A program made the translations under genes and the position numbers. The notes under the pieces are model-generated. The model had not been told where the DNA came from. It ran no database searches and saw only the letters and a program-made list of their open reading frames with translations. This document shows, in pieces, positions 1 through 64,000 of a DNA stretch of 64,000 bases. This stretch comes from Kushneria aurantia DSM 21353. Lineage in GTDB: Bacteria; Pseudomonadota; Gammaproteobacteria; Pseudomonadales; Halomonadaceae. Numbering within the stretch: position 1 is the first letter of the stretch; the number at the start of each line of letters is the position of its first letter. Location: positions 1 to 64,000 of the forward strand of contig NZ_KB907870.1 of NCBI RefSeq assembly GCF_000382245.1, written 5' to 3'.

Positions 1-92
1 GGGTCCGTAGGGGACTCTCACCCCCGAGTCATCCCGAGGCACCACCCTCAGGAACAGCGCCGTCAAGGCGCTGCGCGCCATGCCTGGCGCAC
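1..92 (-). mobile_element. 5' end of a group II intron (IIC-like), continuing beyond the left edge
   Basis: Read on the minus strand from 92 downward, the sequence starts GTGCGCCAGGCATGG and, about 60 nt further, has GGGGTGAGAGTCCCC. These two blocks match the 5' end and early domain I of group IIC introns such as the Oceanobacillus iheyensis intron (GTGYGCC.GGCATGG ... GGGTGAGAGTCCC). The start lies 3 nt after the T-run of the cioB terminator, the site class for which IIC introns are known. The reverse transcriptase and domains V/VI would be outside the window, so whether the intron is complete cannot be seen. Confidence 0.72.
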
Positions 93-94
93 CA

Positions 95-128
95 TAAAAA
101 CGCCGGGCGCGTGATGCACCCGGCGTTT
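95..128 (-). terminator. Intrinsic terminator of cioAB
   Basis: Perfect 9-bp stem (99-107 with 119-127, AACGCCGGG/CCCGGCGTT) with an 11-nt loop, followed on the minus strand by a T-run (complement of A96-A100). It lies about 50 bp downstream of the cioB stop codon and directly upstream of the group II intron start. Confidence 0.85.
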
Positions 129-176
129 GCAACCGATCAGCGTTAAGTCCGACAGGCTATCAGGTCATGCTGCTTG

Positions 177-1184
177 TCAGTGGTATCCCTCACCGACGCG
201 CACCTTGCCGCGGAATATCCAGTAGCTCCAGGCGGTGTAGCCCAGCACCACCGGCAGGATGATCAGCACGCCCACCAGTACGACGAACTGCGACCCCGGC
301 GCCGAGGCCGCGTCCCGGAAGGAGTAGGCCGGCGGCACCACCAGCGGCCAGCGGCTGACCACCATGCCCAGGTAGGTGAAGACAAAAAGCCCCACGGTAA
401 GCAGGAAGGGCAGCAGATCGCGCCGGCGACGGTTGAAGTGATACACGCCGAGCGCGCAGAGCAGCGCCGCCAGCGGCAGCAGCCAGATCACCCTGATCTG
501 CGAGAACCAGCGGTCGGCGATGACGTCGTTCATCAGCGGCGTCCAGATGCCGATCAGCACGAAAACCGCCAGCACGCCGAGCAACAGTTTGTTGACCAGC
601 GAACGTGCCCAGACCTGGATAGCGCCTTCAGACTTCAGCACCAGCCAGGTGGCCCCCAGCAGCGCATAGCCCGCCGCCAAACCGACACCGGTCAGCACCG
701 CGAAGGGCGTCAGCCAGTCGAAGGCACCGCCGGTGTAAACATCGTTGGCGGTCTGATAGCCCTGAATGTAGGAGCCCACCACGCAGCCCTGGGCGAAGGA
801 CGCAACCAGCGAACCGCCGAAGAAGGACCAGCCCCACAGCTTTCTGGCGCGCTGCGTTGCCGACTTGAAGCGGAACTCGAAGGCGACGCCGCGAAAGATC
901 AGCCCGGCGAGCATCAGAAAGACGCCGATATAGAGCGCCGGCAGCAGGATGGTATAGACCAGCGGGAAGGCGGCAATCAGCGCCACGCCGCCGAGGATCA
1001 GCCAGGTTTCGTTACCGTCCCAGATCGGCGCGATGGAGTTCATCATCACGTCGCGGGCGTCCTCGTCGGGTGCGAAGGGAAAGAGGATCCCCAGGCCCAG
1101 ATCGAAGCCGTCCAGCAGCACGTACATGATCACGCCGAGCGCCACGATAAGGGCCCAGATCAGGGATAGATCGATGTTTTCCAT
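177..1184 (-). CDS. cioB: Cyanide-insensitive (bd-type) quinol oxidase subunit II
   Basis: Subunit II of a cytochrome bd-type quinol:O2 oxidoreductase in the inner membrane (CydB/CioB family). The 335-residue protein has the usual length and eight to nine hydrophobic segments. It begins with the family's helix 1 signature (GFDLGLG near residue 26) and carries the conserved WDGNETWL block near residue 55. It lies 15 nt downstream of the subunit I stop codon, so the two are one operon, and a strong terminator follows. No small CydX-type subunit is visible after it. The Cio (cyanide-insensitive) naming rests on the short form of the partner subunit. Family assignment is secure; the Cio subtype is inferred. 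Confidence 0.95.
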   Translation of the reverse strand: MENIDLSLIWALIVALGVIMYVLLDGFDLGLGILFPFAPDEDARDVMMNSIAPIWDGNETWLILGGVALIAAFPLVYTILLPALYIGVFLMLAGLIFRGVAFEFRFKSATQRARKLWGWSFFGGSLVASFAQGCVVGSYIQGYQTANDVYTGGAFDWLTPFAVLTGVGLAAGYALLGATWLVLKSEGAIQVWARSLVNKLLLGVLAVFVLIGIWTPLMNDVIADRWFSQIRVIWLLPLAALLCALGVYHFNRRRRDLLPFLLTVGLFVFTYLGMVVSRWPLVVPPAYSFRDAASAPGSQFVVLVGVLIILPVVLGYTAWSYWIFRGKVRVGEGYH

Positions 1185-1199
1185 GGTAATGACTCCCGA

Positions 1200-2600
1200 T
1201 CAGTTATGGCCGTGGTCGAAGGATACGTCGGTGGCGGAGAGCGGCCGCGCCGGGCGCCCCATGTGCTCATCCGACTTGCCGGCAGCGGGATCTTCCAGCC
1301 CCTGGCGAATGACGAGGAACAGATAGTAGACGCCGGCGCAGAAGACCACCGCATAGACCAGCACATAGCCGATCAGCGTCAGCAGTACCATCCAGCCCGA
1401 CAGCGACGGCGTAATCGCCGCGGCGTAGTCCATCACGCGGTAGATCAGCCACGGCGAGCGCCCGGTTTCGGTGACGAACCAGCCCGACAGCACGGCGAGG
1501 AAGGGGGCCAGCGCCATCCCCTGCAGCCCGCGCAGGAACCAGCGCGAGGTATAGATACGGCCACCGCGACGCAGCACCAGTCCGGCGACGGCGAAGAAGA
1601 TCATCAAAAGCCCCATCGCCACCATCACGCGAAAGCTGAAGAAGACGATCCATACCGGCGGCTGTTGATCGCGCGGCACCTCCTTGAGCCCCGGCACCAC
1701 ACCGTCGGCCTCATGGGTCAGAAACAGGCTGGCGCCATCGGGAATACCGATCTCGAAGCGGTTGGCCTGCAGGTCGCGATCCGGCAGGGCGAACAGCAGC
1801 ATCGGCGCGCCGGCCTGCGTCTCCCAGTTGCCCTCCATGGCCGCCACCTTCATGGGCTGGTGCTCGAAGGTATTGAGGCCGTGCATATCGCCCACTACCG
1901 CCTGTAGCGGGGCGATGAAGAGCAACAGCCACAGGCTCATCGACAGCGCCCGCTTGTGCACCTCGACATCGCGGTTGCGCAGCACAAACCAGGCGCTGAC
2001 GCCGCACACCACGAAACCACCGGTCAGAAAGGCTGCCAGCGCGAAGTGGCTGAAACGATAGGGGAAGGAGGGGTTGAAGATCGCCTCGCTCCAGGAGGTG
2101 ACCTGCGCCATACCGTTGACCACCTCGACGCCGGCCGGCGTCTGCATGAAGCTGTTGGTGACGAGAATCCAGAAAGAGGAGATGAAGGTGCCGGCGGCGA
2201 CCATCAGGGCAGCGAAGAAGTGCACCGGTGGCGACACCTTTTGGCGTCCGAACAGCAGCACACCAAGAAAGCCCGCTTCCAGGAAGAAGGCGGTAAGCGC
2301 TTCGTAGCTCAGCATCGGGCCGATAAAGTTGGCGCCGAAGTGCATGAAGTTGCTCCAGTTGGTACCGAACTGGAAGGCCATCACGATGCCGGACACCACC
2401 CCGATGCCAAACACCACGGCGAATATTTTGGTCCAGAAATAACCGAGCAGATCCCATGTCCTGTTGCCGGTCGTCACGTATAGCCCCTGCAGCACCGCCA
2501 CGTAGGAGGCCAGGCCAATGGTGAAGACCGGAAAGATGGCATGGAAAGAGACAACGAACGCGAATTGCAGCCGCGACAGCACAACCGGGTCCAGTTCCAT
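1200..2600 (-). CDS. cioA: Cyanide-insensitive (bd-type) quinol oxidase subunit I
   Basis: Subunit I carries the quinol site and the hemes of a bd-type terminal oxidase that reduces oxygen to water without pumping protons. Seen here: candidate heme-ligand histidines at 20 (VSFHAIFP) and 185 (YRFSHFAL), acidic residues E100 and E108 (SYEALTAFFLE) matching the E. coli proton-path glutamates, and the GRxPW motif as GRSPW near residue 380. At 466 residues it is shorter than E. coli CydA (522) and has the short Q-loop of CioA proteins. The ATG at 2600 follows AAGGAG at a good spacing. A 321-bp non-coding region upstream should hold the promoter. Confidence 0.95.
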   Translation of the reverse strand: MELDPVVLSRLQFAFVVSFHAIFPVFTIGLASYVAVLQGLYVTTGNRTWDLLGYFWTKIFAVVFGIGVVSGIVMAFQFGTNWSNFMHFGANFIGPMLSYEALTAFFLEAGFLGVLLFGRQKVSPPVHFFAALMVAAGTFISSFWILVTNSFMQTPAGVEVVNGMAQVTSWSEAIFNPSFPYRFSHFALAAFLTGGFVVCGVSAWFVLRNRDVEVHKRALSMSLWLLLFIAPLQAVVGDMHGLNTFEHQPMKVAAMEGNWETQAGAPMLLFALPDRDLQANRFEIGIPDGASLFLTHEADGVVPGLKEVPRDQQPPVWIVFFSFRVMVAMGLLMIFFAVAGLVLRRGGRIYTSRWFLRGLQGMALAPFLAVLSGWFVTETGRSPWLIYRVMDYAAAITPSLSGWMVLLTLIGYVLVYAVVFCAGVYYLFLVIRQGLEDPAAGKSDEHMGRPARPLSATDVSFDHGHN

Positions 2601-2921
2601 GAATGACTCCTTACAGGCTTGCGAGCCGCCGGTTGTTAACCCTGCTGCGCCGGACGGCTCGCCGTTCTTTTGTTGGCCCGGGGCGCAAACGTCACACCAG
2701 CGCGTCGCACCACGGGCTATTTAGTCAGAGGCAATCGGCTCGATTCACCCTGACCATCACAAAATGATAACGGCGAGCAGGAAAGAAGCTATAGCGGCGC
2801 AATGTCGCACATCGTCCATCAAGGCCAGGACAAGCGCCTATAGCGCCTGAAAACAGCCACCTGGGCGTAGTGTGGCGGGGTGTCGCAGCGACCATGGTCC
2901 AATGTCGCGCTATAACGACGC
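2601..2921. other. Non-coding region upstream of cioA
   Basis: About 320 bp between the DUF3750 gene and cioA, both read leftward. It must contain the cioAB promoter. The heptamer-like motif TGTCGC occurs at about 2803, 2881 and 2903. On the minus strand a TTGAT-N4 half-site resembling one arm of an FNR/ANR box lies near 2810-2825, but the other arm is poor, so I do not call it a site. No convincing reading frame or RNA gene is seen. Confidence 0.5.
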
Positions 2922-3686
2922 CTAATGGATAGAGGGCGGCACGGTGAGACGGCCGATGCCCGGCAACTTGATGGCGAGATCCAACGGGTCGACGCCGAAC
3001 ACCAGCCCCAGCAGATTGAACTCCAGCCCCTCGTCGCGCGCGGCGAGCACCCCCAGCACGCCGTAGAGCGACAGCTGATAGCCGCTGGCGCTGGGCGCCG
3101 GAGCGAAGAAACGCCCCAGCGGATGGCTGTCGTCGATCAGGTAATCCTTTCCCACCGCCAGCGCCGGCAGCGCCACGTCAAGTTGCGGCACCCGGCGCAC
3201 GACCCAGGCGGTAAAGGTATTGCTGTTGGGGCCCGGCCAGGCGCGATAGGTCTGCGGATAGGGGTAGTCACGCGCCGCCCGCTTGATGGCGGGAATGGCC
3301 TGTGCCGCACGCTCTCCCTCGAGCTGGGCAATAACCTGCGGCGTCTGGCCGAACCAGGCGCGATCGGGCACACCGCTGCGACGGCGAACCGTGGGCATGC
3401 GCCAGCCCTGAACCTCGAAAGCGGTCCAGTCTGCAGCCTGCCGGGGCTTGAAGGCGATCCAGCTATGCACCGCGAAGGCACCGCGCCATGAAAAGGCGCG
3501 AGCGGCGTAGAGCTGTACGATCGCCCCGGGATGCTCAGCGGGCGACGGCGCCAACCCCGCTGGCTCGCAGCTGGCGGTCGACCAGTCGCCGCTGCCGGCA
3601 CCGCCTGTGAACCATACCGCGGCCGGCCCAGCCAGCAGCAGTACGACCAGCGCCATAAGCGCCGCCATCGTTTTCAAAACCCACAT
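2922..3686 (-). CDS. DUF3750 domain-containing protein
   Basis: A 254-residue membrane-anchored protein of the DUF3750 family, function unknown. The N-terminus has one hydrophobic segment (about residues 4-24, MWVLKTMAALMA...), after which the protein is probably periplasmic. The conserved family core is present: HSWIAFKPR and, further on, the block around YRAWPGPNSNTF. The start at 3686 is preferred over an in-frame ATG at 3749 because GGGAGAG precedes it at about 5-7 nt and the hydrophobic segment then begins the protein. It is followed by the cioA promoter region, with no sign of co-transcription with cioAB. No cellular role can be deduced. Confidence 0.85.
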   Translation of the reverse strand: MWVLKTMAALMALVVLLLAGPAAVWFTGGAGSGDWSTASCEPAGLAPSPAEHPGAIVQLYAARAFSWRGAFAVHSWIAFKPRQAADWTAFEVQGWRMPTVRRRSGVPDRAWFGQTPQVIAQLEGERAAQAIPAIKRAARDYPYPQTYRAWPGPNSNTFTAWVVRRVPQLDVALPALAVGKDYLIDDSHPLGRFFAPAPSASGYQLSLYGVLGVLAARDEGLEFNLLGLVFGVDPLDLAIKLPGIGRLTVPPSIH

Positions 3687-3875
3687 GCCGCGCTCTCCCG
3701 CTATTGGCAGACTGCGTCGGTGTCGGCACCGACGCCTCATTGGCATCACTATAGGTCCCGACGCTGAGCCGCTTTTTAACCGGCCGGAGCAGAGACTTGA
3801 ATTTGCAGGATTTCAGCGCCATAACCGGAGTTATAGCTCCGTTTACCCACCAGAATCGCCAAAGGCCCTGTCATC

Positions 3876-4811
3876 ATGCAGATCGTCGATCCCAAAACCG
3901 GTGAACCCATGCCGTCGCCGCAGTCGGGCGGCCAGCCCGGCACTTCCGGCGGCAGCGCCGACACATCGCAGTTTATCGTCGACGTGGACATCTCGAACTT
4001 CCAGCAGGTAGTACTGGAGGGCTCAATGCAGACCCCGGTGCTGCTGCAGAGCTTCTCGCCGGCCAGCGAGGCCTGCAAAACGCTGATGCCGGTGCTGGAG
4101 AAGATCGCCGGCGAATACCAGGGTGCCTTCGTGCTGGCACGGCTCAACATCGACGAGCAGCAGCAGATTGCCGCCCAGTTGGGAATTCACTCGACGCCCG
4201 ACGTCAAGCTGATCGCCCAGGGGCAGCTCTACGACCAGTTCCAGAGCGCGCTACCCGAGCGTCAGATCCGTGAGTGGCTCGGTAAGTACATCGAGGCCCC
4301 CGCCGGCGGCCAGAGCGTCGACGAGCAGGCCCGAGCGGCGCTGGAAGCCGGCGACACGGCCACCGCCCGCGAACTGTTCAGCCAGCTGATCGAGGACAAC
4401 CCCAACGATCACGAGTACCGCATCGATTACGCTGCGGTACTCACCCGTGAGGGTGAATATGACCAGGCGCTGTCGATTCTCGACGCCCTGCCCCCGGAAT
4501 ACCGCGACGGCGTCAAGGGCCGCGGGGTGCGCGCCCGAATCGATTTCGCCCGCGAGGCGCTCTCCGATGAAGAGATCGATGCGCTGAGCAGCCGCGACGA
4601 CAGCGAAGCGCAGTTCCAGCGCGCCCTGCGTGCCGTCGCCGATGGCCACTATGAGCAGGGCCTTGAAGGACTGCTGGCGCTAATGAAGCGCGACCGCGAC
4701 TACGGCGACGACGCCGCGCGCAAGACCCTGATTCGGGTATTCGACGCTCTCGGCAGCGACCACCCGCTGACGGTCACCTATCGCCGGCGAATGTTTACCC
4801 TGCTCTACTGA
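3876..4811 (+). CDS. cnoX: CnoX/YbbN co-chaperone (thioredoxin fold plus TPR)
   Basis: Cytoplasmic protein with an N-terminal thioredoxin-like domain (about residues 35-145) and a C-terminal TPR region (about 150-311), the YbbN/CnoX architecture. In E. coli this protein protects proteins from oxidation and hands clients to GroEL and DnaK; that role is inferred here. The active-site motif is SEAC (residues 64-67), not CxxC, as in E. coli where the first cysteine is also missing, so redox oxidoreductase activity is unlikely. The cis-proline region STPDV is at 106-110. Residues 1-30 are a flexible Gly/Ser/Pro-rich lead. The gene stands alone and ends at a strong terminator. Confidence 0.88.
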   Translation: MQIVDPKTGEPMPSPQSGGQPGTSGGSADTSQFIVDVDISNFQQVVLEGSMQTPVLLQSFSPASEACKTLMPVLEKIAGEYQGAFVLARLNIDEQQQIAAQLGIHSTPDVKLIAQGQLYDQFQSALPERQIREWLGKYIEAPAGGQSVDEQARAALEAGDTATARELFSQLIEDNPNDHEYRIDYAAVLTREGEYDQALSILDALPPEYRDGVKGRGVRARIDFAREALSDEEIDALSSRDDSEAQFQRALRAVADGHYEQGLEGLLALMKRDRDYGDDAARKTLIRVFDALGSDHPLTVTYRRRMFTLLY

Positions 4812-4831
4812 TCCCCGCAGACAGCACCGAT

Positions 4832-4865
4832 AACGGCCGGCGGCGCGTGCCCCGCCGGCCGTTTT
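4832..4865 (+). terminator. Intrinsic terminator after cnoX
   Basis: Perfect 12-bp stem (4832-4843 with 4852-4863, AACGGCCGGCGG/CCGCCGGCCGTT), 8-nt loop, then TTTT. It sits 20 bp after the cnoX stop codon and between convergent genes, so it may act in both directions. Confidence 0.85.
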
Positions 4866-4885
4866 GCGCTGCTGGCGACTGTCGG

Positions 4886-6040
4886 TTACTGCGGCAGCAA
4901 TAGCGTATCGAGGCGGTCCAGCGCCTCGACGAGACGTTCGCGCTCGGTGCCGAAGTTAAGCCGTGCAAAGCCCGGCCAGCCGAAGTCGGCGCCGTCGTTG
5001 AGCGCCACTCGCGCCTCATCCAACAGTTTCTGCCGGGGTGACTCGCCAAGACCCGCCTCGCGCAGGTCGAGCCATGCCAGAAAGGTCGCCTCGGGCGCGG
5101 TCAGCCTGACGCCGGGCCAGCGCGCGGCGCGCTCGACGATCAGCGCGCGGTTGTCGCGCAGCTGTGCCAGCAGCGCCTGCCGCCAACCTTCGCCACCGCT
5201 ATAGGCGGCCCGCGCAGCGGTCTGCCCCATGATGTTGTGCGACGGCATCAGCCCCAGGCAGCCGCGGCGAAAGCGCTGGCGCAGCGCGGGGTCGGCGATC
5301 ACCGCGCAGGCGCTGGTCAGCCCCGCCACGTTGAAGGTCTTGGACGCCGCCCACAGCGTGATGGTGCGCGACGCCAGCCGCGGCTCGGCCTTGACCAGCG
5401 GGGTGTGCGCCTCGCCATCGAGGATCAGGTCGCAGTGCAATTCGTCGGAGCACACCAGTAGCTCATGGCGTTCGATGAAATCGGCCAGTCGACGCAGCTC
5501 TTTGGCATCGAATACCCGTCCGGTGGGATTGTGCGGGTGGCACCACAACAGCAGCCGGGTATCGGGCGTTACCGCGGCCTCCAGGGCCTCGAAATCGAGC
5601 CGCCAGTGCGGATCATCGGCGGTGGGTTCGCGCATTGGCGCACTCTGCGCAGTGCGCCCGGTGTTTTCCGCCACGTGCAGAAAGGGCGGATAGATGGGCG
5701 TTACCGTCAGTACGCCGTCACCGGGGTCGGTCAATGCCAGACTCGCCACGTGCAGCGCCGGCACCACGCCGGGCAGCCACTGCTGCCAGTCGGCCTCGAT
5801 GGGCCAGTCGTAGTGGCTTTCACTCCAGTCGCACAGCGCCTGTGTCAGCGCGGCGTCAGGGTGGGCGTAGCCGAACACCGGATGGGCGAGCCTTGCGGCC
5901 AGCGCCTGCTGAATTACCGGCGCTACCGCGAAATCCATATCGGCGACCCACAGCGGCAGCACATCCTCGTCGAATTGCTGCCAGCGGGTGGAAGGATGCA
6001 CGCGCCGGTCCAGCGGCGTAGTGAAATCGAACTCCGACAT
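4886..6040 (-). CDS. patB: PatB/MalY family PLP-dependent C-S lyase
   Basis: A 384-residue fold type I PLP enzyme of the MalY/PatB group (cystathionine beta-lyase, C-S beta-lyase), cleaving L-cystathionine or other cysteine S-conjugates to pyruvate, ammonia and a thiol. Seen: PLP lysine K234 in AASKTFNVAG, the HNPTGR motif around N171, and SDELHCDL with D199 for the pyridine nitrogen. The start at 6040 is chosen because AGGAG lies 5-7 nt upstream and the product then begins MSEFDFTTPLDRR, typical of the family; an upstream ATG at 6124 would add 28 unlikely residues. Physiological substrate unknown. Divergent from the small gene at 6163. Confidence 0.88.
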   Translation of the reverse strand: MSEFDFTTPLDRRVHPSTRWQQFDEDVLPLWVADMDFAVAPVIQQALAARLAHPVFGYAHPDAALTQALCDWSESHYDWPIEADWQQWLPGVVPALHVASLALTDPGDGVLTVTPIYPPFLHVAENTGRTAQSAPMREPTADDPHWRLDFEALEAAVTPDTRLLLWCHPHNPTGRVFDAKELRRLADFIERHELLVCSDELHCDLILDGEAHTPLVKAEPRLASRTITLWAASKTFNVAGLTSACAVIADPALRQRFRRGCLGLMPSHNIMGQTAARAAYSGGEGWRQALLAQLRDNRALIVERAARWPGVRLTAPEATFLAWLDLREAGLGESPRQKLLDEARVALNDGADFGWPGFARLNFGTERERLVEALDRLDTLLLPQ

Positions 6041-6162
6041 GACATCTCCTGTTGAGTGGCGCGCGTTATGCCCGCAACGACGATGATATACTCGCCCGTC
6101 CGGCGCTACTGCCGCAAACATCAACCGCTGCCAACACCGACTCCTGCAAAACAGAGAGGCTC

Positions 6163-6600
6163 ATGAGCGACGCAGAGTTCTACGCCAGCGCCATGGCGGG
6201 GCTGCCCTCGCTGATTGCGCGCTGGCTCGAGATCGGTGACGCCTCGCCGGACCGGCTGGGCATCATTCTGGCCGACACCGCGCGCATCGCCAAACTGGGG
6301 GAGCCCGCCACCGACCCTGACGGCGCCACCCTCGCGCGCTGGGCGACAGCCGCAGTAGAAGCCGACCGACCGCCGCTGTGGGCGGTAAAAGCGACGCTCT
6401 TCCTGCTCTCCCAGATGCCCGCCAGACCCTGCCCACAGGACGATGCCCAGCGCGACGGCTGGGCCTGGGCGTGGCTGCGGCTGCGCCGCTGGGAGAGCTA
6501 CGAACAGGCCCGCGACGCTCTGCCGAGCTGGCTTCTCGAAGCGCTCGGCGAGCACCTGCAGCGCGCCTGGCGGGACCGCCAGCGCCAGCGGCTTTTGTAG
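6163..6600 (+). CDS. Conserved-type hypothetical protein, 145 aa
   Basis: Not recognised. A 145-residue soluble, mainly helical protein rich in Ala, Leu, Arg and Trp, without signal peptide or membrane segment. The ATG at 6163 follows AGAGAGG at about 5 nt; an earlier in-frame ATG (6052) would add 37 residues lying in the divergent promoter region. A TATACT hexamer (about 6088) is a possible -10 element. GC skew and codon use match the neighbours, so I believe it is a real gene. It sits between a C-S lyase and an HNH-like gene and nothing in the context hints at function. Confidence 0.6.
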   Translation: MSDAEFYASAMAGLPSLIARWLEIGDASPDRLGIILADTARIAKLGEPATDPDGATLARWATAAVEADRPPLWAVKATLFLLSQMPARPCPQDDAQRDGWAWAWLRLRRWESYEQARDALPSWLLEALGEHLQRAWRDRQRQRLL

Positions 6601-6641
6601 TGACCCGGCGCCTGTCGTGATTCAGTGTCTGTCGTGATGAT

Positions 6642-6974
6642 TCAGCGCCGCCGCGGCGATTTGGGCTTGAACCCCGGCGGACGCGCCGACAGCCACTCGG
6701 CGAAGTCAGCGATCTCCGGATGGGCGAGCAGCGCCTCGCGGGAGCGGTAGTGCTCGGCCATTTCACGCTCGCTCAGGACAAGGTGGATATGGTTGTGGCA
6801 GGGCCGGCAGATCATCAGAATAGCGCCTTTCATCTCGTCACGACTGAAGCGGCGGCGAAAGCGCTTGCGACCGTGCAGCGCGCGGGGAATCAGGTGGTGG
6901 CGGGTCAACGCCGCGCCGCAGCGCCCGCACAGGGCGCAGCAGGCTGACAGCGAGTGGTGGTGGTCGTCGTCCAT
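6642..6974 (-). CDS. HNH nuclease-like small zinc-motif protein
   Basis: A 110-residue protein with the layout of a minimal HNH domain: CALC (C16, C19) knuckle, then TRHHLIPRALHG (H26, H27), then CRPCHNHIH (C56, C59, H60, H62, H64). Four cysteines would bind a structural zinc and the histidines would form the beta-beta-alpha metal nuclease site. Flanking residues are basic (GRKRFRRRF). Family proteins are often annotated HNH endonuclease without tested activity. The start at 6974 (MDDDHHHSL) is preferred because the alternative ATG at 7016 overlaps the divergent ybaK start; no clear ribosome site is seen for either. No phage genes are near. Confidence 0.7.
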   Translation of the reverse strand: MDDDHHHSLSACCALCGRCGAALTRHHLIPRALHGRKRFRRRFSRDEMKGAILMICRPCHNHIHLVLSEREMAEHYRSREALLAHPEIADFAEWLSARPPGFKPKSPRRR

Positions 6975-7009
6975 GGCGATATCGCAACCGGAATACGGAG
7001 CACTAGTGT

Positions 7010-7486
7010 ATGACACCTGCGGTGAAGTCTCTCAAACGGGCCGGCGTCGATTTCGAACTGCGCCATTACGACCTTGACGACCACCACGCCAGCCTCGGCG
7101 AGTACGTCGCCGCGCGCCTAGGGCTGGCACCGCAGCAGGTGTTCAAGACGCTGGTGGTCAGCGTCGAAGGCCGCCGCCAGCCGGTGGTGGCGATCGTACC
7201 GGTGACCGAGACGCTCGATCTGAAAGCGCTGGCCGGGCATTTTGGCGCCCGCCGCGCTACCATGGCAGAGCGCCATGCTGCCGAACGCGCCACCGGCTAT
7301 CGTCCCGGCGGCATCAGCCCGCTGGGGCAGCGGCTGGCACTGGCCCAGTTGCTCGACGACAGCGCCGCCGCTTTCGAACGAATCCACGTCAGTGGCGGCC
7401 GCGCCGGCATCGAGCTGACGCTGGCGACCGAAGACCTGGTGCGCCTCACCGGCGCTCGAATGGTCGCCCTCGCCGCCCGGGATTGA
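7010..7486 (+). CDS. ybaK: Cys-tRNA(Pro)/Cys-tRNA(Cys) deacylase YbaK
   Basis: A 158-residue YbaK/EbsC family protein. The family removes cysteine mischarged onto tRNA(Pro) by prolyl-tRNA synthetase and acts in trans in the cytoplasm. The single compact YbaK fold is seen with VFKTLVV near residue 44, the conserved lysine expected in that strand, and the glycine-rich C-terminal region with YRPGGISPLG (about 94-103), which is the family signature. The ATG follows GGAG at 8 nt. It is followed at 42 nt by the DUF501 gene, and the three genes ybaK, DUF501 and LOG are closely spaced in one direction, suggesting one transcript. Confidence 0.92.
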   Translation: MTPAVKSLKRAGVDFELRHYDLDDHHASLGEYVAARLGLAPQQVFKTLVVSVEGRRQPVVAIVPVTETLDLKALAGHFGARRATMAERHAAERATGYRPGGISPLGQRLALAQLLDDSAAAFERIHVSGGRAGIELTLATEDLVRLTGARMVALAARD

Positions 7487-7528
7487 TGCCCGGCTTCTCC
7501 CAACGCCAGACCCGACAGCGCCAGACTC

Positions 7529-8086
7529 ATGATCATCAGGACCGACCACCCTCCCGACAGCACCCAGCGCGCCATCATCGCCCGTCAGCTGGGCCGCGAG
7601 CCGCGCGGACTGCAGGCGGTCACCGCCGAGGATCGGCACGGCACGCCGCTGGCACTGCGGGTCGCCCCACTGGTCGACGGCAAGCCTTTCCCGACGCTCT
7701 ACTGGCTCAGCAGCCGCGAGCTGACCGTCGCGCTGTCACGGCTGGAGGCGGACGGCGTGATCAAGCGGCTGGAGGCGCAACTCGCCGACGATGACGCCCT
7801 GCGCGAAGCCTATCGCGACAGCCATCGCGCCTATGTACAACAACGCTGGGCGTATATCGACGATGCCCAGCGCGCCGAGATCGAGCGGCTGGGCTTTACC
7901 GCCGCCCTCACCGAACGCGGCGTGGGCGGCATCAGCGACTGGACACGAGTGCGCTGCCTGCACACCCAGTACGCCCACCACATCAGCGACTTCAACGCCA
8001 TCGGCGACTGGATCGATCGGCACTATCCGCAGGTCATCGCAAGCGTCGAGCACGGCGACCGGCAACACCCCTCGGGTTCGACATGA
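7529..8086 (+). CDS. DUF501 domain-containing protein
   Basis: A 185-residue cytoplasmic protein of the DUF501 family (function unknown, widespread in gammaproteobacteria and actinobacteria). The characteristic core is visible: FPTLYWLSSRELTVALSRLE (about 51-70), followed by a basic helical stretch and the YAHHISDFNAIGDWID block near the C-terminus. The conserved histidines and arginines look enzymatic but no reaction is known. It lies 42 nt after ybaK and 13 nt before the LOG gene. Confidence 0.88.
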   Translation: MIIRTDHPPDSTQRAIIARQLGREPRGLQAVTAEDRHGTPLALRVAPLVDGKPFPTLYWLSSRELTVALSRLEADGVIKRLEAQLADDDALREAYRDSHRAYVQQRWAYIDDAQRAEIERLGFTAALTERGVGGISDWTRVRCLHTQYAHHISDFNAIGDWIDRHYPQVIASVEHGDRQHPSGST

Positions 8087-8099
8087 GCAGGATTTCGAC

Positions 8100-8648
8100 A
8101 TGACCACAGCTACCGCTCCCAGCATCTGCGTCTACATGGGCTCACGCAGCGGCCATCAGCCGCACTGGCAGGCCGCCGCCGAAGCCATGGGCGCCGCCAT
8201 CGCCGAGCGCGGCTGGCGACTGATCTACGGCGGCGGCCGTACCGGACTGATGGGCGCCTGCGCCAGCGCCGCCCTGAACGCCGGCGGTGAGGTGGTGGGT
8301 GTCATTCCCGATCATCTGGTCGCCCGCGAGGTCGCCCACGAAGGTCTCACCAAGCTGCTGCGAGTGCCCGACATGCATACTCGCAAGGCGCAGATGGCGG
8401 CGCGCAGTGACGCCTTCATTGTGCTGCCCGGCGGCATCGGTACCTTCGAGGAGTTCTTCGAAACCTGGACCTGGCGCTATCTCGGGCTGCACCAGAAGCC
8501 GGTAGGCGTACTCAACCACGAGCGCTTTTTCGATCCGCTGCTACAGTTTCTGGACAACACCGTCAGCGCCGGTTTTCTCGACGACACTACCCGTGCCTCG
8601 CTGATCAGCGCCGACAGCTGCGATGCGCTGCTGGATCGCCTCTTCTGA
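8100..8648 (+). CDS. LOG family protein (cytokinin riboside 5'-monophosphate phosphoribohydrolase-like)
   Basis: A 182-residue Rossmann-fold protein of the LOG/TIGR00730 family, which hydrolyses nucleoside 5'-monophosphates such as AMP or cytokinin nucleotides to base and ribose 5-phosphate. The diagnostic PGGxGTxxE motif is present as PGGIGTFEE (about residues 109-117), and the N-terminal loop YGGGRTGLMG matches the nucleotide-binding motif. The family is often misannotated lysine decarboxylase. The ATG at 8100 has AGCAGGA upstream; longer in-frame starts would run far into the DUF501 gene. It probably shares a transcript with ybaK and the DUF501 gene. Confidence 0.9.
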   Translation: MTTATAPSICVYMGSRSGHQPHWQAAAEAMGAAIAERGWRLIYGGGRTGLMGACASAALNAGGEVVGVIPDHLVAREVAHEGLTKLLRVPDMHTRKAQMAARSDAFIVLPGGIGTFEEFFETWTWRYLGLHQKPVGVLNHERFFDPLLQFLDNTVSAGFLDDTTRASLISADSCDALLDRLF

Positions 8649-8697
8649 CCGGCTGCTGCTGACACCCCTGATCATTTAAAGTCTCTGGAGCCCGCCC

Positions 8698-9666
8698 ATG
8701 TACGCCATCGCCGTCAACGACGGTCACCTGCAGTGGTGCGAACACGATGCCCTGCCCTCACCCGGCGGCAGCGAGATACTGATCGACGTCGCCTGGGCGG
8801 GCATGAACCGCGCCGATGTCATGCAGCGCGATGGCGGCTACCCGCCGCCGAAGGGCGCTTCCGCCATCCTCGGCCTCGAGGTGAGCGGTGTGGTCGCCGC
8901 CGTAGGCCCGGCAGCGGAACGCTTTCGTGTCGGTGACCCGGTCTGTGCGCTGCTGGCCGGCGGCGGCTACGCCGAGCAGGTGCTGGTCAACGAAGCCCAG
9001 GCGCTGCGCATTCCCGAAGGCATGACGCTGCGCAACGCCGCCGCCCTGCCCGAGGTGTTCGCCACCGCCTGGCTCAACCTCTATATGGAAGCCGACCTGC
9101 GTGAGGGTGAACGGGTACTGCTGCACGCCGGCGCCAGCGGCGTGGGTACCGCTGCCATACAGCTGTGCAGCGCGCTGGGCAATCCCTGCTTTGTTACCGT
9201 GGGCAGCCAGGCGAAGATCGACGCCTGCCGCAAGCTGGGCGCCGAAGGCGGCTGGAATCGTCACGAGGGCAGCTTCGTCGAAGCGGTGAAGGCGTGGGGC
9301 GAGGTCGATGTGATCCTCGATCCGGTTGGCGGCGACTATCCGGGCTGGAACCAGAAGGTGCTCAAACAGGACGGCCGCATCGTGCTGATCGCCTTCATGG
9401 GCGGTCGCGAGGCGCAGCTCGATCTGGGCACCATGTTGATGAAACGCCAGCGCCTGATCGGCTCTACCCTGCGCTCGCGCTCACCTTCCAGCAAGGGCAG
9501 CGTGATGGATGCGCTGCACGCCCATGTGTGGCCGCTGCTGGAGAGCGATCGAATCAGGCCACTGGTGAATCGCACCTTTCCGATTCAGCAGGCTGACGAT
9601 GCCATGCGCTATCTGGAAGAGAACAGCAGTACCGGCAAGGTCTTGCTGAGCGTCTCCGGCGCATAA
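8698..9666 (+). CDS. NAD(P)H-quinone oxidoreductase, zinc-independent MDR family (PIG3-like)
   Basis: A 322-residue medium-chain dehydrogenase/reductase of the quinone oxidoreductase (PIG3/QOR) group. It has a GroES-like N-terminal domain (about 1-130) and a Rossmann domain with LLHAGASGVGTAAIQL (about 140-156) that binds NADPH. No zinc-ligand cysteine cluster is seen, consistent with a zinc-free reductase of quinones or enals. YPPPKGASAILGLEVSG is typical of PIG3-like proteins. The ATG follows GGAG at 7 nt. It could act in detoxification of quinones or lipid-derived aldehydes; the substrate is inferred only from the family. Confidence 0.9.
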   Translation: MYAIAVNDGHLQWCEHDALPSPGGSEILIDVAWAGMNRADVMQRDGGYPPPKGASAILGLEVSGVVAAVGPAAERFRVGDPVCALLAGGGYAEQVLVNEAQALRIPEGMTLRNAAALPEVFATAWLNLYMEADLREGERVLLHAGASGVGTAAIQLCSALGNPCFVTVGSQAKIDACRKLGAEGGWNRHEGSFVEAVKAWGEVDVILDPVGGDYPGWNQKVLKQDGRIVLIAFMGGREAQLDLGTMLMKRQRLIGSTLRSRSPSSKGSVMDALHAHVWPLLESDRIRPLVNRTFPIQQADDAMRYLEENSSTGKVLLSVSGA

Positions 9667-9742
9667 AGCGCTTTTCCGGATTTGCCTTCGACTTTCGCTT
9701 GATGCAGGCCTATCCGAACCAGGAAAGGACAGAAGCTGCCGG

Positions 9743-10066
9743 TTAATCAGTAACTTCGACTTCCACGCGCCCCGGCTTCGAACGTGGGCGAGCAGGGCCC
9801 ACCACGATACGAACCTCACGACCCAGAAGCGCCAGGCACTCAAGCATTTTGGCTTCACTGATACCGCGAAACTGGCCGCGGAGGAGGCCGGAAAGCCTGG
9901 GCTGGGGAATGCCGGTAATCTCGGATGCTCTGGCCTGAGCAAGGCGGCGGCGTTTGATAATGGCGCCGATCTCGGTAGCCAGCCTGGCCTTTATCAGCAT
10001 TTCTTCGGCGTCAGCATGGCCAAGGTCGGCGTAGATATTGGCGCTACTCTGTTCGATGTCGATCAT
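9743..10066 (-). CDS. HigA-like antitoxin, XRE-type helix-turn-helix
   Basis: A 107-residue DNA-binding antitoxin. The helix-turn-helix spans about residues 28-75, with RRLAQARASEITGIPQPRLS as its core, in the style of XRE/HigA proteins paired with Gp49-like toxins. The Arg/Pro-rich C-terminus probably contacts the toxin. The start codon overlaps the toxin stop codon (ATGA at 10063-10066), so translation is coupled. Gene order is toxin first, antitoxin second, as in higBA. It should repress the operon through the palindrome at 10442-10459. Confidence 0.85.
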   Translation of the reverse strand: MIDIEQSSANIYADLGHADAEEMLIKARLATEIGAIIKRRRLAQARASEITGIPQPRLSGLLRGQFRGISEAKMLECLALLGREVRIVVGPARPRSKPGRVEVEVTD

Positions 10067-10431
10067 GACGGATTCCCCTTGCGGTGTTGCTCCACGGCCT
10101 TGAGACGTTCGCGTATCTTGTCGATATCCGGTTTGGGCGTGGCGATACCGCTGCTGGATTTTTTCTGAAAACAGTGCAGAACATAAATGGCTCCTTCGAA
10201 CCTGACCGTATAAACGGCACGGTAGGTATCACCGTGGTGATCCTCCAGGACCTCCAGCACACCGGCAGAACCGAAGCCCTTGAGCGGTTTGACACTGCCA
10301 TGCCTGCTGCCGGTCTGCGCCAGGTGAAGCGCATAACCAAAGGTATCCTGAACATCGGAAGGCATGGTGAGCAGGTCTTTCTTGCTGGTGGCAACCCAGT
10401 AGAGAGGCTTGATGGTGTGAAGTGAATCCAT
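10063..10431 (-). CDS. HigB/RelE-like toxin (phage-derived Gp49-like, DUF891)
   Basis: A 122-residue toxin of the Gp49-like/DUF891 branch of the RelE superfamily, expected to be a ribosome-dependent mRNA interferase. Visible family features: a basic N-terminal segment, PLKGFGSAGVLEVLED (about 49-64), then the beta-sheet strands with YRAVYTVRF and IYVLHCFQKKS, and the C-terminal helix with PKPDIDKIRERLKAV. No Shine-Dalgarno is seen before the ATG at 10431, and the best -10 hexamer lies only 9 bp upstream, so the transcript may be nearly leaderless. The pair stands between ordinary genes and beside an intron remnant. Confidence 0.87.
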   Translation of the reverse strand: MDSLHTIKPLYWVATSKKDLLTMPSDVQDTFGYALHLAQTGSRHGSVKPLKGFGSAGVLEVLEDHHGDTYRAVYTVRFEGAIYVLHCFQKKSSSGIATPKPDIDKIRERLKAVEQHRKGNPS

Positions 10432-10439
10432 GACATCAG

Positions 10440-10459
10440 ATTATACCGATGTAGGTATA
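10440..10459 (-). promoter_or_regulatory. Promoter -10 and operator of the toxin-antitoxin operon
   Basis: On the minus strand a perfect TATAAT (10445-10440) overlaps a perfect inverted repeat TATACC-N6-GGTATA (10442-10459). This is the usual arrangement for autorepression by an HTH antitoxin. No good -35 hexamer is present at 16-18 bp. Transcription from this -10 would begin around 10433, only a few bases before the toxin ATG. Confidence 0.65.
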
Positions 10460-10534
10460 GAGCGAAAGTATCAACAAAACGTCAACACCAACTGCAGGCA
10501 AAGGCGTCCATTGAGTGCACAGAATAAGGATATG

Positions 10535-10559
10535 TGGCTGCGCGCCATACCCGGCGCAC
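10535..10559 (-). mobile_element. Truncated 5' remnant of a group IIC-like intron
   Basis: On the minus strand from 10559 the sequence GTGCGCCGGGTATGGCGCGC repeats the first bases of the intron at 1-92 with two differences over about 23 nt, and it again lies 3-4 nt after the T-run of an intrinsic terminator. Beyond that the similarity stops and no GGTGAGAGTCC block is found, so only the 5' tip remains. Its equal position relative to a terminator argues against chance. Confidence 0.5.
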
Positions 10560-10563
10560 CATC

Positions 10564-10598
10564 AAAAAAGGCCCGGAGCGAAGAATCCGGGCCTTTTT
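10564..10598 (-). terminator. Intrinsic terminator after the Sel1 gene
   Basis: Perfect 10-bp stem (10568-10577 with 10586-10595, AAGGCCCGGA/TCCGGGCCTT) with an 8-nt loop. T-runs occur on both strands, so it could work in both directions; on the minus strand it ends the Sel1 transcript. Confidence 0.85.
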
Positions 10599-10620
10599 CG
10601 GTCTGGCAGCTCGAGCGCCA

Positions 10621-11151
10621 TCAGTGCGTCAGCGTCGACTGACCGTCATCGGGCAGCAGCACAGCGGGCGTCCCCATCAGATGATTTTCGCCGTTCGCCG
10701 GCCGGTGCCAGCGTCGCGAGCGTTCGAGGTCGATCGGCAGGCCCAGCTCACCGCGTTCGAAGGCGTAGGCAAGACGCTGGCCAGCACCATCGTGGCCGCC
10801 TTCGGCGGCGCGGGCGTACCAGGTAACGGCGCGATCGTCGCGTCGTGCAAACTGGGTACAGCCGTGCTCATACATGCGTGCCACCTGATACTGGGCATCG
10901 CGGTCACCGGCCTCGGCAGCCTGCACCACACAGCGCGCCCCCACGGCGCGGTCACGGGCGGTATGGCCGCACCTGAACAGCATCGCACCATAGACCGACA
11001 GCGCCTCGACATGCCCGGCCCTGGCGCAGCGACGAAACAGATGCAGGGTAAGACGACGCTTGCGGCTGGAGTCGCTCAGCCAGGGCACGCGCATCAGGCG
11101 CGCCGCCAGACGATACTCGAGCCGGGTAAACAACTGAGTGGACCGCAGCAT
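10621..11151 (-). CDS. Sel1-like repeat protein
   Basis: A 176-residue helical protein with two or three Sel1-like (TPR-related) repeats, e.g. ARAGHVEALSVYGAML, AEAGDRDAQYQVARMYEHG and AEGGHDGAGQRLAYAFERGE (residues about 45-135). Such repeats form protein-binding superhelices; a specific partner is unknown. No signal peptide is evident; the N-terminus is basic and amphipathic. The ATG at 11151 is chosen; a TTG three codons upstream (11160) is possible. It is monocistronic, ended by the terminator at 10564-10598. Confidence 0.75.
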   Translation of the reverse strand: MLRSTQLFTRLEYRLAARLMRVPWLSDSSRKRRLTLHLFRRCARAGHVEALSVYGAMLFRCGHTARDRAVGARCVVQAAEAGDRDAQYQVARMYEHGCTQFARRDDRAVTWYARAAEGGHDGAGQRLAYAFERGELGLPIDLERSRRWHRPANGENHLMGTPAVLLPDDGQSTLTH

Positions 11152-11443
11152 AACAACCAACCTGTCTATGTACCGGTTTCAACGATAAGCGCCGCTGCAC
11201 CGAGCGGGCAGCGCCCAAACGCCATGCGTACGACTCTCGCCCCGGCAGCCTCACGACGGCCGCTGCAATTCGCTGGGGCAGGAAGGAAAACAGCACGCGC
11301 CGGCCGGGGTGTCAGGCCCCGTCCGGCGCGATCTGGCGGCAATATACGCCTCCTTTTCAGGTGACTCAACCCCCTCGATTGACCCCATCGAGAGAGCCGT
11401 TCAGGATAGACTTCCACCCGCATTCTCATGCCCCGGAGCCCCC

Positions 11444-12481
11444 ATGCAACGACGCCCACTCGGTGACAGCGGCATCAGCGTCAGCCGTCTCTGTCTCGGT
11501 ACCATGACCTTTGGCGAACAGAACAGCGAGGCCGACGCCCACGCCCAGCTCGAGCGCGCCCTCGACGCCGGTATCGACTTCATCGACACCGCCGAGATGT
11601 ACCCGGTGCCGCCGCGTGCCGAGACCCAGGGACGCACCGAAGCCTATATCGGCAGTTGGCTGAAACGCCGCGGCCGGCGCGACGACATCGTGCTGGCCAG
11701 CAAGGTGGCCGGTCCCGGGCGCAATATGGACTACCTGCGTGGCGGCCCACGGCTCGACCGCCAGCATATTCGCACGGCGCTTGAGGAGAGCCTGGCACGG
11801 CTCAATACCGACTATCTCGACCTCTATCAGCTGCACTGGCCGGAGCGCGGCGCCAACTACTTCGGCAAACTCGACTATCGCCATCAGGACGAGCCCGACA
11901 TCACGCCGCTGGAAGAGACGCTGACGGCCCTCAAGGAGCAGGTCGATGCCGGCCGGATACGCGCCATTGGCCTCTCCAACGAGACCGCCTGGGGCACCAT
12001 GAAATGCCTGCAACTGGCCGAGCGGCTGGGACTGCCGCGGGTGGTCTCGGTGCAGAACCCGTACAGCCTGCTCAACCGCAGCTACGAGATCGGCCTCGCC
12101 GAGGTCAGCCATCGCGAGAACGTCGGCCTGCTGGCCTACTCGCCGCTCGCCTTCGGTGTGCTATCCGGCAAATACCTCGACGGCATGAAGCCCGAGGGCG
12201 CACGCCTGACGCTGTTCGACCGCTTCCAGCGCTACACCTCGGCGCGCGCCGAGGAAGCGACCCGCGCCTACGTCGATATCGCCCGGCGCTTCGACCTCGA
12301 CCCGGCGCAGATGGCGCTCGCCTTCGTCAATTCGCGCCCCTTCCTGACCAGTAATATCATCGGTGCCACCACCCTCGAGCAGCTCGAACGCAACCTCGCC
12401 AGCGAGCAGTTGAGCCTCTCCGATGAAGTGATCGAGGCGATCGAGACCGTGCATCAGCGCCTGCCCAACCCCTCTCCCTGA
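11444..12481 (+). CDS. tas: Aldo/keto reductase Tas
   Basis: A 345-residue (alpha/beta)8 NADP(H)-dependent aldo/keto reductase closely resembling E. coli Tas (346 aa). The stretch LCLGTMTFGEQNSEADAHAQ is nearly as in E. coli. The catalytic tetrad positions are visible: Asp in FIDTAEMYP with Tyr58-type AEMYP, Lys in VLASKVAGP and His in LYQLHWPERG. E. coli Tas was found as a suppressor of tyrosine auxotrophy under starvation; its true substrate is unsettled. The ATG at 11444 with GGAG upstream gives the Tas-length product; an in-frame start at 11309 would add 45 non-conserved residues. Confidence 0.92.
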   Translation: MQRRPLGDSGISVSRLCLGTMTFGEQNSEADAHAQLERALDAGIDFIDTAEMYPVPPRAETQGRTEAYIGSWLKRRGRRDDIVLASKVAGPGRNMDYLRGGPRLDRQHIRTALEESLARLNTDYLDLYQLHWPERGANYFGKLDYRHQDEPDITPLEETLTALKEQVDAGRIRAIGLSNETAWGTMKCLQLAERLGLPRVVSVQNPYSLLNRSYEIGLAEVSHRENVGLLAYSPLAFGVLSGKYLDGMKPEGARLTLFDRFQRYTSARAEEATRAYVDIARRFDLDPAQMALAFVNSRPFLTSNIIGATTLEQLERNLASEQLSLSDEVIEAIETVHQRLPNPSP

Positions 12482-12493
12482 GGGCGCTCCGGC

Positions 12494-12523
12494 TGTGTCA
12501 CGCAGCGCCTCGCGCGTGACACA
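12494..12523. repeat. Long hairpin between tas and yaaA
   Basis: Perfect inverted repeat with 10-bp arms (12494-12503 TGTGTCACGC and 12514-12523 GCGTGACACA) and a 10-nt loop, 13 bp after the tas stop codon. No T-run follows, so it may be a Rho-dependent 3' end stabiliser and not an intrinsic terminator. Confidence 0.55.
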
Positions 12524-12606
12524 ACCCCAGCCTGACTGTGGCTTAACGGTCTGCGACCGGCCCCCGCGGGGCCGATATACTCGTCTGCACTATTCGGAGA
12601 ATGACC

Positions 12607-13383
12607 ATGCTCAGCGTTCTGTCGCCAGCCAAGACGCTGGATTTTGACACACCGCCGACCACCGAGGTGGCCACCGAGCCCGACTATCTCGAGGCCAGCC
12701 GCCAACTGGTGGATATCCTGCGGGACTTTTCACCGCAGCAGCTGTCAAAGCTGATGAAGATCAGTGACAAGCTGGCCGGACTCAACGCCGCCCGCTTCGC
12801 CGAGTGGCAGACGCCCTTCGACCGCGGCAACGCCAAACAGGCGGTGCTTGCTTTCCAGGGCGATGTCTACACCGGCCTTGCCGCCGAACAGTGGGACGAA
12901 GCCTCGCTTGAATGGTCACAGGAGCATCTGCGCATTCTTTCCGGCCTCTACGGCATGCTCAGACCGCTCGATCTGATCCAGCCCTATCGGCTGGAGATGG
13001 GCACGAAACTGGAAAATCCGGCCGGGCGTGACCTCTACGCCTTCTGGCGCGACACCCTGACCCGCGACCTGGACCGCGCGGTGCAGGCCAGCAGCGGCGA
13101 CAGGGTGCTGATCAATCTCGCCTCCAACGAGTATTTCGGCGCCATCGAGCACAACAAGCTCGCAAGCGAGGTGATCACGCCGGTGTTCAAGGATGCCAAA
13201 AACGGTCAGTACAAGGTCATCAGCTTCTACGCCAAGAAGGCGCGCGGCCTGATGAGTGCCTGGATGGTGCATCAGCGTGTCACCCAAAGCGAACAACTCA
13301 AGGCGTTCGACGGCGGCGGCTATGCCTACCGCGACGAACTTTCCGACCACCGCCACTGGGTATTTACCCGCGAAGCGTCATAA
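12607..13383 (+). CDS. yaaA: Peroxide stress protein YaaA
   Basis: A 258-residue YaaA family protein (DUF328). In E. coli YaaA is induced by OxyR and lowers free intracellular iron during hydrogen peroxide stress; it has a helix-hairpin-helix-like DNA-binding fold. Family motifs seen: [10 protein letters not shown] at the N-terminus, [22 protein letters not shown] in the middle and [15 protein letters not shown] near the C-terminus. The start at 12607 puts GGAG at 7 nt and yields the [12 protein letters not shown] start typical of the family; the ATG at 12601 lies directly against the ribosome site. A TATACT hexamer lies at about 12575. No OxyR site was identified. Confidence 0.93.
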
Positions 13384-13460
13384 TGCTTCACCCCATGGCC
13401 CGCGCCAACGCCCGAAAACAGCGCGGCTCTTGACCAGGATGTAATGGGAGAAACCCACTC

Positions 13461-14294
13461 ATGCGCCACCTATCCCTGCGCCACCTTTTCATCACCCTGC
13501 TGATCGGCATGATGACTTTCGGGATGGCAATCGAACACGCTGACGCCCGCCGCTTCGGCGGTGGCAGCAGCCTGGGCAGCTACTCACGTTCCAGCGGCCC
13601 CGCGCATCAGGCCACCACTCCACCGCGGCAGGCCCAGCAGGGTACCCGCGCGATGGGCGGCGCCTCACGCTTCATGGGGCCGCTGGCCGGCATCATGGCG
13701 GGTGGGCTGTTCGCCGCCCTGCTATTCGGCGGCGCCTTCGACGGTATCCGCTTCATGGATATTCTACTGATCGCCCTGCTCGCCTTCATCGCCTTCAGGT
13801 TCCTCGCCGCGCGGCGTCGGGCAACTCACGGCGGCCCGGCAACCCACCAACACCAGCAGCGCCAGACCCACGACTTCGGCGGTGCCAGCGGTGGCACGGC
13901 AGGCGGTGCGGTCAACATGGGCACCACCCCGGCCTGGTTCGACCGCGAGCAGTTTCTGTCCGGCGCCAAGGAGCACTTCATCAACCTGCAGCGCGCCTGG
14001 GACAACAACGACTTCGAGCGCATTCAGGAGTACGTAACCCCCGAGCTTTACAACCTGCTGCGCAGCGAGCGGGCGAAGCAATCCGCCAACAATCGTACCG
14101 AAATAGTGCGGCTTTTCGCCGAGCTGGGCGATGTCCGCGAATACGGCCAGCAGGCCGAGGCCACCGTGCTGTTTCACGGCATCGTCAGCGAAGACGGGGT
14201 GGAAAACGAGTTCAATGAAACCTGGCACCTGACCCGCGAAGTGCGCGACCAGGCCCCCTGGTATATTCAGGGCATCGAGCAGAACAGTCTCTGA
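13461..14294 (+). CDS. Tim44-like domain membrane protein
   Basis: A 277-residue protein with a signal peptide or membrane anchor (about 8-28), a Gly/Ser-rich segment following RRFGGGSSLGSYSRS, one or two membrane segments (about 70-115, around FMGPLAGIMAGGLFAALLFGG and ILLIALLAFIAFRFL), and a C-terminal Tim44/Mba1-like domain (about 155-277) containing WFDREQFLSGAKEHFINLQRAWDNND. The bacterial family is widespread, function unknown; the domain is thought to bind membranes or protein. RBS GGGAGA lies about 10 nt upstream. The gene ends at an intrinsic terminator. Confidence 0.88.
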   Translation: MRHLSLRHLFITLLIGMMTFGMAIEHADARRFGGGSSLGSYSRSSGPAHQATTPPRQAQQGTRAMGGASRFMGPLAGIMAGGLFAALLFGGAFDGIRFMDILLIALLAFIAFRFLAARRRATHGGPATHQHQQRQTHDFGGASGGTAGGAVNMGTTPAWFDREQFLSGAKEHFINLQRAWDNNDFERIQEYVTPELYNLLRSERAKQSANNRTEIVRLFAELGDVREYGQQAEATVLFHGIVSEDGVENEFNETWHLTREVRDQAPWYIQGIEQNSL

Positions 14295-14317
14295 TCGGCA
14301 CTGTTCGATCATTCCTT

Positions 14318-14342
14318 GCCCCGCTCCGGCGGGGCTTTTTTA
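14318..14342 (+). terminator. Intrinsic terminator after the Tim44-domain gene
   Basis: Perfect 7-bp GC stem (14318-14324 with 14329-14335, GCCCCGC/GCGGGGC), 4-nt loop TCCG and seven-base T-rich tail. Confidence 0.9.
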
Positions 14343-14423
14343 TTCTGGCGAGCCCCCTTCGGGCCGCCTTCACCCCAGCGCTGTCGCCTCGCTCGTGACA
14401 CCGCGGTAATTCCCTCCCCGCAC

Positions 14424-14443
14424 TAAATAACGTATGTTATTTA
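14424..14443. promoter_or_regulatory. Perfect AT-rich palindrome upstream of lipoprotein gene
   Basis: Inverted repeat with 8-bp arms (TAAATAAC and GTTATTTA) around a 4-base centre GTAT, 37 bp before the ATG of the lipoprotein gene. In a GC-rich context this AT-rich dyad resembles a regulator operator or a strong -10 region. No regulator gene is adjacent. Confidence 0.5.
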
Positions 14444-14480
14444 TCACCATCCCGCAGGATCACTCTCGCCCGAGGCCCTC

Positions 14481-14879
14481 ATGAAACGCTCTCTTGCCCA
14501 CTCGATCGCTCTGTTGATAATGACTTTGATGCTCGCTGCCTGCTCCTCCAGCACCCAACCCGAGGAGACGGTCGAGCGCTTCTTCAATGCCGCAGCCAAA
14601 GGCGACAGTGACACCGCTATCGAACAGATTTCGTTTGCCGGCGTGGGAGCCAATGATATGGCCGCCGCGAAGGGCAAGATTCAGATGATTGCAGGTCAGA
14701 TGCAGAGCCAGATCGAAAGCAACGGCGGAATCGAATCGCTGGAAACCCTGGAATCCACCATCTCCGAGGACGGACAGCACGCGACGGTGCGCACCCGCGT
14801 CACCTTCGGCAATGGCCAGAGCACGACGGACCAGACTCGCCTTGTCAAGCAGGATGGCGACTGGAAAATCACCCTCTAA
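14481..14879 (+). CDS. Lipoprotein with DUF4878-like NTF2 fold
   Basis: A 132-residue lipoprotein. A type II signal peptide with the lipobox LAAC (cysteine about residue 21) is followed by a Ser/Thr linker and a small domain beginning PEETVERFFNAAAKGD, the pattern of DUF4878/NTF2-like lipoproteins. The C-terminus QDGDWKITL is also typical of these domains. Residue S at +2 (CSS) suggests outer-membrane sorting. The function of the family is unknown. A perfect palindrome lies 37 bp upstream. The downstream YiiX-like gene starts 20 bp later and may be co-transcribed. Confidence 0.82.
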   Translation: MKRSLAHSIALLIMTLMLAACSSSTQPEETVERFFNAAAKGDSDTAIEQISFAGVGANDMAAAKGKIQMIAGQMQSQIESNGGIESLETLESTISEDGQHATVRTRVTFGNGQSTTDQTRLVKQDGDWKITL

Positions 14880-14898
14880 CGCCCTCAGGCCTGAAACG

Positions 14899-15564
14899 AT
14901 GCTCTGCCGCGCGCCGCCATCGGCATGCACACGAGGCCTTCGCCCCGCCATGCTCTGCTGCTGGCTGTGGCTATTGTGCTGCGCGACCACCACTACGGCT
15001 GCCGAGGGCATCTCGCCGCGCTCGGGCGATCTGATCTTTCGCGAAGGAACCGCATTCGTCAGCGAGGCGGTCCGCCGCCTCGATCGCGGCGCCTTCAGCC
15101 ATGTCGGCCTGCTGGCCGAGCAAAACGGCCGATGGTGGGTCGTGCATGCCACCCCCGATGCCGGCGAAGAGCGCGGCTCGGGCGTGGTTACCGACACACT
15201 CGCGTCTTTTACCGCCCCCGAGCGCTCGCGCCGCTATGCCATCTACCATGTCGATGCCGACAACCGCCAGCGGCGCCGGGCCGTTCAGTGGGCGATGGCC
15301 CAGCTCGGCACCCCCTTCGCCATTCTCGGCAGTGAAGGCATCTACTGCACGACGCTGGTATGGCAGGCCTGGCAACAGGCCGGTGTCGACCTTGAGGTAC
15401 ATTTCAGCCGCCTGAACATTCCCCTGGCCAGCGGCGATTTCCTCATGCCCAGCGACCTGCTGGCATCGCCGCGACTGACCCGGGTCTCCTCTTCTGCACC
15501 AGCGACGCCGCAGCCCGCAGCCGGATCACCGAACCTCAGCGATGCCGTGCCGCCAGCGCCGTGA
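14899..15564 (+). CDS. YiiX/YebB-like NlpC/P60 cysteine hydrolase
   Basis: A 221-residue exported hydrolase of the NlpC/P60 papain-like superfamily (YiiX/YebB type). After a signal peptide (MLCCWLWLLCCA, from an alternative ATG at 14950) the mature part opens with SPRSGDLIFREG, then GAFSHVGLLAE holds the expected catalytic histidine and GIYCTTLVWQAW holds the nucleophile cysteine, in the circularly permuted order of this group. Substrates may be peptidoglycan peptides or lipids; not predictable. Start 14899 or 14950; neither has a strong ribosome site. The 3' end overlaps the convergent dgoK end by 29 bp. Confidence 0.8.
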   Translation: MLCRAPPSACTRGLRPAMLCCWLWLLCCATTTTAAEGISPRSGDLIFREGTAFVSEAVRRLDRGAFSHVGLLAEQNGRWWVVHATPDAGEERGSGVVTDTLASFTAPERSRRYAIYHVDADNRQRRRAVQWAMAQLGTPFAILGSEGIYCTTLVWQAWQQAGVDLEVHFSRLNIPLASGDFLMPSDLLASPRLTRVSSSAPATPQPAAGSPNLSDAVPPAP

Positions 15565-16444
15565 TACCGGCCAGGGTAGCGCGGTCGCTGTCGATCTCGA
15601 CGATAGTGTCAAACCCCGCTGCCAGCATCGCCTGCCGGTACAGCGCGCGCAGCGGCGCACTGCCGACCAGCAGCAGCCGCTGGGCGTGCGGGTAGAGCAG
15701 ACGCTGGGCGCGCACCTCACTGCCGATCATCACCCCGGAAATGAAACTGCCGACCCGGGCGTCGGCGAGTCCGGCATGCAGATAGCGACTGCGCGCCTCG
15801 AACAGCGCGTGCAGCAGTCCCGCCGGGTGAGCGGCGGCGTCCAGCCCCTGCGCGAAAGCCCCTTCATGGTAGTCGTCCGCCTCCCTTGCCGGCTCCCCGG
15901 GCAGGGTGTGGAAACGCACCGCATGGTAGAGTTCGCCGGTCATGGCCGTCACGAAATCGACCAGCTGCCCCGCCTTTAGCTGCGCCCATTTGCTGTGCGT
16001 CCCGGGCAGGCAGCACAGCGTATCCTCACTGTCGTCGAGAGCAAGTGCACCAAACGCCTGAACCTCTTCGCCGCGCATGACATCGACGTGATCGTCGCGC
16101 ACCACCTTCACGCCTGGTACGATCCAGGCGTTCTCCATACCGGGAGCCGCCACCAGATGCTCGGCAAGCGCCCCGGCATCCACCGGCAGCTCGAGCTGCG
16201 GTGCCTCATGCCAGCCGCGCGCCGCTCCCACCATACCGGCAAGGTAGACGGGCGGTGGCTGCGCCCGCTGACGCCAGGGCGCCAACTGCGCGGCACAGTA
16301 GTGCGGGAACTCGGCACTGCTCAGCGCCCTCAGACCGGCGTCGGAACGCCGGCTGTCGAGCACCTCGCCGCTGTCGCGACTCACCAGGAAGGCGCGAAAA
16401 CGACTCGTCCCCCAATCGACGGCGATCAGTTCATCGCTGCTCAT
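15536..16444 (-). CDS. dgoK: 2-dehydro-3-deoxygalactonokinase
   Basis: A 302-residue sugar kinase phosphorylating 2-keto-3-deoxygalactonate at O6 with ATP, third step of the De Ley-Doudoroff galactonate route. The N-terminal phosphate-binding motif AVDWGTSRFRAFLV and PGTHSKWAQL (about 155-164) are typical of DgoK. Start 16444 gives MSSDELIAVDWGTS and overlaps the dgoA stop codon (ATGA), indicating translational coupling; the frame is open 18 codons further upstream but that part is inside dgoA. It is the last gene of the galactonate operon and ends 29 bp inside the convergent YiiX-like gene, so no intrinsic terminator separates them. Confidence 0.93.
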   Translation of the reverse strand: MSSDELIAVDWGTSRFRAFLVSRDSGEVLDSRRSDAGLRALSSAEFPHYCAAQLAPWRQRAQPPPVYLAGMVGAARGWHEAPQLELPVDAGALAEHLVAAPGMENAWIVPGVKVVRDDHVDVMRGEEVQAFGALALDDSEDTLCCLPGTHSKWAQLKAGQLVDFVTAMTGELYHAVRFHTLPGEPAREADDYHEGAFAQGLDAAAHPAGLLHALFEARSRYLHAGLADARVGSFISGVMIGSEVRAQRLLYPHAQRLLLVGSAPLRALYRQAMLAAGFDTIVEIDSDRATLAGITALAARHR

Positions 16445-17121
16445 GTCGCTGTGACACCGGCGCCCGGAGCATGCGGCCCACCGCCCGAACGCTGCCACTC
16501 GGCAATCAGGTCACGTCCGCGGTGGGCGATGTCCGCCGGCGCCCGCCGCGGTTTGTAAAGGCTGCCACCGAAGCCGAAGCCATCAATGCCGGCCGCCCTC
16601 CATTCCTCCATATTGGAGAGCTCGATTCCACCCACCGCCAGCACCGGCATCGAGGCCGGCAATATGGCTCTGGTGTCACGGAAATAGTCGATCCCCAGCC
16701 GGGCCGCCGGATAGAGCTTGAGCGCGTGCGCCCCGGCGCGCACTGCCGTCAGCGCTTCGGTCGGTGTCATGCAGCCGATGAAGGGTGCCAGCGATTGCGC
16801 GACCGCCTCGCCGATAACAGCGGGGTCGGTATTGGGCGTTACCACCAACGAAGCGTTCAGCGCCGCCAGCCGCCGACATGCCGCGGGGTCAAGCACCGTG
16901 CCGGCCCCGATGACAACATTATCGGGACAGCGCGCGGTGATACGCTCGAGGCTGCGCCAGGGGTCGGGAGAGTTGAGCGGAATCTCGATCATCCTGAAGC
17001 CCACCTCGACCAGCGCATCGAAAACGGCGTCGACCTCGTTCGGTTCGACGCCGCGCAGGATCGCCACCAGCGGCCGCTGCGTCATCGCTGCGTCCAGGGC
17101 ACTACGTTGGGTATCGTTCAT
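16441..17121 (-). CDS. dgoA: 2-dehydro-3-deoxy-6-phosphogalactonate aldolase
   Basis: A 226-residue class I KDPG/KDPGal aldolase, splitting 2-keto-3-deoxy-6-phosphogalactonate into pyruvate and D-glyceraldehyde-3-phosphate. The Schiff-base lysine is K135 in HALKLYPAA, with the conserved E46 (MIEIPLNS) and R23 (ILRGVE). The GAGTVLD block (72-78) and IGCMTPTEA are family hallmarks; IPLNSPDPW is the DgoA-type version as opposed to Eda. The start at 17121 is preceded by AGGAG, 9 bp after the dgoD stop. Its end overlaps dgoK by 4 bp. Confidence 0.94.
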   Translation of the reverse strand: MNDTQRSALDAAMTQRPLVAILRGVEPNEVDAVFDALVEVGFRMIEIPLNSPDPWRSLERITARCPDNVVIGAGTVLDPAACRRLAALNASLVVTPNTDPAVIGEAVAQSLAPFIGCMTPTEALTAVRAGAHALKLYPAARLGIDYFRDTRAILPASMPVLAVGGIELSNMEEWRAAGIDGFGFGGSLYKPRRAPADIAHRGRDLIAEWQRSGGGPHAPGAGVTAT

Positions 17122-17129
17122 GCGGTCTC

Positions 17130-18278
17130 CTACCATTCGGCGATGCTGCCATCCTCGTGGCGCCAGAGGGGATTACGCCAGCGGTGCCCGACCGCCGCGC
17201 GCTCGATCACGAAGGCCTCGTCGATCTCGACCCCCAGCCCGGGGCCCTCGGGAATCGCGCAAAACCCATCACGGATCGCCAGCACCGATTTGTCGACCAG
17301 ATAATCCAGCACGTCGTTATCGCGGTTGTAGTGGATACCCATGCTCTGCTCCTGGATAAAGGCATTATGGCTGACCGCATCGACATGCAGCGACGCCGCC
17401 AGCGTCAGGGGCCCGAGCGGGCAGTGCGGCGCCAGTGCGACATCATGACAGGAGGCCAGCGAGGCGATCTTCAGCCCCTCGCTGATACCACCGCAGTGGG
17501 AAATGTCGGGCTGGACGATATCCACCATGCCGTCGGCCAGCAGGTCGCGAAACTGATAGCGGGTATGCAATCTTTCGCCGGTGGCCAGCGGATAGCCGAG
17601 CCCGCCGGCAATCTGCTTGAGACAGGGCAGATGTTCGGGCAACACCGGCTCCTCGACGAACATGGGGTGAAAGGGCTCCAGTTCGCGCAGCAGGGCGCGG
17701 GCCATGGGGCGATGAACACGGCCGTGAAAATCGATACCGATGTCTATCCCGGCGCCGACCGCTGCGCGCGCCTCGGCCACACGTGCCACCGCCTCGTCGA
17801 TACGGGCGTGGGAGTCGACGATCGCCATCTCCGCCGTGCCGTTCATCTTGAAGGCGGTAAACCCCTGCGCCACCAGCGCCTGCGCCCCTGCGCCCACGTC
17901 GCCGGGGCGGTCGCCACCGGTCCAGGCGTACATTCGCATGCCATCGCGCACCCGGCCCCCCAGCAGCTGATGAACCGGCACCCCCAGCGCGCGCCCCTTG
18001 ATATCCCACAGCGCCTGGTCGATGCCGGCGATCGCACTCATCAGAATGGGGCCGCCGCGATAGAAGCCGCCGCGATAGAGCGTGTTCCACAGGTGCTCGA
18101 TGCGCTGCGGATCCTCGCCGATCAGATAGTCGGAAAGTTCGTGCACCGCCGCCTCGACGGTGGCGGCACGCCCCTCGATGACCGGCTCTCCCCAGCCGTG
18201 GACGCCTTCATCGGTTTCGATTTTCAGAAACAGCCAGCGCGGCGGCACCTGCCAGGTTTTCAGTGCTTTAATCTTCAC
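17130..18278 (-). CDS. dgoD: D-galactonate dehydratase
   Basis: A 382-residue enolase-superfamily dehydratase converting D-galactonate to 2-keto-3-deoxygalactonate, length identical to E. coli DgoD. Metal-ligand Asp183 in GIDFHGRVH, His185 and Glu209 in [10 protein letters not shown] match the Mg site; the second catalytic histidine region [11 protein letters not shown] is present. The start codon is GTG at 18278 with GAGGGA about 9 nt upstream. About 100 bp separate it from dctM, but orientation and function place it in the same operon. The mandelate racemase family has many related specificities; the DgoA and DgoK neighbours make galactonate by far the best choice. Confidence 0.95.
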
Positions 18279-18381
18279 AGGATCATCCCTCGGATCGCCG
18301 ATGAACAGTGCAATGCAGGGCCATTGAAACCGAAACGGTCATCAGTTCCCGGCCCTGACGGCGTTGATGTCTCCACAACAC

Positions 18382-19683
18382 TCACAGCATCCAGGTCGCC
18401 AGCGGCGGCCAGAACAGCAGGGCGAACAACACCAGCAGCTGTAGTGCGATAAACGGCAGCAGCGAGACGAAAATATCCTTGAGGCTGACCTCCGGCGGCG
18501 CGACGCCCTTGAGATAGAAGGCGGCGGGGCCGAACGGGGGCGACAGGAAAGAGACCTGCATGTTGACCGCGAACAGAATGCCGAACCAGATGGGGCTATA
18601 GCCCAACTGGGTGACGATGGGCACGAAGATCGGCAGGGTCAGCATCGCCACACCGATCCAGTCGAGGAACATGCCCAGGATCAGCAGAATGCCCATCATC
18701 ACCAGAATGATCACGATAGGGGCGACATCCAGTCCCGTAATCATGCCCGAAATGAAGCGGTTACCGCCCATCAGGTTGTAGACACCGACCAGCGCGGCGG
18801 CGCCGATACCGATCCAGATGATCATGCCGCAGGTCATCAGCGTCTGGGCAAGGCTCTCATGCATCGTTTTGAACGAGAATTCGCCGCGCAGCACCACCGC
18901 CAGCAGTACGCCGAACACGCCCATTGCCGCCGCCTCGGTGACCGAGGCCACGCCGCCATAGATCGAGCCCAGAACCAGACCGGCGATCAGCGCCGGCACG
19001 ATAATGGCGCGCAGCGCCTGCCCTTTGGTGGCGAAGGTTTCGCGGCGGTTCTCTTCAGTCAGCGGCGGGCCCATGGCGGGATTTTTCAGACAGCGCACCA
19101 ACACATAGCCGATGTAGGAGAGCATCAGAATCACCGCCGGCGTAATAGCAGCGGTAAACAGGTCGGCGATCGACACACTGGCGATCAGGCCATAGATAAT
19201 CAATACGATTGAAGGCGGCATCATGGTACCCAGAGAACCGCCGGCACACACCACACCAATGGAGAGATGCTTGTCGTAACCCAGCCGCAGCATCTGCGGC
19301 AGGGCGAGAATACCCAGCAGCACGATTTCACCGCCGATGATGCCGGACAGCGCGGCGAGAAAGAACGCCACCACCACGGTCTGCACCGCTACGCCACCGG
19401 GAAGTCGCCCGGCAAACACCCGCATGGCGTTGAAAAGATCCCTGGCGATACCCGAGCGATCCAACAGCGACGCCATGAGTACAAACATTGGCACCGCCAC
19501 CAGCGAATACTCGGTGACAAAGCCATAGATACGGCTGGTAACCAATGGCATCGCCATCGGCCCGAACCAACCAAAGGTAAAGGCCAGCGCCACCAGACCG
19601 GTAATAAAGGCCAGCGGCAGTCCGGTTATCAGCAGGGCGAAGATCGCCCCGACCATCAATAGCGTGCCATCGGCGATCGTCAT
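18382..19683 (-). CDS. dctM: TRAP transporter large permease (DctM)
   Basis: A 433-residue integral membrane protein with about 12 hydrophobic segments, the Na+-coupled transport subunit of a tripartite TRAP carrier. Family motifs include GLPLAFITGLVAL at the N-terminus, GSLGTMMPPSIVLIIYG (about 160-176) and FLSPPFGPAAFYLKG near the C-terminus. The start at 19683 overlaps the dctQ stop codon (ATGA), typical of QM pairs; the frame extends upstream into dctQ but without conserved sequence. The product should import D-galactonate or a related sugar acid, as inferred from the dgo genes downstream. Confidence 0.94.
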   Translation of the reverse strand: MTIADGTLLMVGAIFALLITGLPLAFITGLVALAFTFGWFGPMAMPLVTSRIYGFVTEYSLVAVPMFVLMASLLDRSGIARDLFNAMRVFAGRLPGGVAVQTVVVAFFLAALSGIIGGEIVLLGILALPQMLRLGYDKHLSIGVVCAGGSLGTMMPPSIVLIIYGLIASVSIADLFTAAITPAVILMLSYIGYVLVRCLKNPAMGPPLTEENRRETFATKGQALRAIIVPALIAGLVLGSIYGGVASVTEAAAMGVFGVLLAVVLRGEFSFKTMHESLAQTLMTCGMIIWIGIGAAALVGVYNLMGGNRFISGMITGLDVAPIVIILVMMGILLILGMFLDWIGVAMLTLPIFVPIVTQLGYSPIWFGILFAVNMQVSFLSPPFGPAAFYLKGVAPPEVSLKDIFVSLLPFIALQLLVLFALLFWPPLATWML

Positions 19684-20309
19684 GATGTCGCCTCCTCGTC
19701 CACCTGCTCGGCTACTGCCGGCCGGCCGCGCAGCGACTGAACCAGGTGGATGAAGGACTGCACGCACATGACAACCAGTGCCACCATGATCACGCCCTTG
19801 ATCAGCGCCGGAAATGGCGGATTCCAGGAGGTGCCGGAACGCTCCAGTTGCCACTCGCCAAACGGATTGTGAGAGGCGCTCCAGAACATCACAAAAGCGG
19901 CATAACTCATCGCCAGACAGAAGCCGAAGGTCACCAGATCATTGAAACGGTCCAGCCACAGGCGCAGCTTCGGACCGGCAGTGTCGTAGAGCACCCTGAC
20001 ACGGATATGTCGATTGCTGGCCAGCGCTGCGGGGCCACCGAGCGAAAAGCTGACCGCTACCAGCATTACCACGCTCTCGTGCACCCAGGAGGTGGGTGAG
20101 TTGAAGCCGTAGCGCATGATGACCTCGTAGACGCTGATCGCCATGGCGATAAAAATCAGCCAGGCGGCACCGCGCGCGCACCACACCACGCCACGGTCGA
20201 AGGTGCTGCGTACCGGATCGGGGGCGCGATCGGTATGCTCCTGGCTCGATCGTGCCAGCTCCTCTTCATGCGCCTCGATGGCATCGCGGCGATGGGAATC
20301 CTGTGACAT
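19680..20309 (-). CDS. dctQ: TRAP transporter small permease (DctQ)
   Basis: A 209-residue membrane protein with four predicted membrane segments (starting near residues 48, 82, 128 and 165), the DctQ subunit. The first 45 residues are charged (Glu/Arg-rich, cytoplasmic). The family pattern is seen in EVIMRYGFNSPTSWVHE and FSLGGPAALASNRHIRV. It overlaps dctM by 4 bp and follows the dctP gene by 78 bp. Confidence 0.92.
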   Translation of the reverse strand: MSQDSHRRDAIEAHEEELARSSQEHTDRAPDPVRSTFDRGVVWCARGAAWLIFIAMAISVYEVIMRYGFNSPTSWVHESVVMLVAVSFSLGGPAALASNRHIRVRVLYDTAGPKLRLWLDRFNDLVTFGFCLAMSYAAFVMFWSASHNPFGEWQLERSGTSWNPPFPALIKGVIMVALVVMCVQSFIHLVQSLRGRPAVAEQVDEEATS

Positions 20310-20387
20310 GACGTCTTCTCCGCGTCAGGGTCTGATCGTTAAAGCCGGCGCGCGAGCATCACATCGCGCGCCGATTGACGGCAGGGC

Positions 20388-21455
20388 TCAGGAGGCATTA
20401 CTGCTGTCGCCGCTTTCAGTCTCATCGGTGAGCAGGTTATGAGCGCGCAGATAGGCCACCACCGAGTCGTAGAACTCACGTGTAATGTCGTTGCGCTCGG
20501 CCCATTCAGCCCACTCCTGACGAGCGATGGCGCGGAACCGGGCGCGCTCCTCGGCGGGCAGGTCGATGATCTCGATATCAGGATTCTGGCGCGCCTCGCT
20601 CACCGCCTGCAGGTCACGGGTTTTCAGTTCGGCGACCATTTCATAGGCCAGCGCATCGACCGAGGTAGTGAGAATCGCCCTGAGGTCCGCCGGCAGTTCG
20701 TCCCATATCTGCTTGTTGAGAGAGACCGCTACCATCGGCAGCGAGTGGAACCCCGGATAGAGTGGATAAGACGCGAACTCGTGAAGCCCCTGAGCCTGAT
20801 TGGTGGCAAACACGGTATAGTCAGCGGCGTCAATCACTCCCTTTTCGAGGCCGGTATAGACCTCCGACCCGGGCAGGTTGACCGGTGTGGCGCCGGCCTT
20901 TTCGAAGATGTTGTAGACCATACCCTCCGGCGCGCGCAGCTTGAGCCCCTGCATATCCTCGATCGAATGTACCGGCTTGCTCGACGGCAGCGACTCCAGG
21001 CCGGTGGCGGCAGCGCCGATAAGATGCACACCATAGGGCTCGACCAGCCGGTTATAGAGCGCTTCGCCGCCGGCGTTGTTCATGTAATCGAGAAAATCGT
21101 AAGGATCGCTCCAGGCGCCCACCAGATTGCCGATCATGCCGAAAGCCGGATTCTGACCGGTAAAATAGCTGGGGTCGGTCAGGTGCCCCTGCAGAATGCC
21201 GGAGCGCACCGCCTGCAGAGTCTGATTGGCCTGCACCACCGCGCCAACCGGTAGAATCTCGATGGCGATACGGCCATCCGACATCTGCTCGACGTTATCG
21301 GCCCAGGCCCTTTTCATCTCGAACTGAGGTTCACCCGATGTCTCCGAGGTCTGGAAGGTCCACTCGTACTCGGCGGCCTTTGCTGCCTGTAGATTGAAGG
21401 CCAGCGCGCCCAGCATGGCGGTCACACAGACTTTTTTGACAGTCATTGCAGTCAT
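20388..21455 (-). CDS. TRAP solute-binding protein DctP, copy 1
   Basis: A 355-residue periplasmic binding protein of the DctP family with an N-terminal signal peptide (cleavage probably after AAKAAEY region, about residue 27). The TRAP arginine that holds the substrate carboxylate is expected in KLRAPEGMVYN (about residues 157-168). The body matches the neighbouring second DctP at roughly two of three residues. A Ser/Asp/Glu tail (DETESGDSSNAS) is not found in the paralogue. RBS AGAGG precedes the ATG. Its 96-bp distance to the upstream copy leaves room for an internal regulatory signal. Likely ligand: D-galactonate or another hexonate. Confidence 0.93.
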   Translation of the reverse strand: MTAMTVKKVCVTAMLGALAFNLQAAKAAEYEWTFQTSETSGEPQFEMKRAWADNVEQMSDGRIAIEILPVGAVVQANQTLQAVRSGILQGHLTDPSYFTGQNPAFGMIGNLVGAWSDPYDFLDYMNNAGGEALYNRLVEPYGVHLIGAAATGLESLPSSKPVHSIEDMQGLKLRAPEGMVYNIFEKAGATPVNLPGSEVYTGLEKGVIDAADYTVFATNQAQGLHEFASYPLYPGFHSLPMVAVSLNKQIWDELPADLRAILTTSVDALAYEMVAELKTRDLQAVSEARQNPDIEIIDLPAEERARFRAIARQEWAEWAERNDITREFYDSVVAYLRAHNLLTDETESGDSSNAS

Positions 21456-21551
21456 GATGCGTTACCTCTGTTCCCTTGCAATGGAAATCACGACGCTTGT
21501 CGAGACGCGGCAGCCGACCGATCGCTACCGGCCGGCATGCCGAAAGATGAC

Positions 21552-22571
21552 TTAAAGCAGACCGCGGGAGCGCAGAAAGCCGGTGGCCGAGTCATAGATT
21601 TTCTGTGTCATGTCATTGCGACCGGCCCACGCTTTCCACTCCTGCTCGGCGGCCTGGCGGAATTTCCTGCGCTCCTCCGGCGGCAGATCGAAGGGGTGCA
21701 CGTTGGGGTCCTGCTCGAGTTTCGCCAGCGTCTCCAGATCCTGCTCCTTGAGACGCGCAATCAGGTCATAGGCCATGCGATCGAAGGCCGTCTTGAGCGT
21801 GACCTGCAGATCTTCCGGCAGACCGTCCCAGATCTGCTTGTTGATCGACACCGCGATCATCGGCATCGAGTGGAAGCCGGGGTAGAGCGGATAGGGCGCG
21901 AACTGATGCAGCCCCTGAGCATCGTTATTGGAGAGCACAGTGGAGTCAGCGGCATCGATCACCCCTTTTTCGAGGCCGGTGTAAACTTCCGAACCGGGCA
22001 GGTTGACCGGCGTCGCGCCAATGCGCTCGAAGATGTTGTAGACCATCCCCTGGGGCGCACGAATCTTGAGCCCCTTGAAGTCCTCGATGGTTTTGATCTC
22101 CACCTTCGAGGGCACCGACTCCAGCGGGAAAGTGGCCGCTGCAATCAGATGCACGCCATAGGGCTCGACCAGCTCGTTGTAGAGCGGCTCACCACCGGCA
22201 TATTTCATGTACTCGAGAAAGTCGTAGGGGTTCTGCCAGGCGCCGACCAGATTACCCAGCATGCCAAAGGCCGGGTTTTGACCGGAGAAGTAGCTGGGGT
22301 CGGTCATGTGACCCTGCAGGATGCCCGAGCTGACCGCCTGCAGGGTTTCGGTCGGCCCCACCACGGCGTTGATCGGCATCACTTCGATCGCAACACGCCC
22401 ATCGGTCATGGTCTCGATGCGGTCTGCCCACTCCTGCTTGATCCTGAAACTGGGCTCGCCGGAAGTTTCGGACGCCTGGAATGTCCACTCGTACTCGGCG
22501 GCCTGAGCGTTGAGGGCGAGCGCGCCAAGCACGGCGATCACACCCGCTTTCAGCGGCAATGCAGTCTTCAT
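21552..22571 (-). CDS. TRAP solute-binding protein DctP, copy 2 (tandem paralogue)
   Basis: A 339-residue DctP family periplasmic protein with a signal peptide ending near AAQAAEYEW-type sequence (about residue 24). Long blocks are shared with copy 1, for instance VNLPGSEVYTGLEKGVIDAAD and PYPLYPGFHS, while the ligand-proximal region after DCP-type strand differs (ATFPLESVPSK versus ATGLESLPSSK). The start codon overlaps the stop codon of the upstream gntR gene by 4 bp (ATGA). One QM pair serving two binding proteins suggests either a wider substrate range or dosage. Confidence 0.93.
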   Translation of the reverse strand: MKTALPLKAGVIAVLGALALNAQAAEYEWTFQASETSGEPSFRIKQEWADRIETMTDGRVAIEVMPINAVVGPTETLQAVSSGILQGHMTDPSYFSGQNPAFGMLGNLVGAWQNPYDFLEYMKYAGGEPLYNELVEPYGVHLIAAATFPLESVPSKVEIKTIEDFKGLKIRAPQGMVYNIFERIGATPVNLPGSEVYTGLEKGVIDAADSTVLSNNDAQGLHQFAPYPLYPGFHSMPMIAVSINKQIWDGLPEDLQVTLKTAFDRMAYDLIARLKEQDLETLAKLEQDPNVHPFDLPPEERRKFRQAAEQEWKAWAGRNDMTQKIYDSATGFLRSRGLL

Positions 22572-23347
22572 GGTTGTTCTCCAGTGGCTTCGGTGACAAG
22601 GGTTGTGGGCCGGAGCATCTCCTCCTCGATGCCCAGGTCGATGGCGGTGCGCTCGAGCACCCTGACAGCCGCGCGAGTGGCGGCTTCCGGCTGGCGCAGA
22701 CGAATCGCTTCCATGACGCAGTAGTGGCGCGCCATGCTGTCGTCGAGCGCCGCTACGTTGTGGCTGGACTGCTCGACGCTCAGCGCTATGGCGGACTTGA
22801 GCACATGACTGATCTGCGTCCAGATGAGGTTGTGTGAAGCGGCAAATATGGCTTCATGGAAATCAACGTCGTAATCGGTATAGCTGCGCCCCTGATAGTG
22901 ACGGTCCGGGGCTTCCATGGCGCTTTTCATACCCAGCCAGGCGGATTCGAGAGCGAGTAGATCAAAAGCGTTGGCGTGCTGTGCGGCCAGCCCGGTCACA
23001 AAGGGCTCAACCGCCATACGAAAAGAGACCACTTCACGCTGAATACGCAGATTGGAGCGGGCATAGCGTGCCACCCAGGCACTTAAACGAGGATCAAGCA
23101 GATGCCAGCTGGTCAACTCACGAACCCTTGTTCCCTGCCCGGCAATACGGGTCAGCAAACCGACATCGACCAGCATCTGTAGCGCACTGCGTACCGTACC
23201 CCGGCTGACCCGGAGGGATTGGCTGAACTCGCGTTCGCCGGGAAGAGCATCATCAGGTTGGTAGCGCCCACTCAGGATCGACTTCGCCAGCTGTTCGGCG
23301 ATATCGAAACGAGCGCTTTGTCCTGAAAAGCAAGAAACCTGATTCAT
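22568..23347 (-). CDS. GntR/FadR-family regulator of the galactonate operon (DgoR-like)
   Basis: A 259-residue regulator with an N-terminal winged helix (about 15-80; LPGEREFSQSLRVSRGTVRSAL) and a C-terminal FCD effector domain, the layout of FadR-subfamily repressors such as E. coli DgoR. It is the first gene of the operon and overlaps the first dctP gene by 4 bp, so it is co-transcribed with its targets. The likely ligand is galactonate. The perfect palindrome at 23377-23393, 30 bp upstream, has the GT-N3-AC core of this subfamily and is the expected binding site, giving autoregulation. Confidence 0.9.
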   Translation of the reverse strand: MNQVSCFSGQSARFDIAEQLAKSILSGRYQPDDALPGEREFSQSLRVSRGTVRSALQMLVDVGLLTRIAGQGTRVRELTSWHLLDPRLSAWVARYARSNLRIQREVVSFRMAVEPFVTGLAAQHANAFDLLALESAWLGMKSAMEAPDRHYQGRSYTDYDVDFHEAIFAASHNLIWTQISHVLKSAIALSVEQSSHNVAALDDSMARHYCVMEAIRLRQPEAATRAAVRVLERTAIDLGIEEEMLRPTTLVTEATGEQP

Positions 23348-23652
23348 GTCATCCTACCCGGTAAGACCTGACATCCTTTATGTCGGACATAAAACCAGAC
23401 CGGCGTAGTGACTTCCTTTAGACATTGGTGCAAACGGGGTCAGCGGTAGCGTTTCGCGTCGCTCCAGGACGCCTCGCCCCCGACCATTCGACGACAGGAC
23501 AACCATCGCCAGCCGCTATAACATGATGGCGTTGTTTTAAATCACGTCTTTGGGGGCGCCATGTTGTCGTTGTTTGCCGCGCCGGATTGCCATACGCCCG
23601 GTTCTCCATGCCGCCGGGAAATCTCCTTCACGATCACCACCCTGTCGCAGCG
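23348..23652. other. Divergent control region between gntR and dctB
   Basis: About 305 bp. It contains the perfect palindrome at 23377-23393 and a direct repeat TGACWTCCTTTA at 23369-23380 and 23409-23420 (40 bp apart, 11 of 12 identical). A TATAAC hexamer at 23517-23522 may be the -10 of dctBD, without a good -35. A minus-strand open frame at 23418-23609 has no recognisable protein features and is not called. Confidence 0.5.
23369..23420 (-). promoter_or_regulatory. Candidate GntR operator and direct repeats
   Basis: A perfect palindrome of 17 bp, TTTATGTC-G-GACATAAA, at 23377-23393, contains the GT-N3-AC core known for FadR-subfamily GntR operators. It lies about 30-46 bp upstream of the gntR ATG, suitable to block a promoter. 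It overlaps the first of two direct repeats TGAC(A/T)TCCTTTA (23369-23380, 23409-23420). Confidence 0.75.
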
Positions 23653-25525
23653 ATGAACATCACAAGACGCCGCACCCGCCGTGTACTGATCGCACTCGTG
23701 ATTGTGGCGGGGCTACTGCTGATGATGTGGCAGGGCGCACAGCTGGCCCGCGAACGGGCGCTGACCGATCTTCACCATACGGCCGGCAACGCGCTCGAGC
23801 TCTCCCGTGCCAACCTCACCGGCTACCTCACCCGACATGATTACCTGCCCCACCTGCTCGCCACCCGCGAGAGCGTGCGGCGCTTTCTCGCTCGCCCCGA
23901 GGCGCGGCGCGACGGCCCGGCGCTCAACCGGCTGCTGGATAGCGCCCGCGCCTACGCCGATGTGTCGGACGTCTATCTGCTCGACCGCAGCGGCACCACC
24001 ATCGCCGCCAGTAACTGGCAGCGCGATGACACTTTCATGGGTCAGAACTACGCCTTTCGCGGCTACTATCGCCAGGCGATCAGCGGCCGCAGCGGACGCT
24101 TTCATGCCCTCGGCACGCAGTCGGGGGCGCGCGGCTACTATTTTTCGGCGCCGGTGTGGGCGACCGGCCAGGCACCGGATACCCCGCCCGACGGCGTGAT
24201 GGTGGTCAAGGTGGGGCTCGACGAGATCGAGCGCGAGTGGCGCAACCTCGACGCCACCCTGCTGGTCAGCGATATCAACGGCATCGTCTTCATGGCCAGT
24301 GACCCGGCGCTGCGCCTGAGCGCGCTGCAGCCGCTCTCCGAAAGCGCCCGCCGCGGCCTGCTGGCGACCCGCCGCTACACCGACGAACCGCTGCCGGCGT
24401 CGGGGCTCGAAATACTCCAATCCCTGCCCGGCGGCGCCCGACTGGTCCGCCTTGGCGGCCGCGACTACCTGAATCTGTCGCGGCCGCTGGCGCGCTTCAA
24501 CTGGAGTCTGCATATCCTCGAACCGCTGACGCCGGTGGTGCAGGCGCAGTGGCTGGGGGCGCTGGGAGCCGGCGGCGGCTGGATGCTGATCGCGCTGGGT
24601 GGCGCCATCGGCTGGCAGCGCCGTCGGCTGCGTCGCGAGCGCGAGCGCTTCGCCGAACGTGAGCGTCACACCCTGGCGCACGCCCGCGACGAGCTGGAGC
24701 GCCACGTGACCGAGCGTACCGCGGAGCTGGTCGACTCCAATCGGCAGCTGTCCCAGGAGATCGATGAACGCCGGCGCGCCGAGGAGAGTCTGCGCCAGAC
24801 CCGCGATGAACTGGTGCAGGCGGCGCGGCTGGCAGTGCTGGGGCAACTGGCAGCGAGCATCAACCACGAACTCAACCAGCCGCTCGGCGCCATTCGCGCC
24901 TACGCCGACAACGCCCGCGTGCTGCTGCAACGTGACCGCCGCGACGACGCCGCTGCCAACCTGGCGCAGATTGCCGAGCTGGTCGAGCGCATGGCCGCCA
25001 TCAGCGCTCAGTTGCGCCAGTTCTCGCGCAAGGGCGGTGAAACGCTGAGCGATGTGTCGGTACAGGCCTGCTTCGACTACGCCCTGCGCCTGTTTCGCGC
25101 TCGTCTCGAGCAGGCTGATATAACCGTCGTCTCACACATGGATGAGTCAACCTGCTGGGTGCGTGCTGATTCGGTACGCCTGGAACAGGTGCTGGTCAAT
25201 CTGATTGGTAACGCCCTGCAGGCGATGAATGACAGCGCTGAGCGGCAACTGATGGTCGCCGCCGAGCAGGGCGACGAATGGGTTATCCTGAGCGTGGCCG
25301 ACAGCGGCCCGGGGCTCAGCGAGGAAGCACTGGAACACCTCTTCGAACCCTTCTATACCACCCGTGCCGCCGGCAAGGGGCTGGGACTGGGGCTGTCGAT
25401 CTCACAGCGCATCGTCAGCGATCTCGGCGGCCGCCTCGAAGCTCGCAACCGAGCGCAGGGCGGCGCGCTGTTTGTCATCCACCTGCCCGCTGCCGCCTGC
25501 TCGCAACCACCGGAGACCCCCGCTG

Positions 25526-25533
<8 letters not shown>
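23653..25533 (+). CDS. dctB: C4-dicarboxylate-type sensor histidine kinase DctB
   Basis: A 626-residue membrane sensor kinase of the DctB/NtrB type. It has TM1 at about 10-28, a periplasmic double-Cache sensor region (about 35-300, including GTTIAASNWQRDDTFMGQNY and the RGYYRQAISGR core), TM2 at about 302-322, a coiled-coil, then HisKA with phosphoacceptor His404 in SINHELNQPLGAI, N-box NLIGNALQAM (about 515) and G-boxes DSGPGLS and GKGLGLGLSIS. The start at 23653 places the basic MNITRRRTRR directly before TM1; an upstream ATG (23587) is possible. Neither has a strong ribosome site. It overlaps dctD by 8 bp. The sensor resembles DctB, but the neighbouring transporter is TAXI-type, so the signal could be a different organic acid. 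Confidence 0.9.
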
Positions 25534-26914
<1,381 letters not shown>

Positions 26915-27083
26915 ACATCAAGATGGCTACCGCCATACAGCGCCGCGCTGTCTCTCCCACCGCCCGGCGCCCCGGCATGCAGCCCTTCCCGGCTTCGCCG
27001 GCATCCGCCAGCCTTATACTTTCGCCCTGGCCCGCGCCCATTCGGCGGCGTTGGCAGCGGTTTTTGCCTTCCGGCATCACCGC

Positions 27084-27132
27084 TGTGCGGATTTCCGCAC
27101 ACCCCTATCGCTCCAGAATGCGGGAATCCGCC
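27084..27132 (+). promoter_or_regulatory. Tandem upstream activating sequences, probably for DctD
   Basis: Site 1 (27084-27101) is a perfect inverted repeat with arms TGTGCGGA and TCCGCACA around TT. Site 2 (27119-27132) is a related weaker dyad, TGCGGGAATCCGCC. Their centres are 33 bp apart, about three helical turns. They share TGCGG-N4-CCGC, resembling the dyads described for rhizobial DctD. They lie about 110-150 bp before the predicted transcription start. Confidence 0.7.
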
Positions 27133-27153
27133 CGCTGATTTGACTATAGTCTC

Positions 27154-27167
27154 GCGACCAAGGTCGC
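27154..27167. promoter_or_regulatory. Perfect palindrome GCGACC-AA-GGTCGC
   Basis: A perfect 6-bp-arm dyad between the two upstream sites and the IHF site. Its sequence differs from the DctD-like dyads, so a second regulator could bind here. No further evidence. Confidence 0.4.
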
Positions 27168-27179
27168 ATTAAAAAATTA

Positions 27180-27192
27180 CAAGATATTGATT
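27180..27192 (-). promoter_or_regulatory. IHF binding site consensus
   Basis: On the minus strand AATCAATATCTTG matches WATCAANNNNTTR at every defined position. It lies in an AT-rich block between the upstream dyads and the -24/-12 element, where IHF bends DNA at sigma-54 promoters. Confidence 0.7.
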
Positions 27193-27212
27193 TTAAATAA
27201 AAATAATCGCCA

Positions 27213-27228
27213 TGGCGCAAAGCTTGCC
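27213..27228 (+). promoter_or_regulatory. Sigma-54 (-24/-12) promoter of the TAXI operon
   Basis: TGGCGCAAAGCTTGCC contains the invariant GG (27214-27215) and GC (27226-27227) with exactly 10 bp between, as TGGC-N7-TTGC. Predicted transcription start is about 27238-27240, 65 bp upstream of the ATG. Confidence 0.75.
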
Positions 27229-27304
27229 ACTACAGGGGTGTCAGGCGCACCAATGTCACCGACCGGTGCCGCTACCAGAGACACACCACAACGGAGCACC
27301 CGCC

Positions 27305-28318
27305 ATGCCCCTTCTTTCGCGCAACACCCTTGCTCTCGCCGTCGCCGCGTCCATGACCACCACTGCCGGTCTGGCCACCATCGGCGCCGCTCAGGCCGGC
27401 GACAGCGTGGATCGCAGCGACTGGCCGAGCAGTATCACCGTCGCCACCGCCAGCCAGGGCGGCACCTATTATGTCTATGGTTCCGGCTGGGCCAACCTGA
27501 TTGCCGAAGAGCTGGGCATTTCCGGCGGTGGCGAGATCACCGGCGGCCCGACCCAGAACATGGCGCTGGTACACAGCGGTGACGTGGCGCTGGGGCTGAC
27601 CACCATGGGCCCCGCCGCCCAGGCGCTCAACGGCGAGAGCCCGCTGGCGCCGGGCATGGCGATGGATAACGCCTGTGCGCTGTTCCCCATGTATGAAACC
27701 CCCTTCTCGATCGCCACACTCTCCAGCAGCGGCATCAGCAGCATCGACGAAATTCCCGACGGCGCGCGCATCGGCTTCGGTCCGGCCGCTTCCACCTCCG
27801 ACACCTACTTCCCGGAGATCCTCTCCGAACTGAATGTCGACTACGAGCGTCGCAACGGCGGCTGGTCGGATCTCGGCAGCCAGCTGCAGGACGGCCTGAT
27901 CGATGTGGTCGCCTTTGCTGCCGGCATCCCCATTCCGGCGGTCAGTCAGCTGGAGGTACAGACCGGGGTCAACTTCATCGAGTTCACCGAGGATCAGCAG
28001 CGCCAGGTGGTCGAGTCCTTCCCGGTCGCGCCGTTCGAGATTCCGGCCAGCACCTACAGCACGCTCGATCACGACCTGCGGGCGGTGTCGATGTGGAACT
28101 TCACCATCGCCAACTGCGATCTGCCGGAAGAGTTCGTCTACCAGATCGTCAAGGTGAGCATGGAGAACAACGACCGCATGCGCGATATCCACCGCAGCGC
28201 CGCCAACAGCGTGCCGGAGAACCTTGAGTACAACACCGTGCTGCCCTATCACCCGGGTGCCGTGCGCTGGTATGAGGAGAACGGCTATGAGATCGATCCG
28301 TCGCTGATCCGTCAGTAA
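27305..28318 (+). CDS. TAXI-family TRAP solute-binding protein 1
   Basis: A 337-residue periplasmic binding protein of the TAXI family, with a signal peptide (about 1-30, ending near AAQAGD). The mature part begins ITVATASQGGTYYVYGSGWANLI, the diagnostic TAXI opening, and NMALVHSGDVALGLTTMGPA is the second family block. Known TAXI ligands include glutamate-like acids and 2-hydroxyglutarate in a few species; the ligand here is unknown. The start at 27305 follows GGAG. The gene is followed by a hairpin and the fused permease. Confidence 0.93.
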   Translation: MPLLSRNTLALAVAASMTTTAGLATIGAAQAGDSVDRSDWPSSITVATASQGGTYYVYGSGWANLIAEELGISGGGEITGGPTQNMALVHSGDVALGLTTMGPAAQALNGESPLAPGMAMDNACALFPMYETPFSIATLSSSGISSIDEIPDGARIGFGPAASTSDTYFPEILSELNVDYERRNGGWSDLGSQLQDGLIDVVAFAAGIPIPAVSQLEVQTGVNFIEFTEDQQRQVVESFPVAPFEIPASTYSTLDHDLRAVSMWNFTIANCDLPEEFVYQIVKVSMENNDRMRDIHRSAANSVPENLEYNTVLPYHPGAVRWYEENGYEIDPSLIRQ

Positions 28319-28325
28319 CACGCGT

Positions 28326-28356
28326 CGCCGCCCCGGTGCGGGGCGGCGCCGTTTTT
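28326..28356 (+). terminator. Hairpin with T-run between TAXI gene and permease (attenuator)
   Basis: Perfect 9-bp stem (28326-28334 with 28340-28348, CGCCGCCCC/GGGGCGGCG), 5-nt loop, then CCGTTTTT. It looks like an intrinsic terminator placed inside an operon, 8 bp after the binding-protein stop codon. Partial readthrough would give more binding protein than permease. Confidence 0.75.
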
Positions 28357-28379
28357 CGACTCATTCGAGGTAACACACC

Positions 28380-30554
28380 ATGTCCAACCCACATAAAGAT
28401 CAGAAGCCGGAAGATGACATGATCATCGCCGATGGGGTCGACAACGACGTCGTCGAGCCGGGTCGCCGTGTCTTCTCCGGCTGGCAGTGGTGGCTGTTCG
28501 CCGCCATGGCCGTGGCCTATACCAGCTTTCATCTGATCTCGCTCAACGTCTATCCGATCGAGACCTGGACGTTTCGTATCCTGCACGTCTGCGGCGCGCT
28601 GATTCTCGGCTTTGGCCTCTATACCGGGGCGCGCTTTGCCGATGACGGCGATAAAACCTCACCGCGCTGGCTCGATGGCCTCGCCGCCGTGCTGCTGCTG
28701 CCCGCTCTCTACGCACTGGTGCAGGTCGTGCTGATGCGCCAGAGCATGGCCGGCGGCGCCATGCGCATCGACCCGGCGGTCGAGACCTGGCACTTCGGTG
28801 CGCCGCTGATCGCCGCCACGGCGGGCGCTATCGTGCTCTCCTGGCTGATCCGTCGTCCGCGTGGCAGCCTGCCGATCACCGAACTGGTGCTGATGGTGTG
28901 CGCCGCCGCCGCCTCCAGCTATCTGCTGCTGATGTTCAACTCGCCGCTGCGCGCCTCGACCGGCACCGCCTTCGCCCCCATCGGCATCAGCTGGGCGGCG
29001 ATCGCCGGCTCACTGCTGATTCTGGAGCTGACCCGTCGCGTGGCCGGCATGGCGCTGGTGGCCATCGCCGCCATTTTTATCGCCTATGTGTTCGCCGGCC
29101 CTGCCCTGCCGGGCTTTCTGAGCTATCCGGGGCTGTCGCTCAACCGCTTCTTCAGCCAGGTCTACACCGACGCCGGCGTACTGGGGCCCACCACCGCGGT
29201 CTCCTCGACCTACATCATTTTGTTCATTATCTTCGCCGCCTTCCTGCAGGCCTCGAAGGTAGGCGACTACTTCGTCAATTTCGCCTTCGCTGCCGCCGGT
29301 CGCGCGCGTGGCGGCCCGGCCAAGGTATCGATCTTCGCCTCCGGCCTGATGGGCATGATCAACGGCACCAGCGCCGGTAACGTGGTCTCTACCGGTTCGC
29401 TGACCATTCCGCTGATGAAAAAGGTCGGCTATCCCGGCCGCAGCGCCGGCGCCATCGAGGCCGCCGCCTCCACCGGCGGGCAGATCATGCCGCCGATCAT
29501 GGGCGCGGGCGCCTTCATCATGGCCGAGATCACCGGTATCCCCTACACCGAAATCGCCATCGCGGCGGTGATTCCCGCCATTCTCTACTTCGCCTCGGTC
29601 TACTTCATGGTCGACTTCGAGGCCGCGCGCAAGGGCATGCGCGGCATGACCCGCGACGAGATCCCGAAGTTCTCCAAACTGGCACGCCACGCCTATCTGT
29701 TCGCGCCCATCATCATCCTGGTGGCAGCGCTGTTCATGGGCTATTCGGTGATCCGCGCCGGCACCCTGGCGACCGCTTCGGCGGCCATCGTCAGCTGGAT
29801 TTCGCCCAACAGGATGGGGCCGGCGGCGATCCTGCGCGCTCTGCAGCTGGGCGGTACGATGTCGATCCAGATCATCGCGGTGTGTGCCTGCGCCGGTCTG
29901 ATCGTCGGCGTGATCGGGCTCACCGGGGTGGGCGCGCGCTTCTCCTCACTGCTGCTGGGACTGGCCGGCGTCAGCCAGCTGCTGGCGCTGTTCTTCGCCA
30001 TGCTGATCAGCATTCTGCTGGGCATGGGCATGCCTACCACCGCCGCCTATGCGGTCGCCGCCTCGGTGGTGGCACCGGGTCTGATCGGTATCGGTATTCA
30101 GCCGCTGGTGGCCCACTTTTTCGTGTTCTACTTCGCGGTGGTCTCGGCGATCACGCCGCCGGTGGCGCTGGCCTCCTACGCCGCGGCGGGTATCTCGGGG
30201 GACAACGCCATGGGCACCTCGGTGGCCTCGTTCAAGATCGGCCTGGCAGCCTTCATCGTGCCTTTCATGTTCTTCTACAGCCCGGCGATGCTGATGGAGG
30301 GGAGTTGGCTGCAGATCGCTCGCGTCGGCGTCACCGCCACCATGGGCATCGTGCTGCTGTCGGCCACCGTGCAGGCGTGGTTCTTCGGCCCGGTAAAGGT
30401 GTGGCAGCGGGTGGCGATGTTCTTCGGTGCGCTGTGCATGATCTACGGCGGCATCTATACCGATCTGGCCGGCATCGCCATCGCCGCGGCACTGATCGTC
30501 ATGCAGCGGCGCGGGCAGAACAGCGACAATACGCCGACAATGGCAACAACCTGA
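28380..30554 (+). CDS. TRAP transporter fused 4TM/12TM permease (DctMQ), system 1
   Basis: A 724-residue integral membrane protein in which the small DctQ-like and large DctM-like permeases are fused, as is standard for TAXI-TRAP systems. It has a charged N-terminal tail (1-35), then many hydrophobic segments. GGPAKVSIFASGLMGMINGTSAGNVV (about 310-335) and GGQIMPPIMGAGAFIMAEITG (about 365-385) are the DctM signatures. It presumably forms one Na+-coupled importer with the binding protein upstream. No DUF1850 gene accompanies this copy, unlike system 2. Confidence 0.94.
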   Translation: MSNPHKDQKPEDDMIIADGVDNDVVEPGRRVFSGWQWWLFAAMAVAYTSFHLISLNVYPIETWTFRILHVCGALILGFGLYTGARFADDGDKTSPRWLDGLAAVLLLPALYALVQVVLMRQSMAGGAMRIDPAVETWHFGAPLIAATAGAIVLSWLIRRPRGSLPITELVLMVCAAAASSYLLLMFNSPLRASTGTAFAPIGISWAAIAGSLLILELTRRVAGMALVAIAAIFIAYVFAGPALPGFLSYPGLSLNRFFSQVYTDAGVLGPTTAVSSTYIILFIIFAAFLQASKVGDYFVNFAFAAAGRARGGPAKVSIFASGLMGMINGTSAGNVVSTGSLTIPLMKKVGYPGRSAGAIEAAASTGGQIMPPIMGAGAFIMAEITGIPYTEIAIAAVIPAILYFASVYFMVDFEAARKGMRGMTRDEIPKFSKLARHAYLFAPIIILVAALFMGYSVIRAGTLATASAAIVSWISPNRMGPAAILRALQLGGTMSIQIIAVCACAGLIVGVIGLTGVGARFSSLLLGLAGVSQLLALFFAMLISILLGMGMPTTAAYAVAASVVAPGLIGIGIQPLVAHFFVFYFAVVSAITPPVALASYAAAGISGDNAMGTSVASFKIGLAAFIVPFMFFYSPAMLMEGSWLQIARVGVTATMGIVLLSATVQAWFFGPVKVWQRVAMFFGALCMIYGGIYTDLAGIAIAAALIVMQRRGQNSDNTPTMATT

Positions 30555-30817
30555 CCCGGGGCAAACCACAGGGGCCCCGCACCAGCGGGGGACCGGATTG
30601 ATAACAAACTCCGCAAAAGCATTGTGGAAACCTGGCGGAGAGGATCGGAACAGCCTGAAACGAGGGTTATTCGCCAGGGATGGCGAATTTAGCGTCCATG
30701 GAAGGATTTATAGCGCCCTCGTGGAAGGCCTTTCCGATCCGACAGCAACGCCGGAATACGCTGTCAACAGTTCTGGGGTCCCGCGCCAGCGGGGCCCTTC
30801 TCATTGGCACCACGGCG
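30555..30817. repeat. Intergenic block bounded by two similar GC hairpins, with a central palindrome
   Basis: Two similar hairpins face each other: 30573-30594 (GGCCCCGC-ACCA-GCGGGG...) behind the permease gene and 30776-30797 (9-bp stem GGGTCCCGC/GCGGGGCCC) behind the aminotransferase gene. Between them lies a perfect palindrome (30669-30688, arms ATTCGCCA and TGGCGAAT around GGGA) and the motif CCATGGAAGGATTTATAGCG. No gene is seen. The structure looks like a dispersed intergenic repeat; copy number cannot be judged here. Confidence 0.5.
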
Positions 30818-32029
30818 CTACGCAAACGACGGCTTATGGCTGGAGAGAGCGAGCTCCAGCGCCGCCACGCCGGTCGGCACATCCACCTTCAAGCCCAGTT
30901 CGCGCACGCTGGTACCCAACGCGTGCAGGGTACGAAACAGGTGATGCGAGCGGCACTGCTCGCCCATCTGACCAATACGCACGATATTGGCCCCGAAGGC
31001 CCCGGAGATTTCCACACCGTGATGCTGCGAGATGTGTTGCATCAGGTCCGTCTGTGCCAGCCCCTCGGGCAAATGAATCCCCACTACCGAATTCAGTCGC
31101 GACGGCCCGTCAATGTAGAGCTTCAATCCCAGCCCTTCGATACCGGCCTGCAGCGCTCTGGAACAGCGCAGATGTCGATCAAAGCGCCGGGGCAGGGTTT
31201 CCTGACACACCAGCCTCAGCGCCTCATGCAGTGCCAGAATGCCTGACACCGGGGCGGTATAGTGATACGACTTGTTGTACCAGAACTGGTGTGCGAGCCT
31301 GGCATCCAGACACCAGTGCGTCAGGGAACGTTCGCGCCCCTCGATCACCTGCCAGGCCCGATCGGAAAAGGCGATCAGTGACACCCCGGGAATCGAGCTG
31401 AGCCCCTTCTGACCGCCGGTAATCACGACATCCACGCCCCAGTCATCCATCTCCAGCGGCATGGTGCTCAATGTACAGACCGCGTCACAGACCACCAGAC
31501 AATCAGCCTCGGCGGCGGCCCGGCAGATCGCCGGCAGCGCATGATTGAACACGGTACTGGAGGTTTCTCCCTGTACGATGGTCAGCACGCGCGGACGGTG
31601 TGCGCGAATCGCTTCGGCAACGGCGGTCTCATCGGCAGCGCTGGCCACGCCCGCATCCATCTCCACGACGTCGCCACCGGCCCGACGGGCCATCTCTCCC
31701 AGTCGACTGCTGAAAAACCCGTTGTTGACCGTCAGCACCCGGGTACCGGGATCCACCAGGTTGATGACGGCCATTTCCATGGCCGCCGAACCGGGCCCTG
31801 CCACGCCCAGAATGTGGCGCGACTCGGTCTGAAAGACATAACGCGACATCGCCTTCATCTGTTCGATGATGCGCGCCATGGTGTCGCCCAGATGGTTGAT
31901 AACAATGCCGTTGGCCGCCGCCACCCGGGCCGGAATGGGTACAGGGCCCGCGCCCATCATGAGCAGCGGCTCATCGGGCAGGATCGCCTCCAGCGGTTCA
32001 ATCTCGGGCACCTGGTGCAGCATCGTCAT
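30818..32029 (-). CDS. Class V aminotransferase (alanine/pyridoxamine:glyoxylate or pyruvate type)
   Basis: A 403-residue PLP enzyme of the AGT/SGT/PucG/PpaT branch of class V aminotransferases. The PLP lysine lies in TGGQKGLSSIPG and the phosphate-binding GPGSAAMEMAVINL loop is at about 78-91. The N-terminal MMGAGPVPIPARV is the classic start of AGT-like enzymes. Possible substrates are alanine, serine or pyridoxamine as donors and glyoxylate or pyruvate as acceptors; not decided by sequence. ATG at 32029 or 32023 (GGAGAG lies directly before the first, so the second has better spacing). Monocistronic, with a GC hairpin downstream. Confidence 0.85.
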   Translation of the reverse strand: MTMLHQVPEIEPLEAILPDEPLLMMGAGPVPIPARVAAANGIVINHLGDTMARIIEQMKAMSRYVFQTESRHILGVAGPGSAAMEMAVINLVDPGTRVLTVNNGFFSSRLGEMARRAGGDVVEMDAGVASAADETAVAEAIRAHRPRVLTIVQGETSSTVFNHALPAICRAAAEADCLVVCDAVCTLSTMPLEMDDWGVDVVITGGQKGLSSIPGVSLIAFSDRAWQVIEGRERSLTHWCLDARLAHQFWYNKSYHYTAPVSGILALHEALRLVCQETLPRRFDRHLRCSRALQAGIEGLGLKLYIDGPSRLNSVVGIHLPEGLAQTDLMQHISQHHGVEISGAFGANIVRIGQMGEQCRSHHLFRTLHALGTSVRELGLKVDVPTGVAALELALSSHKPSFA

Positions 32030-32134
32030 CTCTCCGGCAGGGTTTCACGGCCTGCCAGTATGTTCACGAAGCGCGGCGCTTCTCAAGCGACAGTTCAGGA
32101 ACGCGGCTGTATGGTCGCGCGCGATCCTTTTGTT

Positions 32135-33388
32135 TCATCCGGTCAGCGCATAGAGCCCCAGCACCGCGCCACAGGTCAGCCAGCCCAGCAGCGCATAGGG
32201 TAGATTCCAGCGCAGCAGATCGCGCGAGCGCACCGCATAGCGCTGACTGATCGCCAGATTGCTGCCGGACAGCGGGCTGCTGCCGGTGCCCAGCGCCCAG
32301 CTCATCAGAAACATCAGCGCCAGCAGGGTGGCATCCGGCTGCAGCGGCGCGATCAACGGCGCCAGGGTGGCAATGCCGATCAGCGGATGCACCCCGATAA
32401 AGGAGAGTAATACCAGCACGCCCAGCGTCAGCCAGGCGCTCAACGCCCCGAAGCCGACCAGCGGCAGCGCGCCGGTGGACAGTGTGGCGGTGAGCGCGGT
32501 CAGGCCGGTGGAGAGCACGCCGGCGGCGAGAAACAGTGCGAACTGCGGCGTCAGCCCCGGCAAACCGTCGCGCAGTTGGCGCCGCGCGCGTTCGCGGCGC
32601 TGGCCGTTCGGCACCAGCAGCAGCGCGAACAGCGGCGATACCAGAGCGATGATGGTAACGATCGACAGCCCCGGCCAGAGGGCGTGAATAACGATCACCG
32701 CTACCGCCAATAGGCCCGGCAGCAGCAGCGCGCCGCGCTCGATGGGGTAGCCGTGAAAGGGCGTATGGGGCCTGCGAATCACGTCGACATAGTTGAGCAG
32801 CAATAGGCACAGCGCGGTGAGCACGCCCCAGGGCAGCAGCGTCAGGTAGTCAAGCCCGGGCACATAGGTGAGCGCCACCCCCATGGCGACAAAAAAGGGC
32901 GACCAGGTGGCGGCCGCGGTGAAGCCGCGACCCAGAATCAGCGTCTGGGCGCGCTCGAGGCGACCGTCGCGCTGCATCCGCTCGCCGAACACGAACACCA
33001 CCGAGAGGTTGATGGCGGCGCCGAACAGATGCGCTCCCAGCAGCGTGCCGATCAGGCTGCCATCGCGCGCGTCGTCGCGACCGGCCACCGGTGCCGCCAT
33101 GGAGAGGAAGCTGACCCCGGCGAACATGATCAAAAGCGGCTGGTTGACCACCAGGGCGTCGTGCAGGGCGCTGTCGGTGCCGCGCAGCAGCGCCAGCGCC
33201 CACAGCAGCGCACCCACGGCGAACAGGGTGCCCGCCTGGCGGCGCGAGGCGCGCGGCAGGCGGCCGAAAAGCCCCAGCGTGGCCAGCCAGCCGAGCAGCG
33301 CCGAAGGCCACAGCGGCGCGCCCAGCAGCAGGGCAGCGACGCCGAGCAGCAGCATGGCAAACAGCAGCAGGCCGGGCAGTCGTGTCAT
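32135..33388 (-). CDS. Polytopic membrane protein, permease-like
   Basis: A 417-residue integral membrane protein with about 11-12 hydrophobic segments. Features are a central glycine and serine-rich loop, ALGTGSSPLSGSNLAISQRYAV (about 370-390), and repeat-like halves, recalling ion-transporter-superfamily (CitM/ArsB/NhaD-like) carriers. I do not recognise a specific family. It starts 11 bp after the purK stop codon in the same direction and could be co-transcribed with purEK. Substrate unknown. Confidence 0.7.
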   Translation of the reverse strand: MTRLPGLLLFAMLLLGVAALLLGAPLWPSALLGWLATLGLFGRLPRASRRQAGTLFAVGALLWALALLRGTDSALHDALVVNQPLLIMFAGVSFLSMAAPVAGRDDARDGSLIGTLLGAHLFGAAINLSVVFVFGERMQRDGRLERAQTLILGRGFTAAATWSPFFVAMGVALTYVPGLDYLTLLPWGVLTALCLLLLNYVDVIRRPHTPFHGYPIERGALLLPGLLAVAVIVIHALWPGLSIVTIIALVSPLFALLLVPNGQRRERARRQLRDGLPGLTPQFALFLAAGVLSTGLTALTATLSTGALPLVGFGALSAWLTLGVLVLLSFIGVHPLIGIATLAPLIAPLQPDATLLALMFLMSWALGTGSSPLSGSNLAISQRYAVRSRDLLRWNLPYALLGWLTCGAVLGLYALTG

Positions 33389-33399
33389 GAGGCGCTCGG

Positions 33400-34515
33400 C
33401 TAGGGCCGGTGGCTCATCCGCACCTCGAACGCTCCCGGCAACAGCGCGGTCACCGCGCGCACCCGCGCCATCAGGGTAGCGTTGTCGTCAGCGACCACGT
33501 TGAGATGGGCCAGCTTGCGGCCGGCGCGGGGCGCCTTGGCGTAGCGGTGCAGATGCACGCCGGGCAGCGCCAGCAGCGCCGCCGGATCGCCCTCCTCGCC
33601 GATCACGTTGACCATGCAGGAGAGGCCGCGAGCGGCGGTATCGCCCAGCGGCAGACCGCAGACGGCGCGGATATGGTTCTCGAACTGGCTGGTGGCAGCG
33701 CCGTTCTGGGTCCAGTGGCCGGAGTTGTGGACCCGCGGCGCCATCTCGTTGGCCCAGAGTTCGCCATCGCGGGTCTGAAACAGCTCCAGCGCCAGCACGC
33801 CGACATAGTCAAGCTCTGCCAGCAGTGTTTCGATATAGCCGTTGGCGCGCGCCTGCAGGGCATCATCGATATCCGCCAGCGGCGCCATCGAGTAGCGCAG
33901 AATGCCCGCTTCGTGCTGATTTTCGGCCATCGGCCAGCAGCGCACCTCACCGTCGCGGCCGCGCACGGCGATGATCGACAGTTCGCGCACGAAGTCGACG
34001 AACGCCTCGACGATCAGCATCGAATGACCGATCTGCGCCCAGGCCTCGAAGGCCTGGTCGGGATCCTTCAGTACCGCCTGCCCCTTGCCGTCGTAGCCCT
34101 CGGTCACCGACTTGGCGACCACCGGGCAGCCCAGCTCACGCGCCGCCTCGGCCAGCGCCTCGGCGCTCTCCACCAGCCGCCAGGCGGGGGTGGGAATGTC
34201 GAGTTTCGAGAACAGCGCCTTCTCCCTGCCGCGATGCTGGCATACCGCAATGGCGCGGCTCGACGGGTAGACCGGACGCTGCTTTTCGATGCGCGCCAGC
34301 AGCGCCACCGGCAGGTGTTCGAACTCATAGGTGACGACATCGACGGCATCGATAAAGCGCTCGATGGTGGCATCGTCATCGCCGGTGAGGATGTCGCCGA
34401 TACCCGCGCTGGGCGCACCACCCGGGTCCAGCAGTGTGAAGTGCCCGCCCAGCGGCAGTCCCGCCAGCGCCATCATGCGGCCCAGCTGACCCGCACCGAG
34501 GATACCGATACGCAT
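33400..34515 (-). CDS. purK: N5-carboxyaminoimidazole ribonucleotide synthase PurK
   Basis: A 371-residue ATP-grasp enzyme making N5-CAIR from AIR, bicarbonate and ATP in purine synthesis. The N-terminal GILGAGQLGRMMALAG binds the nucleotide ligand; ATP-grasp motifs KSVTEGYDGKGQAVL (about 145-160) and ELWANEMAPRVHNSGHWT (about 245-262) are as in all PurK proteins. The start at 34515 is preferred with GGAG upstream and the MRIGILGAGQ beginning; an ATG at 34545 adds ten residues. Directly downstream of purE. Confidence 0.96.
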   Translation of the reverse strand: MRIGILGAGQLGRMMALAGLPLGGHFTLLDPGGAPSAGIGDILTGDDDATIERFIDAVDVVTYEFEHLPVALLARIEKQRPVYPSSRAIAVCQHRGREKALFSKLDIPTPAWRLVESAEALAEAARELGCPVVAKSVTEGYDGKGQAVLKDPDQAFEAWAQIGHSMLIVEAFVDFVRELSIIAVRGRDGEVRCWPMAENQHEAGILRYSMAPLADIDDALQARANGYIETLLAELDYVGVLALELFQTRDGELWANEMAPRVHNSGHWTQNGAATSQFENHIRAVCGLPLGDTAARGLSCMVNVIGEEGDPAALLALPGVHLHRYAKAPRAGRKLAHLNVVADDNATLMARVRAVTALLPGAFEVRMSHRP

Positions 34516-34575
34516 CGCCGGGCTCCGCTCTGTCTCACTGCTCATCGAATGGCTCTCCAGGGCTCGGGGGAAGGT

Positions 34576-35067
34576 TTACTGCGCCCGCGGGTCGGGGGTG
34601 TCGAGCACCTTCTGCGTCTGCTCGGCGCGGAAGGTTTCCACCGCCCTGCGCACGTCAGCGTCGTGGGTGGCGATAATCTGTGCCGCCAGCAGCCCGGCGT
34701 TGGTCGCCCCCGCTTTGCCGATCGCCAGCGTGCCGACTGCCACACCGCCGGGCATCTGGGCGATGGAGAGCAGCGAGTCGATCCCCTTGAGCGATTTCGA
34801 CTCGACCGGCACGCCCAGCACCGGCAGCGGTGTTTTGGAGGCCACCATACCGGGCAGATGAGCGGCGCCGCCGGCACCGGCGATGATCACCTCGATACCC
34901 CGCGGCGCCGCTTCGCCGGCATAGTCGAACAGCAGGTCTGGCGTGCGATGCGCCGACACGATGCGGGTTTCACACTCGACGCCAAGGCGCTCGAGCATGG
35001 TGACGGCATGCTCCATGATTGGCCAGTCCGACGTCGAGCCCATGATCACTGCCACGCGCGGCTGCAT
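34576..35067 (-). CDS. purE: N5-carboxyaminoimidazole ribonucleotide mutase PurE
   Basis: A 163-residue class I PurE, converting N5-CAIR to CAIR. The signature [17 protein letters not shown] and [13 protein letters not shown] (catalytic histidine) are present, as is [17 protein letters not shown]. The start at 35067 follows GGGGGAG; the frame is open 60 codons further but without PurE similarity. The 60-bp gap to purK shows no terminator. An inverted repeat (35109-35132) in the leader could be an operator or attenuator. Confidence 0.96.
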
Positions 35068-35108
35068 GCTCGCTCCCCCTGTGTAGTCGAAAGGCAGCGA
35101 GCGTCCCC

Positions 35109-35132
35109 GCTGCGTCAAACGGAAAACGCAGC
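35109..35132. promoter_or_regulatory. Inverted repeat in the purE leader
   Basis: Perfect 7-bp arms GCTGCGT (35109-35115) and ACGCAGC (35126-35132) with a 10-nt centre CAAACGGAAA. The centre recalls part of a PurR box (ACGCAAACG...), but the match is partial. Lies 42-65 bp upstream of the purE ATG. Confidence 0.4.
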
Positions 35133-35167
35133 AGGATACCCCCTTGACTGCGGCGGTGAAAGTCCGC

Positions 35168-35881
35168 TCAGCGACAGATGCCGTAACCGCGCATGCCCAG
35201 GTGAAAATGATCGCGGTGGGCGGCGTTGTACTCCGGCCCCAGGGCATTGCCGAAAGTATCGCAGCTCTCGCTTAGCGCACGGTGCAGAAACTCGCCGCGT
35301 GGCCCGCCATCCTCCCAGTCGGCAATTACCCGTGCGCGGCTACCGTCGGCAAAACGAAAGCCGGTGACATCCAGCGCCTCGGCGGTGGCGTGTTCGCTGC
35401 GCCGGCCACTCTCACGTCCATAGACGTTGCGGCAGGCGAAACTGCCGACGTGATCGACACGACTCACCGGCGCATCGAAAATCTCGCGCGCGGCGGGCTG
35501 TAGCCGGTGGCGCTCGTAGAGCGTCCAGGCCAGCGCCATCGGGCAGGTCGCAAGAAAGCTGGAGCTGAACGCGACCGAGGTCGAGCGCACCCGCACCACG
35601 TTTTCCAGTTGGCACTGGCCAATCTCGGGGCTTCCCACCGTGGCGTAGTCGATCGCTCCGGCATCGCGGGCACGCGCCAGCGCCGCCGCGCAGCGTTCAG
35701 GGTCGCTACCCAGCGCCTTCAACTTCATGGTGGTCAGGGCATTGAGTGGATCATCGACGTTGACCGGCGCAAAGGGATTGTACTGCGCCGGCACACGCTC
35801 TGCGCCGGGCCACTGCTGCCATAGCCAGAGCGCCGCCAGAGCGGGAGACAGCAATATCACAAGCAGCAGGTAGCGCATCAA
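35168..35881 (-). CDS. Extensin-like family protein
   Basis: A 237-residue protein with one N-terminal membrane segment or signal (about 4-20) and an extensin-like C-terminal domain (PF06904 type). Family hallmarks: conserved CxLE ([12 protein letters not shown]), [28 protein letters not shown] (about 147-174) and the C-terminal [17 protein letters not shown]. The histidine and aspartate pattern ([16 protein letters not shown]) resembles a LAS/peptidase M15-like zinc site, so murein hydrolysis is plausible but unproved. It lies about 100 bp upstream of purE in the same direction. Confidence 0.88.
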
Positions 35882-35981
35882 GGCCTCGTCGTTCTCGGTG
35901 GCGATTTGCCCTTGTCAGATTAGACGCAGGCGCGCATTGACACATGGCGACCAGATGGGACCGGGCAGTAATATCGAGCGT

Positions 35982-36015
35982 AAAAAAATCCCGCATGAAA
36001 AAGGACATGCGGGAT
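35982..36015 (-). terminator. Intrinsic terminator downstream of the BCCT gene
   Basis: Perfect 10-bp stem (35988-35997 with 36006-36015, ATCCCGCATG/CATGCGGGAT), 8-nt loop, and on the minus strand a T-run (complement of A35982-35988). It lies 160 bp beyond the BCCT stop codon. Between them (36117-36143) is an 8-codon frame with a good Shine-Dalgarno, listed under findings. Confidence 0.85.
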
Positions 36016-36175
36016 GAGGTGGGGGTGTTGCAGTGCATCAAGGATGCAGGAAACGAAGCAGATCCGAGTCTGGCGTCTCGAATCGAATTCATTATTGCGC
36101 AAGACTCGTTATCACGCTAATTAGCAATGCGGATGATCGCCATAAGTCACCTCAATCAAATCATCCGCCTGCACT

Positions 36176-37843
36176 CTACTCCTCGATATGGCCGGTACCC
36201 CGGTCACGGTTGATACGGCGATATTTGACGTCCGGCGTGCGGCGAATGCGCTCCTCGTGGGCGTGGCGCATCTCATCGGCCTCGAAGGCGTCGGCGCCGA
36301 TCGGCGTATCGTTGTGCTGGCGATAGAGGTTGCGCAGCATCTGCTTGCGATCGGCGCGAAGCTCCTTGATCAGCACATAGATCATACCGTAGACGATCAG
36401 CGTGAAAGGCAGCGCCGACACCACCGCCGCCGACTGTAGACCGCTGAGACCACTTTCACCGCCGGCGGTAATCAGAATCAAACAGATGGCAGCGATCAGC
36501 ACCCCCCAGGTCACGCGCTTGTAAAGCGGCGGGTTGAGCGAGCCCTTGTCGGTCATCTGGCCCACGATATAGGCCGCCGAGTCCGCCGAGGTGACCAGAA
36601 AGATAAAGATCAGAATCATCGCCACGATCGACAGTGCGAAGCTGAATGGCATCTGGTCGAACATCACGAACAGCGCCGAGGTGATGTTGTTGCTGGTCGC
36701 CTGGGCCAGGTCGGTGCCCTGGAAGATATCCATGTGCAGCGCCGCGCCGCCAAACACGCCGATCCAGGCGCAGGCCAGAATGGGCGGTACAATCAGCACG
36801 CCGAAAACGTACTGTTTGATGGTGCGCCCGCGGGAGATACGCGCCACGAAAGTGCCCACAAAAGGCGACCAGGCAATCACCCAGGCCCAGTAGAACACTG
36901 TCCAGCTGCTGGCCCAGTCGGTATCGCTGTAGGGGCTCAGACGCAGACTCATGGCAAGGAAGTTCTGCAGATAGTCACCCAGGCCCAGCGTAATGGTCTC
37001 CAGAATCGCGACTGTGGGGCCGGTGATGAGGATATAGGCCATCATCGCCAGGCACAGCGCCATGTTGATGTTGGACAGACGCTTGATGCCCTTGTCGAGC
37101 CCGGACATGGTGGAAAGCATATAGCAGACGAACATCGCAAACAGAATGATCGCCTGCCACTTAAGCCCTTCGGTGACGTTGAATACGGCGTGCAGGCCGC
37201 CGTTGATCTGCAGTACCGCCAGCCCGATCGAGGTAGCCACCCCCATCACGGTCGCCACCACCGCAAAGGTATCCAGCGTACCGCCGGCCAGCACCCTGCC
37301 CTTGCCGAGTTTGGCGGTCAGCGGTGACATGACAGTAGAGACCAGACCGGTCTGGCCCTTGCGAAACTGGGTCCAGGCGATGATCAGTCCCACCACCGAG
37401 AAGGTCGCCCACTGGTGCACACCCCAGTTGAAGAAGGCGTACTGAATAGCCAGTCGTGCCGCCTGAGGCGTTTCACCCTCGACGTCCCCGAAAGGCGGAT
37501 TGGCGAAGTGGGTCATCGGCTCGGCCATGCCGTAGAACACCAGGCCCACGCCAAAGCCGCCGGCCAGCAGCATGCTGACCCAGGAGAAAAAGTCATAGGT
37601 CGGCCGGCTCTCCTGGGGGCCGAGACGTATCTTGCCGTATTTACTGAACGCCAGCCCCAGCAGAAAGATAACGAAGCCGAATACCGAAAAAAGATAGAAC
37701 CAGCCGAAGAGATGCGTCACGCCATTGAGCGCGGCGCTGGCGCCGGCGCTGAAGGACTGCGGGAAGATGGCACCCACCGCTACCAGAATGGTAATGACGA
37801 TGGTGGAGGCAACAAAAACGCGCTGCCTGGGAGCGATGTGCAT
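36176..37843 (-). CDS. BCCT family betaine/choline/carnitine transporter
   Basis: A 555-residue secondary transporter with 12 membrane segments and a charged C-terminal tail of about 60 residues. The BCCT signature WAWVIAWSPFVGTFVARISRGRT (about 315-338) is complete, and the substrate aromatic-box region is in the same helix. GGFGVGLVFYGMAEP (about 95-110) is the glycine-rich TM3 pattern, which in Na+-coupled members includes the GMG-type motif; here it reads GFGVG, as in many Na+-coupled betaine carriers. Likely an osmoprotectant importer. The minus strand upstream has TTGACA at 37907-37902, but no -10 at standard spacing. Confidence 0.92.
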   Translation of the reverse strand: MHIAPRQRVFVASTIVITILVAVGAIFPQSFSAGASAALNGVTHLFGWFYLFSVFGFVIFLLGLAFSKYGKIRLGPQESRPTYDFFSWVSMLLAGGFGVGLVFYGMAEPMTHFANPPFGDVEGETPQAARLAIQYAFFNWGVHQWATFSVVGLIIAWTQFRKGQTGLVSTVMSPLTAKLGKGRVLAGGTLDTFAVVATVMGVATSIGLAVLQINGGLHAVFNVTEGLKWQAIILFAMFVCYMLSTMSGLDKGIKRLSNINMALCLAMMAYILITGPTVAILETITLGLGDYLQNFLAMSLRLSPYSDTDWASSWTVFYWAWVIAWSPFVGTFVARISRGRTIKQYVFGVLIVPPILACAWIGVFGGAALHMDIFQGTDLAQATSNNITSALFVMFDQMPFSFALSIVAMILIFIFLVTSADSAAYIVGQMTDKGSLNPPLYKRVTWGVLIAAICLILITAGGESGLSGLQSAAVVSALPFTLIVYGMIYVLIKELRADRKQMLRNLYRQHNDTPIGADAFEADEMRHAHEERIRRTPDVKYRRINRDRGTGHIEE

Positions 37844-37981
37844 AGTGGCGCGACCCTTCTGTCATTGTGTGGGATCATCACAGTCTAGTGCAGATAACCG
37901 GTGTCAACGCCAGCCTGTTCTTTTTTATACGTTCTTCCCGCGCTCACAGTGGATGAGGTCCCCCTCATCGAGGCAAGGTTG

Positions 37982-38368
37982 TCAAAACCGGCTGCGTATC
38001 AGCATCACGGTCGCCATGCCCAGCGCAGTGAATGCCAGCGAACCCAGCAGATGGGCCGCAATGCCGGCCAGCGCCGCCAGCCAGCGCCCCGCTTCCAGCT
38101 GACCCACGATTTCAAGCGAGAAGGTCGAAAAGGTAGTCAACGCGCCCAGAAAGCCGGTGATCACGAACAGCTTCCAGTAGGGTGACAGCGCCGGCAGAAA
38201 ACCGAACAGCGCAAAGGCGATGCCGATCAGCCAGGCGCCCAGCAGGTTGGCCACCAGGGTCCCCGGTGGCAGCAGCGGAAAAAGCGCGTTGAGCGCCAGC
38301 GACAGCCCCCAGCGCAGGTTGGCGCCCAGCGCCGCGCCGAGACCGACTGCCAACAGTGAAAGCCACAT
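37982..38368 (-). CDS. crcB: Fluoride channel/exporter CrcB (Fluc)
   Basis: A 128-residue membrane protein with four membrane segments; two copies form the dual-topology Fluc channel that expels fluoride. Conserved residues: R19 (GANLRW), N41 (VANLLGAWLIG), and the GFLGALTTFSTFS block (72-84) with the sodium-site and phenylalanine-box residues. The start at 38368 has GGGAG 7-8 nt upstream; an earlier ATG at 38401 is less likely. No fluoride riboswitch motif was identified in the 150 bp upstream. Divergent from cvfB. Confidence 0.93.
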   Translation of the reverse strand: MWLSLLAVGLGAALGANLRWGLSLALNALFPLLPPGTLVANLLGAWLIGIAFALFGFLPALSPYWKLFVITGFLGALTTFSTFSLEIVGQLEAGRWLAALAGIAAHLLGSLAFTALGMATVMLIRSRF

Positions 38369-38521
38369 CCTGTATCTCCCGGCAAGGATTGCGCTCGCCA
38401 CCCATTGGGCGTCGCAAAAGCGATAATGGTGGCAGGGGCGCCTGCTGTCGGCAAATTGCCGCCCTGCCCCGCCCGCAAAGTTTGCGCTACCATGGCCGCA
38501 TTTCGCGCAGGAGATACTGCC

Positions 38522-39364
38522 ATGGCGGCCATGGGTCGTTTCAACAGACTCGAGATCAAAAGACGCGCCGACTTCGGGCTCTACCTTGACGGTGGCACTC
38601 TGGGCGATATCCTGCTGCCCTCACGCTATGTGCCACGCGACGCCGACACCGCCCCGGGCGATCATCTCGAGGTGTTCGTCTACCTCGACAGCGAAGACCG
38701 CCCCATCGCCACCACCCGGAAACCGCGGGTACAGGTCGGCGAATTCGCTCGCCTGAAGGTGGTGGCGCGCACTCCGGTGGGCGTTTTTCTCGACTGGGGA
38801 CTGCCCAAGGACCTGCTGCTGCCCCACTCCGAGGAGCGCGCGCAGCGGCCGCTGCAGGCGGGCGATAGCTGCCTGGTGCATGTCTATCTCGACAGCCGCA
38901 CCCACCGCATCACCGCCTCCATGCGTCTTGACCGCCATCTGAGCCGTGAAGCCCCCGCCTATCGTGCCGGGGAAGCCGTTTCATTGTTGATCACCGGCCC
39001 GACCGATCTGGGCTTCAATGCCATTATCAACCATCGCCATCGCGGCCTGTTGCACCGCAGCGAAGTAAGCCGCGCGCCGGCCACCGGCGCCCGTATCAAG
39101 GGTTATGTACGCCGCGTGCGGCCGGATGGCGGTATCGATCTGAGCCTCACCCCGACCCACGAGCAGATCGCCGAATCGCTGGAGGAGCAGATCATGGCGG
39201 CGCTGCGCGACAACGACGGCGAGCTGGCGCTGAGCGACAGGAGCGATCCGGCACTGATCCGGGAGACCTTCGGGGTCAGCAAGGGCAGTTTCAAAAAAGC
39301 GCTCGGCGGGCTCTACAAGCGCGGGGCGATCGTCATCGAAGCCGAGCGGATACGGCTGGCGTAG
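38522..39364 (+). CDS. cvfB: CvfB-like S1 RNA-binding protein
   Basis: A 280-residue cytoplasmic RNA-binding protein of the CvfB/YitL family: three S1-like domains in tandem followed by a winged-helix domain (about 205-280; FGVSKGSFKKALGGLYKRGAIVI is the conserved end). S1-type turns appear as GEFARLKVVARTPVGVFLDWGLPKDLLLP (about 70-98). S. aureus CvfB influences virulence gene expression; the role in this group is unknown. The start at 38522 has AGGAG 9 nt upstream. It is divergent from crcB with about 150 bp between starts. Confidence 0.9.
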   Translation: MAAMGRFNRLEIKRRADFGLYLDGGTLGDILLPSRYVPRDADTAPGDHLEVFVYLDSEDRPIATTRKPRVQVGEFARLKVVARTPVGVFLDWGLPKDLLLPHSEERAQRPLQAGDSCLVHVYLDSRTHRITASMRLDRHLSREAPAYRAGEAVSLLITGPTDLGFNAIINHRHRGLLHRSEVSRAPATGARIKGYVRRVRPDGGIDLSLTPTHEQIAESLEEQIMAALRDNDGELALSDRSDPALIRETFGVSKGSFKKALGGLYKRGAIVIEAERIRLA

Positions 39365-39410
39365 CCTGTTCGGTCGCAGGCGATACACGGCCAGCCGTCA
39401 CACACGATTT

Positions 39411-39438
39411 TTGCCTTGTCGCCTCGGATCGCTATAGT
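39411..39438 (+). promoter_or_regulatory. Sigma-70-type promoter of maeA
   Basis: TTGCCT (39411-39416), 16-bp spacer, TATAGT (39433-39438). Predicted start about 39445, 80 bp upstream of the maeA ATG. Confidence 0.6.
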
Positions 39439-39523
39439 AATGTCGGCTGCTCGCTGACGGCCCCTGTCGCCCGGCGGTGCAGCGCAATCGGTCTCCTCTC
39501 ACTGTCCAAAGCGAGTCCTGCAG

Positions 39524-41215
39524 ATGTCACAAAACCCCTCTCGTCCGCTCTATATCGTTCACTCGGGCCCAACCCTGCTGGAGACACCGCTGCTCAACAA
39601 GGACAGCGCCTTTTCGCTCGAGGAGCGTATCCAGTTCAATCTGCTCGGGCTCCTGCCGCAAAATATCGAAACCATCGAGGAGCAGGCCGACCGCGCCTAC
39701 CGCCAGTACGAACAGCAGGGCAGCGATCTCGACCGTCACATCTATCTGCGCTCGATCCAGGACAGCAACGAAACGCTGTTCTTCCGCCTGCTGGAAGATC
39801 ATCTCGAAGAGATGCTGCCGATCATCTACACCCCCACGGTGGGCGAGGCGTGTCAGGCCTTTTCACAGATCTATCGTTCCCACCGCGGCCTGTTCATCTC
39901 CTACGACCATCGCGACCACATCACCGATATCCTGCACAGCGCCACCAAGGACAACGTCAAGGTGGTGGTGATCACCGACAGCGAACGCATCCTGGGTCTC
40001 GGTGACCAGGGCATCGGCGGCATGGGCATTCCCATCGGCAAGCTGTCGCTCTACACCGCCTGTGGCGGCATCAGCCCCGCCTACACCATGCCGATCGTGC
40101 TGGATGTGGGCACCAACAACGACGACCTGCTCGACGATCCCATGTACATGGGCTGGCGCCATGAGCGCGTCACCGGTGATGACTACTACGACTTCGTCGA
40201 CCGCTGCGTCCAGGGCATCCGCAAACGCTGGCCAAACGCCATCATCCAGTTCGAGGATTTCGCCCAGGCCAACGCCATGCCGCTGCTGGAGCGCTATCGC
40301 GACGAGGTGTGCTGTTTCAACGACGATATCCAGGGCACCGCTTCGGTGGCACTGGGCACCCTGTTCGCCGCCTGCAAGGCGAAAAACGAAAAGCTCTCCG
40401 AACAGACCATCACCTTCGTCGGCGCCGGTTCGGCGGGCGCGGGCATCGCCGAGCAGATCATTCTCGCCATGCAGGAAGAGGGCATCTCCGAAGCCGAGGC
40501 GCGCAAGCGGGTCTTCATGGTCGACCGCTACGGGCTGCTGACCGACGATATGTCGAATCTGGTCAACTTCCAGCGCAAACTGGTGCAAAAGCGCGCCGAC
40601 CTCGCCGACTGGGATACCGGCGACGGCGATCTCGCTCTCATCGATGTGGTACGCAACGCCAAACCCACGGTCCTGATCGGCGTCTCCGGCCAGCGTGGTC
40701 TGTTCACCGAAGAAGTGATCAGGACCATGCAGTCAAACTGCGAAGAGCCGCTGGTGATGCCGCTCTCCAACCCCACGTCACGGGTCGAGGCGACCCCGCG
40801 GGAGATTCTCGAGTGGACCGACGGCAAGGCGCTGGTCTCTACCGGAAGCCCCTTCAAGCCGGTTTCGCTGGGCGAGCGTAAAATACCCATCGCTCAGTGC
40901 AACAACGCCTACATCTTCCCCGGCGTGGGGCTGGGCGCGATCACCGTGCAAGCTTCGCGGATTACCGACGGCATGCTGATGTCGGCGGCGCGAGCGCTGG
41001 CTGACTGTTCGCCGGTAGCAATCGACGGCAAGGGCGCGGTGCTGCCGCCGCTGGCCGACATTCAGCAGGTCAGCCGCAAAATCGCCATCGCAGTCGCCAA
41101 ACGCGCCCAGCAGGACGGCGTGGCGCTGGAGACCGACGACGCCACCATCGAGAAAGCGATCGACGATAACTTCTGGCTACCGCGCTATCGCCACTACCGT
41201 CGCGCCTCCTACTGA
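39524..41215 (+). CDS. maeA: NAD-dependent malic enzyme
   Basis: A 563-residue malic enzyme of the MaeA/SfcA type, oxidatively decarboxylating L-malate to pyruvate and CO2. The N-terminal domain has [13 protein letters not shown] (about 105-117) with the catalytic tyrosine; [20 protein letters not shown] carries the conserved arginine and dinucleotide region; EDFAQANA holds metal ligands; [15 protein letters not shown] (about 296-310) is the Rossmann glycine motif. Length equals E. coli MaeA (565). Monocistronic between a promoter and a hairpin. Confidence 0.96.
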
Positions 41216-41239
41216 GGTCAGGCCTCTGCTACAAACAAC

Positions 41240-41264
41240 AAGAGCGCCCGTGTGGCGCTCTTTG
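41240..41264 (+). terminator. Hairpin terminator between convergent maeA and araB-like gene
   Basis: Perfect 9-bp stem (41240-41248 with 41254-41262, AAGAGCGCC/GGCGCTCTT), 5-nt loop, short T-tail. Located between convergent genes and possibly bidirectional. Confidence 0.7.
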
Positions 41265-41277
41265 AATAGCGCGAAAC

Positions 41278-42855
41278 TCAATGATGTGAATCAAGGCGAA
41301 AGGCTCTCAAGCGGGGCAGAACCGAAGCGAGATCGACGTATTGGCCTTCGCCAAAACCGAAATAGAGTTCGCAGAACAGCGCATAAAGTTTCTCCCGCGC
41401 TTCATTAAACGAAGGGTTGGGAACCACCTTGCTCAATGGGGGACACAGCCTCGCCTGTGCAGCCTCTATCGAGTCGAATAGCCCTGCGGCCATGGCAGCG
41501 AAAATACAGGCTCCCACGCCGGTGGGAGAGCGATCCGGCACGTAAACATCAACGCCCAGCATGTCGGCATAAATCTGGTTCAGTGGTCGATTTTTCCGAG
41601 GTATACCACCGCCGTTGATCACCCTGTGGATATCGAGACCATGCGCTGCCATCCGCTCATGAATGATACGTACATGCATCGCCATTCCCTCCAGGGCGGC
41701 ATGCATCTCGTCGACAGCAGTGTGACCGAGATCCCAACCCAGCGTGACGCCTGCAAGATCGGAACGGACCAGCACCGTGCGATCACCATTATCCCAGACA
41801 AGGCGAAGCATGCCGGTTTGACCTGGACGTCGCGCTTCCAGACCTCTGCAAAGTTCGGAAGGAGACGACCCGGCTCGACGGGCTATCGCTTCAAAAATAT
41901 CACCGGTCGCCGACTGTCCCGCCTCCACGCCCATCACGCCTGGAAGAACACTACCAGGGACAGCGCCACAGATACCCGGCACTGGTGACATCGACTCACT
42001 CCCCATGGCAATAATACATGTTGAGGTGCCGACCACATTGACAATATCACCATAATGGCAACCACTACCGATAGCATCCCAATGACTATCAAATGCACCG
42101 AAAGGTATGGGAATGCCCGCTGTGAGCCCCAATTCTTCCGCCCACTCACAAGCAAGATGACCGGCTACTTCAGTGGAGTGCCCATAGCGACCACTCAACC
42201 TGTCGTTAATGCCATTCAATAATGGATCAACACGGCAAAGAAAATCCTGAGATGGCAAGCCGCCCCAGGCCTCGCCCCACATCCATTTATGACCCATGCC
42301 ACATATCGAGCGTGGAAGCACATCTCGTGCACTCAGACCACAGAGCGTTGCGACCACCATGTCACAATGTTCCAGAGCCGTATAAAAACGGTCGCGCTTG
42401 TCAGGCTGTGTCCGCAGGAAATGCAGAAGCTTGGCATAACCCCACTCATGTGAATAAGTCCCGCCACACCACTTCAGCGCTTCCAACCCTTCCTTGCGCC
42501 CAAGTGCCGTTATTTCAGCGGCCTCGGCATGGGCACGGTGATCACACCACAGGTAGTAGTCATCAAGCGGGTGTAGATACTTATCCACCATAACAACGCT
42601 CGAACCGGTAGTATCGGCAGCCAGCGCCGCTATAGTCTTTCCGTCAACATTGCCATCACGGCAGGCCTTGTGCATCGCCGATACCAGAGCGTCCATATGA
42701 TCCCGATGGCTTTGTTGGGCACACAAGGGATCGCTGGGCGAGCGCTTGAGCGGATACTCGGCTATCGCAGTGCCAACGCTTTCCCCCGTGCTGGTCTCCA
42801 TAATCGTCACGCGCACACTTAGCGTGCCAAAATCGGCTCCAGCGACCAGTGTCAT
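41278..42855 (-). CDS. FGGY-family ribulokinase (AraB-like)
   Basis: A 525-residue sugar kinase of the FGGY family, closest in layout to L-ribulokinases: N-terminal AGADFGTLSVRVTI phosphate motif, CDHRAHAEAAEI (about 105-116), and the catalytic aspartate in IPFGAFDSHWDAIG (about 260-273). The ATP site glycine motif is VINGGGIPRKNRPLNQ. It would phosphorylate L-ribulose or a similar ketopentose. It overlaps the araD-like gene by 4 bp (ATGA). No arabinose isomerase gene is in the cluster. Last gene of the operon. Base composition is lower in GC than in maeA next door. Confidence 0.88.
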   Translation of the reverse strand: MTLVAGADFGTLSVRVTIMETSTGESVGTAIAEYPLKRSPSDPLCAQQSHRDHMDALVSAMHKACRDGNVDGKTIAALAADTTGSSVVMVDKYLHPLDDYYLWCDHRAHAEAAEITALGRKEGLEALKWCGGTYSHEWGYAKLLHFLRTQPDKRDRFYTALEHCDMVVATLCGLSARDVLPRSICGMGHKWMWGEAWGGLPSQDFLCRVDPLLNGINDRLSGRYGHSTEVAGHLACEWAEELGLTAGIPIPFGAFDSHWDAIGSGCHYGDIVNVVGTSTCIIAMGSESMSPVPGICGAVPGSVLPGVMGVEAGQSATGDIFEAIARRAGSSPSELCRGLEARRPGQTGMLRLVWDNGDRTVLVRSDLAGVTLGWDLGHTAVDEMHAALEGMAMHVRIIHERMAAHGLDIHRVINGGGIPRKNRPLNQIYADMLGVDVYVPDRSPTGVGACIFAAMAAGLFDSIEAAQARLCPPLSKVVPNPSFNEAREKLYALFCELYFGFGEGQYVDLASVLPRLRAFRLDSHH

Positions 42856-43553
42856 ACTACTTTCTCCTGGCCGTAGGTCGCACTGTTACCATGCTTGCGG
42901 AAAAAATGTCGATCGCGCAATGCATCCGGAATAGCCGTAATGTCGGGATTAAGCTGCCTGGTAAACCAGGCCATCCGCGCGCACTCTTCGAGTATCAGAG
43001 CATTAAGGGCAGCACTTTTGGGAGTCGCTCCCCATACAAAGGGGCCGTGTCCCGCCACCAGGATCGCTGGAATTGCCATCGGATCACGTCCCTTCAGGGC
43101 TTCCACAATCGCCTCCCCCGTCGCGGCTACATAATGTTCACCCAGTTCATCAGCGCGTAGATAGCGCGTTACAGGAATCTCGCCACAAAAATAATCTGCA
43201 TGTGTTGTTCCGAGACAAGGGATAGGAACGAGGGCCTGAGCGTAAATAGTGGCATAGGTGGAATGAGTATGAATCACACTGCCAATGCCTTCAAAAGCAC
43301 GATAAAGCACAAGATGTGTATCAAGATCCGAAGAAGGCCGAAGATGGTGGTCAACCCTTGTACCATCCAGACGTACCGCCACCATATCCTCGGATGTCAT
43401 AGTGTCATAGGAAACGCCCGAGGGCTTGATAACAACCTGACCGCTGGCTCGATCGATTCCACTCGCATTACCAAAGGTGGCCATGACAAGCCCATCGCGA
43501 ACAGTGTCCAGATTAGCTTCCAGAACGGCCTGTTTTAGATCGAGGATCGACAT
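42852..43553 (-). CDS. L-ribulose-5-phosphate 4-epimerase (AraD-like)
   Basis: A 233-residue class II aldolase-fold epimerase. Zinc ligands are visible: His in VIHTHSTYATIYAQ (HTHS, about 95-98) and the distal His in VAGHGPFVWG (about 169), with the TFGNASGIDR phosphate loop near 26-35. The usual size of AraD/SgbE/UlaF is 231. It converts L-ribulose-5-phosphate to D-xylulose-5-phosphate, entering the pentose phosphate pathway. Overlaps the kinase gene by 4 bp, and follows the binding-protein gene by 62 bp. Confidence 0.92.
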   Translation of the reverse strand: MSILDLKQAVLEANLDTVRDGLVMATFGNASGIDRASGQVVIKPSGVSYDTMTSEDMVAVRLDGTRVDHHLRPSSDLDTHLVLYRAFEGIGSVIHTHSTYATIYAQALVPIPCLGTTHADYFCGEIPVTRYLRADELGEHYVAATGEAIVEALKGRDPMAIPAILVAGHGPFVWGATPKSAALNALILEECARMAWFTRQLNPDITAIPDALRDRHFFRKHGNSATYGQEKVV

Positions 43554-43615
43554 ATCAATAGTTCTCTACAAGATTAGTGAGAGGAGCGCCCCCTCTTCAG
43601 AGAGCGCTCATAGGC

Positions 43616-44557
43616 TCAGCGGTCTGTCCAGCCCACATAATCACCAACATTTTGAGCCGTAATAAGCTTTGGCTCGATTAATATTTTTGCCTGCTCGGGC
43701 GAGTTACCCTCAAAAATCTGATAGGCGAGTTTCATTGCCTTTCCCGCCATAACATATGGGTCCTGACTGGCTGTTGCCTTGATAAGCGCATTACCCGACT
43801 CAAGGGATTGAACCGTATCCGGGGCGCCATCGACGCCTGTGATAATGATATTATCACGACCAAACTGCCGCGCGGCCAATTGTGCTCCCAATGCCATTGG
43901 ATCATTGGCACCGAATACAGCATCCAGATTGTTGTAACGTGTCAACAGGCCCTGCATAACGTTGAGACCGCCATCGCGACTGCCCTGGCCATTCTGGTCG
44001 TCTGAAAGAACATCAATATTGCTGTTCTTAGCAAAAACTTCCGTACAACCCTTGAAGCGATCATTCAGCGACGATGAGGAGGGGCCTTTGATAATTGCCA
44101 CATTCCCTTTTCCGTTCAAGGCGTCGACGATGTACTGACATGCCATACGGCCAGCGGCCACGTTATCCGTCATCACAGTAACTTCTGCGCCGGGAGCCGA
44201 AACGTCAAAAGCAGCGACAACAATACCGGCATTTTTGGCACGCTGTACAGCCGGAGCAATGGCGCTTTCATCGACCGCATTAAGCATGATGACATCTACG
44301 CCAGACGCAATGAAATTGTCTATCTGATTCACCTGCTTGTTAAGGTCATAATCCGCCGACACCGAAGTTATTTTAACCTCAGGATTAATTTCTTTGGCCG
44401 CATTAGTAATGCCTTTTATTGTGGCAACAAAGAAAGGGTTCCCCAGCAAAGCAACTGAAATACCCACTTTCTCCAATTGCTTTTCCTGCGCCATAGCGAC
44501 TCCGGATGTTACGGCAAAGGTAACAGCACAGAGAACAGCAGCGAGTTTTCTATACAT
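43616..44557 (-). CDS. ABC sugar transporter periplasmic binding protein (RbsB-like)
   Basis: A 313-residue type 1 periplasmic binding protein (Peripla_BP_4, RbsB family). Signal peptide about 1-23 (ending VAMAQEK). Hallmarks are GNPFFVATIKGITNAAKE after strand 1, the GVDVIMLNAVDESAI turn and FGANDPMALGAQLAA near residue 215-230. The start at 44557 with AGGAGA upstream is chosen over ATG at 44596. It follows the permease by 54 bp. Sugar specificity unknown; AraD/AraB partners suggest a pentose or related keto-sugar or pentitol. Confidence 0.93.
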   Translation of the reverse strand: MYRKLAAVLCAVTFAVTSGVAMAQEKQLEKVGISVALLGNPFFVATIKGITNAAKEINPEVKITSVSADYDLNKQVNQIDNFIASGVDVIMLNAVDESAIAPAVQRAKNAGIVVAAFDVSAPGAEVTVMTDNVAAGRMACQYIVDALNGKGNVAIIKGPSSSSLNDRFKGCTEVFAKNSNIDVLSDDQNGQGSRDGGLNVMQGLLTRYNNLDAVFGANDPMALGAQLAARQFGRDNIIITGVDGAPDTVQSLESGNALIKATASQDPYVMAGKAMKLAYQIFEGNSPEQAKILIEPKLITAQNVGDYVGWTDR

Positions 44558-44611
44558 GACATTTCTCCTGTTTACTTCATTGATCCAATTTTCCAACTCA
44601 TAACATCTTAA

Positions 44612-45598
44612 TCAGCTTCCGGCACCACTCTTCAGCCGATAGCGATCCAACGCCACAGCAAGTATGATAACCATACCTTTGATAATGAATTGCCATATAT
44701 CTGAGACACCAACCAATATAAGCCCATTGGACAGGACAGCAATAATCAGAGCACCAATCAGAGTTCCCCAGATTGACCCCACACCACCGACCAGACTTGT
44801 GCCTCCCAAAATAACCGCAGCGATAGCATCAAGTTCATATGCTTGCCCGAGCTGCAAGCCATTGGCAGCGTATAACCGCGCCGCTGACATTACACCACCC
44901 AGTCCCGCAAACAATCCCGAAATCCCATAGGCAAAAAGCAGTACAAGCCAGACCTTTATACCGGCTAACCGCGCCGCCTCATGATTACCCCCTGTGGCAT
45001 ATATCCAGGTGCCCAATACTGTGCCCCTCAACACGAACCAGGACAGTAAAACAACGGCGATAGCAATTATCGCCAGCCAGGGAATGCCCAGAATGTCACC
45101 ATTACCAATAATGGCAAAAGGCAAATCAGAATTAAAAACGGTCGTATCTTCCCCCATTAAGCGGGCGACCCCCCTTACGGTTGTCAGCGCGCCAAGCGTT
45201 ACAATAAAAGGTGGCAGTTTGAAAAAAGCAATCAACACACCATTAACCAAACCAAATGCCAACCCCACCAGAATCCCGACAGGAACTCCCAACAAGCCAA
45301 GTCCGGGCCATAGAGAAGCCTGGACAGCCGCAATAGCTGAAGCAGCCAGTATCGAGCCTACCGAAAGATCAATGCCGCTTGTTAAAATGACAAATGTCAT
45401 GCCGGCAGCCAGCACAATGTTAATGGAAGCTTGCTGCATCACAATAGAAAGGTTATTAGCCGTAAGAAAATTGCCCGTCATCATTTGAAAAGCGACGGCA
45501 AGCAGCACAAGTACTGGTAGCATACCCAGCGCCGTAACGACAGATTTCATTTTCGCAACTTGCCTGGATGAATCCTGAAGGCGTACGGTATCGCTCAT
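44612..45598 (-). CDS. ABC sugar transporter permease (RbsC-like)
   Basis: A 328-residue membrane protein of the BPD_transp_2 (RbsC/AraH) family, 8-10 hydrophobic segments. Typical blocks: NIVLAAGMTFVILTSGIDLSVGS (about 59-81), YATGGNHEAARLAGIKV (EAA-like ATPase contact, about 206-222) and DAIAAVILGGTSLVGGVGSIWGTLIGA (about 255-281). It overlaps the ATPase gene by 4 bp (ATGA). Part of the same AT-richer operon. Confidence 0.95.
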   Translation of the reverse strand: MSDTVRLQDSSRQVAKMKSVVTALGMLPVLVLLAVAFQMMTGNFLTANNLSIVMQQASINIVLAAGMTFVILTSGIDLSVGSILAASAIAAVQASLWPGLGLLGVPVGILVGLAFGLVNGVLIAFFKLPPFIVTLGALTTVRGVARLMGEDTTVFNSDLPFAIIGNGDILGIPWLAIIAIAVVLLSWFVLRGTVLGTWIYATGGNHEAARLAGIKVWLVLLFAYGISGLFAGLGGVMSAARLYAANGLQLGQAYELDAIAAVILGGTSLVGGVGSIWGTLIGALIIAVLSNGLILVGVSDIWQFIIKGMVIILAVALDRYRLKSGAGS

Positions 45599-47160
45599 GC
45601 CATAGTCTCCTTATCCTGGAACACTTCCATTTTTGTTGAAGAGGAGTAGCCTGCACCCGTAGCGAAAGTCATCAACTCTTCCTGTGTCATCACTTTATCG
45701 GGCGATGACGCCACTTCACCGGCTATTTCGCCTTCACGCATTACAATGCAACGATCCGCAATACCAATGATTTCGGGCAACTCGCTTGATACCACCACTA
45801 CTGCGAGGCCATGCTCGGCCAGCTCATCGATAAGACGATATATTTCCGACTTGGCACCCACATCGACACCCCGAGTAGGTTCATCAAGCAGCAAGATTTT
45901 AGGATTAACCTCCAGTAAACGCGCAAAAAGAACCTTCTGTTGGTTGCCTCCCGAGAGAGTGCTCACCTTCTGCCTTATTGAAGAAGTTCGAATAGCGAAA
46001 TGATCAATCGCTCTTTTTGCCCTGAGTGTCGCCATTCTGAATTGGCGTACACCACCGGGATACGCATCCTTTTCTGCAACAGCTATATTAACGTTTTCCG
46101 AGATACTCATATCCAGGAAAAGCCCCAACCCCTTGCGGTCTTCTGTAAGGTAGACAATACCTTTTTCCAGGGCTTCGCGTGGCGATTTCGGGTTCACCAC
46201 TTGACCATCAATAATGATGCGGCCCCGAGCTATATAGTCTGCACCATAGATCAAGCGCAAAAGCTCTGTTCGACCTGACCCGACGAGGCCTGCAATCCCC
46301 AGAACCTCTCCACGACAGACTTCAAAAGAGCATCCCTTGACTTTCCCTTTATCGGCAAGTTCCTCGACACGCAACACAACATCCTTTTTTTCTCCAAAAG
46401 CATGATGCACCTTTTGATAAAAGGATGATATGTCACGCCCCACCATCATCGATACCAGTTTTTCCGCATTAACATCAGCTTTATCAAGTGTGCCGACATA
46501 GGCACCATCACGCAGCACAGAGCAACGATCAGATAATCTATAAACTTCATCCATCCGATGCGAAATATAAATAATGGCAATCCCCTCGGATTTTAGAGAT
46601 TCAATTACATCAAAAAGCTTTTCTGTCTCTTTCCCCGACAATGACGTTGTGGGTTCGTCCATCACAATAATACGGGCATTGGTGGACAAGGCTCTTGCAA
46701 TTTCTACCATTTGCCGTTGGCCCAGTGATAGCCGGTTCACCTGGACGCCGGCATCAAAATCAACTTCCAGCCTCTCGAGAATTAATTGTGCAGACTTATG
46801 CATCAGAGAATTTTTAAGCATACCTGCCTTGGCTTTCTCGGCACCCAGAAATATATTCTGGGCCGCTGTAAGATTAGGCGCCAGCGACAACTCCTGATAA
46901 ATGACGGCAATACCATAATTACGCGAGGCACGCGTATTACCTGTAGGCAGTGCGCTCCCTGCCACTGATATCCTGCCGCCACTATCAGGAGAGAGCGCAC
47001 CGGAGAGAATTTTCATCAGGGTCGATTTCCCGGCACCATTTTCCCCCATCAGAGCGTGCACTTCTCCAGCGGCAACATTCAGCGATATGTTCGAAAGCGC
47101 TTTCACCCCACCAAAGGTTTTGGAAATCTGACACATTTCCAGAAGTGGTCGATCGCTCAT
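45595..47160 (-). CDS. ABC sugar transporter ATPase, duplicated (RbsA-like)
   Basis: A 521-residue double ATP-binding protein. First domain: Walker A GENGAGKST (about 39-47), signature LSLGQRQM, Walker B IIVMDEPT. Second domain: degenerate Walker A GLVGSGRTE (about 291-299), signature LSGGNQQKV and ILLLDEPTRGVD. The degenerate second site is normal for the RbsA/MglA family. It overlaps both neighbours by 4 bp, so DeoR, ATPase and permease are translationally coupled. Confidence 0.95.
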   Translation of the reverse strand: MSDRPLLEMCQISKTFGGVKALSNISLNVAAGEVHALMGENGAGKSTLMKILSGALSPDSGGRISVAGSALPTGNTRASRNYGIAVIYQELSLAPNLTAAQNIFLGAEKAKAGMLKNSLMHKSAQLILERLEVDFDAGVQVNRLSLGQRQMVEIARALSTNARIIVMDEPTTSLSGKETEKLFDVIESLKSEGIAIIYISHRMDEVYRLSDRCSVLRDGAYVGTLDKADVNAEKLVSMMVGRDISSFYQKVHHAFGEKKDVVLRVEELADKGKVKGCSFEVCRGEVLGIAGLVGSGRTELLRLIYGADYIARGRIIIDGQVVNPKSPREALEKGIVYLTEDRKGLGLFLDMSISENVNIAVAEKDAYPGGVRQFRMATLRAKRAIDHFAIRTSSIRQKVSTLSGGNQQKVLFARLLEVNPKILLLDEPTRGVDVGAKSEIYRLIDELAEHGLAVVVVSSELPEIIGIADRCIVMREGEIAGEVASSPDKVMTQEELMTFATGAGYSSSTKMEVFQDKETMA

Positions 47161-47942
47161 AGCTCTTTCTCCCTGCCGTTCTCGGCAACCGTATAGCGAA
47201 CCCCCTGATCTTCCAGCATCTTTGCTTCTACATCCTCAAGACCATCATCGGTTATCAGATGAGCCACTCGCCTTAGCGGTAGCGCAACGAGTGGCGGTGC
47301 TTCCTTGAATTTTCGACTATCCACCAACAATACGACTTCGTTTACGCGCTCGGAAAAATGCTGGACAAAGTGCACCAGCAGGGGATGCGATTCGAGAATG
47401 CCCTGGGGACCTATGCCCAATGCCCCGACAAAGAACTGAGAGGCGTAAAAGGTCGAGATTTCACGGTTGGGGTCATAAAGAATGCCGGGGTCGCGATGCA
47501 GATCGCCACTGCCTACCGTTAATTGGCAACGGCCGAATTCGGAGAGATAGGCAGCAAGTGGCATCGAATGTGTCAGAATGCGCAGGTTCCAATTACCCAC
47601 GTGCACACCGAAATGAAAGCAGGTCGATCCTGCATGAACGACGATCAGGCTGCCTTCACGTACAAGCTTTCCCGCTTCACGGGCAATCGCTTTTTTAGCA
47701 TCTACTGCAATGTCGCGATTGTCAGAGAAGGGAAGCGCTACAGCGCGATGCTGGTGGGGCGATTCCACCGCCGCGATACCCCCATAGACCTTCTGCACCT
47801 TGCCCAAATCATCAAGCTTGTCGATATCGCGGCGGACGGTTGCTGCAGAGACGCCCAGCATATCGGTCAACTCATTGACGGAGACGAAGGGGCGCTCCAT
47901 CAACAATGACTCAATTCTGGTGTGACGACTCTTATCGCTCAT
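47157..47942 (-). CDS. DeoR-family transcriptional regulator
   Basis: A 261-residue sugar-operon repressor. It has a winged helix-turn-helix at the N-terminus (about 1-57; SVNELTDMLGVSAATVRRDIDKLDDLG), followed by the DeoR C-terminal sensor domain with the DGL-type phospho-sugar loop region (about 75-235). Start at 47942 follows GGAG at about 9 nt; an ATG at 47969 would place nine extra residues over the presumed operator. As first gene of the operon it is likely autoregulated through the direct CAATCAT repeats just upstream. The effector is probably a sugar phosphate. Confidence 0.9.
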   Translation of the reverse strand: MSDKSRHTRIESLLMERPFVSVNELTDMLGVSAATVRRDIDKLDDLGKVQKVYGGIAAVESPHQHRAVALPFSDNRDIAVDAKKAIAREAGKLVREGSLIVVHAGSTCFHFGVHVGNWNLRILTHSMPLAAYLSEFGRCQLTVGSGDLHRDPGILYDPNREISTFYASQFFVGALGIGPQGILESHPLLVHFVQHFSERVNEVVLLVDSRKFKEAPPLVALPLRRVAHLITDDGLEDVEAKMLEDQGVRYTVAENGREKEL

Positions 47943-48284
47943 GGGGCACTCCAAATAGAGCTTTCTCAATCATTTTTGATTTTTTACAATCATATTTTGC
48001 ACACGATGCCCCTTTTTTGCGTCAAATTCCTTAATCCTTTAGTTCTATGAGCACATTTTTCCACCGTGCCGAGTAGCGGACGGCACCGAACGAAAGCACA
48101 TTTATGTCTATAACTTTATGAAATACAAAGAAATTATCTCAATGGAAGGCCGCCGCCGAGGACATTCCTTGCGAATGCCCTGGTGACATCACTGAAGCAG
48201 GGGAGTGAGATTTCTTGATCATGGTTTGAACTGATCAGAAAATCTGTCTGACAAACGAGGGTTTGTTCCGCCAGCAGAGGCGCT
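47943..48284. other. AT-rich upstream region of the pentose operon
   Basis: About 340 bp between the P-loop kinase gene and the DeoR gene, both read leftward. The stretch 47961-48130 is strongly AT-rich compared with the window. It holds two CAATCAT repeats and a TATGAT hexamer (minus strand, about 47994) as possible -10. A 6-bp GTGCCG/CGGCAC hairpin near 48070-48090 may end the kinase transcript. No gene is called. Confidence 0.5.
47967..47993 (-). promoter_or_regulatory. Direct repeats, candidate DeoR operator
   Basis: Two copies of CAATCAT at 47967-47973 and 47987-47993, exactly 20 bp apart (two helical turns), with an inverted half-site TTGAT between them. DeoR-family proteins often bind such repeats upstream of their own operon. 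Located 25-51 bp before the DeoR start codon. Confidence 0.6.
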
Positions 48285-48965
48285 TTATCGATCTGTAAGG
48301 CGTATAAGCCGGCCATCCCAATAGAGCTGGCGGTCAGCCAGGTGCCGGGTCGCCTCGATACGTTCGGCGTTGGGGCGATCGGTGGCGGCCAGCCAGGCGT
48401 GCGCCTGATCCGCGCTGCGGCCAAAGCGCCTATGACGCTCGACCAGCCACTGCTCACGCCGCTCGGTGTCGACATCGAGATACCAGACCTCATCCAGCAG
48501 CTTGCGCACCTCCGACCAGGGCGGCTCCTCCAGCAGCAGGTAATTGCCCTCGGTGATCACCAGTGCGGTAGCGGACGGTACCGCGATACTGGCGGCAATG
48601 GGCTCCTCGAGTTCACGATAGAAGTCCGGCGCGTAGATGGTGTCACTCTGTCGGGCGTCCCTGAGTCGCGACAGCAGTGCCACATAGCCCTGCACATCGA
48701 AGGTATCCGGTGCCCCCTTGCGCTCAGCGCGCCCCAATCGCGTCAGTTGGCGATTGGAGAGGTGAAAACCATCCATCGGTACGACCTGCATCGTATTGTC
48801 CAGCCGCGCTCCCAGCATCTCGCCGATGCTCGATTTGCCGGCGCCGGGCGGCCCCACGATGCCCAGCAGCCGACGGCGGCCGGACGTCATCATGGCACGC
48901 GCCATTTCGACGACGGCCTCCTCGATGTCCACTCCCGAGATATCGTGCTGCGATCGCGCCGTCAT
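48285..48965 (-). CDS. P-loop nucleoside/sugar kinase family protein
   Basis: A 226-residue kinase of the uridine kinase/phosphoribulokinase/pantothenate kinase group (the YggC/FrcK-like set). Walker A is GPPGAGKSS (about 37-45). VVPMDGFHLSN (about 62-72) has the DGFH signature of this subgroup, and ITEGNYLLLEEPPW (about 137-150) is the next conserved block. The family contains fructose and nucleoside kinases; the substrate is not evident. The ATG has AGGG upstream. It lies between a transaldolase terminator and the pentose operon and reads in the same direction as both. Confidence 0.85.
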   Translation of the reverse strand: MTARSQHDISGVDIEEAVVEMARAMMTSGRRRLLGIVGPPGAGKSSIGEMLGARLDNTMQVVPMDGFHLSNRQLTRLGRAERKGAPDTFDVQGYVALLSRLRDARQSDTIYAPDFYRELEEPIAASIAVPSATALVITEGNYLLLEEPPWSEVRKLLDEVWYLDVDTERREQWLVERHRRFGRSADQAHAWLAATDRPNAERIEATRHLADRQLYWDGRLIRLTDR

Positions 48966-48989
48966 GGTTTATCCCTGTGAATCATGCAT

Positions 48990-49018
48990 AAAAAAAAGCC
49001 GGCCCATGCCGGGCCGGC
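48990..49018 (-). terminator. Intrinsic terminator of the transaldolase gene
   Basis: Perfect 8-bp stem (48998-49005 with 49011-49018, GCCGGCCC/GGGCCGGC) with loop ATGCC, followed on the minus strand by eight T residues. It lies between tal and the kinase gene, so the kinase needs its own promoter or readthrough. Confidence 0.9.
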
Positions 49019-49042
49019 CCGATTTTTCACGGCTTTGCGCAC

Positions 49043-50014
49043 TCAGAAGCGCTTTTCGATCAGCCCCTCGAGCTTCTCCTGATCCTCGGCGAACTTGCGG
49101 ATCCCCTCGGCCAGCTTGTCGTTGGCCATGGCATCCTGGTTGTGCTCCCAGCGAAACTCGGCCTCGGTCATCTTCTCGGGGCGCTTTTCGCCCTTGCCGC
49201 CGCTGGTGGCGTTATCGGTCAGCTGACGCTCGACTTCACCATCGCTGGAGGCCAGCTCCTCGAGCAGTGCCGGCGAGATGGTCAGGCGGTTGCAGCCGGC
49301 CAGTGCCTTGATCTGGTCGGTATTGCGGAAGCTCGCCCCCATCACCACGGTTTCATAGCCGTAGCGGTTGGCATAGTCGGCAACGCCGCGCACGAATTTC
49401 ACACCCGGATCGTCATCCGGCGCATAGTGGTCGACGCCGTCGTTTGCCTTGTACCAGTCGGTGACGCGACCCACGAAGGGCGAGATCAGAAATACCCCGG
49501 CCTCGAAGCAGGCGCGCGCCTGAGCGTCGCTGAACAGCAGCGTCAGGTTGCAGTTGATGCCCTCCTGCTGCAGCTGCTCGGCGGCGCGAATGCCCTCCCA
49601 GGTGGAAGCCAGCTTGATCAGAATGCGATCACGGCCGACACCGGCCTTTTCATACAGCTCGATCAGCTTGCGCGCCTTCTCGATACTGGCTTCGCGATCG
49701 AAGGAGAGCTTCGACGCCACTTCGGTGGAGACAAGCCCGGGAACCAGTTTCGTGATTTCAGTGCCGACCACCACTGACAGGCGATCGACCGCATGCGCGA
49801 GTCGGGCTTCGCGGCTCTGCCCCTCGGTCTCCTTTTTGACCTCGGCAAGCGTCGAGTCGATCAGCTCCTGATAGCCCTGCAGATCGAAGGCCTTGAGCAG
49901 CAGCGAAGGATTGGTGGTGGAGTCCTGCGGCTCGTATTTCTTGATCGCTTCAAGATCGCCGGTATCGGCGACGACTTTGGAAAGCGTCTTCAGAGATTCC
50001 AGCTGACTGGCCAT
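49043..50014 (-). CDS. tal: Transaldolase
   Basis: A 323-residue class 1 transaldolase (TalB type), transferring dihydroxyacetone units between sedoheptulose-7-phosphate and glyceraldehyde-3-phosphate. Schiff-base Lys134 lies in [12 protein letters not shown] and [12 protein letters not shown] (about 31-42) is the other signature. [14 protein letters not shown] and [22 protein letters not shown] complete the substrate phosphate site. Sequence length is close to E. coli TalB (317). The gene is monocistronic with a strong terminator. Confidence 0.97.
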
Positions 50015-50098
50015 GGATCACTCCCTGTCGGTTCGGTATTGAACAAGGCGGTCCGTTCGCCACAACCTCGACCGGACCACATGAAACTGGTGTTTCAG

Positions 50099-50133
50099 GT
50101 TGCAGGGCGCATTACAGAAGTGAGCCCTGCAAC
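50099..50133. repeat. Long inverted repeat between tal and the small gene
   Basis: Perfect 10-bp arms GTTGCAGGGC (50099-50108) and GCCCTGCAAC (50124-50133) with a 15-nt loop, 2 bp after the stop codon of the small gene at 50135. It probably forms an mRNA 3'-end hairpin; there is no T-run. Confidence 0.6.
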
Positions 50134-50134
50134 G

Positions 50135-50329
50135 TCAACGCATAGGGTCAGGATAGCGACTTTTGCGCTCCACGACATGCTCATCGTCGCTGACACGATA
50201 GCGCTTTACGCGATCCTTATTCGAGATCTGGCGGGTATCGCGGTCGATTTCAACCGCGCACTGGCACCTTTCAGGGTGCCAGTGCGTGGTCACCGTCGCT
50301 GTCGTCACCGCCACGAGGCGATCGCCCAT
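50135..50329 (-). CDS. Possible small basic protein with CxC motif
   Basis: An open frame of 64 codons that overlaps the 3' end of the MscS-type gene by 59 bp in another frame and continues into the gap. The part outside the overlap reads [20 protein letters not shown] and ends in a charged tail rich in Arg/Lys/Asp/Glu. The codon choice looks like that of real genes here. The start is unclear: ATG at 50329 (GGAGG close by) or GTG at 50293. A perfect 8-bp hairpin (50261-50282) lies inside it. No family recognised. Confidence 0.4.
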   Translation of the reverse strand: MGDRLVAVTTATVTTHWHPERCQCAVEIDRDTRQISNKDRVKRYRVSDDEHVVERKSRYPDPMR

Positions 50330-52502
50330 ACTCCTCCAGCCGCACGCTCATACGCGGCGCCGCCAGCTCAAAGCCTTCGTTGTCCATGCGCCTTTTGAGA
50401 CGCAACTGGAATTCTCGTGTGATCTCCCACTGGGTTACCGGCGCGGTGCGAAACTGCGCTCGCACGATTGCCGCCCCTTCGGTAAAGCTTTCGACCCCCT
50501 GCATCTGCAGCGGCGACCAGATACGAAAGCGATACAGCGGATCGCTGCGCATCTCTTCGGCGATCTCCTCGATCATTTGCTGGGCGTAGTCGATGGTCAT
50601 GTTCCACGGCACACGAATGCGCAGCAGGGCGTAGCCGAACTCACGGGAGTAGTTCTGCACCGACTTGATCTGGCTGAAGGGCACCGAATGGACGATGCCG
50701 TCCAGATCGCGCAGGCGTACGGTGCGCAGGCTGAGCTTCTCCACCGTACCCATATTGCCGCCGACATCGACGAAGTCGTCGATCGCCAGGGTATCCTCGA
50801 CAAGAATAAACACCCCGGTAATCAGATCCTGCACCAGCGTCTGGGCGCCGAAACCGATCGCCAGGCCGATCACACCGGCACCGGCCAGCAGCGGTGTGAC
50901 GTTGACGCCGAGATTGGCCAGCGCCGCGATCGCCCCGATCACGAAAATGGTGACAAACACCACGTTGCGTAGAAGTGGCGTGATGGTCTCTGCTCGGGCG
51001 CGACGTGCCCGACCGCGCTGGGAACGCGATGTGGAGGTCATGGCGCGGTGAATGGCGGTATCCACCATGATCCACACCAGCCAGCTGATCAGAATCGTCA
51101 GGCCGATGCTGAGCAGCGGCCGCGCGATCCGTTCACCCAGGCCGTCGTCGCCGTCCAGAGGCAGCAGCGAAAAGCCCCAGCTGAGTGCCGCCAGCTGCGC
51201 AAAGAGGGTCCAGCACAGCAGATGCAGCAGCACGGTGCCAAAGCGCGACAGACGCCGCACATAAAGCGAGCGCCGCGACCGACGCGGCGGCTGACGCGCG
51301 CTGCGCTTGAGCAGCCCGGTGGCAATCAGCGCGATCACCATCAACGCTGCGGTAAACAGCGCGCGGGCAAGGATCGAGCGCACATCGCCGCTGTAGGTCA
51401 GCACCGCGATCAGCGACACCGCCACCAGCAGCAGTGCCGGCACGTGCCAGAGTCCACCCAGCACCCGCAACAGCTCCCCGACGGCGCCCCCTTCACGGCG
51501 CTGCGCCCAGGGGCGATTGCGAATCAGATGGCGCACCGGACGCCGAAAACGGATCACGAACAGCCCGGTCAGCAGGACCGCCAGCAGATTGGCGATGCCG
51601 GCGGCAAAATCGGTCAGCCCGCTACCCAGTGATTCGCGCAGCTGCGACGAGGTAAACGCATCCCCCAATGCCGCGACGGCGCCGATCCAGAACAGCGGCC
51701 AGGCGCCACGCTGACGCAGGCGGCGCAGGGCAACGCGCCGATGCCCCCATGAGAAGAGCGAGAAAACCACCTCACAGATCGAGGCGAACAGCATGCCGCA
51801 CAGCGCCGCCCAACCCAGGGTAGTGGCCAGCAGCATGCCCGGCGAGGCTCCCAGCCGGAAAACGCCCAGCAGCACCAGCCCCAGTGCCAGCCCGGTGGGC
51901 AGCACCCGGCGCAGACAGTAGCGCAACAGGGTCAGCGCGCCGGGCTGTTCGGGCAGTGTCATGGCCACCCCATAGCGCCAGGCAAGAGAGCGAATCAGCG
52001 CAAAGAAGAGCATCCCCAGGCCCAGCTGCGCGAGCAGGGTGAGCGTGAAATCGCGCAGCAGCGCGACCCCGCTGTCCAGACTATCGCTCAGCGAGGCGAT
52101 ATCCACCATCGCCTCGTGCCCGCCATGCTGCCAGCGCGTCAGCAGGCTGCGCCCCTCGCCCTGCTGACCGGCCAGCTCGCCGAAGGTGGCCGCCAGAACC
52201 CCCAGCAACCCGCCACCCTCGACGCTGCTCTCGCCGTCGGCGCGCGCCTGACTGGCGTCGCGCAGATGGCGCAACTCCTGCAGCAGCGCGCTGCGCTGGT
52301 CACTGTTTTCAAGCGTTGTGATCAGCTGGCCGAGAGCAGCACTCATCTCCTGATCCGAGATCTGCTCCTGCTGTCCGGAGCCGCCGCTGCCCGGCATGGA
52401 CAGTGCCGACGCCCGTGTCGTCTGCGTCCCGACCGCCAGCATCAGTACCATCAGCAGTACCGCCATTAACGTCCGCTCGACTCTGTGCCCTGTGTTACAC
52501 AT
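50271..52502 (-). CDS. MscS-family mechanosensitive channel (YbiO-like)
   Basis: A 743-residue channel protein with a signal peptide or first membrane helix, a periplasmic helical domain (about 45-140, [20 protein letters not shown]), about nine to ten membrane segments and a C-terminal MscS core (about 510-740). The pore helix region [24 protein letters not shown] matches TM3, followed by the beta-domain motif [15 protein letters not shown]. Size and layout match E. coli YbiO. Start 52502 is chosen over 52571; another ATG at 52466 is possible. It should release solutes on hypo-osmotic shock. Confidence 0.9.
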
Positions 52503-52616
52503 ACCTGTATTCCTGACTCCCCGGTCGCGGCGACTGCAAAGGTTGAAAAAAAAACGATGCTGGCGCATCATACCCGCCCATTAAATTCGGCCAACACCCT
52601 TTTTCCGGAGCGCGCC

Positions 52617-52877
52617 ATGAAATCAGGCATTCATCCCGAATACCGCACGGTCGTTTTTCACGACACCAACGCGGACACCCATTTCAGAATCCCCTCGACG
52701 GTTTCCACCAGCGAGACCATCGAGCTCGACGGCGAAACCTTCCCGCTGGTTCGCCTCGATATCTCTTCGGCGTCGCACCCCTTCTACACCGGCCAGCAGC
52801 GCCAGGCCAGCAGTGAAGGTCGTGCCGCCCAGTTCCATCGCCGTTTCGGCAACTTCTCCTCGCGCCGCTCCAGCTGA
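52617..52877 (+). CDS. rpmE2: 50S ribosomal protein L31 type B (zinc-independent)
   Basis: An 86-residue ribosomal protein L31 paralogue of the C-minus type (YkgM/RpmE2). It has no cysteine residues, so it cannot form the zinc ribbon of the standard L31. [18 protein letters not shown] and [14 protein letters not shown] are the family hallmarks. In other bacteria Zur releases its synthesis in zinc shortage, letting it replace the zinc protein. No clear Zur dyad is seen in the 50-100 bp upstream, although GATGC-N4-GCATC (about 52555-52568) is a dyad. Start 52617 follows CCGGAG. Confidence 0.95.
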
Positions 52878-52930
52878 TCCGCCAGGCCCGGCTCGGGGCT
52901 TCATTGCGAGCCATCGCGGCGCTCCTGTAT

Positions 52931-52951
52931 GCCCGGCAATGCTCGCCGGGC
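52931..52951. terminator. Hairpin after rpmE2
   Basis: Perfect 7-bp GC stem (GCCCGGC 52931-52937 with GCCGGGC 52945-52951), 7-nt loop, no T-run. A weak or Rho-assisted terminator. Confidence 0.4.
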
Positions 52952-53093
52952 GTCAGGCCCCTCGGCGTCGGTGCAGCACACAAGGCCATTATCCAGCCTT
53001 AAGCCAGCATTTTTTGTTGGGCAGAACCTTCCATAGACGCTATTGTCAGAGTTATCGCAATGTCTCTACGGTCGCTACCTTCAAGGAGTGCAT

Positions 53094-53411
53094 ATGGCAG
53101 ACCAGAGCTATAACGCTGCCTGGCGAATGGCTGAACAGATGAAGTCGCGTGCTCGCGCGACCGAACGTCCCGGCACCCTGAAGATGCTCGGCGCCTGGAT
53201 GGTGTTCGCCTTCATGCTGATGATGGGAACGCTGCTGGCGCTATTTTTTGTGCTGCTGGGCTGGGCAATGATGCCGCTGATTCGCCATCGCATGAAAAAG
53301 CGCGCTGAACGCCAGGGGCAGACCTTTGACGGCGAAAGTGCGCGATCGGGCAATCATCCCCATCAGGTGCTGGAAGGAGAGTTCGAAGTACGACGTAGCG
53401 CGCACGGCTGA
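53094..53411 (+). CDS. Small single- or two-helix membrane protein, 105 aa
   Basis: Not recognised. A 105-residue protein with a basic N-terminal 28 residues, one long hydrophobic segment (about 31-57, MLGAWMVFAFMLMMGTLLALFFVLLGWAMM region) and a basic C-terminal tail. The ATG at 53094 is preceded by AAGGAG at 6 nt, one of the best ribosome sites in the window, which supports expression. The GC-rich hairpin at 53461-53485 follows. No neighbour gives a hint of function. Confidence 0.7.
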   Translation: MADQSYNAAWRMAEQMKSRARATERPGTLKMLGAWMVFAFMLMMGTLLALFFVLLGWAMMPLIRHRMKKRAERQGQTFDGESARSGNHPHQVLEGEFEVRRSAHG

Positions 53412-53460
53412 TCGCTCGACTTCTCCGCCAGCAAGCCCTCTTCTTTCCTGAAACACCTCG

Positions 53461-53485
53461 CAGCGCCGGCCACGAGCCGGCGCTG
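53461..53485. terminator. Strong GC hairpin without T-run
   Basis: Perfect 10-bp stem (CAGCGCCGGC 53461-53470 with GCCGGCGCTG 53476-53485), loop CACGA, followed by TCGTCTCTC and not by a T-run. Confidence 0.5.
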
Positions 53486-53645
53486 TCGTCTCTCGGCTGC
53501 TGTCCTGCCCCACGCCTTTCGAGAACAGCGCGCCCCGAATGGCCTTGAATCTCTCCACGCTCGCCCGGACCTGCTGTATTATAAGCCTGCTAACATTAAT
53601 ACCCTTATTGGACAGGCTCATCCCTTTCAGCCGTCAGAGGTTCTC

Positions 53646-54647
53646 ATGTCTCGACTCGCCGATGTACGTCTCTCCGTGCTCGATCTTGCCCCCGTTCGTC
53701 AGGGCGGATCGATCGCCGAGACGTTCGACAACACCACAAGCCTTGCGCGTCGCGTCGAGGCGCTGGGCTACCACCGTTTCTGGCTCGCCGAGCACCATAA
53801 CGCCGAGGGCATTGCCAGCGCGGCTACCTCGGTGCTGATCGGCCATGTCGCCGGCGCCACCTCGACGCTGAGAGTGGGCTCCGGCGGCATCATGCTGCCC
53901 AATCATTCGCCGCTGGTGGTTGCCGAGCAGTTCGGCACCCTTGCGACGCTCTATCCCGACCGTATCGATCTGGGCCTGGGCCGCGCTCCCGGCACGGACG
54001 GCGTTACCGTGCGCGCGCTGGGCCGCGACCCGATGAGTGGCGTCAACGACTTTCCACAGCAGGTGGCCGCGCTGCAGGGATATCTCGGCGACAGCGATCC
54101 TCTCCAGCGGGTACAGGCCTGGCCCGGCCAGGGCACCCATGTGCCGATCTGGCTGCTCGGCTCAAGCGGCTACAGCGCCCAGTTGGCGGCACAGATGGGC
54201 CTGCCGTTCGCTTTCGCCGGCCAGTTCGCACCGGGCTACATGATGGAAGCCCTCCGGCTCTACCGCGATAACTTCCGCCCCTCACAGGTGCTGGAGCGCC
54301 CTTACGTCATGGTCGGCATACCGCTGGTCGCGGCGGAAAACGACGAGCTGGCGCGGTATCACGCCACCACGCAGCAACAGAAGTTTCTATCGCTGATTCG
54401 TGGCCGACGCATCAAGCTGGCGCCACCGGTGGAGGAGATGGACTGGAGCCCTCAGGAGCAGGCGGCAATCGCCAATAACCTGGGGGCCTCGATTGTCGGT
54501 GGGCCGGAGACACTGAAAACGGAACTGGAAGGTTTTATCGAGCGCACCGGCGCCGACGAAATCATGGTCAACTCGGACTTCTACAGCAACGCCGACCGGC
54601 TGCGCAGCTACGAGATCCTTGCCGATGTATGGCAGGGGCGGCACTGA
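53646..54647 (+). CDS. LLM-class flavin-dependent oxidoreductase (luciferase-like)
   Basis: A 333-residue bacterial-luciferase-like monooxygenase (TIM barrel using FMNH2 or F420) of the YhbW/MsnO8 group. Diagnostic blocks: [26 protein letters not shown] (about 39-64), [23 protein letters not shown] (about 78-100) and [13 protein letters not shown] (about 107-119). AGG lies 6-9 nt before the ATG. The gene is convergent with the TAXI TRAP permease; only 18 bp separate the stop codons, with no terminator visible between. Physiological substrate unknown. Confidence 0.93.
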
Positions 54648-54665
54648 ACGCCGCCCCTGCCGGGC

Positions 54666-56894
54666 TCAGGCGGCCCGGGCGCTGTCGCCCTTTGCGCCCG
54701 CAGCGCGGTTGCCGAGGAATACCACCACGGCAATCACGGCACCGGCCAGATCGCTGATGAAGCCGGGGAAGATCAGCATCAGCGCACCAGCGCCGGACAG
54801 TACCCGCATCGGCAGCGACACCTTCGTCCACAGATAGCCCTCGGCCGCCACTGCCAGCAGCGTCACGCCCACCACGCTGGTCACCAGCACCACCGAGATG
54901 TTGGCCAGGGTGGTATCGATCATCAGCATTTCATGGGCGAAGACGAACATGAAGGGCACCACGAAACCGGCGATCGCCAGCTTCATCGCCTGGAAGCCGG
55001 TGGCATTGGGTGACCCGCCGCTGATACCGGCACCGGCGTAGGCGGCAAGCGCTACCGGCGGCGTCAGGTTGGCGAAAATGCCGAAGTAGAAGACGAACAT
55101 GTGAGCGACGAACACCGCCGTATCGCTGCTGCCCGAAAGTTCACGGAACAGCGGCAGATTGAGCAGAATCGGCGCTGCCATGGTGCTGGTGATGATGTAG
55201 GTGGGAATGCTGGGCAGCCCCATACCCAGTACGATCGAAGCGATCATGGTCAGCAGCAGCGTGACCATCAGCTGAATCATCGGGCTGGGAATGTGCGAGC
55301 CCATCGCTACCACCGCGTCGGCGGCTTCCAGCGCAATGCCGGTAAGCGTCGCCACGCCGACGATAATACCTACCGCGCCGCAGGCCACTGCCACCGGAAT
55401 GGCGTTGCGCACGCCCCCTTCCATGGCGTCGATACAGTCCTTGACGTCCATCTTCTCGGCTACCAGACCGCGCCAGGCGCGCAGTGCGTTGATAATAATC
55501 GGCACCGCGATCACGCCCAGCAGCGACCAGCGTGAATCCGGCACCGACGGCACTACACTACCGCGCAGCAGACCCTGCAGCTGCGGCTCGAACACCAGCG
55601 CCAGCAGGATGATCGCCAGACCGATGACCACGCGGCGGGTGCCGCAGATCAGGACGGTCGCCGCGATCGACCAGAAGGCGGCAAAAAACGGCGCCCGACC
55701 GTCCGCCAGCAGCCAGATCAGCACTGCCATGGGAATCAGCAGATGGCCGCGCTCCAGCATCACCGCACGCACCGGCGTCAGCTCCGAGCGGGGGATGCCC
55801 TTGAGGCCGTTGCGCAGGGCGCGCAGGTGCACCTGAATCAGCACCCCCAGATAGAACAGCAGCGCCGGAATGATGCCGGCCAGCATCACCTGGGTATAGG
55901 GTACCGACAGCACCTCCGCCATGATGAAGGCGGCAGCGCCCATGATGGGCGGCAGAATCTGCCCGCCCACGCTGGCTGCCGCCTCGACCGCACCGGCGAA
56001 GTTGGGTCGGTAGCCGGTCTTTTTCATCAGCGGAATGGTAAAGGCGCCGGTGGTCACCACATTGGCGATCGCCGAACCGTTGATCGAGCCCAGAAAGCCA
56101 CTGGCGATCACCGCCACCTTGGCCGGACCGCCGCGAGAGTGCCCCGCTACGGCCAGCGCGAGATCGTTGAAGAGTTGCCCCAGCCCGGACTTGCCGAGAA
56201 AGGCGCCAAAAAGGATAAACAGAATAATATAGCTGGCCGATACCGCGATCGCCGAGCCCAGCAGCCCCTCGGTGATATAGACCAGATGCGAGATCAGCTG
56301 ACGGCCGATGGCCAGCAGGATATTGCTGTTGAGATCAGGATAGAAGGAGAGCCGGGCGTAGATACCGTAGATCAAAAAGGCGGTCGCCAGCAGCGTCAGC
56401 CCCCAACCGGTGGCACGCCGGGTTGCATCCAGCACCAGCAGTATGGCGACGATGCCCACCGCCATATCGAAATTGGAGATACGCCCCGCCGAGAGAATGA
56501 TACGGTCGGCGGAAAACAGCATATAGACGCCAATAGCCAGCGCCAGCAGGGCCAGTACGCTGTCGCGCAGCGGCACCCGGTCGCGGGCGCCCTTGCGACT
56601 GAAGGGATAGAGCACAAAAGCCAGCGCCAGCAGGGTATAAAGGTGAATGCTGCGCTGCCTGATATCGATCAGCGGCCCGGCGGTGGAGGTATACAGATGA
56701 AAGATCGCCAGCAGTACCCCAATGATGGTGACCAGACGGGCAAAAAACGCCGGCAGACTGTGGCGGATGGCACTTTCGCGATCATATTTCTCCAGCATCC
56801 CCGGGTCGATCGCTTCGCCCTTGCCGCTTAGACCGAGTGGTGAGGAGGCCCCGGAGGTGGTCTCTTCGTTCACCGACTGGCTTTTGTTCACCAT
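54666..56894 (-). CDS. TRAP transporter fused 4TM/12TM permease (DctMQ), system 2
   Basis: A 742-residue integral membrane protein fusing the DctQ-like and DctM-like units, as in system 1. Signatures: GGPAKVAVIASGFLGSINGSAIANVV and GGQILPPIMGAAAFIMAEVLSVPYT (about 305-335, 365-385), GLPSIPTYIITSTMAAPILL in the second half. It is clearly paralogous to, but not a close copy of, the 724-residue protein at 28380. It overlaps the DUF1850 gene by 7 bp. Confidence 0.94.
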   Translation of the reverse strand: MVNKSQSVNEETTSGASSPLGLSGKGEAIDPGMLEKYDRESAIRHSLPAFFARLVTIIGVLLAIFHLYTSTAGPLIDIRQRSIHLYTLLALAFVLYPFSRKGARDRVPLRDSVLALLALAIGVYMLFSADRIILSAGRISNFDMAVGIVAILLVLDATRRATGWGLTLLATAFLIYGIYARLSFYPDLNSNILLAIGRQLISHLVYITEGLLGSAIAVSASYIILFILFGAFLGKSGLGQLFNDLALAVAGHSRGGPAKVAVIASGFLGSINGSAIANVVTTGAFTIPLMKKTGYRPNFAGAVEAAASVGGQILPPIMGAAAFIMAEVLSVPYTQVMLAGIIPALLFYLGVLIQVHLRALRNGLKGIPRSELTPVRAVMLERGHLLIPMAVLIWLLADGRAPFFAAFWSIAATVLICGTRRVVIGLAIILLALVFEPQLQGLLRGSVVPSVPDSRWSLLGVIAVPIIINALRAWRGLVAEKMDVKDCIDAMEGGVRNAIPVAVACGAVGIIVGVATLTGIALEAADAVVAMGSHIPSPMIQLMVTLLLTMIASIVLGMGLPSIPTYIITSTMAAPILLNLPLFRELSGSSDTAVFVAHMFVFYFGIFANLTPPVALAAYAGAGISGGSPNATGFQAMKLAIAGFVVPFMFVFAHEMLMIDTTLANISVVLVTSVVGVTLLAVAAEGYLWTKVSLPMRVLSGAGALMLIFPGFISDLAGAVIAVVVFLGNRAAGAKGDSARAA

Positions 56895-57454
56895 GTCATA
56901 ATTCCCTTTTCAACTTTCGGTGGCAACTGCCCGCGTTGTATCCAGTGCCACCAGGGGCGCCATAATGCCGACGCCGCCCACAGCAGTGGTCGCCGCTGCT
57001 GCTGTATGCGCAGTATTGGAGCGCTGCCGAGCGATGCCATATCAAAGCGCCGCCCGGCATAGAGCAGACGATAGTGCTCCTGCGAAGCGGCCTGTACCAG
57101 CAGCGGATCGACACGCCTGTCGATTCCTGCCATAACGACCCAGCCATTGTCGATGCGCGTGGCGCTGCCGATGCTGTCCGGTACGCCGGCACCGAAAGTG
57201 CGAAAGCGCGTGGCCACCAGCCGTGTCCCGCCGGGGACAAGACGGAAGTATTCAATCCAGTCCTCACGCTCCACGGAGTGCTGCCAGCGTAGTGCAAACC
57301 CGGTGCCCTCGCCGCCCGGAAAGGCCCAGCGCAGTGCAACGCTATTGTCCGTCTGCAGTACGCCCAGCGTCAGCCACGGCAGCGGCCAGCACAGTCCTGC
57401 CAGAAGTGCGACCAGCACCACAATGACCGCCGGTCGCACGCGCCGCTGCTGCAC
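56888..57454 (-). CDS. DUF1850 domain-containing protein
   Basis: A 188-residue protein with an N-terminal membrane anchor (about 9-32) and a DUF1850 domain (about 35-140). Typical pattern: WQHSVEREDWIEYFRLVPGGTRLVATRFRTFGAGVPD. The family is found mostly between TAXI binding proteins and fused TRAP permeases, as here, so a role in assembly or function of the transporter is probable though unproved. It lies 8 bp after the TAXI gene and overlaps the permease gene by 7 bp. Confidence 0.92.
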   Translation of the reverse strand: MQQRRVRPAVIVVLVALLAGLCWPLPWLTLGVLQTDNSVALRWAFPGGEGTGFALRWQHSVEREDWIEYFRLVPGGTRLVATRFRTFGAGVPDSIGSATRIDNGWVVMAGIDRRVDPLLVQAASQEHYRLLYAGRRFDMASLGSAPILRIQQQRRPLLWAASALWRPWWHWIQRGQLPPKVEKGIMTW

Positions 57455-57462
57455 GGTCTGGA

Positions 57463-58626
57463 TCAGCTACCGCTGCCTTGCGTATCGCTGCTGCCATTGC
57501 TCTGTGTGTCACCGCTGCCGGAGTCGCCTGTCGAGCCCTGGCTGTGCATCTGCTCATAGAACATCGCCGCCCCCGGATGTACCGGCAGAATCAGGTTCTG
57601 ATCGAGGCTGGCCGGATCGATCTCGCGCAGCGCGCCAACCGCGACCTGCTCGGAGCCAAGATACTCTTCGAAACGCTGGGCCAGCTGCTCGGCGACATCG
57701 TTACGCATCGAGGCCGGGGCGATCAGCAGGTTGCGAATCGACACGGTATCCACCGCTTCGTCCAGGTTGTAACGCTCGGGCGCACCGGCGGGGATTTCGT
57801 AGGTCTGATAGTAGGGATAATCGGCCATCAGCTGTTCGGCCGTATCGCCGTCGATTTCAACGAAATGAATATTACTGCTCTGCATCAGGCCGGTGATGTT
57901 GCTGTTGGGCACGCCGGAGGTGAAGAAGGCGGCATCGAGATTGCCATTGCTCATCTCGGTGACGCTGTCGGCATAGCCGGTGTGGCTGACGCGAGCGAGA
58001 TCGCTGTACTCGAGGCCAGCAGATTCCATTACGATTCTGGCACTGGCTTCCACGCCGGAGCCTACCTGCCCTACGCCCACACGCTTGCCGGCCAGATCGC
58101 TGATGCTGTTGATGTCGCTGCCATCCATCGCCACCACCTGCACCACGTTGGGATAGAGGCCGGCAATAGCGGTAATATCAGCGGCATTGCCCTCAAAGTG
58201 ATTCTGGCCGTTGAGGGCGTCGTAGGCGACGTCGCTCATGACGATCGCAAGCTGGTTAAGGCCATCCTGGATATTCTGGATGTTCTGTACCGAAGCGCCG
58301 GTCGACACCACCTGGACGTTGCTGACCAGCGGGCTCTGTTCGAATACCGACTTCAGCGCACCGCCCAGCGCGTAGTAGGCACCCGAGGTACCGCCGGTAC
58401 CAAACACCAGCCGGACCGGCTCAGCCGCTTCACTGCTGCTGGCGCTGTCGGTGCCGTTCTGCGCGCTGCTGCTCTGCGCGCTGCTGCCGCTCTGGCTCTG
58501 CTGCTCGCTGCTGCCCTGGTTCTGTTGATCGGTGCCGCTTTGCTGTTCGCTGTCGTCACCACCGCCACAGCCGCTCAGCGCCAGCAGTGTCAATGAAGCC
58601 GCTACCAGTCCGACTCTGTAGTCCAT
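57463..58626 (-). CDS. TAXI-family TRAP solute-binding lipoprotein 2
   Basis: A 387-residue TAXI binding protein with a lipoprotein signal (lipobox LSGC, cysteine about 20) followed by a long Gln/Ser/Gly-rich linker (about 23-68), after which VRLVFGTGGTSGAYYALGGAL opens the TAXI domain. The lipid anchor and linker distinguish it from the secreted protein of system 1. The ATG at 58626 has GAGAGGAAG upstream. The reading frame is open for 55 more codons through the MITE-like element, but the signal peptide then would be internal. Ligand unknown. Confidence 0.92.
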   Translation of the reverse strand: MDYRVGLVAASLTLLALSGCGGGDDSEQQSGTDQQNQGSSEQQSQSGSSAQSSSAQNGTDSASSSEAAEPVRLVFGTGGTSGAYYALGGALKSVFEQSPLVSNVQVVSTGASVQNIQNIQDGLNQLAIVMSDVAYDALNGQNHFEGNAADITAIAGLYPNVVQVVAMDGSDINSISDLAGKRVGVGQVGSGVEASARIVMESAGLEYSDLARVSHTGYADSVTEMSNGNLDAAFFTSGVPNSNITGLMQSSNIHFVEIDGDTAEQLMADYPYYQTYEIPAGAPERYNLDEAVDTVSIRNLLIAPASMRNDVAEQLAQRFEEYLGSEQVAVGALREIDPASLDQNLILPVHPGAAMFYEQMHSQGSTGDSGSGDTQSNGSSDTQGSGS

Positions 58627-58651
58627 GTCTGCTTCCTCTCTCGTCTCGTTT

Positions 58652-58802
58652 TTAAGGAAACGCTGCATAAATGCCTGCGCTAGCGAATCGCTGCGTTGCG
58701 TGGTACTCGAACACTCGCCTAACCCCATGTTATGTCTCGTGTTCTGTGTTCCATGCGCCTTGCGCTTCATCTCGCTCGTCGATTTATTCAACGTTTCCTT
58801 AA
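58652..58802. mobile_element. MITE-like element with terminal inverted repeats
   Basis: A 151-bp segment bounded by inverted repeats of 21 bp that match at 19 positions: TTAAGGAAACGCTGCATAAA (from 58652) and the complement of ATTTATTCAACGTTTCCTTA (to 58802). Both ends carry TTAA, which fits the YTAR target duplication of IS5-group elements, leaving ends GGAAACG...CGTTTCC. There is no transposase inside. The interior holds short palindromes (GCGCTAGCG...CGCTGCG). Confidence 0.7.
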
Positions 58803-58902
58803 CATGTCCGCCTGGGCGTTTGCGCAGCCACTGTATACAGCAAACTGCGGTGATTACAATTAATTACGCTTGTGGAAGACTGCCGCGAACTTATCCTTTG
58901 GT

Positions 58903-58930
58903 CTTATAGCGCAGGGCGAATAAATGTCAT
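58903..58930 (-). promoter_or_regulatory. Sigma-70-type promoter of TAXI operon 2
   Basis: Minus strand: ATGACA (58930-58925), 16-bp spacer, TATAAG (58908-58903), five of six matches to each consensus. Transcription would start near 58896 and read through the MITE-like element. Confidence 0.55.
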
Positions 58931-58957
58931 GGGCGCTCCCTGCGCCGCGACGCTTTG

Positions 58958-59710
58958 TCAATAGCTGCCCTTTTCGACAAAGTTGCGCATCAATCCGGCC
59001 AGCGGTGCCGGCATCTCCATCGGCAGCAGGTGGCCGAACCCGGGCATGATCTCGAAACGCGGCGCGGCAAGCTGACCCAGCACCCGTTCACGCTGGGTCT
59101 GCGGCGGCAGTGAGGGGTCGCGATCGCCGACGATGACGATAGCGGGATAATCGAGCACTCCCACCTCGTCAGCGTAATCTTCACGGCTGCCGTCACGCGG
59201 CCAGGCCTGCCAGGCCTCGGGCGAGGCGCGCATGGCATCCTCTACCGCGTCCCGGTAGCGCTCATCCGAAAGCGGTTGCGCGATGGCACCGTCGATAAAC
59301 TGCTCGGCCTGTTCACGGCTGTGGTCGAAGGCCTGCTGGAAACTGCGCTCGGCATCGCTCACCGGCTGCGGTCCGGCCGGCGCCGGCGCCACCAGGATCA
59401 GCGACTCGAGCCACGGCGGGCGGCGCGAGGCGAGCAGCATGGCCACCTTGCCGGAGAAGGAGTGCCCCACCAGCACCACTCTGTCGAGGCTCAGTGTCTC
59501 GATAGTCTGCGCCACGCGATCCGCCATCGAGCGCACGTCGAAGTCGGTTTCGTGAGCGGCATCGCCAAAGCCGGGCATATCCAGCGCCACACAGCGATAG
59601 TCGGCTTCGAGATGAGGAATGACCTCCAGCCACTCGCGATGCGAGTTGCCGAAAAAGTGCATCATTACAAAAGCGGGCGATCCTTCGCCGCGATCGATCA
59701 GTGGCAGCAT
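58958..59710 (-). CDS. Alpha/beta hydrolase
   Basis: A 250-residue alpha/beta-hydrolase fold protein. The nucleophile serine is in LVGHSFSGKVAML (about residue 84), the acid is likely Asp in IVGDRDPSLPP and the histidine is in PGFGHLLPMEMP near the C-terminus. HFFGNSHREW (about 18-27) provides the oxyanion region. No signal peptide, so cytoplasmic. Substrate cannot be told. It is encoded upstream of, and in the same direction as, TAXI operon 2, but the promoter between them argues for separate transcription. Confidence 0.9.
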   Translation of the reverse strand: MLPLIDRGEGSPAFVMMHFFGNSHREWLEVIPHLEADYRCVALDMPGFGDAAHETDFDVRSMADRVAQTIETLSLDRVVLVGHSFSGKVAMLLASRRPPWLESLILVAPAPAGPQPVSDAERSFQQAFDHSREQAEQFIDGAIAQPLSDERYRDAVEDAMRASPEAWQAWPRDGSREDYADEVGVLDYPAIVIVGDRDPSLPPQTQRERVLGQLAAPRFEIMPGFGHLLPMEMPAPLAGLMRNFVEKGSY

Positions 59711-59923
59711 GCCAACCTCCCTGTCACAACATTAAAAGGGTGCCCGAGGCCGCCGACCGATCAGGATGCAACGTCAGCGCACATCGAGCTGTCATAGAGG
59801 ATAGCCCCTGCTCGAGCTTATGAAAGCACGCCCCTTGTCGTGCTGTGCAACGCAATGTCTATACTCGACCAAAGGCGCCGCCCCGGCAGGGGCTCATAAC
59901 GCAACGGTCAGAAGAGGAATGTC

Positions 59924-60229
59924 ATGGCAATTCAATCCAGCGGCTACATCGTGGTCCGCGAGACGGGCATTATTGGCGTGGGCGAGAGCATTACCGAAGC
60001 GGCCGGTCAGGCGCTGGAGTGGCTCGATGACTACGACAGCGTCGAGGCGCTGGTCGGCGCACTGGAGAAGGACGTCGAGAAGGCCCATGCCGCGGATGGC
60101 AAACCCTATGTCAGGCGCGCCACCGCAAGGCTGATGGAGGCGGTCGAAAAGGGTGGCACACCGGAGCAGTGGACGCTGGTCGATAACGTAGCCTGCACGG
60201 CCGAGGAGGCTACCAGGGTCAGCCGTTAG
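59924..60229 (+). CDS. Hypothetical protein, 101 aa
   Basis: Not recognised. A 101-residue acidic, soluble protein starting SSGYIVVRETGIIGVGES, followed by helices with SITEAAGQALEWLDDYDS and a C-terminal TPEQWTLVDNVACTAEEA. The short strand-helix pattern with GIIGVGESITEA resembles small HicB-like or DUF partial folds, but I cannot assign it. AGAGGA precedes the ATG at 5-7 nt, and the coding statistics fit the neighbours. It is convergent with the cardiolipin-synthase-like gene. Confidence 0.65.
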   Translation: MAIQSSGYIVVRETGIIGVGESITEAAGQALEWLDDYDSVEALVGALEKDVEKAHAADGKPYVRRATARLMEAVEKGGTPEQWTLVDNVACTAEEATRVSR

Positions 60230-60266
60230 CCTTCACCCATGGGCAGGACATGAGACAGCCACGGGG

Positions 60267-61730
60267 TCACAGCAGACGCCGGACACCGGGCAGTGCCCCG
60301 ACCCATTTCTGCACTCTGGCCGGCCAGTCGCCGGGCTCGCGGCGAAACCGACGCTCGCGCTGTTTGTCGTCGTTGCAGGTCCAGCACAGCCCGTGGTCAT
60401 CGAGAGTGACACGAAAGCTGCTGTCCGGTTCGAGGGCGCGATCGATGACCCGGCTGAGCTGGGCGTTCAATTCGGGATGGCGCACCAGCAGTCCCATCTC
60501 GGTATTCCACCAGATGGAGCGCGGATCGATGTTGAGCGAGCCCACGAATATTCGGTCGTCATCGATGGTGATCGACTTGCCGTGCAGGCTGGAGGCGAGC
60601 GCGCCGAAATGATGCTGGCGTCGCCGTCGGTGGCGCTTGCGCGGGGTATGCCCCTCGCGCAGCTCATGAACGCTGGCGCCCAGCTCCAGATAGCGCTGGC
60701 GCCAGCCGGCCCAGGCGCCGTTGACGATCGGCGCGTCGTTGGCATCCAGTGAGTTGGTCAGCACCGTCACCGTTACACCGCGCTCGAGCAGGGCTTCGAG
60801 ATCGATCACCTGTCGCTCGCTGGGAACGAAGTAGGCCGACACAATGCGCACGTGCGATGTCGCCGAAGCGATGGCACGTCCCAGCGCCGGTGCCAGGCTC
60901 ATCTCCAGTGGTGGATAGCCACGGCTGGCTGCCTTGTCGGGATGGTCCCACAGCAGCTCCCCCTCGCTCGACACCATCTCGCCCAGCCCCCGGGATAGCT
61001 CCCGCGCCTCTTCGTGATGGATGGGCAGCCAGGGCGAGTCGGCCAGCTCCTCGCCGCTCAGCAGGCGGGCCAGCTCATCGCGCAGCTGCGGCCACTGATA
61101 GTCGGCTTCAAGCGCCACCAGCGTTTCCAGCTCGCGCACAAGCCGACCCTGCCAGTAGGCGTCAAAACAGCGCCTCATCTGCGCCACCACGCTGCCCCCG
61201 GCCACCAGCATATCCAGATCGGCGAAGTTGTATTCGCTGTTGACGATGAAATAGTCATCGCTCATGTTGCGCCCGCCGGTAATGCCGAGGCGATCATCCA
61301 CCAGCCACAGTTTGTTGTGCATGCGTCGATGCGAACGCGCCAGGGTCAACCCCATCGCCAGCTGATGGCTCCAAAACCAGCGCCGCCAGAAGGTCACCGG
61401 ATTGAACAGGCGCACCTCGATGCGCGGATGCGTCACCAGTGCCCGCAGCATGCGCTGAATCAGAATGGCGCTGATGTCATCGACCAGCAGGCGCACGGCG
61501 ACACCGCGCTCTGCCGCCGCCAGCAGCTCGGCGGTCAACACCCGACTGGTCACACCGTCCTCGAACTGATAGATGAGAATATCGATGCTGCATTCGGCAT
61601 GACGCGCCAGATGGGCGCGCACCTCAAACGCCTCCAGACCGTCCGAGAGCAGCCGCATGCCGCTCTCTCCTTCACTGCCCCAGGGGGCGGCCCAGCGCGC
61701 CAGCTTGCCGGCGGGTTCATTCGTGCTCAT
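60267..61730 (-). CDS. Phospholipase D-like / cardiolipin synthase-like protein
   Basis: A 487-residue protein with two PLDc domains. HKD motif 1 is HNKLWLVDD (within MHNKLWLVDDRLGITGGRN), motif 2 HGKSITIDDD (within HGKSITIDDDRIFVGSLNID). It resembles the YmdC/ClsC class: no N-terminal membrane segments, and PLD domains separated by about 240 residues. It probably acts in phospholipid exchange (cardiolipin formation) or hydrolysis. Start 61730 gives MSTNEPAGK; an ATG at 61742 adds four residues. It overlaps the small membrane protein gene by 14 bp. Confidence 0.88.
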   Translation of the reverse strand: MSTNEPAGKLARWAAPWGSEGESGMRLLSDGLEAFEVRAHLARHAECSIDILIYQFEDGVTSRVLTAELLAAAERGVAVRLLVDDISAILIQRMLRALVTHPRIEVRLFNPVTFWRRWFWSHQLAMGLTLARSHRRMHNKLWLVDDRLGITGGRNMSDDYFIVNSEYNFADLDMLVAGGSVVAQMRRCFDAYWQGRLVRELETLVALEADYQWPQLRDELARLLSGEELADSPWLPIHHEEARELSRGLGEMVSSEGELLWDHPDKAASRGYPPLEMSLAPALGRAIASATSHVRIVSAYFVPSERQVIDLEALLERGVTVTVLTNSLDANDAPIVNGAWAGWRQRYLELGASVHELREGHTPRKRHRRRRQHHFGALASSLHGKSITIDDDRIFVGSLNIDPRSIWWNTEMGLLVRHPELNAQLSRVIDRALEPDSSFRVTLDDHGLCWTCNDDKQRERRFRREPGDWPARVQKWVGALPGVRRLL

Positions 61731-61974
61731 GGCAGGATCCATGGTCGCGCTGCTTCAGCGACCGATTGCGGTGATAGCGGCGCAACAATGCGGACCACAA
61801 CGCTGCGGCCAGCATGACGGCCAGGGTAATGCCCTGGGCGGGACGAATCAGCGGTTCGGGAAGCAGGGTCTCAAAGAGTATGATCAGGATAAAGCCGACC
61901 GCCTGGCTGGTGATCGCCAGAATACGCGGCGTATCGCGGCGGCGCGAGGATCGAGCGCGACGTGAATCTGTCAT
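61717..61974 (-). CDS. Small membrane protein, 85 aa
   Basis: An 85-residue protein with a basic N-terminus (SRRARSSRRRDT), two membrane segments (about 20-35 and 43-60) and a His/Glu-rich basic tail. It overlaps the following PLD gene by 14 bp, which suggests coupling and a possible partner role. No strong ribosome site upstream; the frame is open further but overlaps the divergent gene at 62041. Family unknown. Confidence 0.6.
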   Translation of the reverse strand: MTDSRRARSSRRRDTPRILAITSQAVGFILIILFETLLPEPLIRPAQGITLAVMLAAALWSALLRRYHRNRSLKQRDHGSCHEHE

Positions 61975-62040
61975 TAAGCGGTCACCGGCGTGCTGAAAGA
62001 TCTGTAACCCTGTCAGTCTAACGCATGATGGAAAAATCCC

Positions 62041-62538
62041 ATGCCTTTCGACCCTCCACCGGTGTGGCTGCTGCCGCCGGTGATCGCGGCTCTGGTGGCA
62101 GCCAGGTGGCTGTGGCGACAACAGATGAACATCGCGGCCCTGTCACTCACCCTGGCAGCGCTGCTCGGCACGCTATTCGTTACCGGCTATCGGGCAGTCC
62201 ACACGCCCCGGCCGTACGCGCTCGCGACCCCCGTCGAACTGGTGGATATTGCCGGCAGGCCGCACGGCCTGCCGAGCGAAGTACCCGCACCGCTTGTGCT
62301 GTGGCGCAGCGATTGCCAGGCCTGCCGGGCGCGGCTATCGCAACTGGCCGAGCTGCCCGATGAAGAACGCCGCCAGTGGCGGCTGGTCAACCAGGGCGAG
62401 GCGCTGCTGACCGTGCAGCGCTATGTGGACAACACCCATCCGAATCGCTTTGCCGACAGGCAGATACTGCTCGACCCGCGCCAGCGGCTTTGGGCACAAT
62501 CGGGCGAACCTTCGCTACCCACGATCATCGCCCCCTGA
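62041..62538 (+). CDS. Membrane-anchored thioredoxin-like protein with CxxC
   Basis: A 165-residue protein with two N-terminal hydrophobic segments (about 8-22 and 30-50) and a small thioredoxin-like domain. The sequence LVLWRSDCQACRARLSQLAEL (about 95-115) has a CQAC motif placed after a beta-strand as in TlpA/thioredoxin folds. PSLPTIIAP at the C-terminus may contain the cis-Pro loop. Thiol-disulfide function in the periplasm is suggested but the family is not recognised exactly. GATGGAAA upstream is a weak ribosome site. Confidence 0.65.
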   Translation: MPFDPPPVWLLPPVIAALVAARWLWRQQMNIAALSLTLAALLGTLFVTGYRAVHTPRPYALATPVELVDIAGRPHGLPSEVPAPLVLWRSDCQACRARLSQLAELPDEERRQWRLVNQGEALLTVQRYVDNTHPNRFADRQILLDPRQRLWAQSGEPSLPTIIAP

Positions 62539-62662
62539 GCGCGCCGATACAGCGCACGGACGCTGCCTGTCGCGTCCATTTTGGTTAGCATGGGCGCCCC
62601 GAGGTGCAGCCGCCCTCCCGGCCCGCACGAAACGCCCAACCGGGCAGCAACTCCGAGGCATC

Positions 62663-64000
62663 ATGAGCAACTTTACCCCCGGTCAGCGCTATATCAGCGA
62701 CGGTGAAATCGAACTGGGACTCGGCACCATCCTGCAAAGCGATGCGCGCAGCGTCACTGTCCTCTTTCCCGCCAGCGACGACACCCGAACCTACAGCCTG
62801 CGCGACGCGCCGCTGACCCGTGTGATCTTCGGTCGCGGCGACCGCATCGAAACCGACGACGGCATGCTGTTGCGGGTCAACGAAGTGCGCGAAGAGCAGG
62901 GGCGACTCACCTACCTCGGCGAGGATGACAACGGCTCTCGCGAGCTGCCCGAAGCGCGTATCAGCGACCACATGCAGTTCCACCAGGCGCGCGACCGCCT
63001 GCTCACCGGCCAGATCGATCGCAATGACGCCTTCAATCTGCGCTATCGCAGCCTGCAACATCTGGCACGGGTCGAACGCCACCCCGCCTTCGGCCTGAGC
63101 GGGCCGCGCATCGACCTGATTCCCCACCAGCTTCAGATCGCCGACGAGGTCGCCTCGCGCCGGCTGCCGCGGGTGCTGCTGGCCGACGAGGTGGGGCTGG
63201 GCAAGACCATCGAGGCGGGACTGATTCTCCACCGCCTGCTGCTCGCCGGTCGCGTCAGCCGGGCGCTGATACTGGTACCCGACAGCCTCACCCACCAGTG
63301 GCTGGTGGAGCTTTTGCGCCGCTTCGCCATCGAGGTGACGCTGCTTGACGAAGCGCAGAGCCGCGAGCACGGCGACGCTCCCTTCGAGGCCGCCCAGTTG
63401 GTACTGGCCAGCCAGCAGTGGCTGTTCGCCGACGAGACGCGCAGCGCTCAGGCCTGCGCCACTGACTGGGACCTACTGATCGTCGACGAGGCGCAGCACC
63501 TGGCGTGGTCACCGGAAAGTGGCGGCGATGCCGGCTATCGCTGCGTCGCAACACTGGCCGCCCGTACCGACAGCGTGCTGCTGCTCAGCGCCACCCCGGA
63601 ACAGACCGGCGACACCAGCCACTTTGCCCGCCTGCGGCTGCTCGACCCGCAGCGCTATCACGATCTCGAGGTATTTCGCGCCGAGCAGCAGGGCCAGGTG
63701 GCGCTGGCCGAGGCCGTCGAGGCGATCAACGCACTGCCCGAGCCGGCGGCACGAACGCGCATCGCCGCTATCGTCACCCAGGATGGCGAAGCGCAGTCGC
63801 TGCTGGCACGCCTCGATGATGATGCTCATGACAGCGCGGCGCGCGAAAGCCTGCGTCGGCTGCTGCTGGATCGCTATGGCGTGGGGCGAGTGATGTTTCG
63901 CAACAGCCGCCGCCACGTCAGCGGTTTTCCGGCGCGCCGGCTGCACATTGCCGAACTGGATAACCCCGCGCAGTACCGCCGGGTCGAACAGCGCATCGCC
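62663..64000 (+). CDS. rapA: RNA polymerase-associated ATPase RapA (HepA), 5' part
   Basis: The first 446 codons of a Swi2/Snf2 ATPase that recycles RNA polymerase after transcription; the gene runs off the right edge. The protein begins MSNFTPGQRYISDGEIELGLG, the standard RapA start, then two Tudor-like N-terminal domains (about 1-110), and the ATPase core: motif I LADEVGLGKT (about 172-181), motif II DEAQH (about 275-279), motif III LLSATPEQ. ATG at 62663 follows GAGG at 5 nt. E. coli RapA has 968 residues, so slightly under half is here. Confidence 0.95.
   Translation, partial: MSNFTPGQRYISDGEIELGLGTILQSDARSVTVLFPASDDTRTYSLRDAPLTRVIFGRGDRIETDDGMLLRVNEVREEQGRLTYLGEDDNGSRELPEARISDHMQFHQARDRLLTGQIDRNDAFNLRYRSLQHLARVERHPAFGLSGPRIDLIPHQLQIADEVASRRLPRVLLADEVGLGKTIEAGLILHRLLLAGRVSRALILVPDSLTHQWLVELLRRFAIEVTLLDEAQSREHGDAPFEAAQLVLASQQWLFADETRSAQACATDWDLLIVDEAQHLAWSPESGGDAGYRCVATLAARTDSVLLLSATPEQTGDTSHFARLRLLDPQRYHDLEVFRAEQQGQVALAEAVEAINALPEPAARTRIAAIVTQDGEAQSLLARLDDDAHDSAARESLRRLLLDRYGVGRVMFRNSRRHVSGFPARRLHIAELDNPAQYRRVEQRIA

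Follow-up and report, generated by a model that had tools for sequence, protein, structure and literature searches.

The region considered here lies in a 64,000 nt stretch of the halophile Kushneria aurantia DSM 21353, of the family Halomonadaceae (contig NZ_KB907870.1, positions 1 to 64,000; hereafter the window), where dctB- and dctD-like genes are followed by genes for a TAXI-type TRAP transporter and a compact module of control elements sits between the two, upstream of the TAXI start codon at 27305 (Table 1). The sequence-only reading that preceded this work had described the module as lying next to a DctB/DctD pair, and the two genes directly upstream do encode the domains expected of one. 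The dctB-like open reading frame probably has its true start at a later ATG; the sensor region of its product is a dCache domain related to DctB, resembling the solved domains 3by9 (named 'Sensor protein', E 5e-35), 2zbb and 3e4o, of which the latter two carry the name dctB, and C4-dicarboxylates are its predicted ligand class. The dctD-like product, whose structural matches include 1qkk and 1l5y, both DctD receivers, joins a receiver to an AAA+ domain with GAFTGA and a Fis-type HTH; in alignment with Sinorhizobium meliloti DctD its recognition helix reads PRKTLYDKL against PRKTFYDKL, the pattern PRKTxYDKL being common to the two. One RpoN is encoded in the Kushneria genome, as are two further DctD matches at E <1e-20 (identity 43%). 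The TAXI and fused permease genes are separated by 61 bp and presumably form one operon, and the named TAXI loci nearest to that of K. aurantia are also from Kushneria, at 90-91% identity. A further, separate TRAP cluster, of DctP type and accompanied by a GntR/FCD regulator, is divergent from dctB and upstream of it (19680-23347).

Table 1. Genes and control elements between dctB and the TRAP permease gene, in window coordinates.
Feature	Position	Strand	Remarks
dctB-like sensor kinase	23587..25533	+	Pfam: dCache, HisKA, HATPase
dctD-like response regulator / sigma-54 activator	25526..26914	+	Pfam: receiver, AAA+, Fis-type HTH
UAS1 TGTGCGGATTTCCGCACA, predicted DctD site	27084..27101	none	perfect 18-bp dyad
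Site 2 AATGCGGGAATCCGCCCG, weaker DctD-like dyad	27117..27134	none	33 bp downstream of UAS1
Third dyad D3, GCGACC-AA-GGTCGC	27154..27167	none	perfect dyad; family consensus TTCGAC-YWWR-GTCGAA
IHF-consensus site	27180..27192	-	direct match, perfect
-24/-12 sigma-54 promoter, TGGCGC-AAAGC-TTGCC	27213..27228	+	TGGCGC-N5-TTGCC, GG-N10-GC
TAXI-family TRAP solute-binding protein	27305..28318	+	TIGR02122, 167 bits (cut-off 84)
Fused TRAP permease	28380..30554	+	TIGR02123, 615 bits (cut-off 321)

Each element previously reported from this interval is present, namely a perfect dyad, a related dyad 33 bp further on, which has 4 mismatches to the DctD consensus, an IHF site on the opposite strand, and a promoter box with the GG-N10-GC spacing. 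The earlier count of two dyads overlooked a third, D3, which is conserved. For IHF we take WATCAANNNNTTR to be the consensus, and sites of this kind between a UAS and the promoter are common in sigma-54 promoters; the -24/-12 box has 2 mismatches to TGGCACNNNNNTTGCW and lies 129 bp from UAS1. The 390-bp stretch was simulated 20,000 times with a first-order Markov model: 15 of the simulated stretches had a DctD-type dyad with no more than 2 mismatches, 144 had a perfect IHF site and 1024 a -24/-12 box as good as that of the window, and none had all three. By itself the box is weak evidence; its placement relative to the dyad in related genomes, described below, is strong evidence.

PMC11077940 quotes 5'-TGTGCGgaaatCCGCACA-3' as the Rhizobium meliloti DctD site, and the reverse complement of this S. 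meliloti sequence is exactly UAS1, which also matches the DctD-site pattern TGTGCGgnnntCCGCACA with 0 mismatches. In the 61 contigs of the Kushneria genome UAS1 is the only copy without mismatches, the next best having 2 mismatches at four places, and matches with up to 3 mismatches show no genome-wide excess: the forward and reverse counts are 46 and 36, and a reversed control gives 60 and 54. The same 18 bp occur at the S. meliloti dctA promoter on pSymB, at a distance of 92 bp upstream from TGGCACGCATGTTGCT; a second, weaker site (4 mismatches) precedes them by exactly 33 bp. The tandem spacing is thus shared and the order of the sites swapped, the weak site being upstream in S. meliloti and downstream, near the promoter, in Kushneria, where the promoter-near site is 96 bp rather than 92 bp from the -24 box. 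In both organisms DctBD is encoded beside the promoter, although in S. meliloti DctBD and RpoN drive a dicarboxylate symporter and there is no third dyad. In Pseudomonas aeruginosa DctBD and RpoN control DctA and DctPQM, where the TRAP system, as described in PMC7962211, is DctP-type and not TAXI. Promoters governed by DctD and sigma-54 are already known, and the present one is a variant by virtue of its TAXI target and third dyad; a whole-word search of open-access PMC papers returned none containing both DctD and TAXI, and we found no earlier report in that literature of a TAXI target of DctD.

The arrangement is conserved at most of the family loci compared. Among 30 whole-genome loci, the window included, UAS1 is found with 0-3 mismatches, and a -24/-12 box with no more than 3 mismatches lies 128 bp from it in 29, the window being the exception at 129 bp. 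The IHF site is less regular: the perfect consensus noted earlier stands in the window and is found in just 4 of the 30 loci, that of the window among them. A second set of 80 named loci, of which one was too short and 79 were tested, retains UAS1 with up to 4 mismatches in 75, it being absent at L057, L066, L069 and L075. When the -24/-12 box was searched for freely from +60 to +220, the best match fell 126-130 bp away in 72 of these 75; of the remainder, L095 and L098 hold an equally good box at 128 bp as well and L068 has a box with 4 mismatches at 129 bp. Where the spacing of UAS1 and promoter is conserved, the interval to the start of the gene differs from locus to locus.

The two sets share genomes, and their 109 entries include 75 distinct promoters of the 128-bp class. 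Information per column in these is 1.56 bits for UAS1, 1.13 for site 2 (+33 to +50), where the column pair 38/45 is G-C in 75/75, and 1.12 for the -24/-12 box, followed by 0.96 for the IHF-like block (a partial motif whose position is kept), 0.61 for +51 to +94, which holds D3, and 0.35 for +108 to +127. It falls to 0.08-0.16 upstream of UAS1, between UAS1 and site 2 and downstream of the promoter. The weaker second site at +33 is a conserved block. The position of the regulatory genes is more variable. DctBD is directly upstream of TAXI in 11 of the 80 named loci (Kushneria, Salinicola and Chromohalobacter), dctD is 3.5-4.7 kb upstream in 3, and in 66 it is not in the examined flank, some flanks being short. 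At most Halomonas-type loci DctBD does not adjoin TAXI, three other genes (identified by eye) intervene at L074, and in many further genomes, such as G196, DctD lies some kilobases upstream on the same contig.

Genomes that lack one of the partners provide natural tests of the association. With cut-offs of E up to 1e-40 for TAXI and 1e-150 for DctD, the 201 family genomes comprise 139 with both, 8 with TAXI only, 21 with DctD only and 33 with neither, a co-occurrence with a Fisher p of 2e-16 when kinship is ignored. The UAS is missing from all 8 TAXI-only genomes, their best UAS-like matches having 5-6 mismatches (in G117 over only ~420 bp of upstream sequence), and their best -24/-12 matches have 2-4 mismatches, the one with 2 being without the GG. 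Five of the eight, all from genus g19, apparently carry TAXI at another locus, as judged by eye, and are for that reason weaker natural knock-outs than the other three (G099, G180 and G190), in which TAXI is preceded by a perfect TTGATTCAAATCAA, a sequence that we take to resemble an FNR/Anr box. At the DctD-less loci L147, L148 and L149, which by length are on the same contigs as L075, L069 and L066, the region before TAXI has the perfect TTGATTCAAATCAA together with a long inverted repeat in place of the UAS. Four genomes of the window's own genus that are without TAXI have no DctD match and no UAS with 1 mismatch or fewer.

Of the DctD-only genomes 14 of the 21 were looked at. Two of them, G062 and G098, have a tandem UAS with the 33 bp spacing and a 1-mismatch -24/-12 box at +126 before a DctP-type gene, which in G062, where it is cut by the end of the stretch, scores above the TRAP_S1 cut-off and just under that for dctP. 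Four more, from genus g7, have tandem sites 34 bp apart, and the one gene checked there (L112) is DctP-type and above cut-off; the other eight have no UAS with 2 mismatches or fewer in the stretch examined. The earlier statement that DctD here serves a TAXI-type transporter and not the usual DctP or DctA has to be softened for the family, where two relatives have the same enhancer before a DctP-type gene and both targets therefore occur.

Most TAXI homologues examined outside the family have a different dyad. Among 390 genomes of the order 41 have a TAXI match at E up to 1e-85; the family accounts for all but 27 of these, and 26 of the 27 were examined (G560 being excluded). In 19 of the 26 a TGGGTGG-N4-CCACCCA dyad has a -24/-12 box 50-130 bp after it, with no more than 3 mismatches in each, as compared with 2 of 520 shuffled stretches; L226 and L248 are weak members of the 19 with 3 mismatches in both parts, and the other 7 homologues have no such pair. 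Loci L224-L242 and L247 belong to this comparison. In 8 of 8 non-family flanks examined, TAXI is followed by genes for a DctB- and DctD-like pair encoded on its own strand. The HTH of these DctD-like proteins reads ARKTLYDKM, as against the PRKTLYDKL found at 9 of 11 family DctD loci checked, the other 2 having no match to the search pattern. Enhancer site and DctD helix therefore differ together, TGTGCGG going with PRKT and TGGGTGG with ARKT, and the connection between the two differences may be causal.

It is thus very likely, as far as sequence can tell, that a sigma-54-dependent promoter controlled by DctB and DctD drives the TAXI-type TRAP operon. The proposal that DctD is the regulator draws support from the identity of UAS1 with the S. 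meliloti site, the adjoining dctBD genes, the conserved spacing and the loss of the UAS where DctD is missing. We would anticipate that the dCache domain of DctB senses a dicarboxylate or a close relative, that phosphorylated DctD binds strongly to UAS1 and weakly and cooperatively to the second dyad, and that IHF bends the DNA between the DctD sites and the promoter. Through a DNA loop DctD would then contact sigma-54 RNA polymerase at the -24/-12 box, with transcription of TAXI and permease from a predicted start near 27239 being dependent on rpoN and dctD.

That the dyads have arisen by chance, or are terminator hairpins of dctD, is scarcely credible: UAS1 does lie 170 bp past the dctD stop codon, but no T-run follows the dyads (by eye), the block is kept at L074 where the upstream gene is not dctD, and the simulations never combined dyad, IHF site and box. 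It is improbable, if somewhat less so, that TAXI is transcribed mainly from another promoter of sigma-70 type and that the sigma-54 site is auxiliary. Other promoters can serve, as TAXI is kept in three DctD-less relatives behind a different upstream region with the perfect TTGATTCAAATCAA; those loci, though, are ones that have lost the UAS, and UAS-bearing loci keep the -24/-12 box at a near-fixed distance.

A rather stronger case, though still a doubtful one, can be made that the sensor pair is in function a DctD-family paralogue, comparable to MifSR or AauSR, which responds to 2-oxoglutarate or another acid that TAXI then carries. The DctD-family paralogues MifR and AauR have other ligands, P. 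aeruginosa is described as having three DctBD-type systems with different ligands (PMC7962211, PMC4482717), and a Proteus TAXI protein is reported in PMC11574862 to be specific for alpha-ketoglutarate. Against this, UAS1 is identical to the site of the C4-dicarboxylate DctD, unlike the AauR site TTCGG-N4-CCGAA given for the Pseudomonas aatJ promoter (PMC7962211), and there are the two structures named dctB among the three matched by the sensor. Regulation by DctBD, with a dicarboxylate or a close relative as the probable ligand, is the preferred reading, and the pairing would point to C4-dicarboxylates or similar acids as the TAXI substrate.

Deletion of a Psychrobacter TAXI gene, according to a summary in the review PMC5812351, affected growth on acids including fumarate. 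VcGluP (VC0430) of Vibrio cholerae, a TAXI protein with an adjacent membrane component like that of Kushneria, is glutamate-specific in the account of PMC11574862, a paper in which a word search did not find DctB. Of its contacts with the ligand amino group, compared by way of an alignment with structure 8s4j, which from the matching residues appears to be VcGluP, Q93 and E125 are Thr and M201 is Ala in the Kushneria protein, Y45 being kept, in a reading made by hand; there is a Glu beside the position of E125. As most of these residues are not kept, glutamate is a less likely substrate. A copy of UAS, D3 and a -24/-12 box with 3 mismatches, after which come TAXI remnants, is found upstream of a malic enzyme gene in two genomes, at 325 and 633 bp; the best match of the G160 fragment is NADP-dependent malic enzyme, and the G174 gene was assigned by eye. 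These copies fit malate as a substrate, if anecdotally. The promoter-block copies before malic enzyme are at L133 (1959-2283) and, on the reverse strand, L134, where promoter capture is possible. An open reading frame at L120, considered as an NAD-glutamate dehydrogenase, had no NCBIfam match.

The substrate is known for few of the widespread TAXI transporters, a class that is poorly understood. With a whole clade tied to DctBD, both a substrate class (C4/C5 acids) and a regulator become testable, and one enhancer is seen before different transporter classes, TAXI, DctP-type and DctA. The paired difference in half-site and recognition helix furthermore provides a ready case for studies of DNA recognition by sigma-54 activators.

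Finally, the third dyad has features of its own. Its consensus occupies +68 to +83 of the 75 distinct promoters, with AC-N4-GT in all of them and AA or TT at the centre in 73; covariation between its halves is weak (ten pairs, of which two are invariant and two have shuffle p of 0.003 and 0.03). After the UAS of S. meliloti dctA, and likewise at six loci that are of DctP type or from g7, D3 is absent, any match having at least 5 mismatches. It differs from a DctD site in its half-site; a terminator was rejected by eye, with no T-run after the dyad, and a LysR-type box by reasoning, the symmetry being wrong. The AauR dyad at the sigma-54 promoter of aatJ (PMC7962211) is like D3 in style only, differing in half-site and length and serving an ABC transporter.

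Exact copies of the consensus number 29, in 25 of the 201 genomes, as against 2 for a reversed control; by position 14 are TAXI promoters, 2 the promoter copies before malic enzyme and 13 lie elsewhere, with no common theme seen among these. With up to 1 mismatch allowed, the window form is found at 14 places per strand of the window's genome versus 35 for the reversed control, and so there is no general excess of D3 there. D3-like palindromes do lie in that genome upstream of ppc (L136, 1997-2010) and between ppsA and a presumed regulator gene (L138, 1994-2007). When 30 loci each were scanned, from the 58 and 61 genomes with matches, a D3 profile score of at least 8 was reached upstream of ppsA in 11/30 (control stretch 0/30, shuffled 1/30) and upstream of ppc in 7/30 (0/30 and 0/30), the matches clustering in related genomes. 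Within Kushneria the ppc site is found in 4/4 and the ppsA site in 1/4, that one being the window's genome.

D3 is possibly the site of a second regulator, and as a regulon motif it would be a lead. We tentatively suggest, at longer odds than the DctD reading itself, that the TAXI promoter could be a two-input enhancer, in which DctD acts together with a D3 operator for a regulator that would also act on ppc and ppsA, at the phosphoenolpyruvate node, and so couple the uptake of dicarboxylates to the gluconeogenic state. The pairing of DctD and TAXI would also be old in the order, with enhancer and DctD helix having changed together. In two g19 genomes an exact D3 also lies near an amino-acid-type ABC permease cluster, identified by eye (L127, position 2001, and L128, position 1998).
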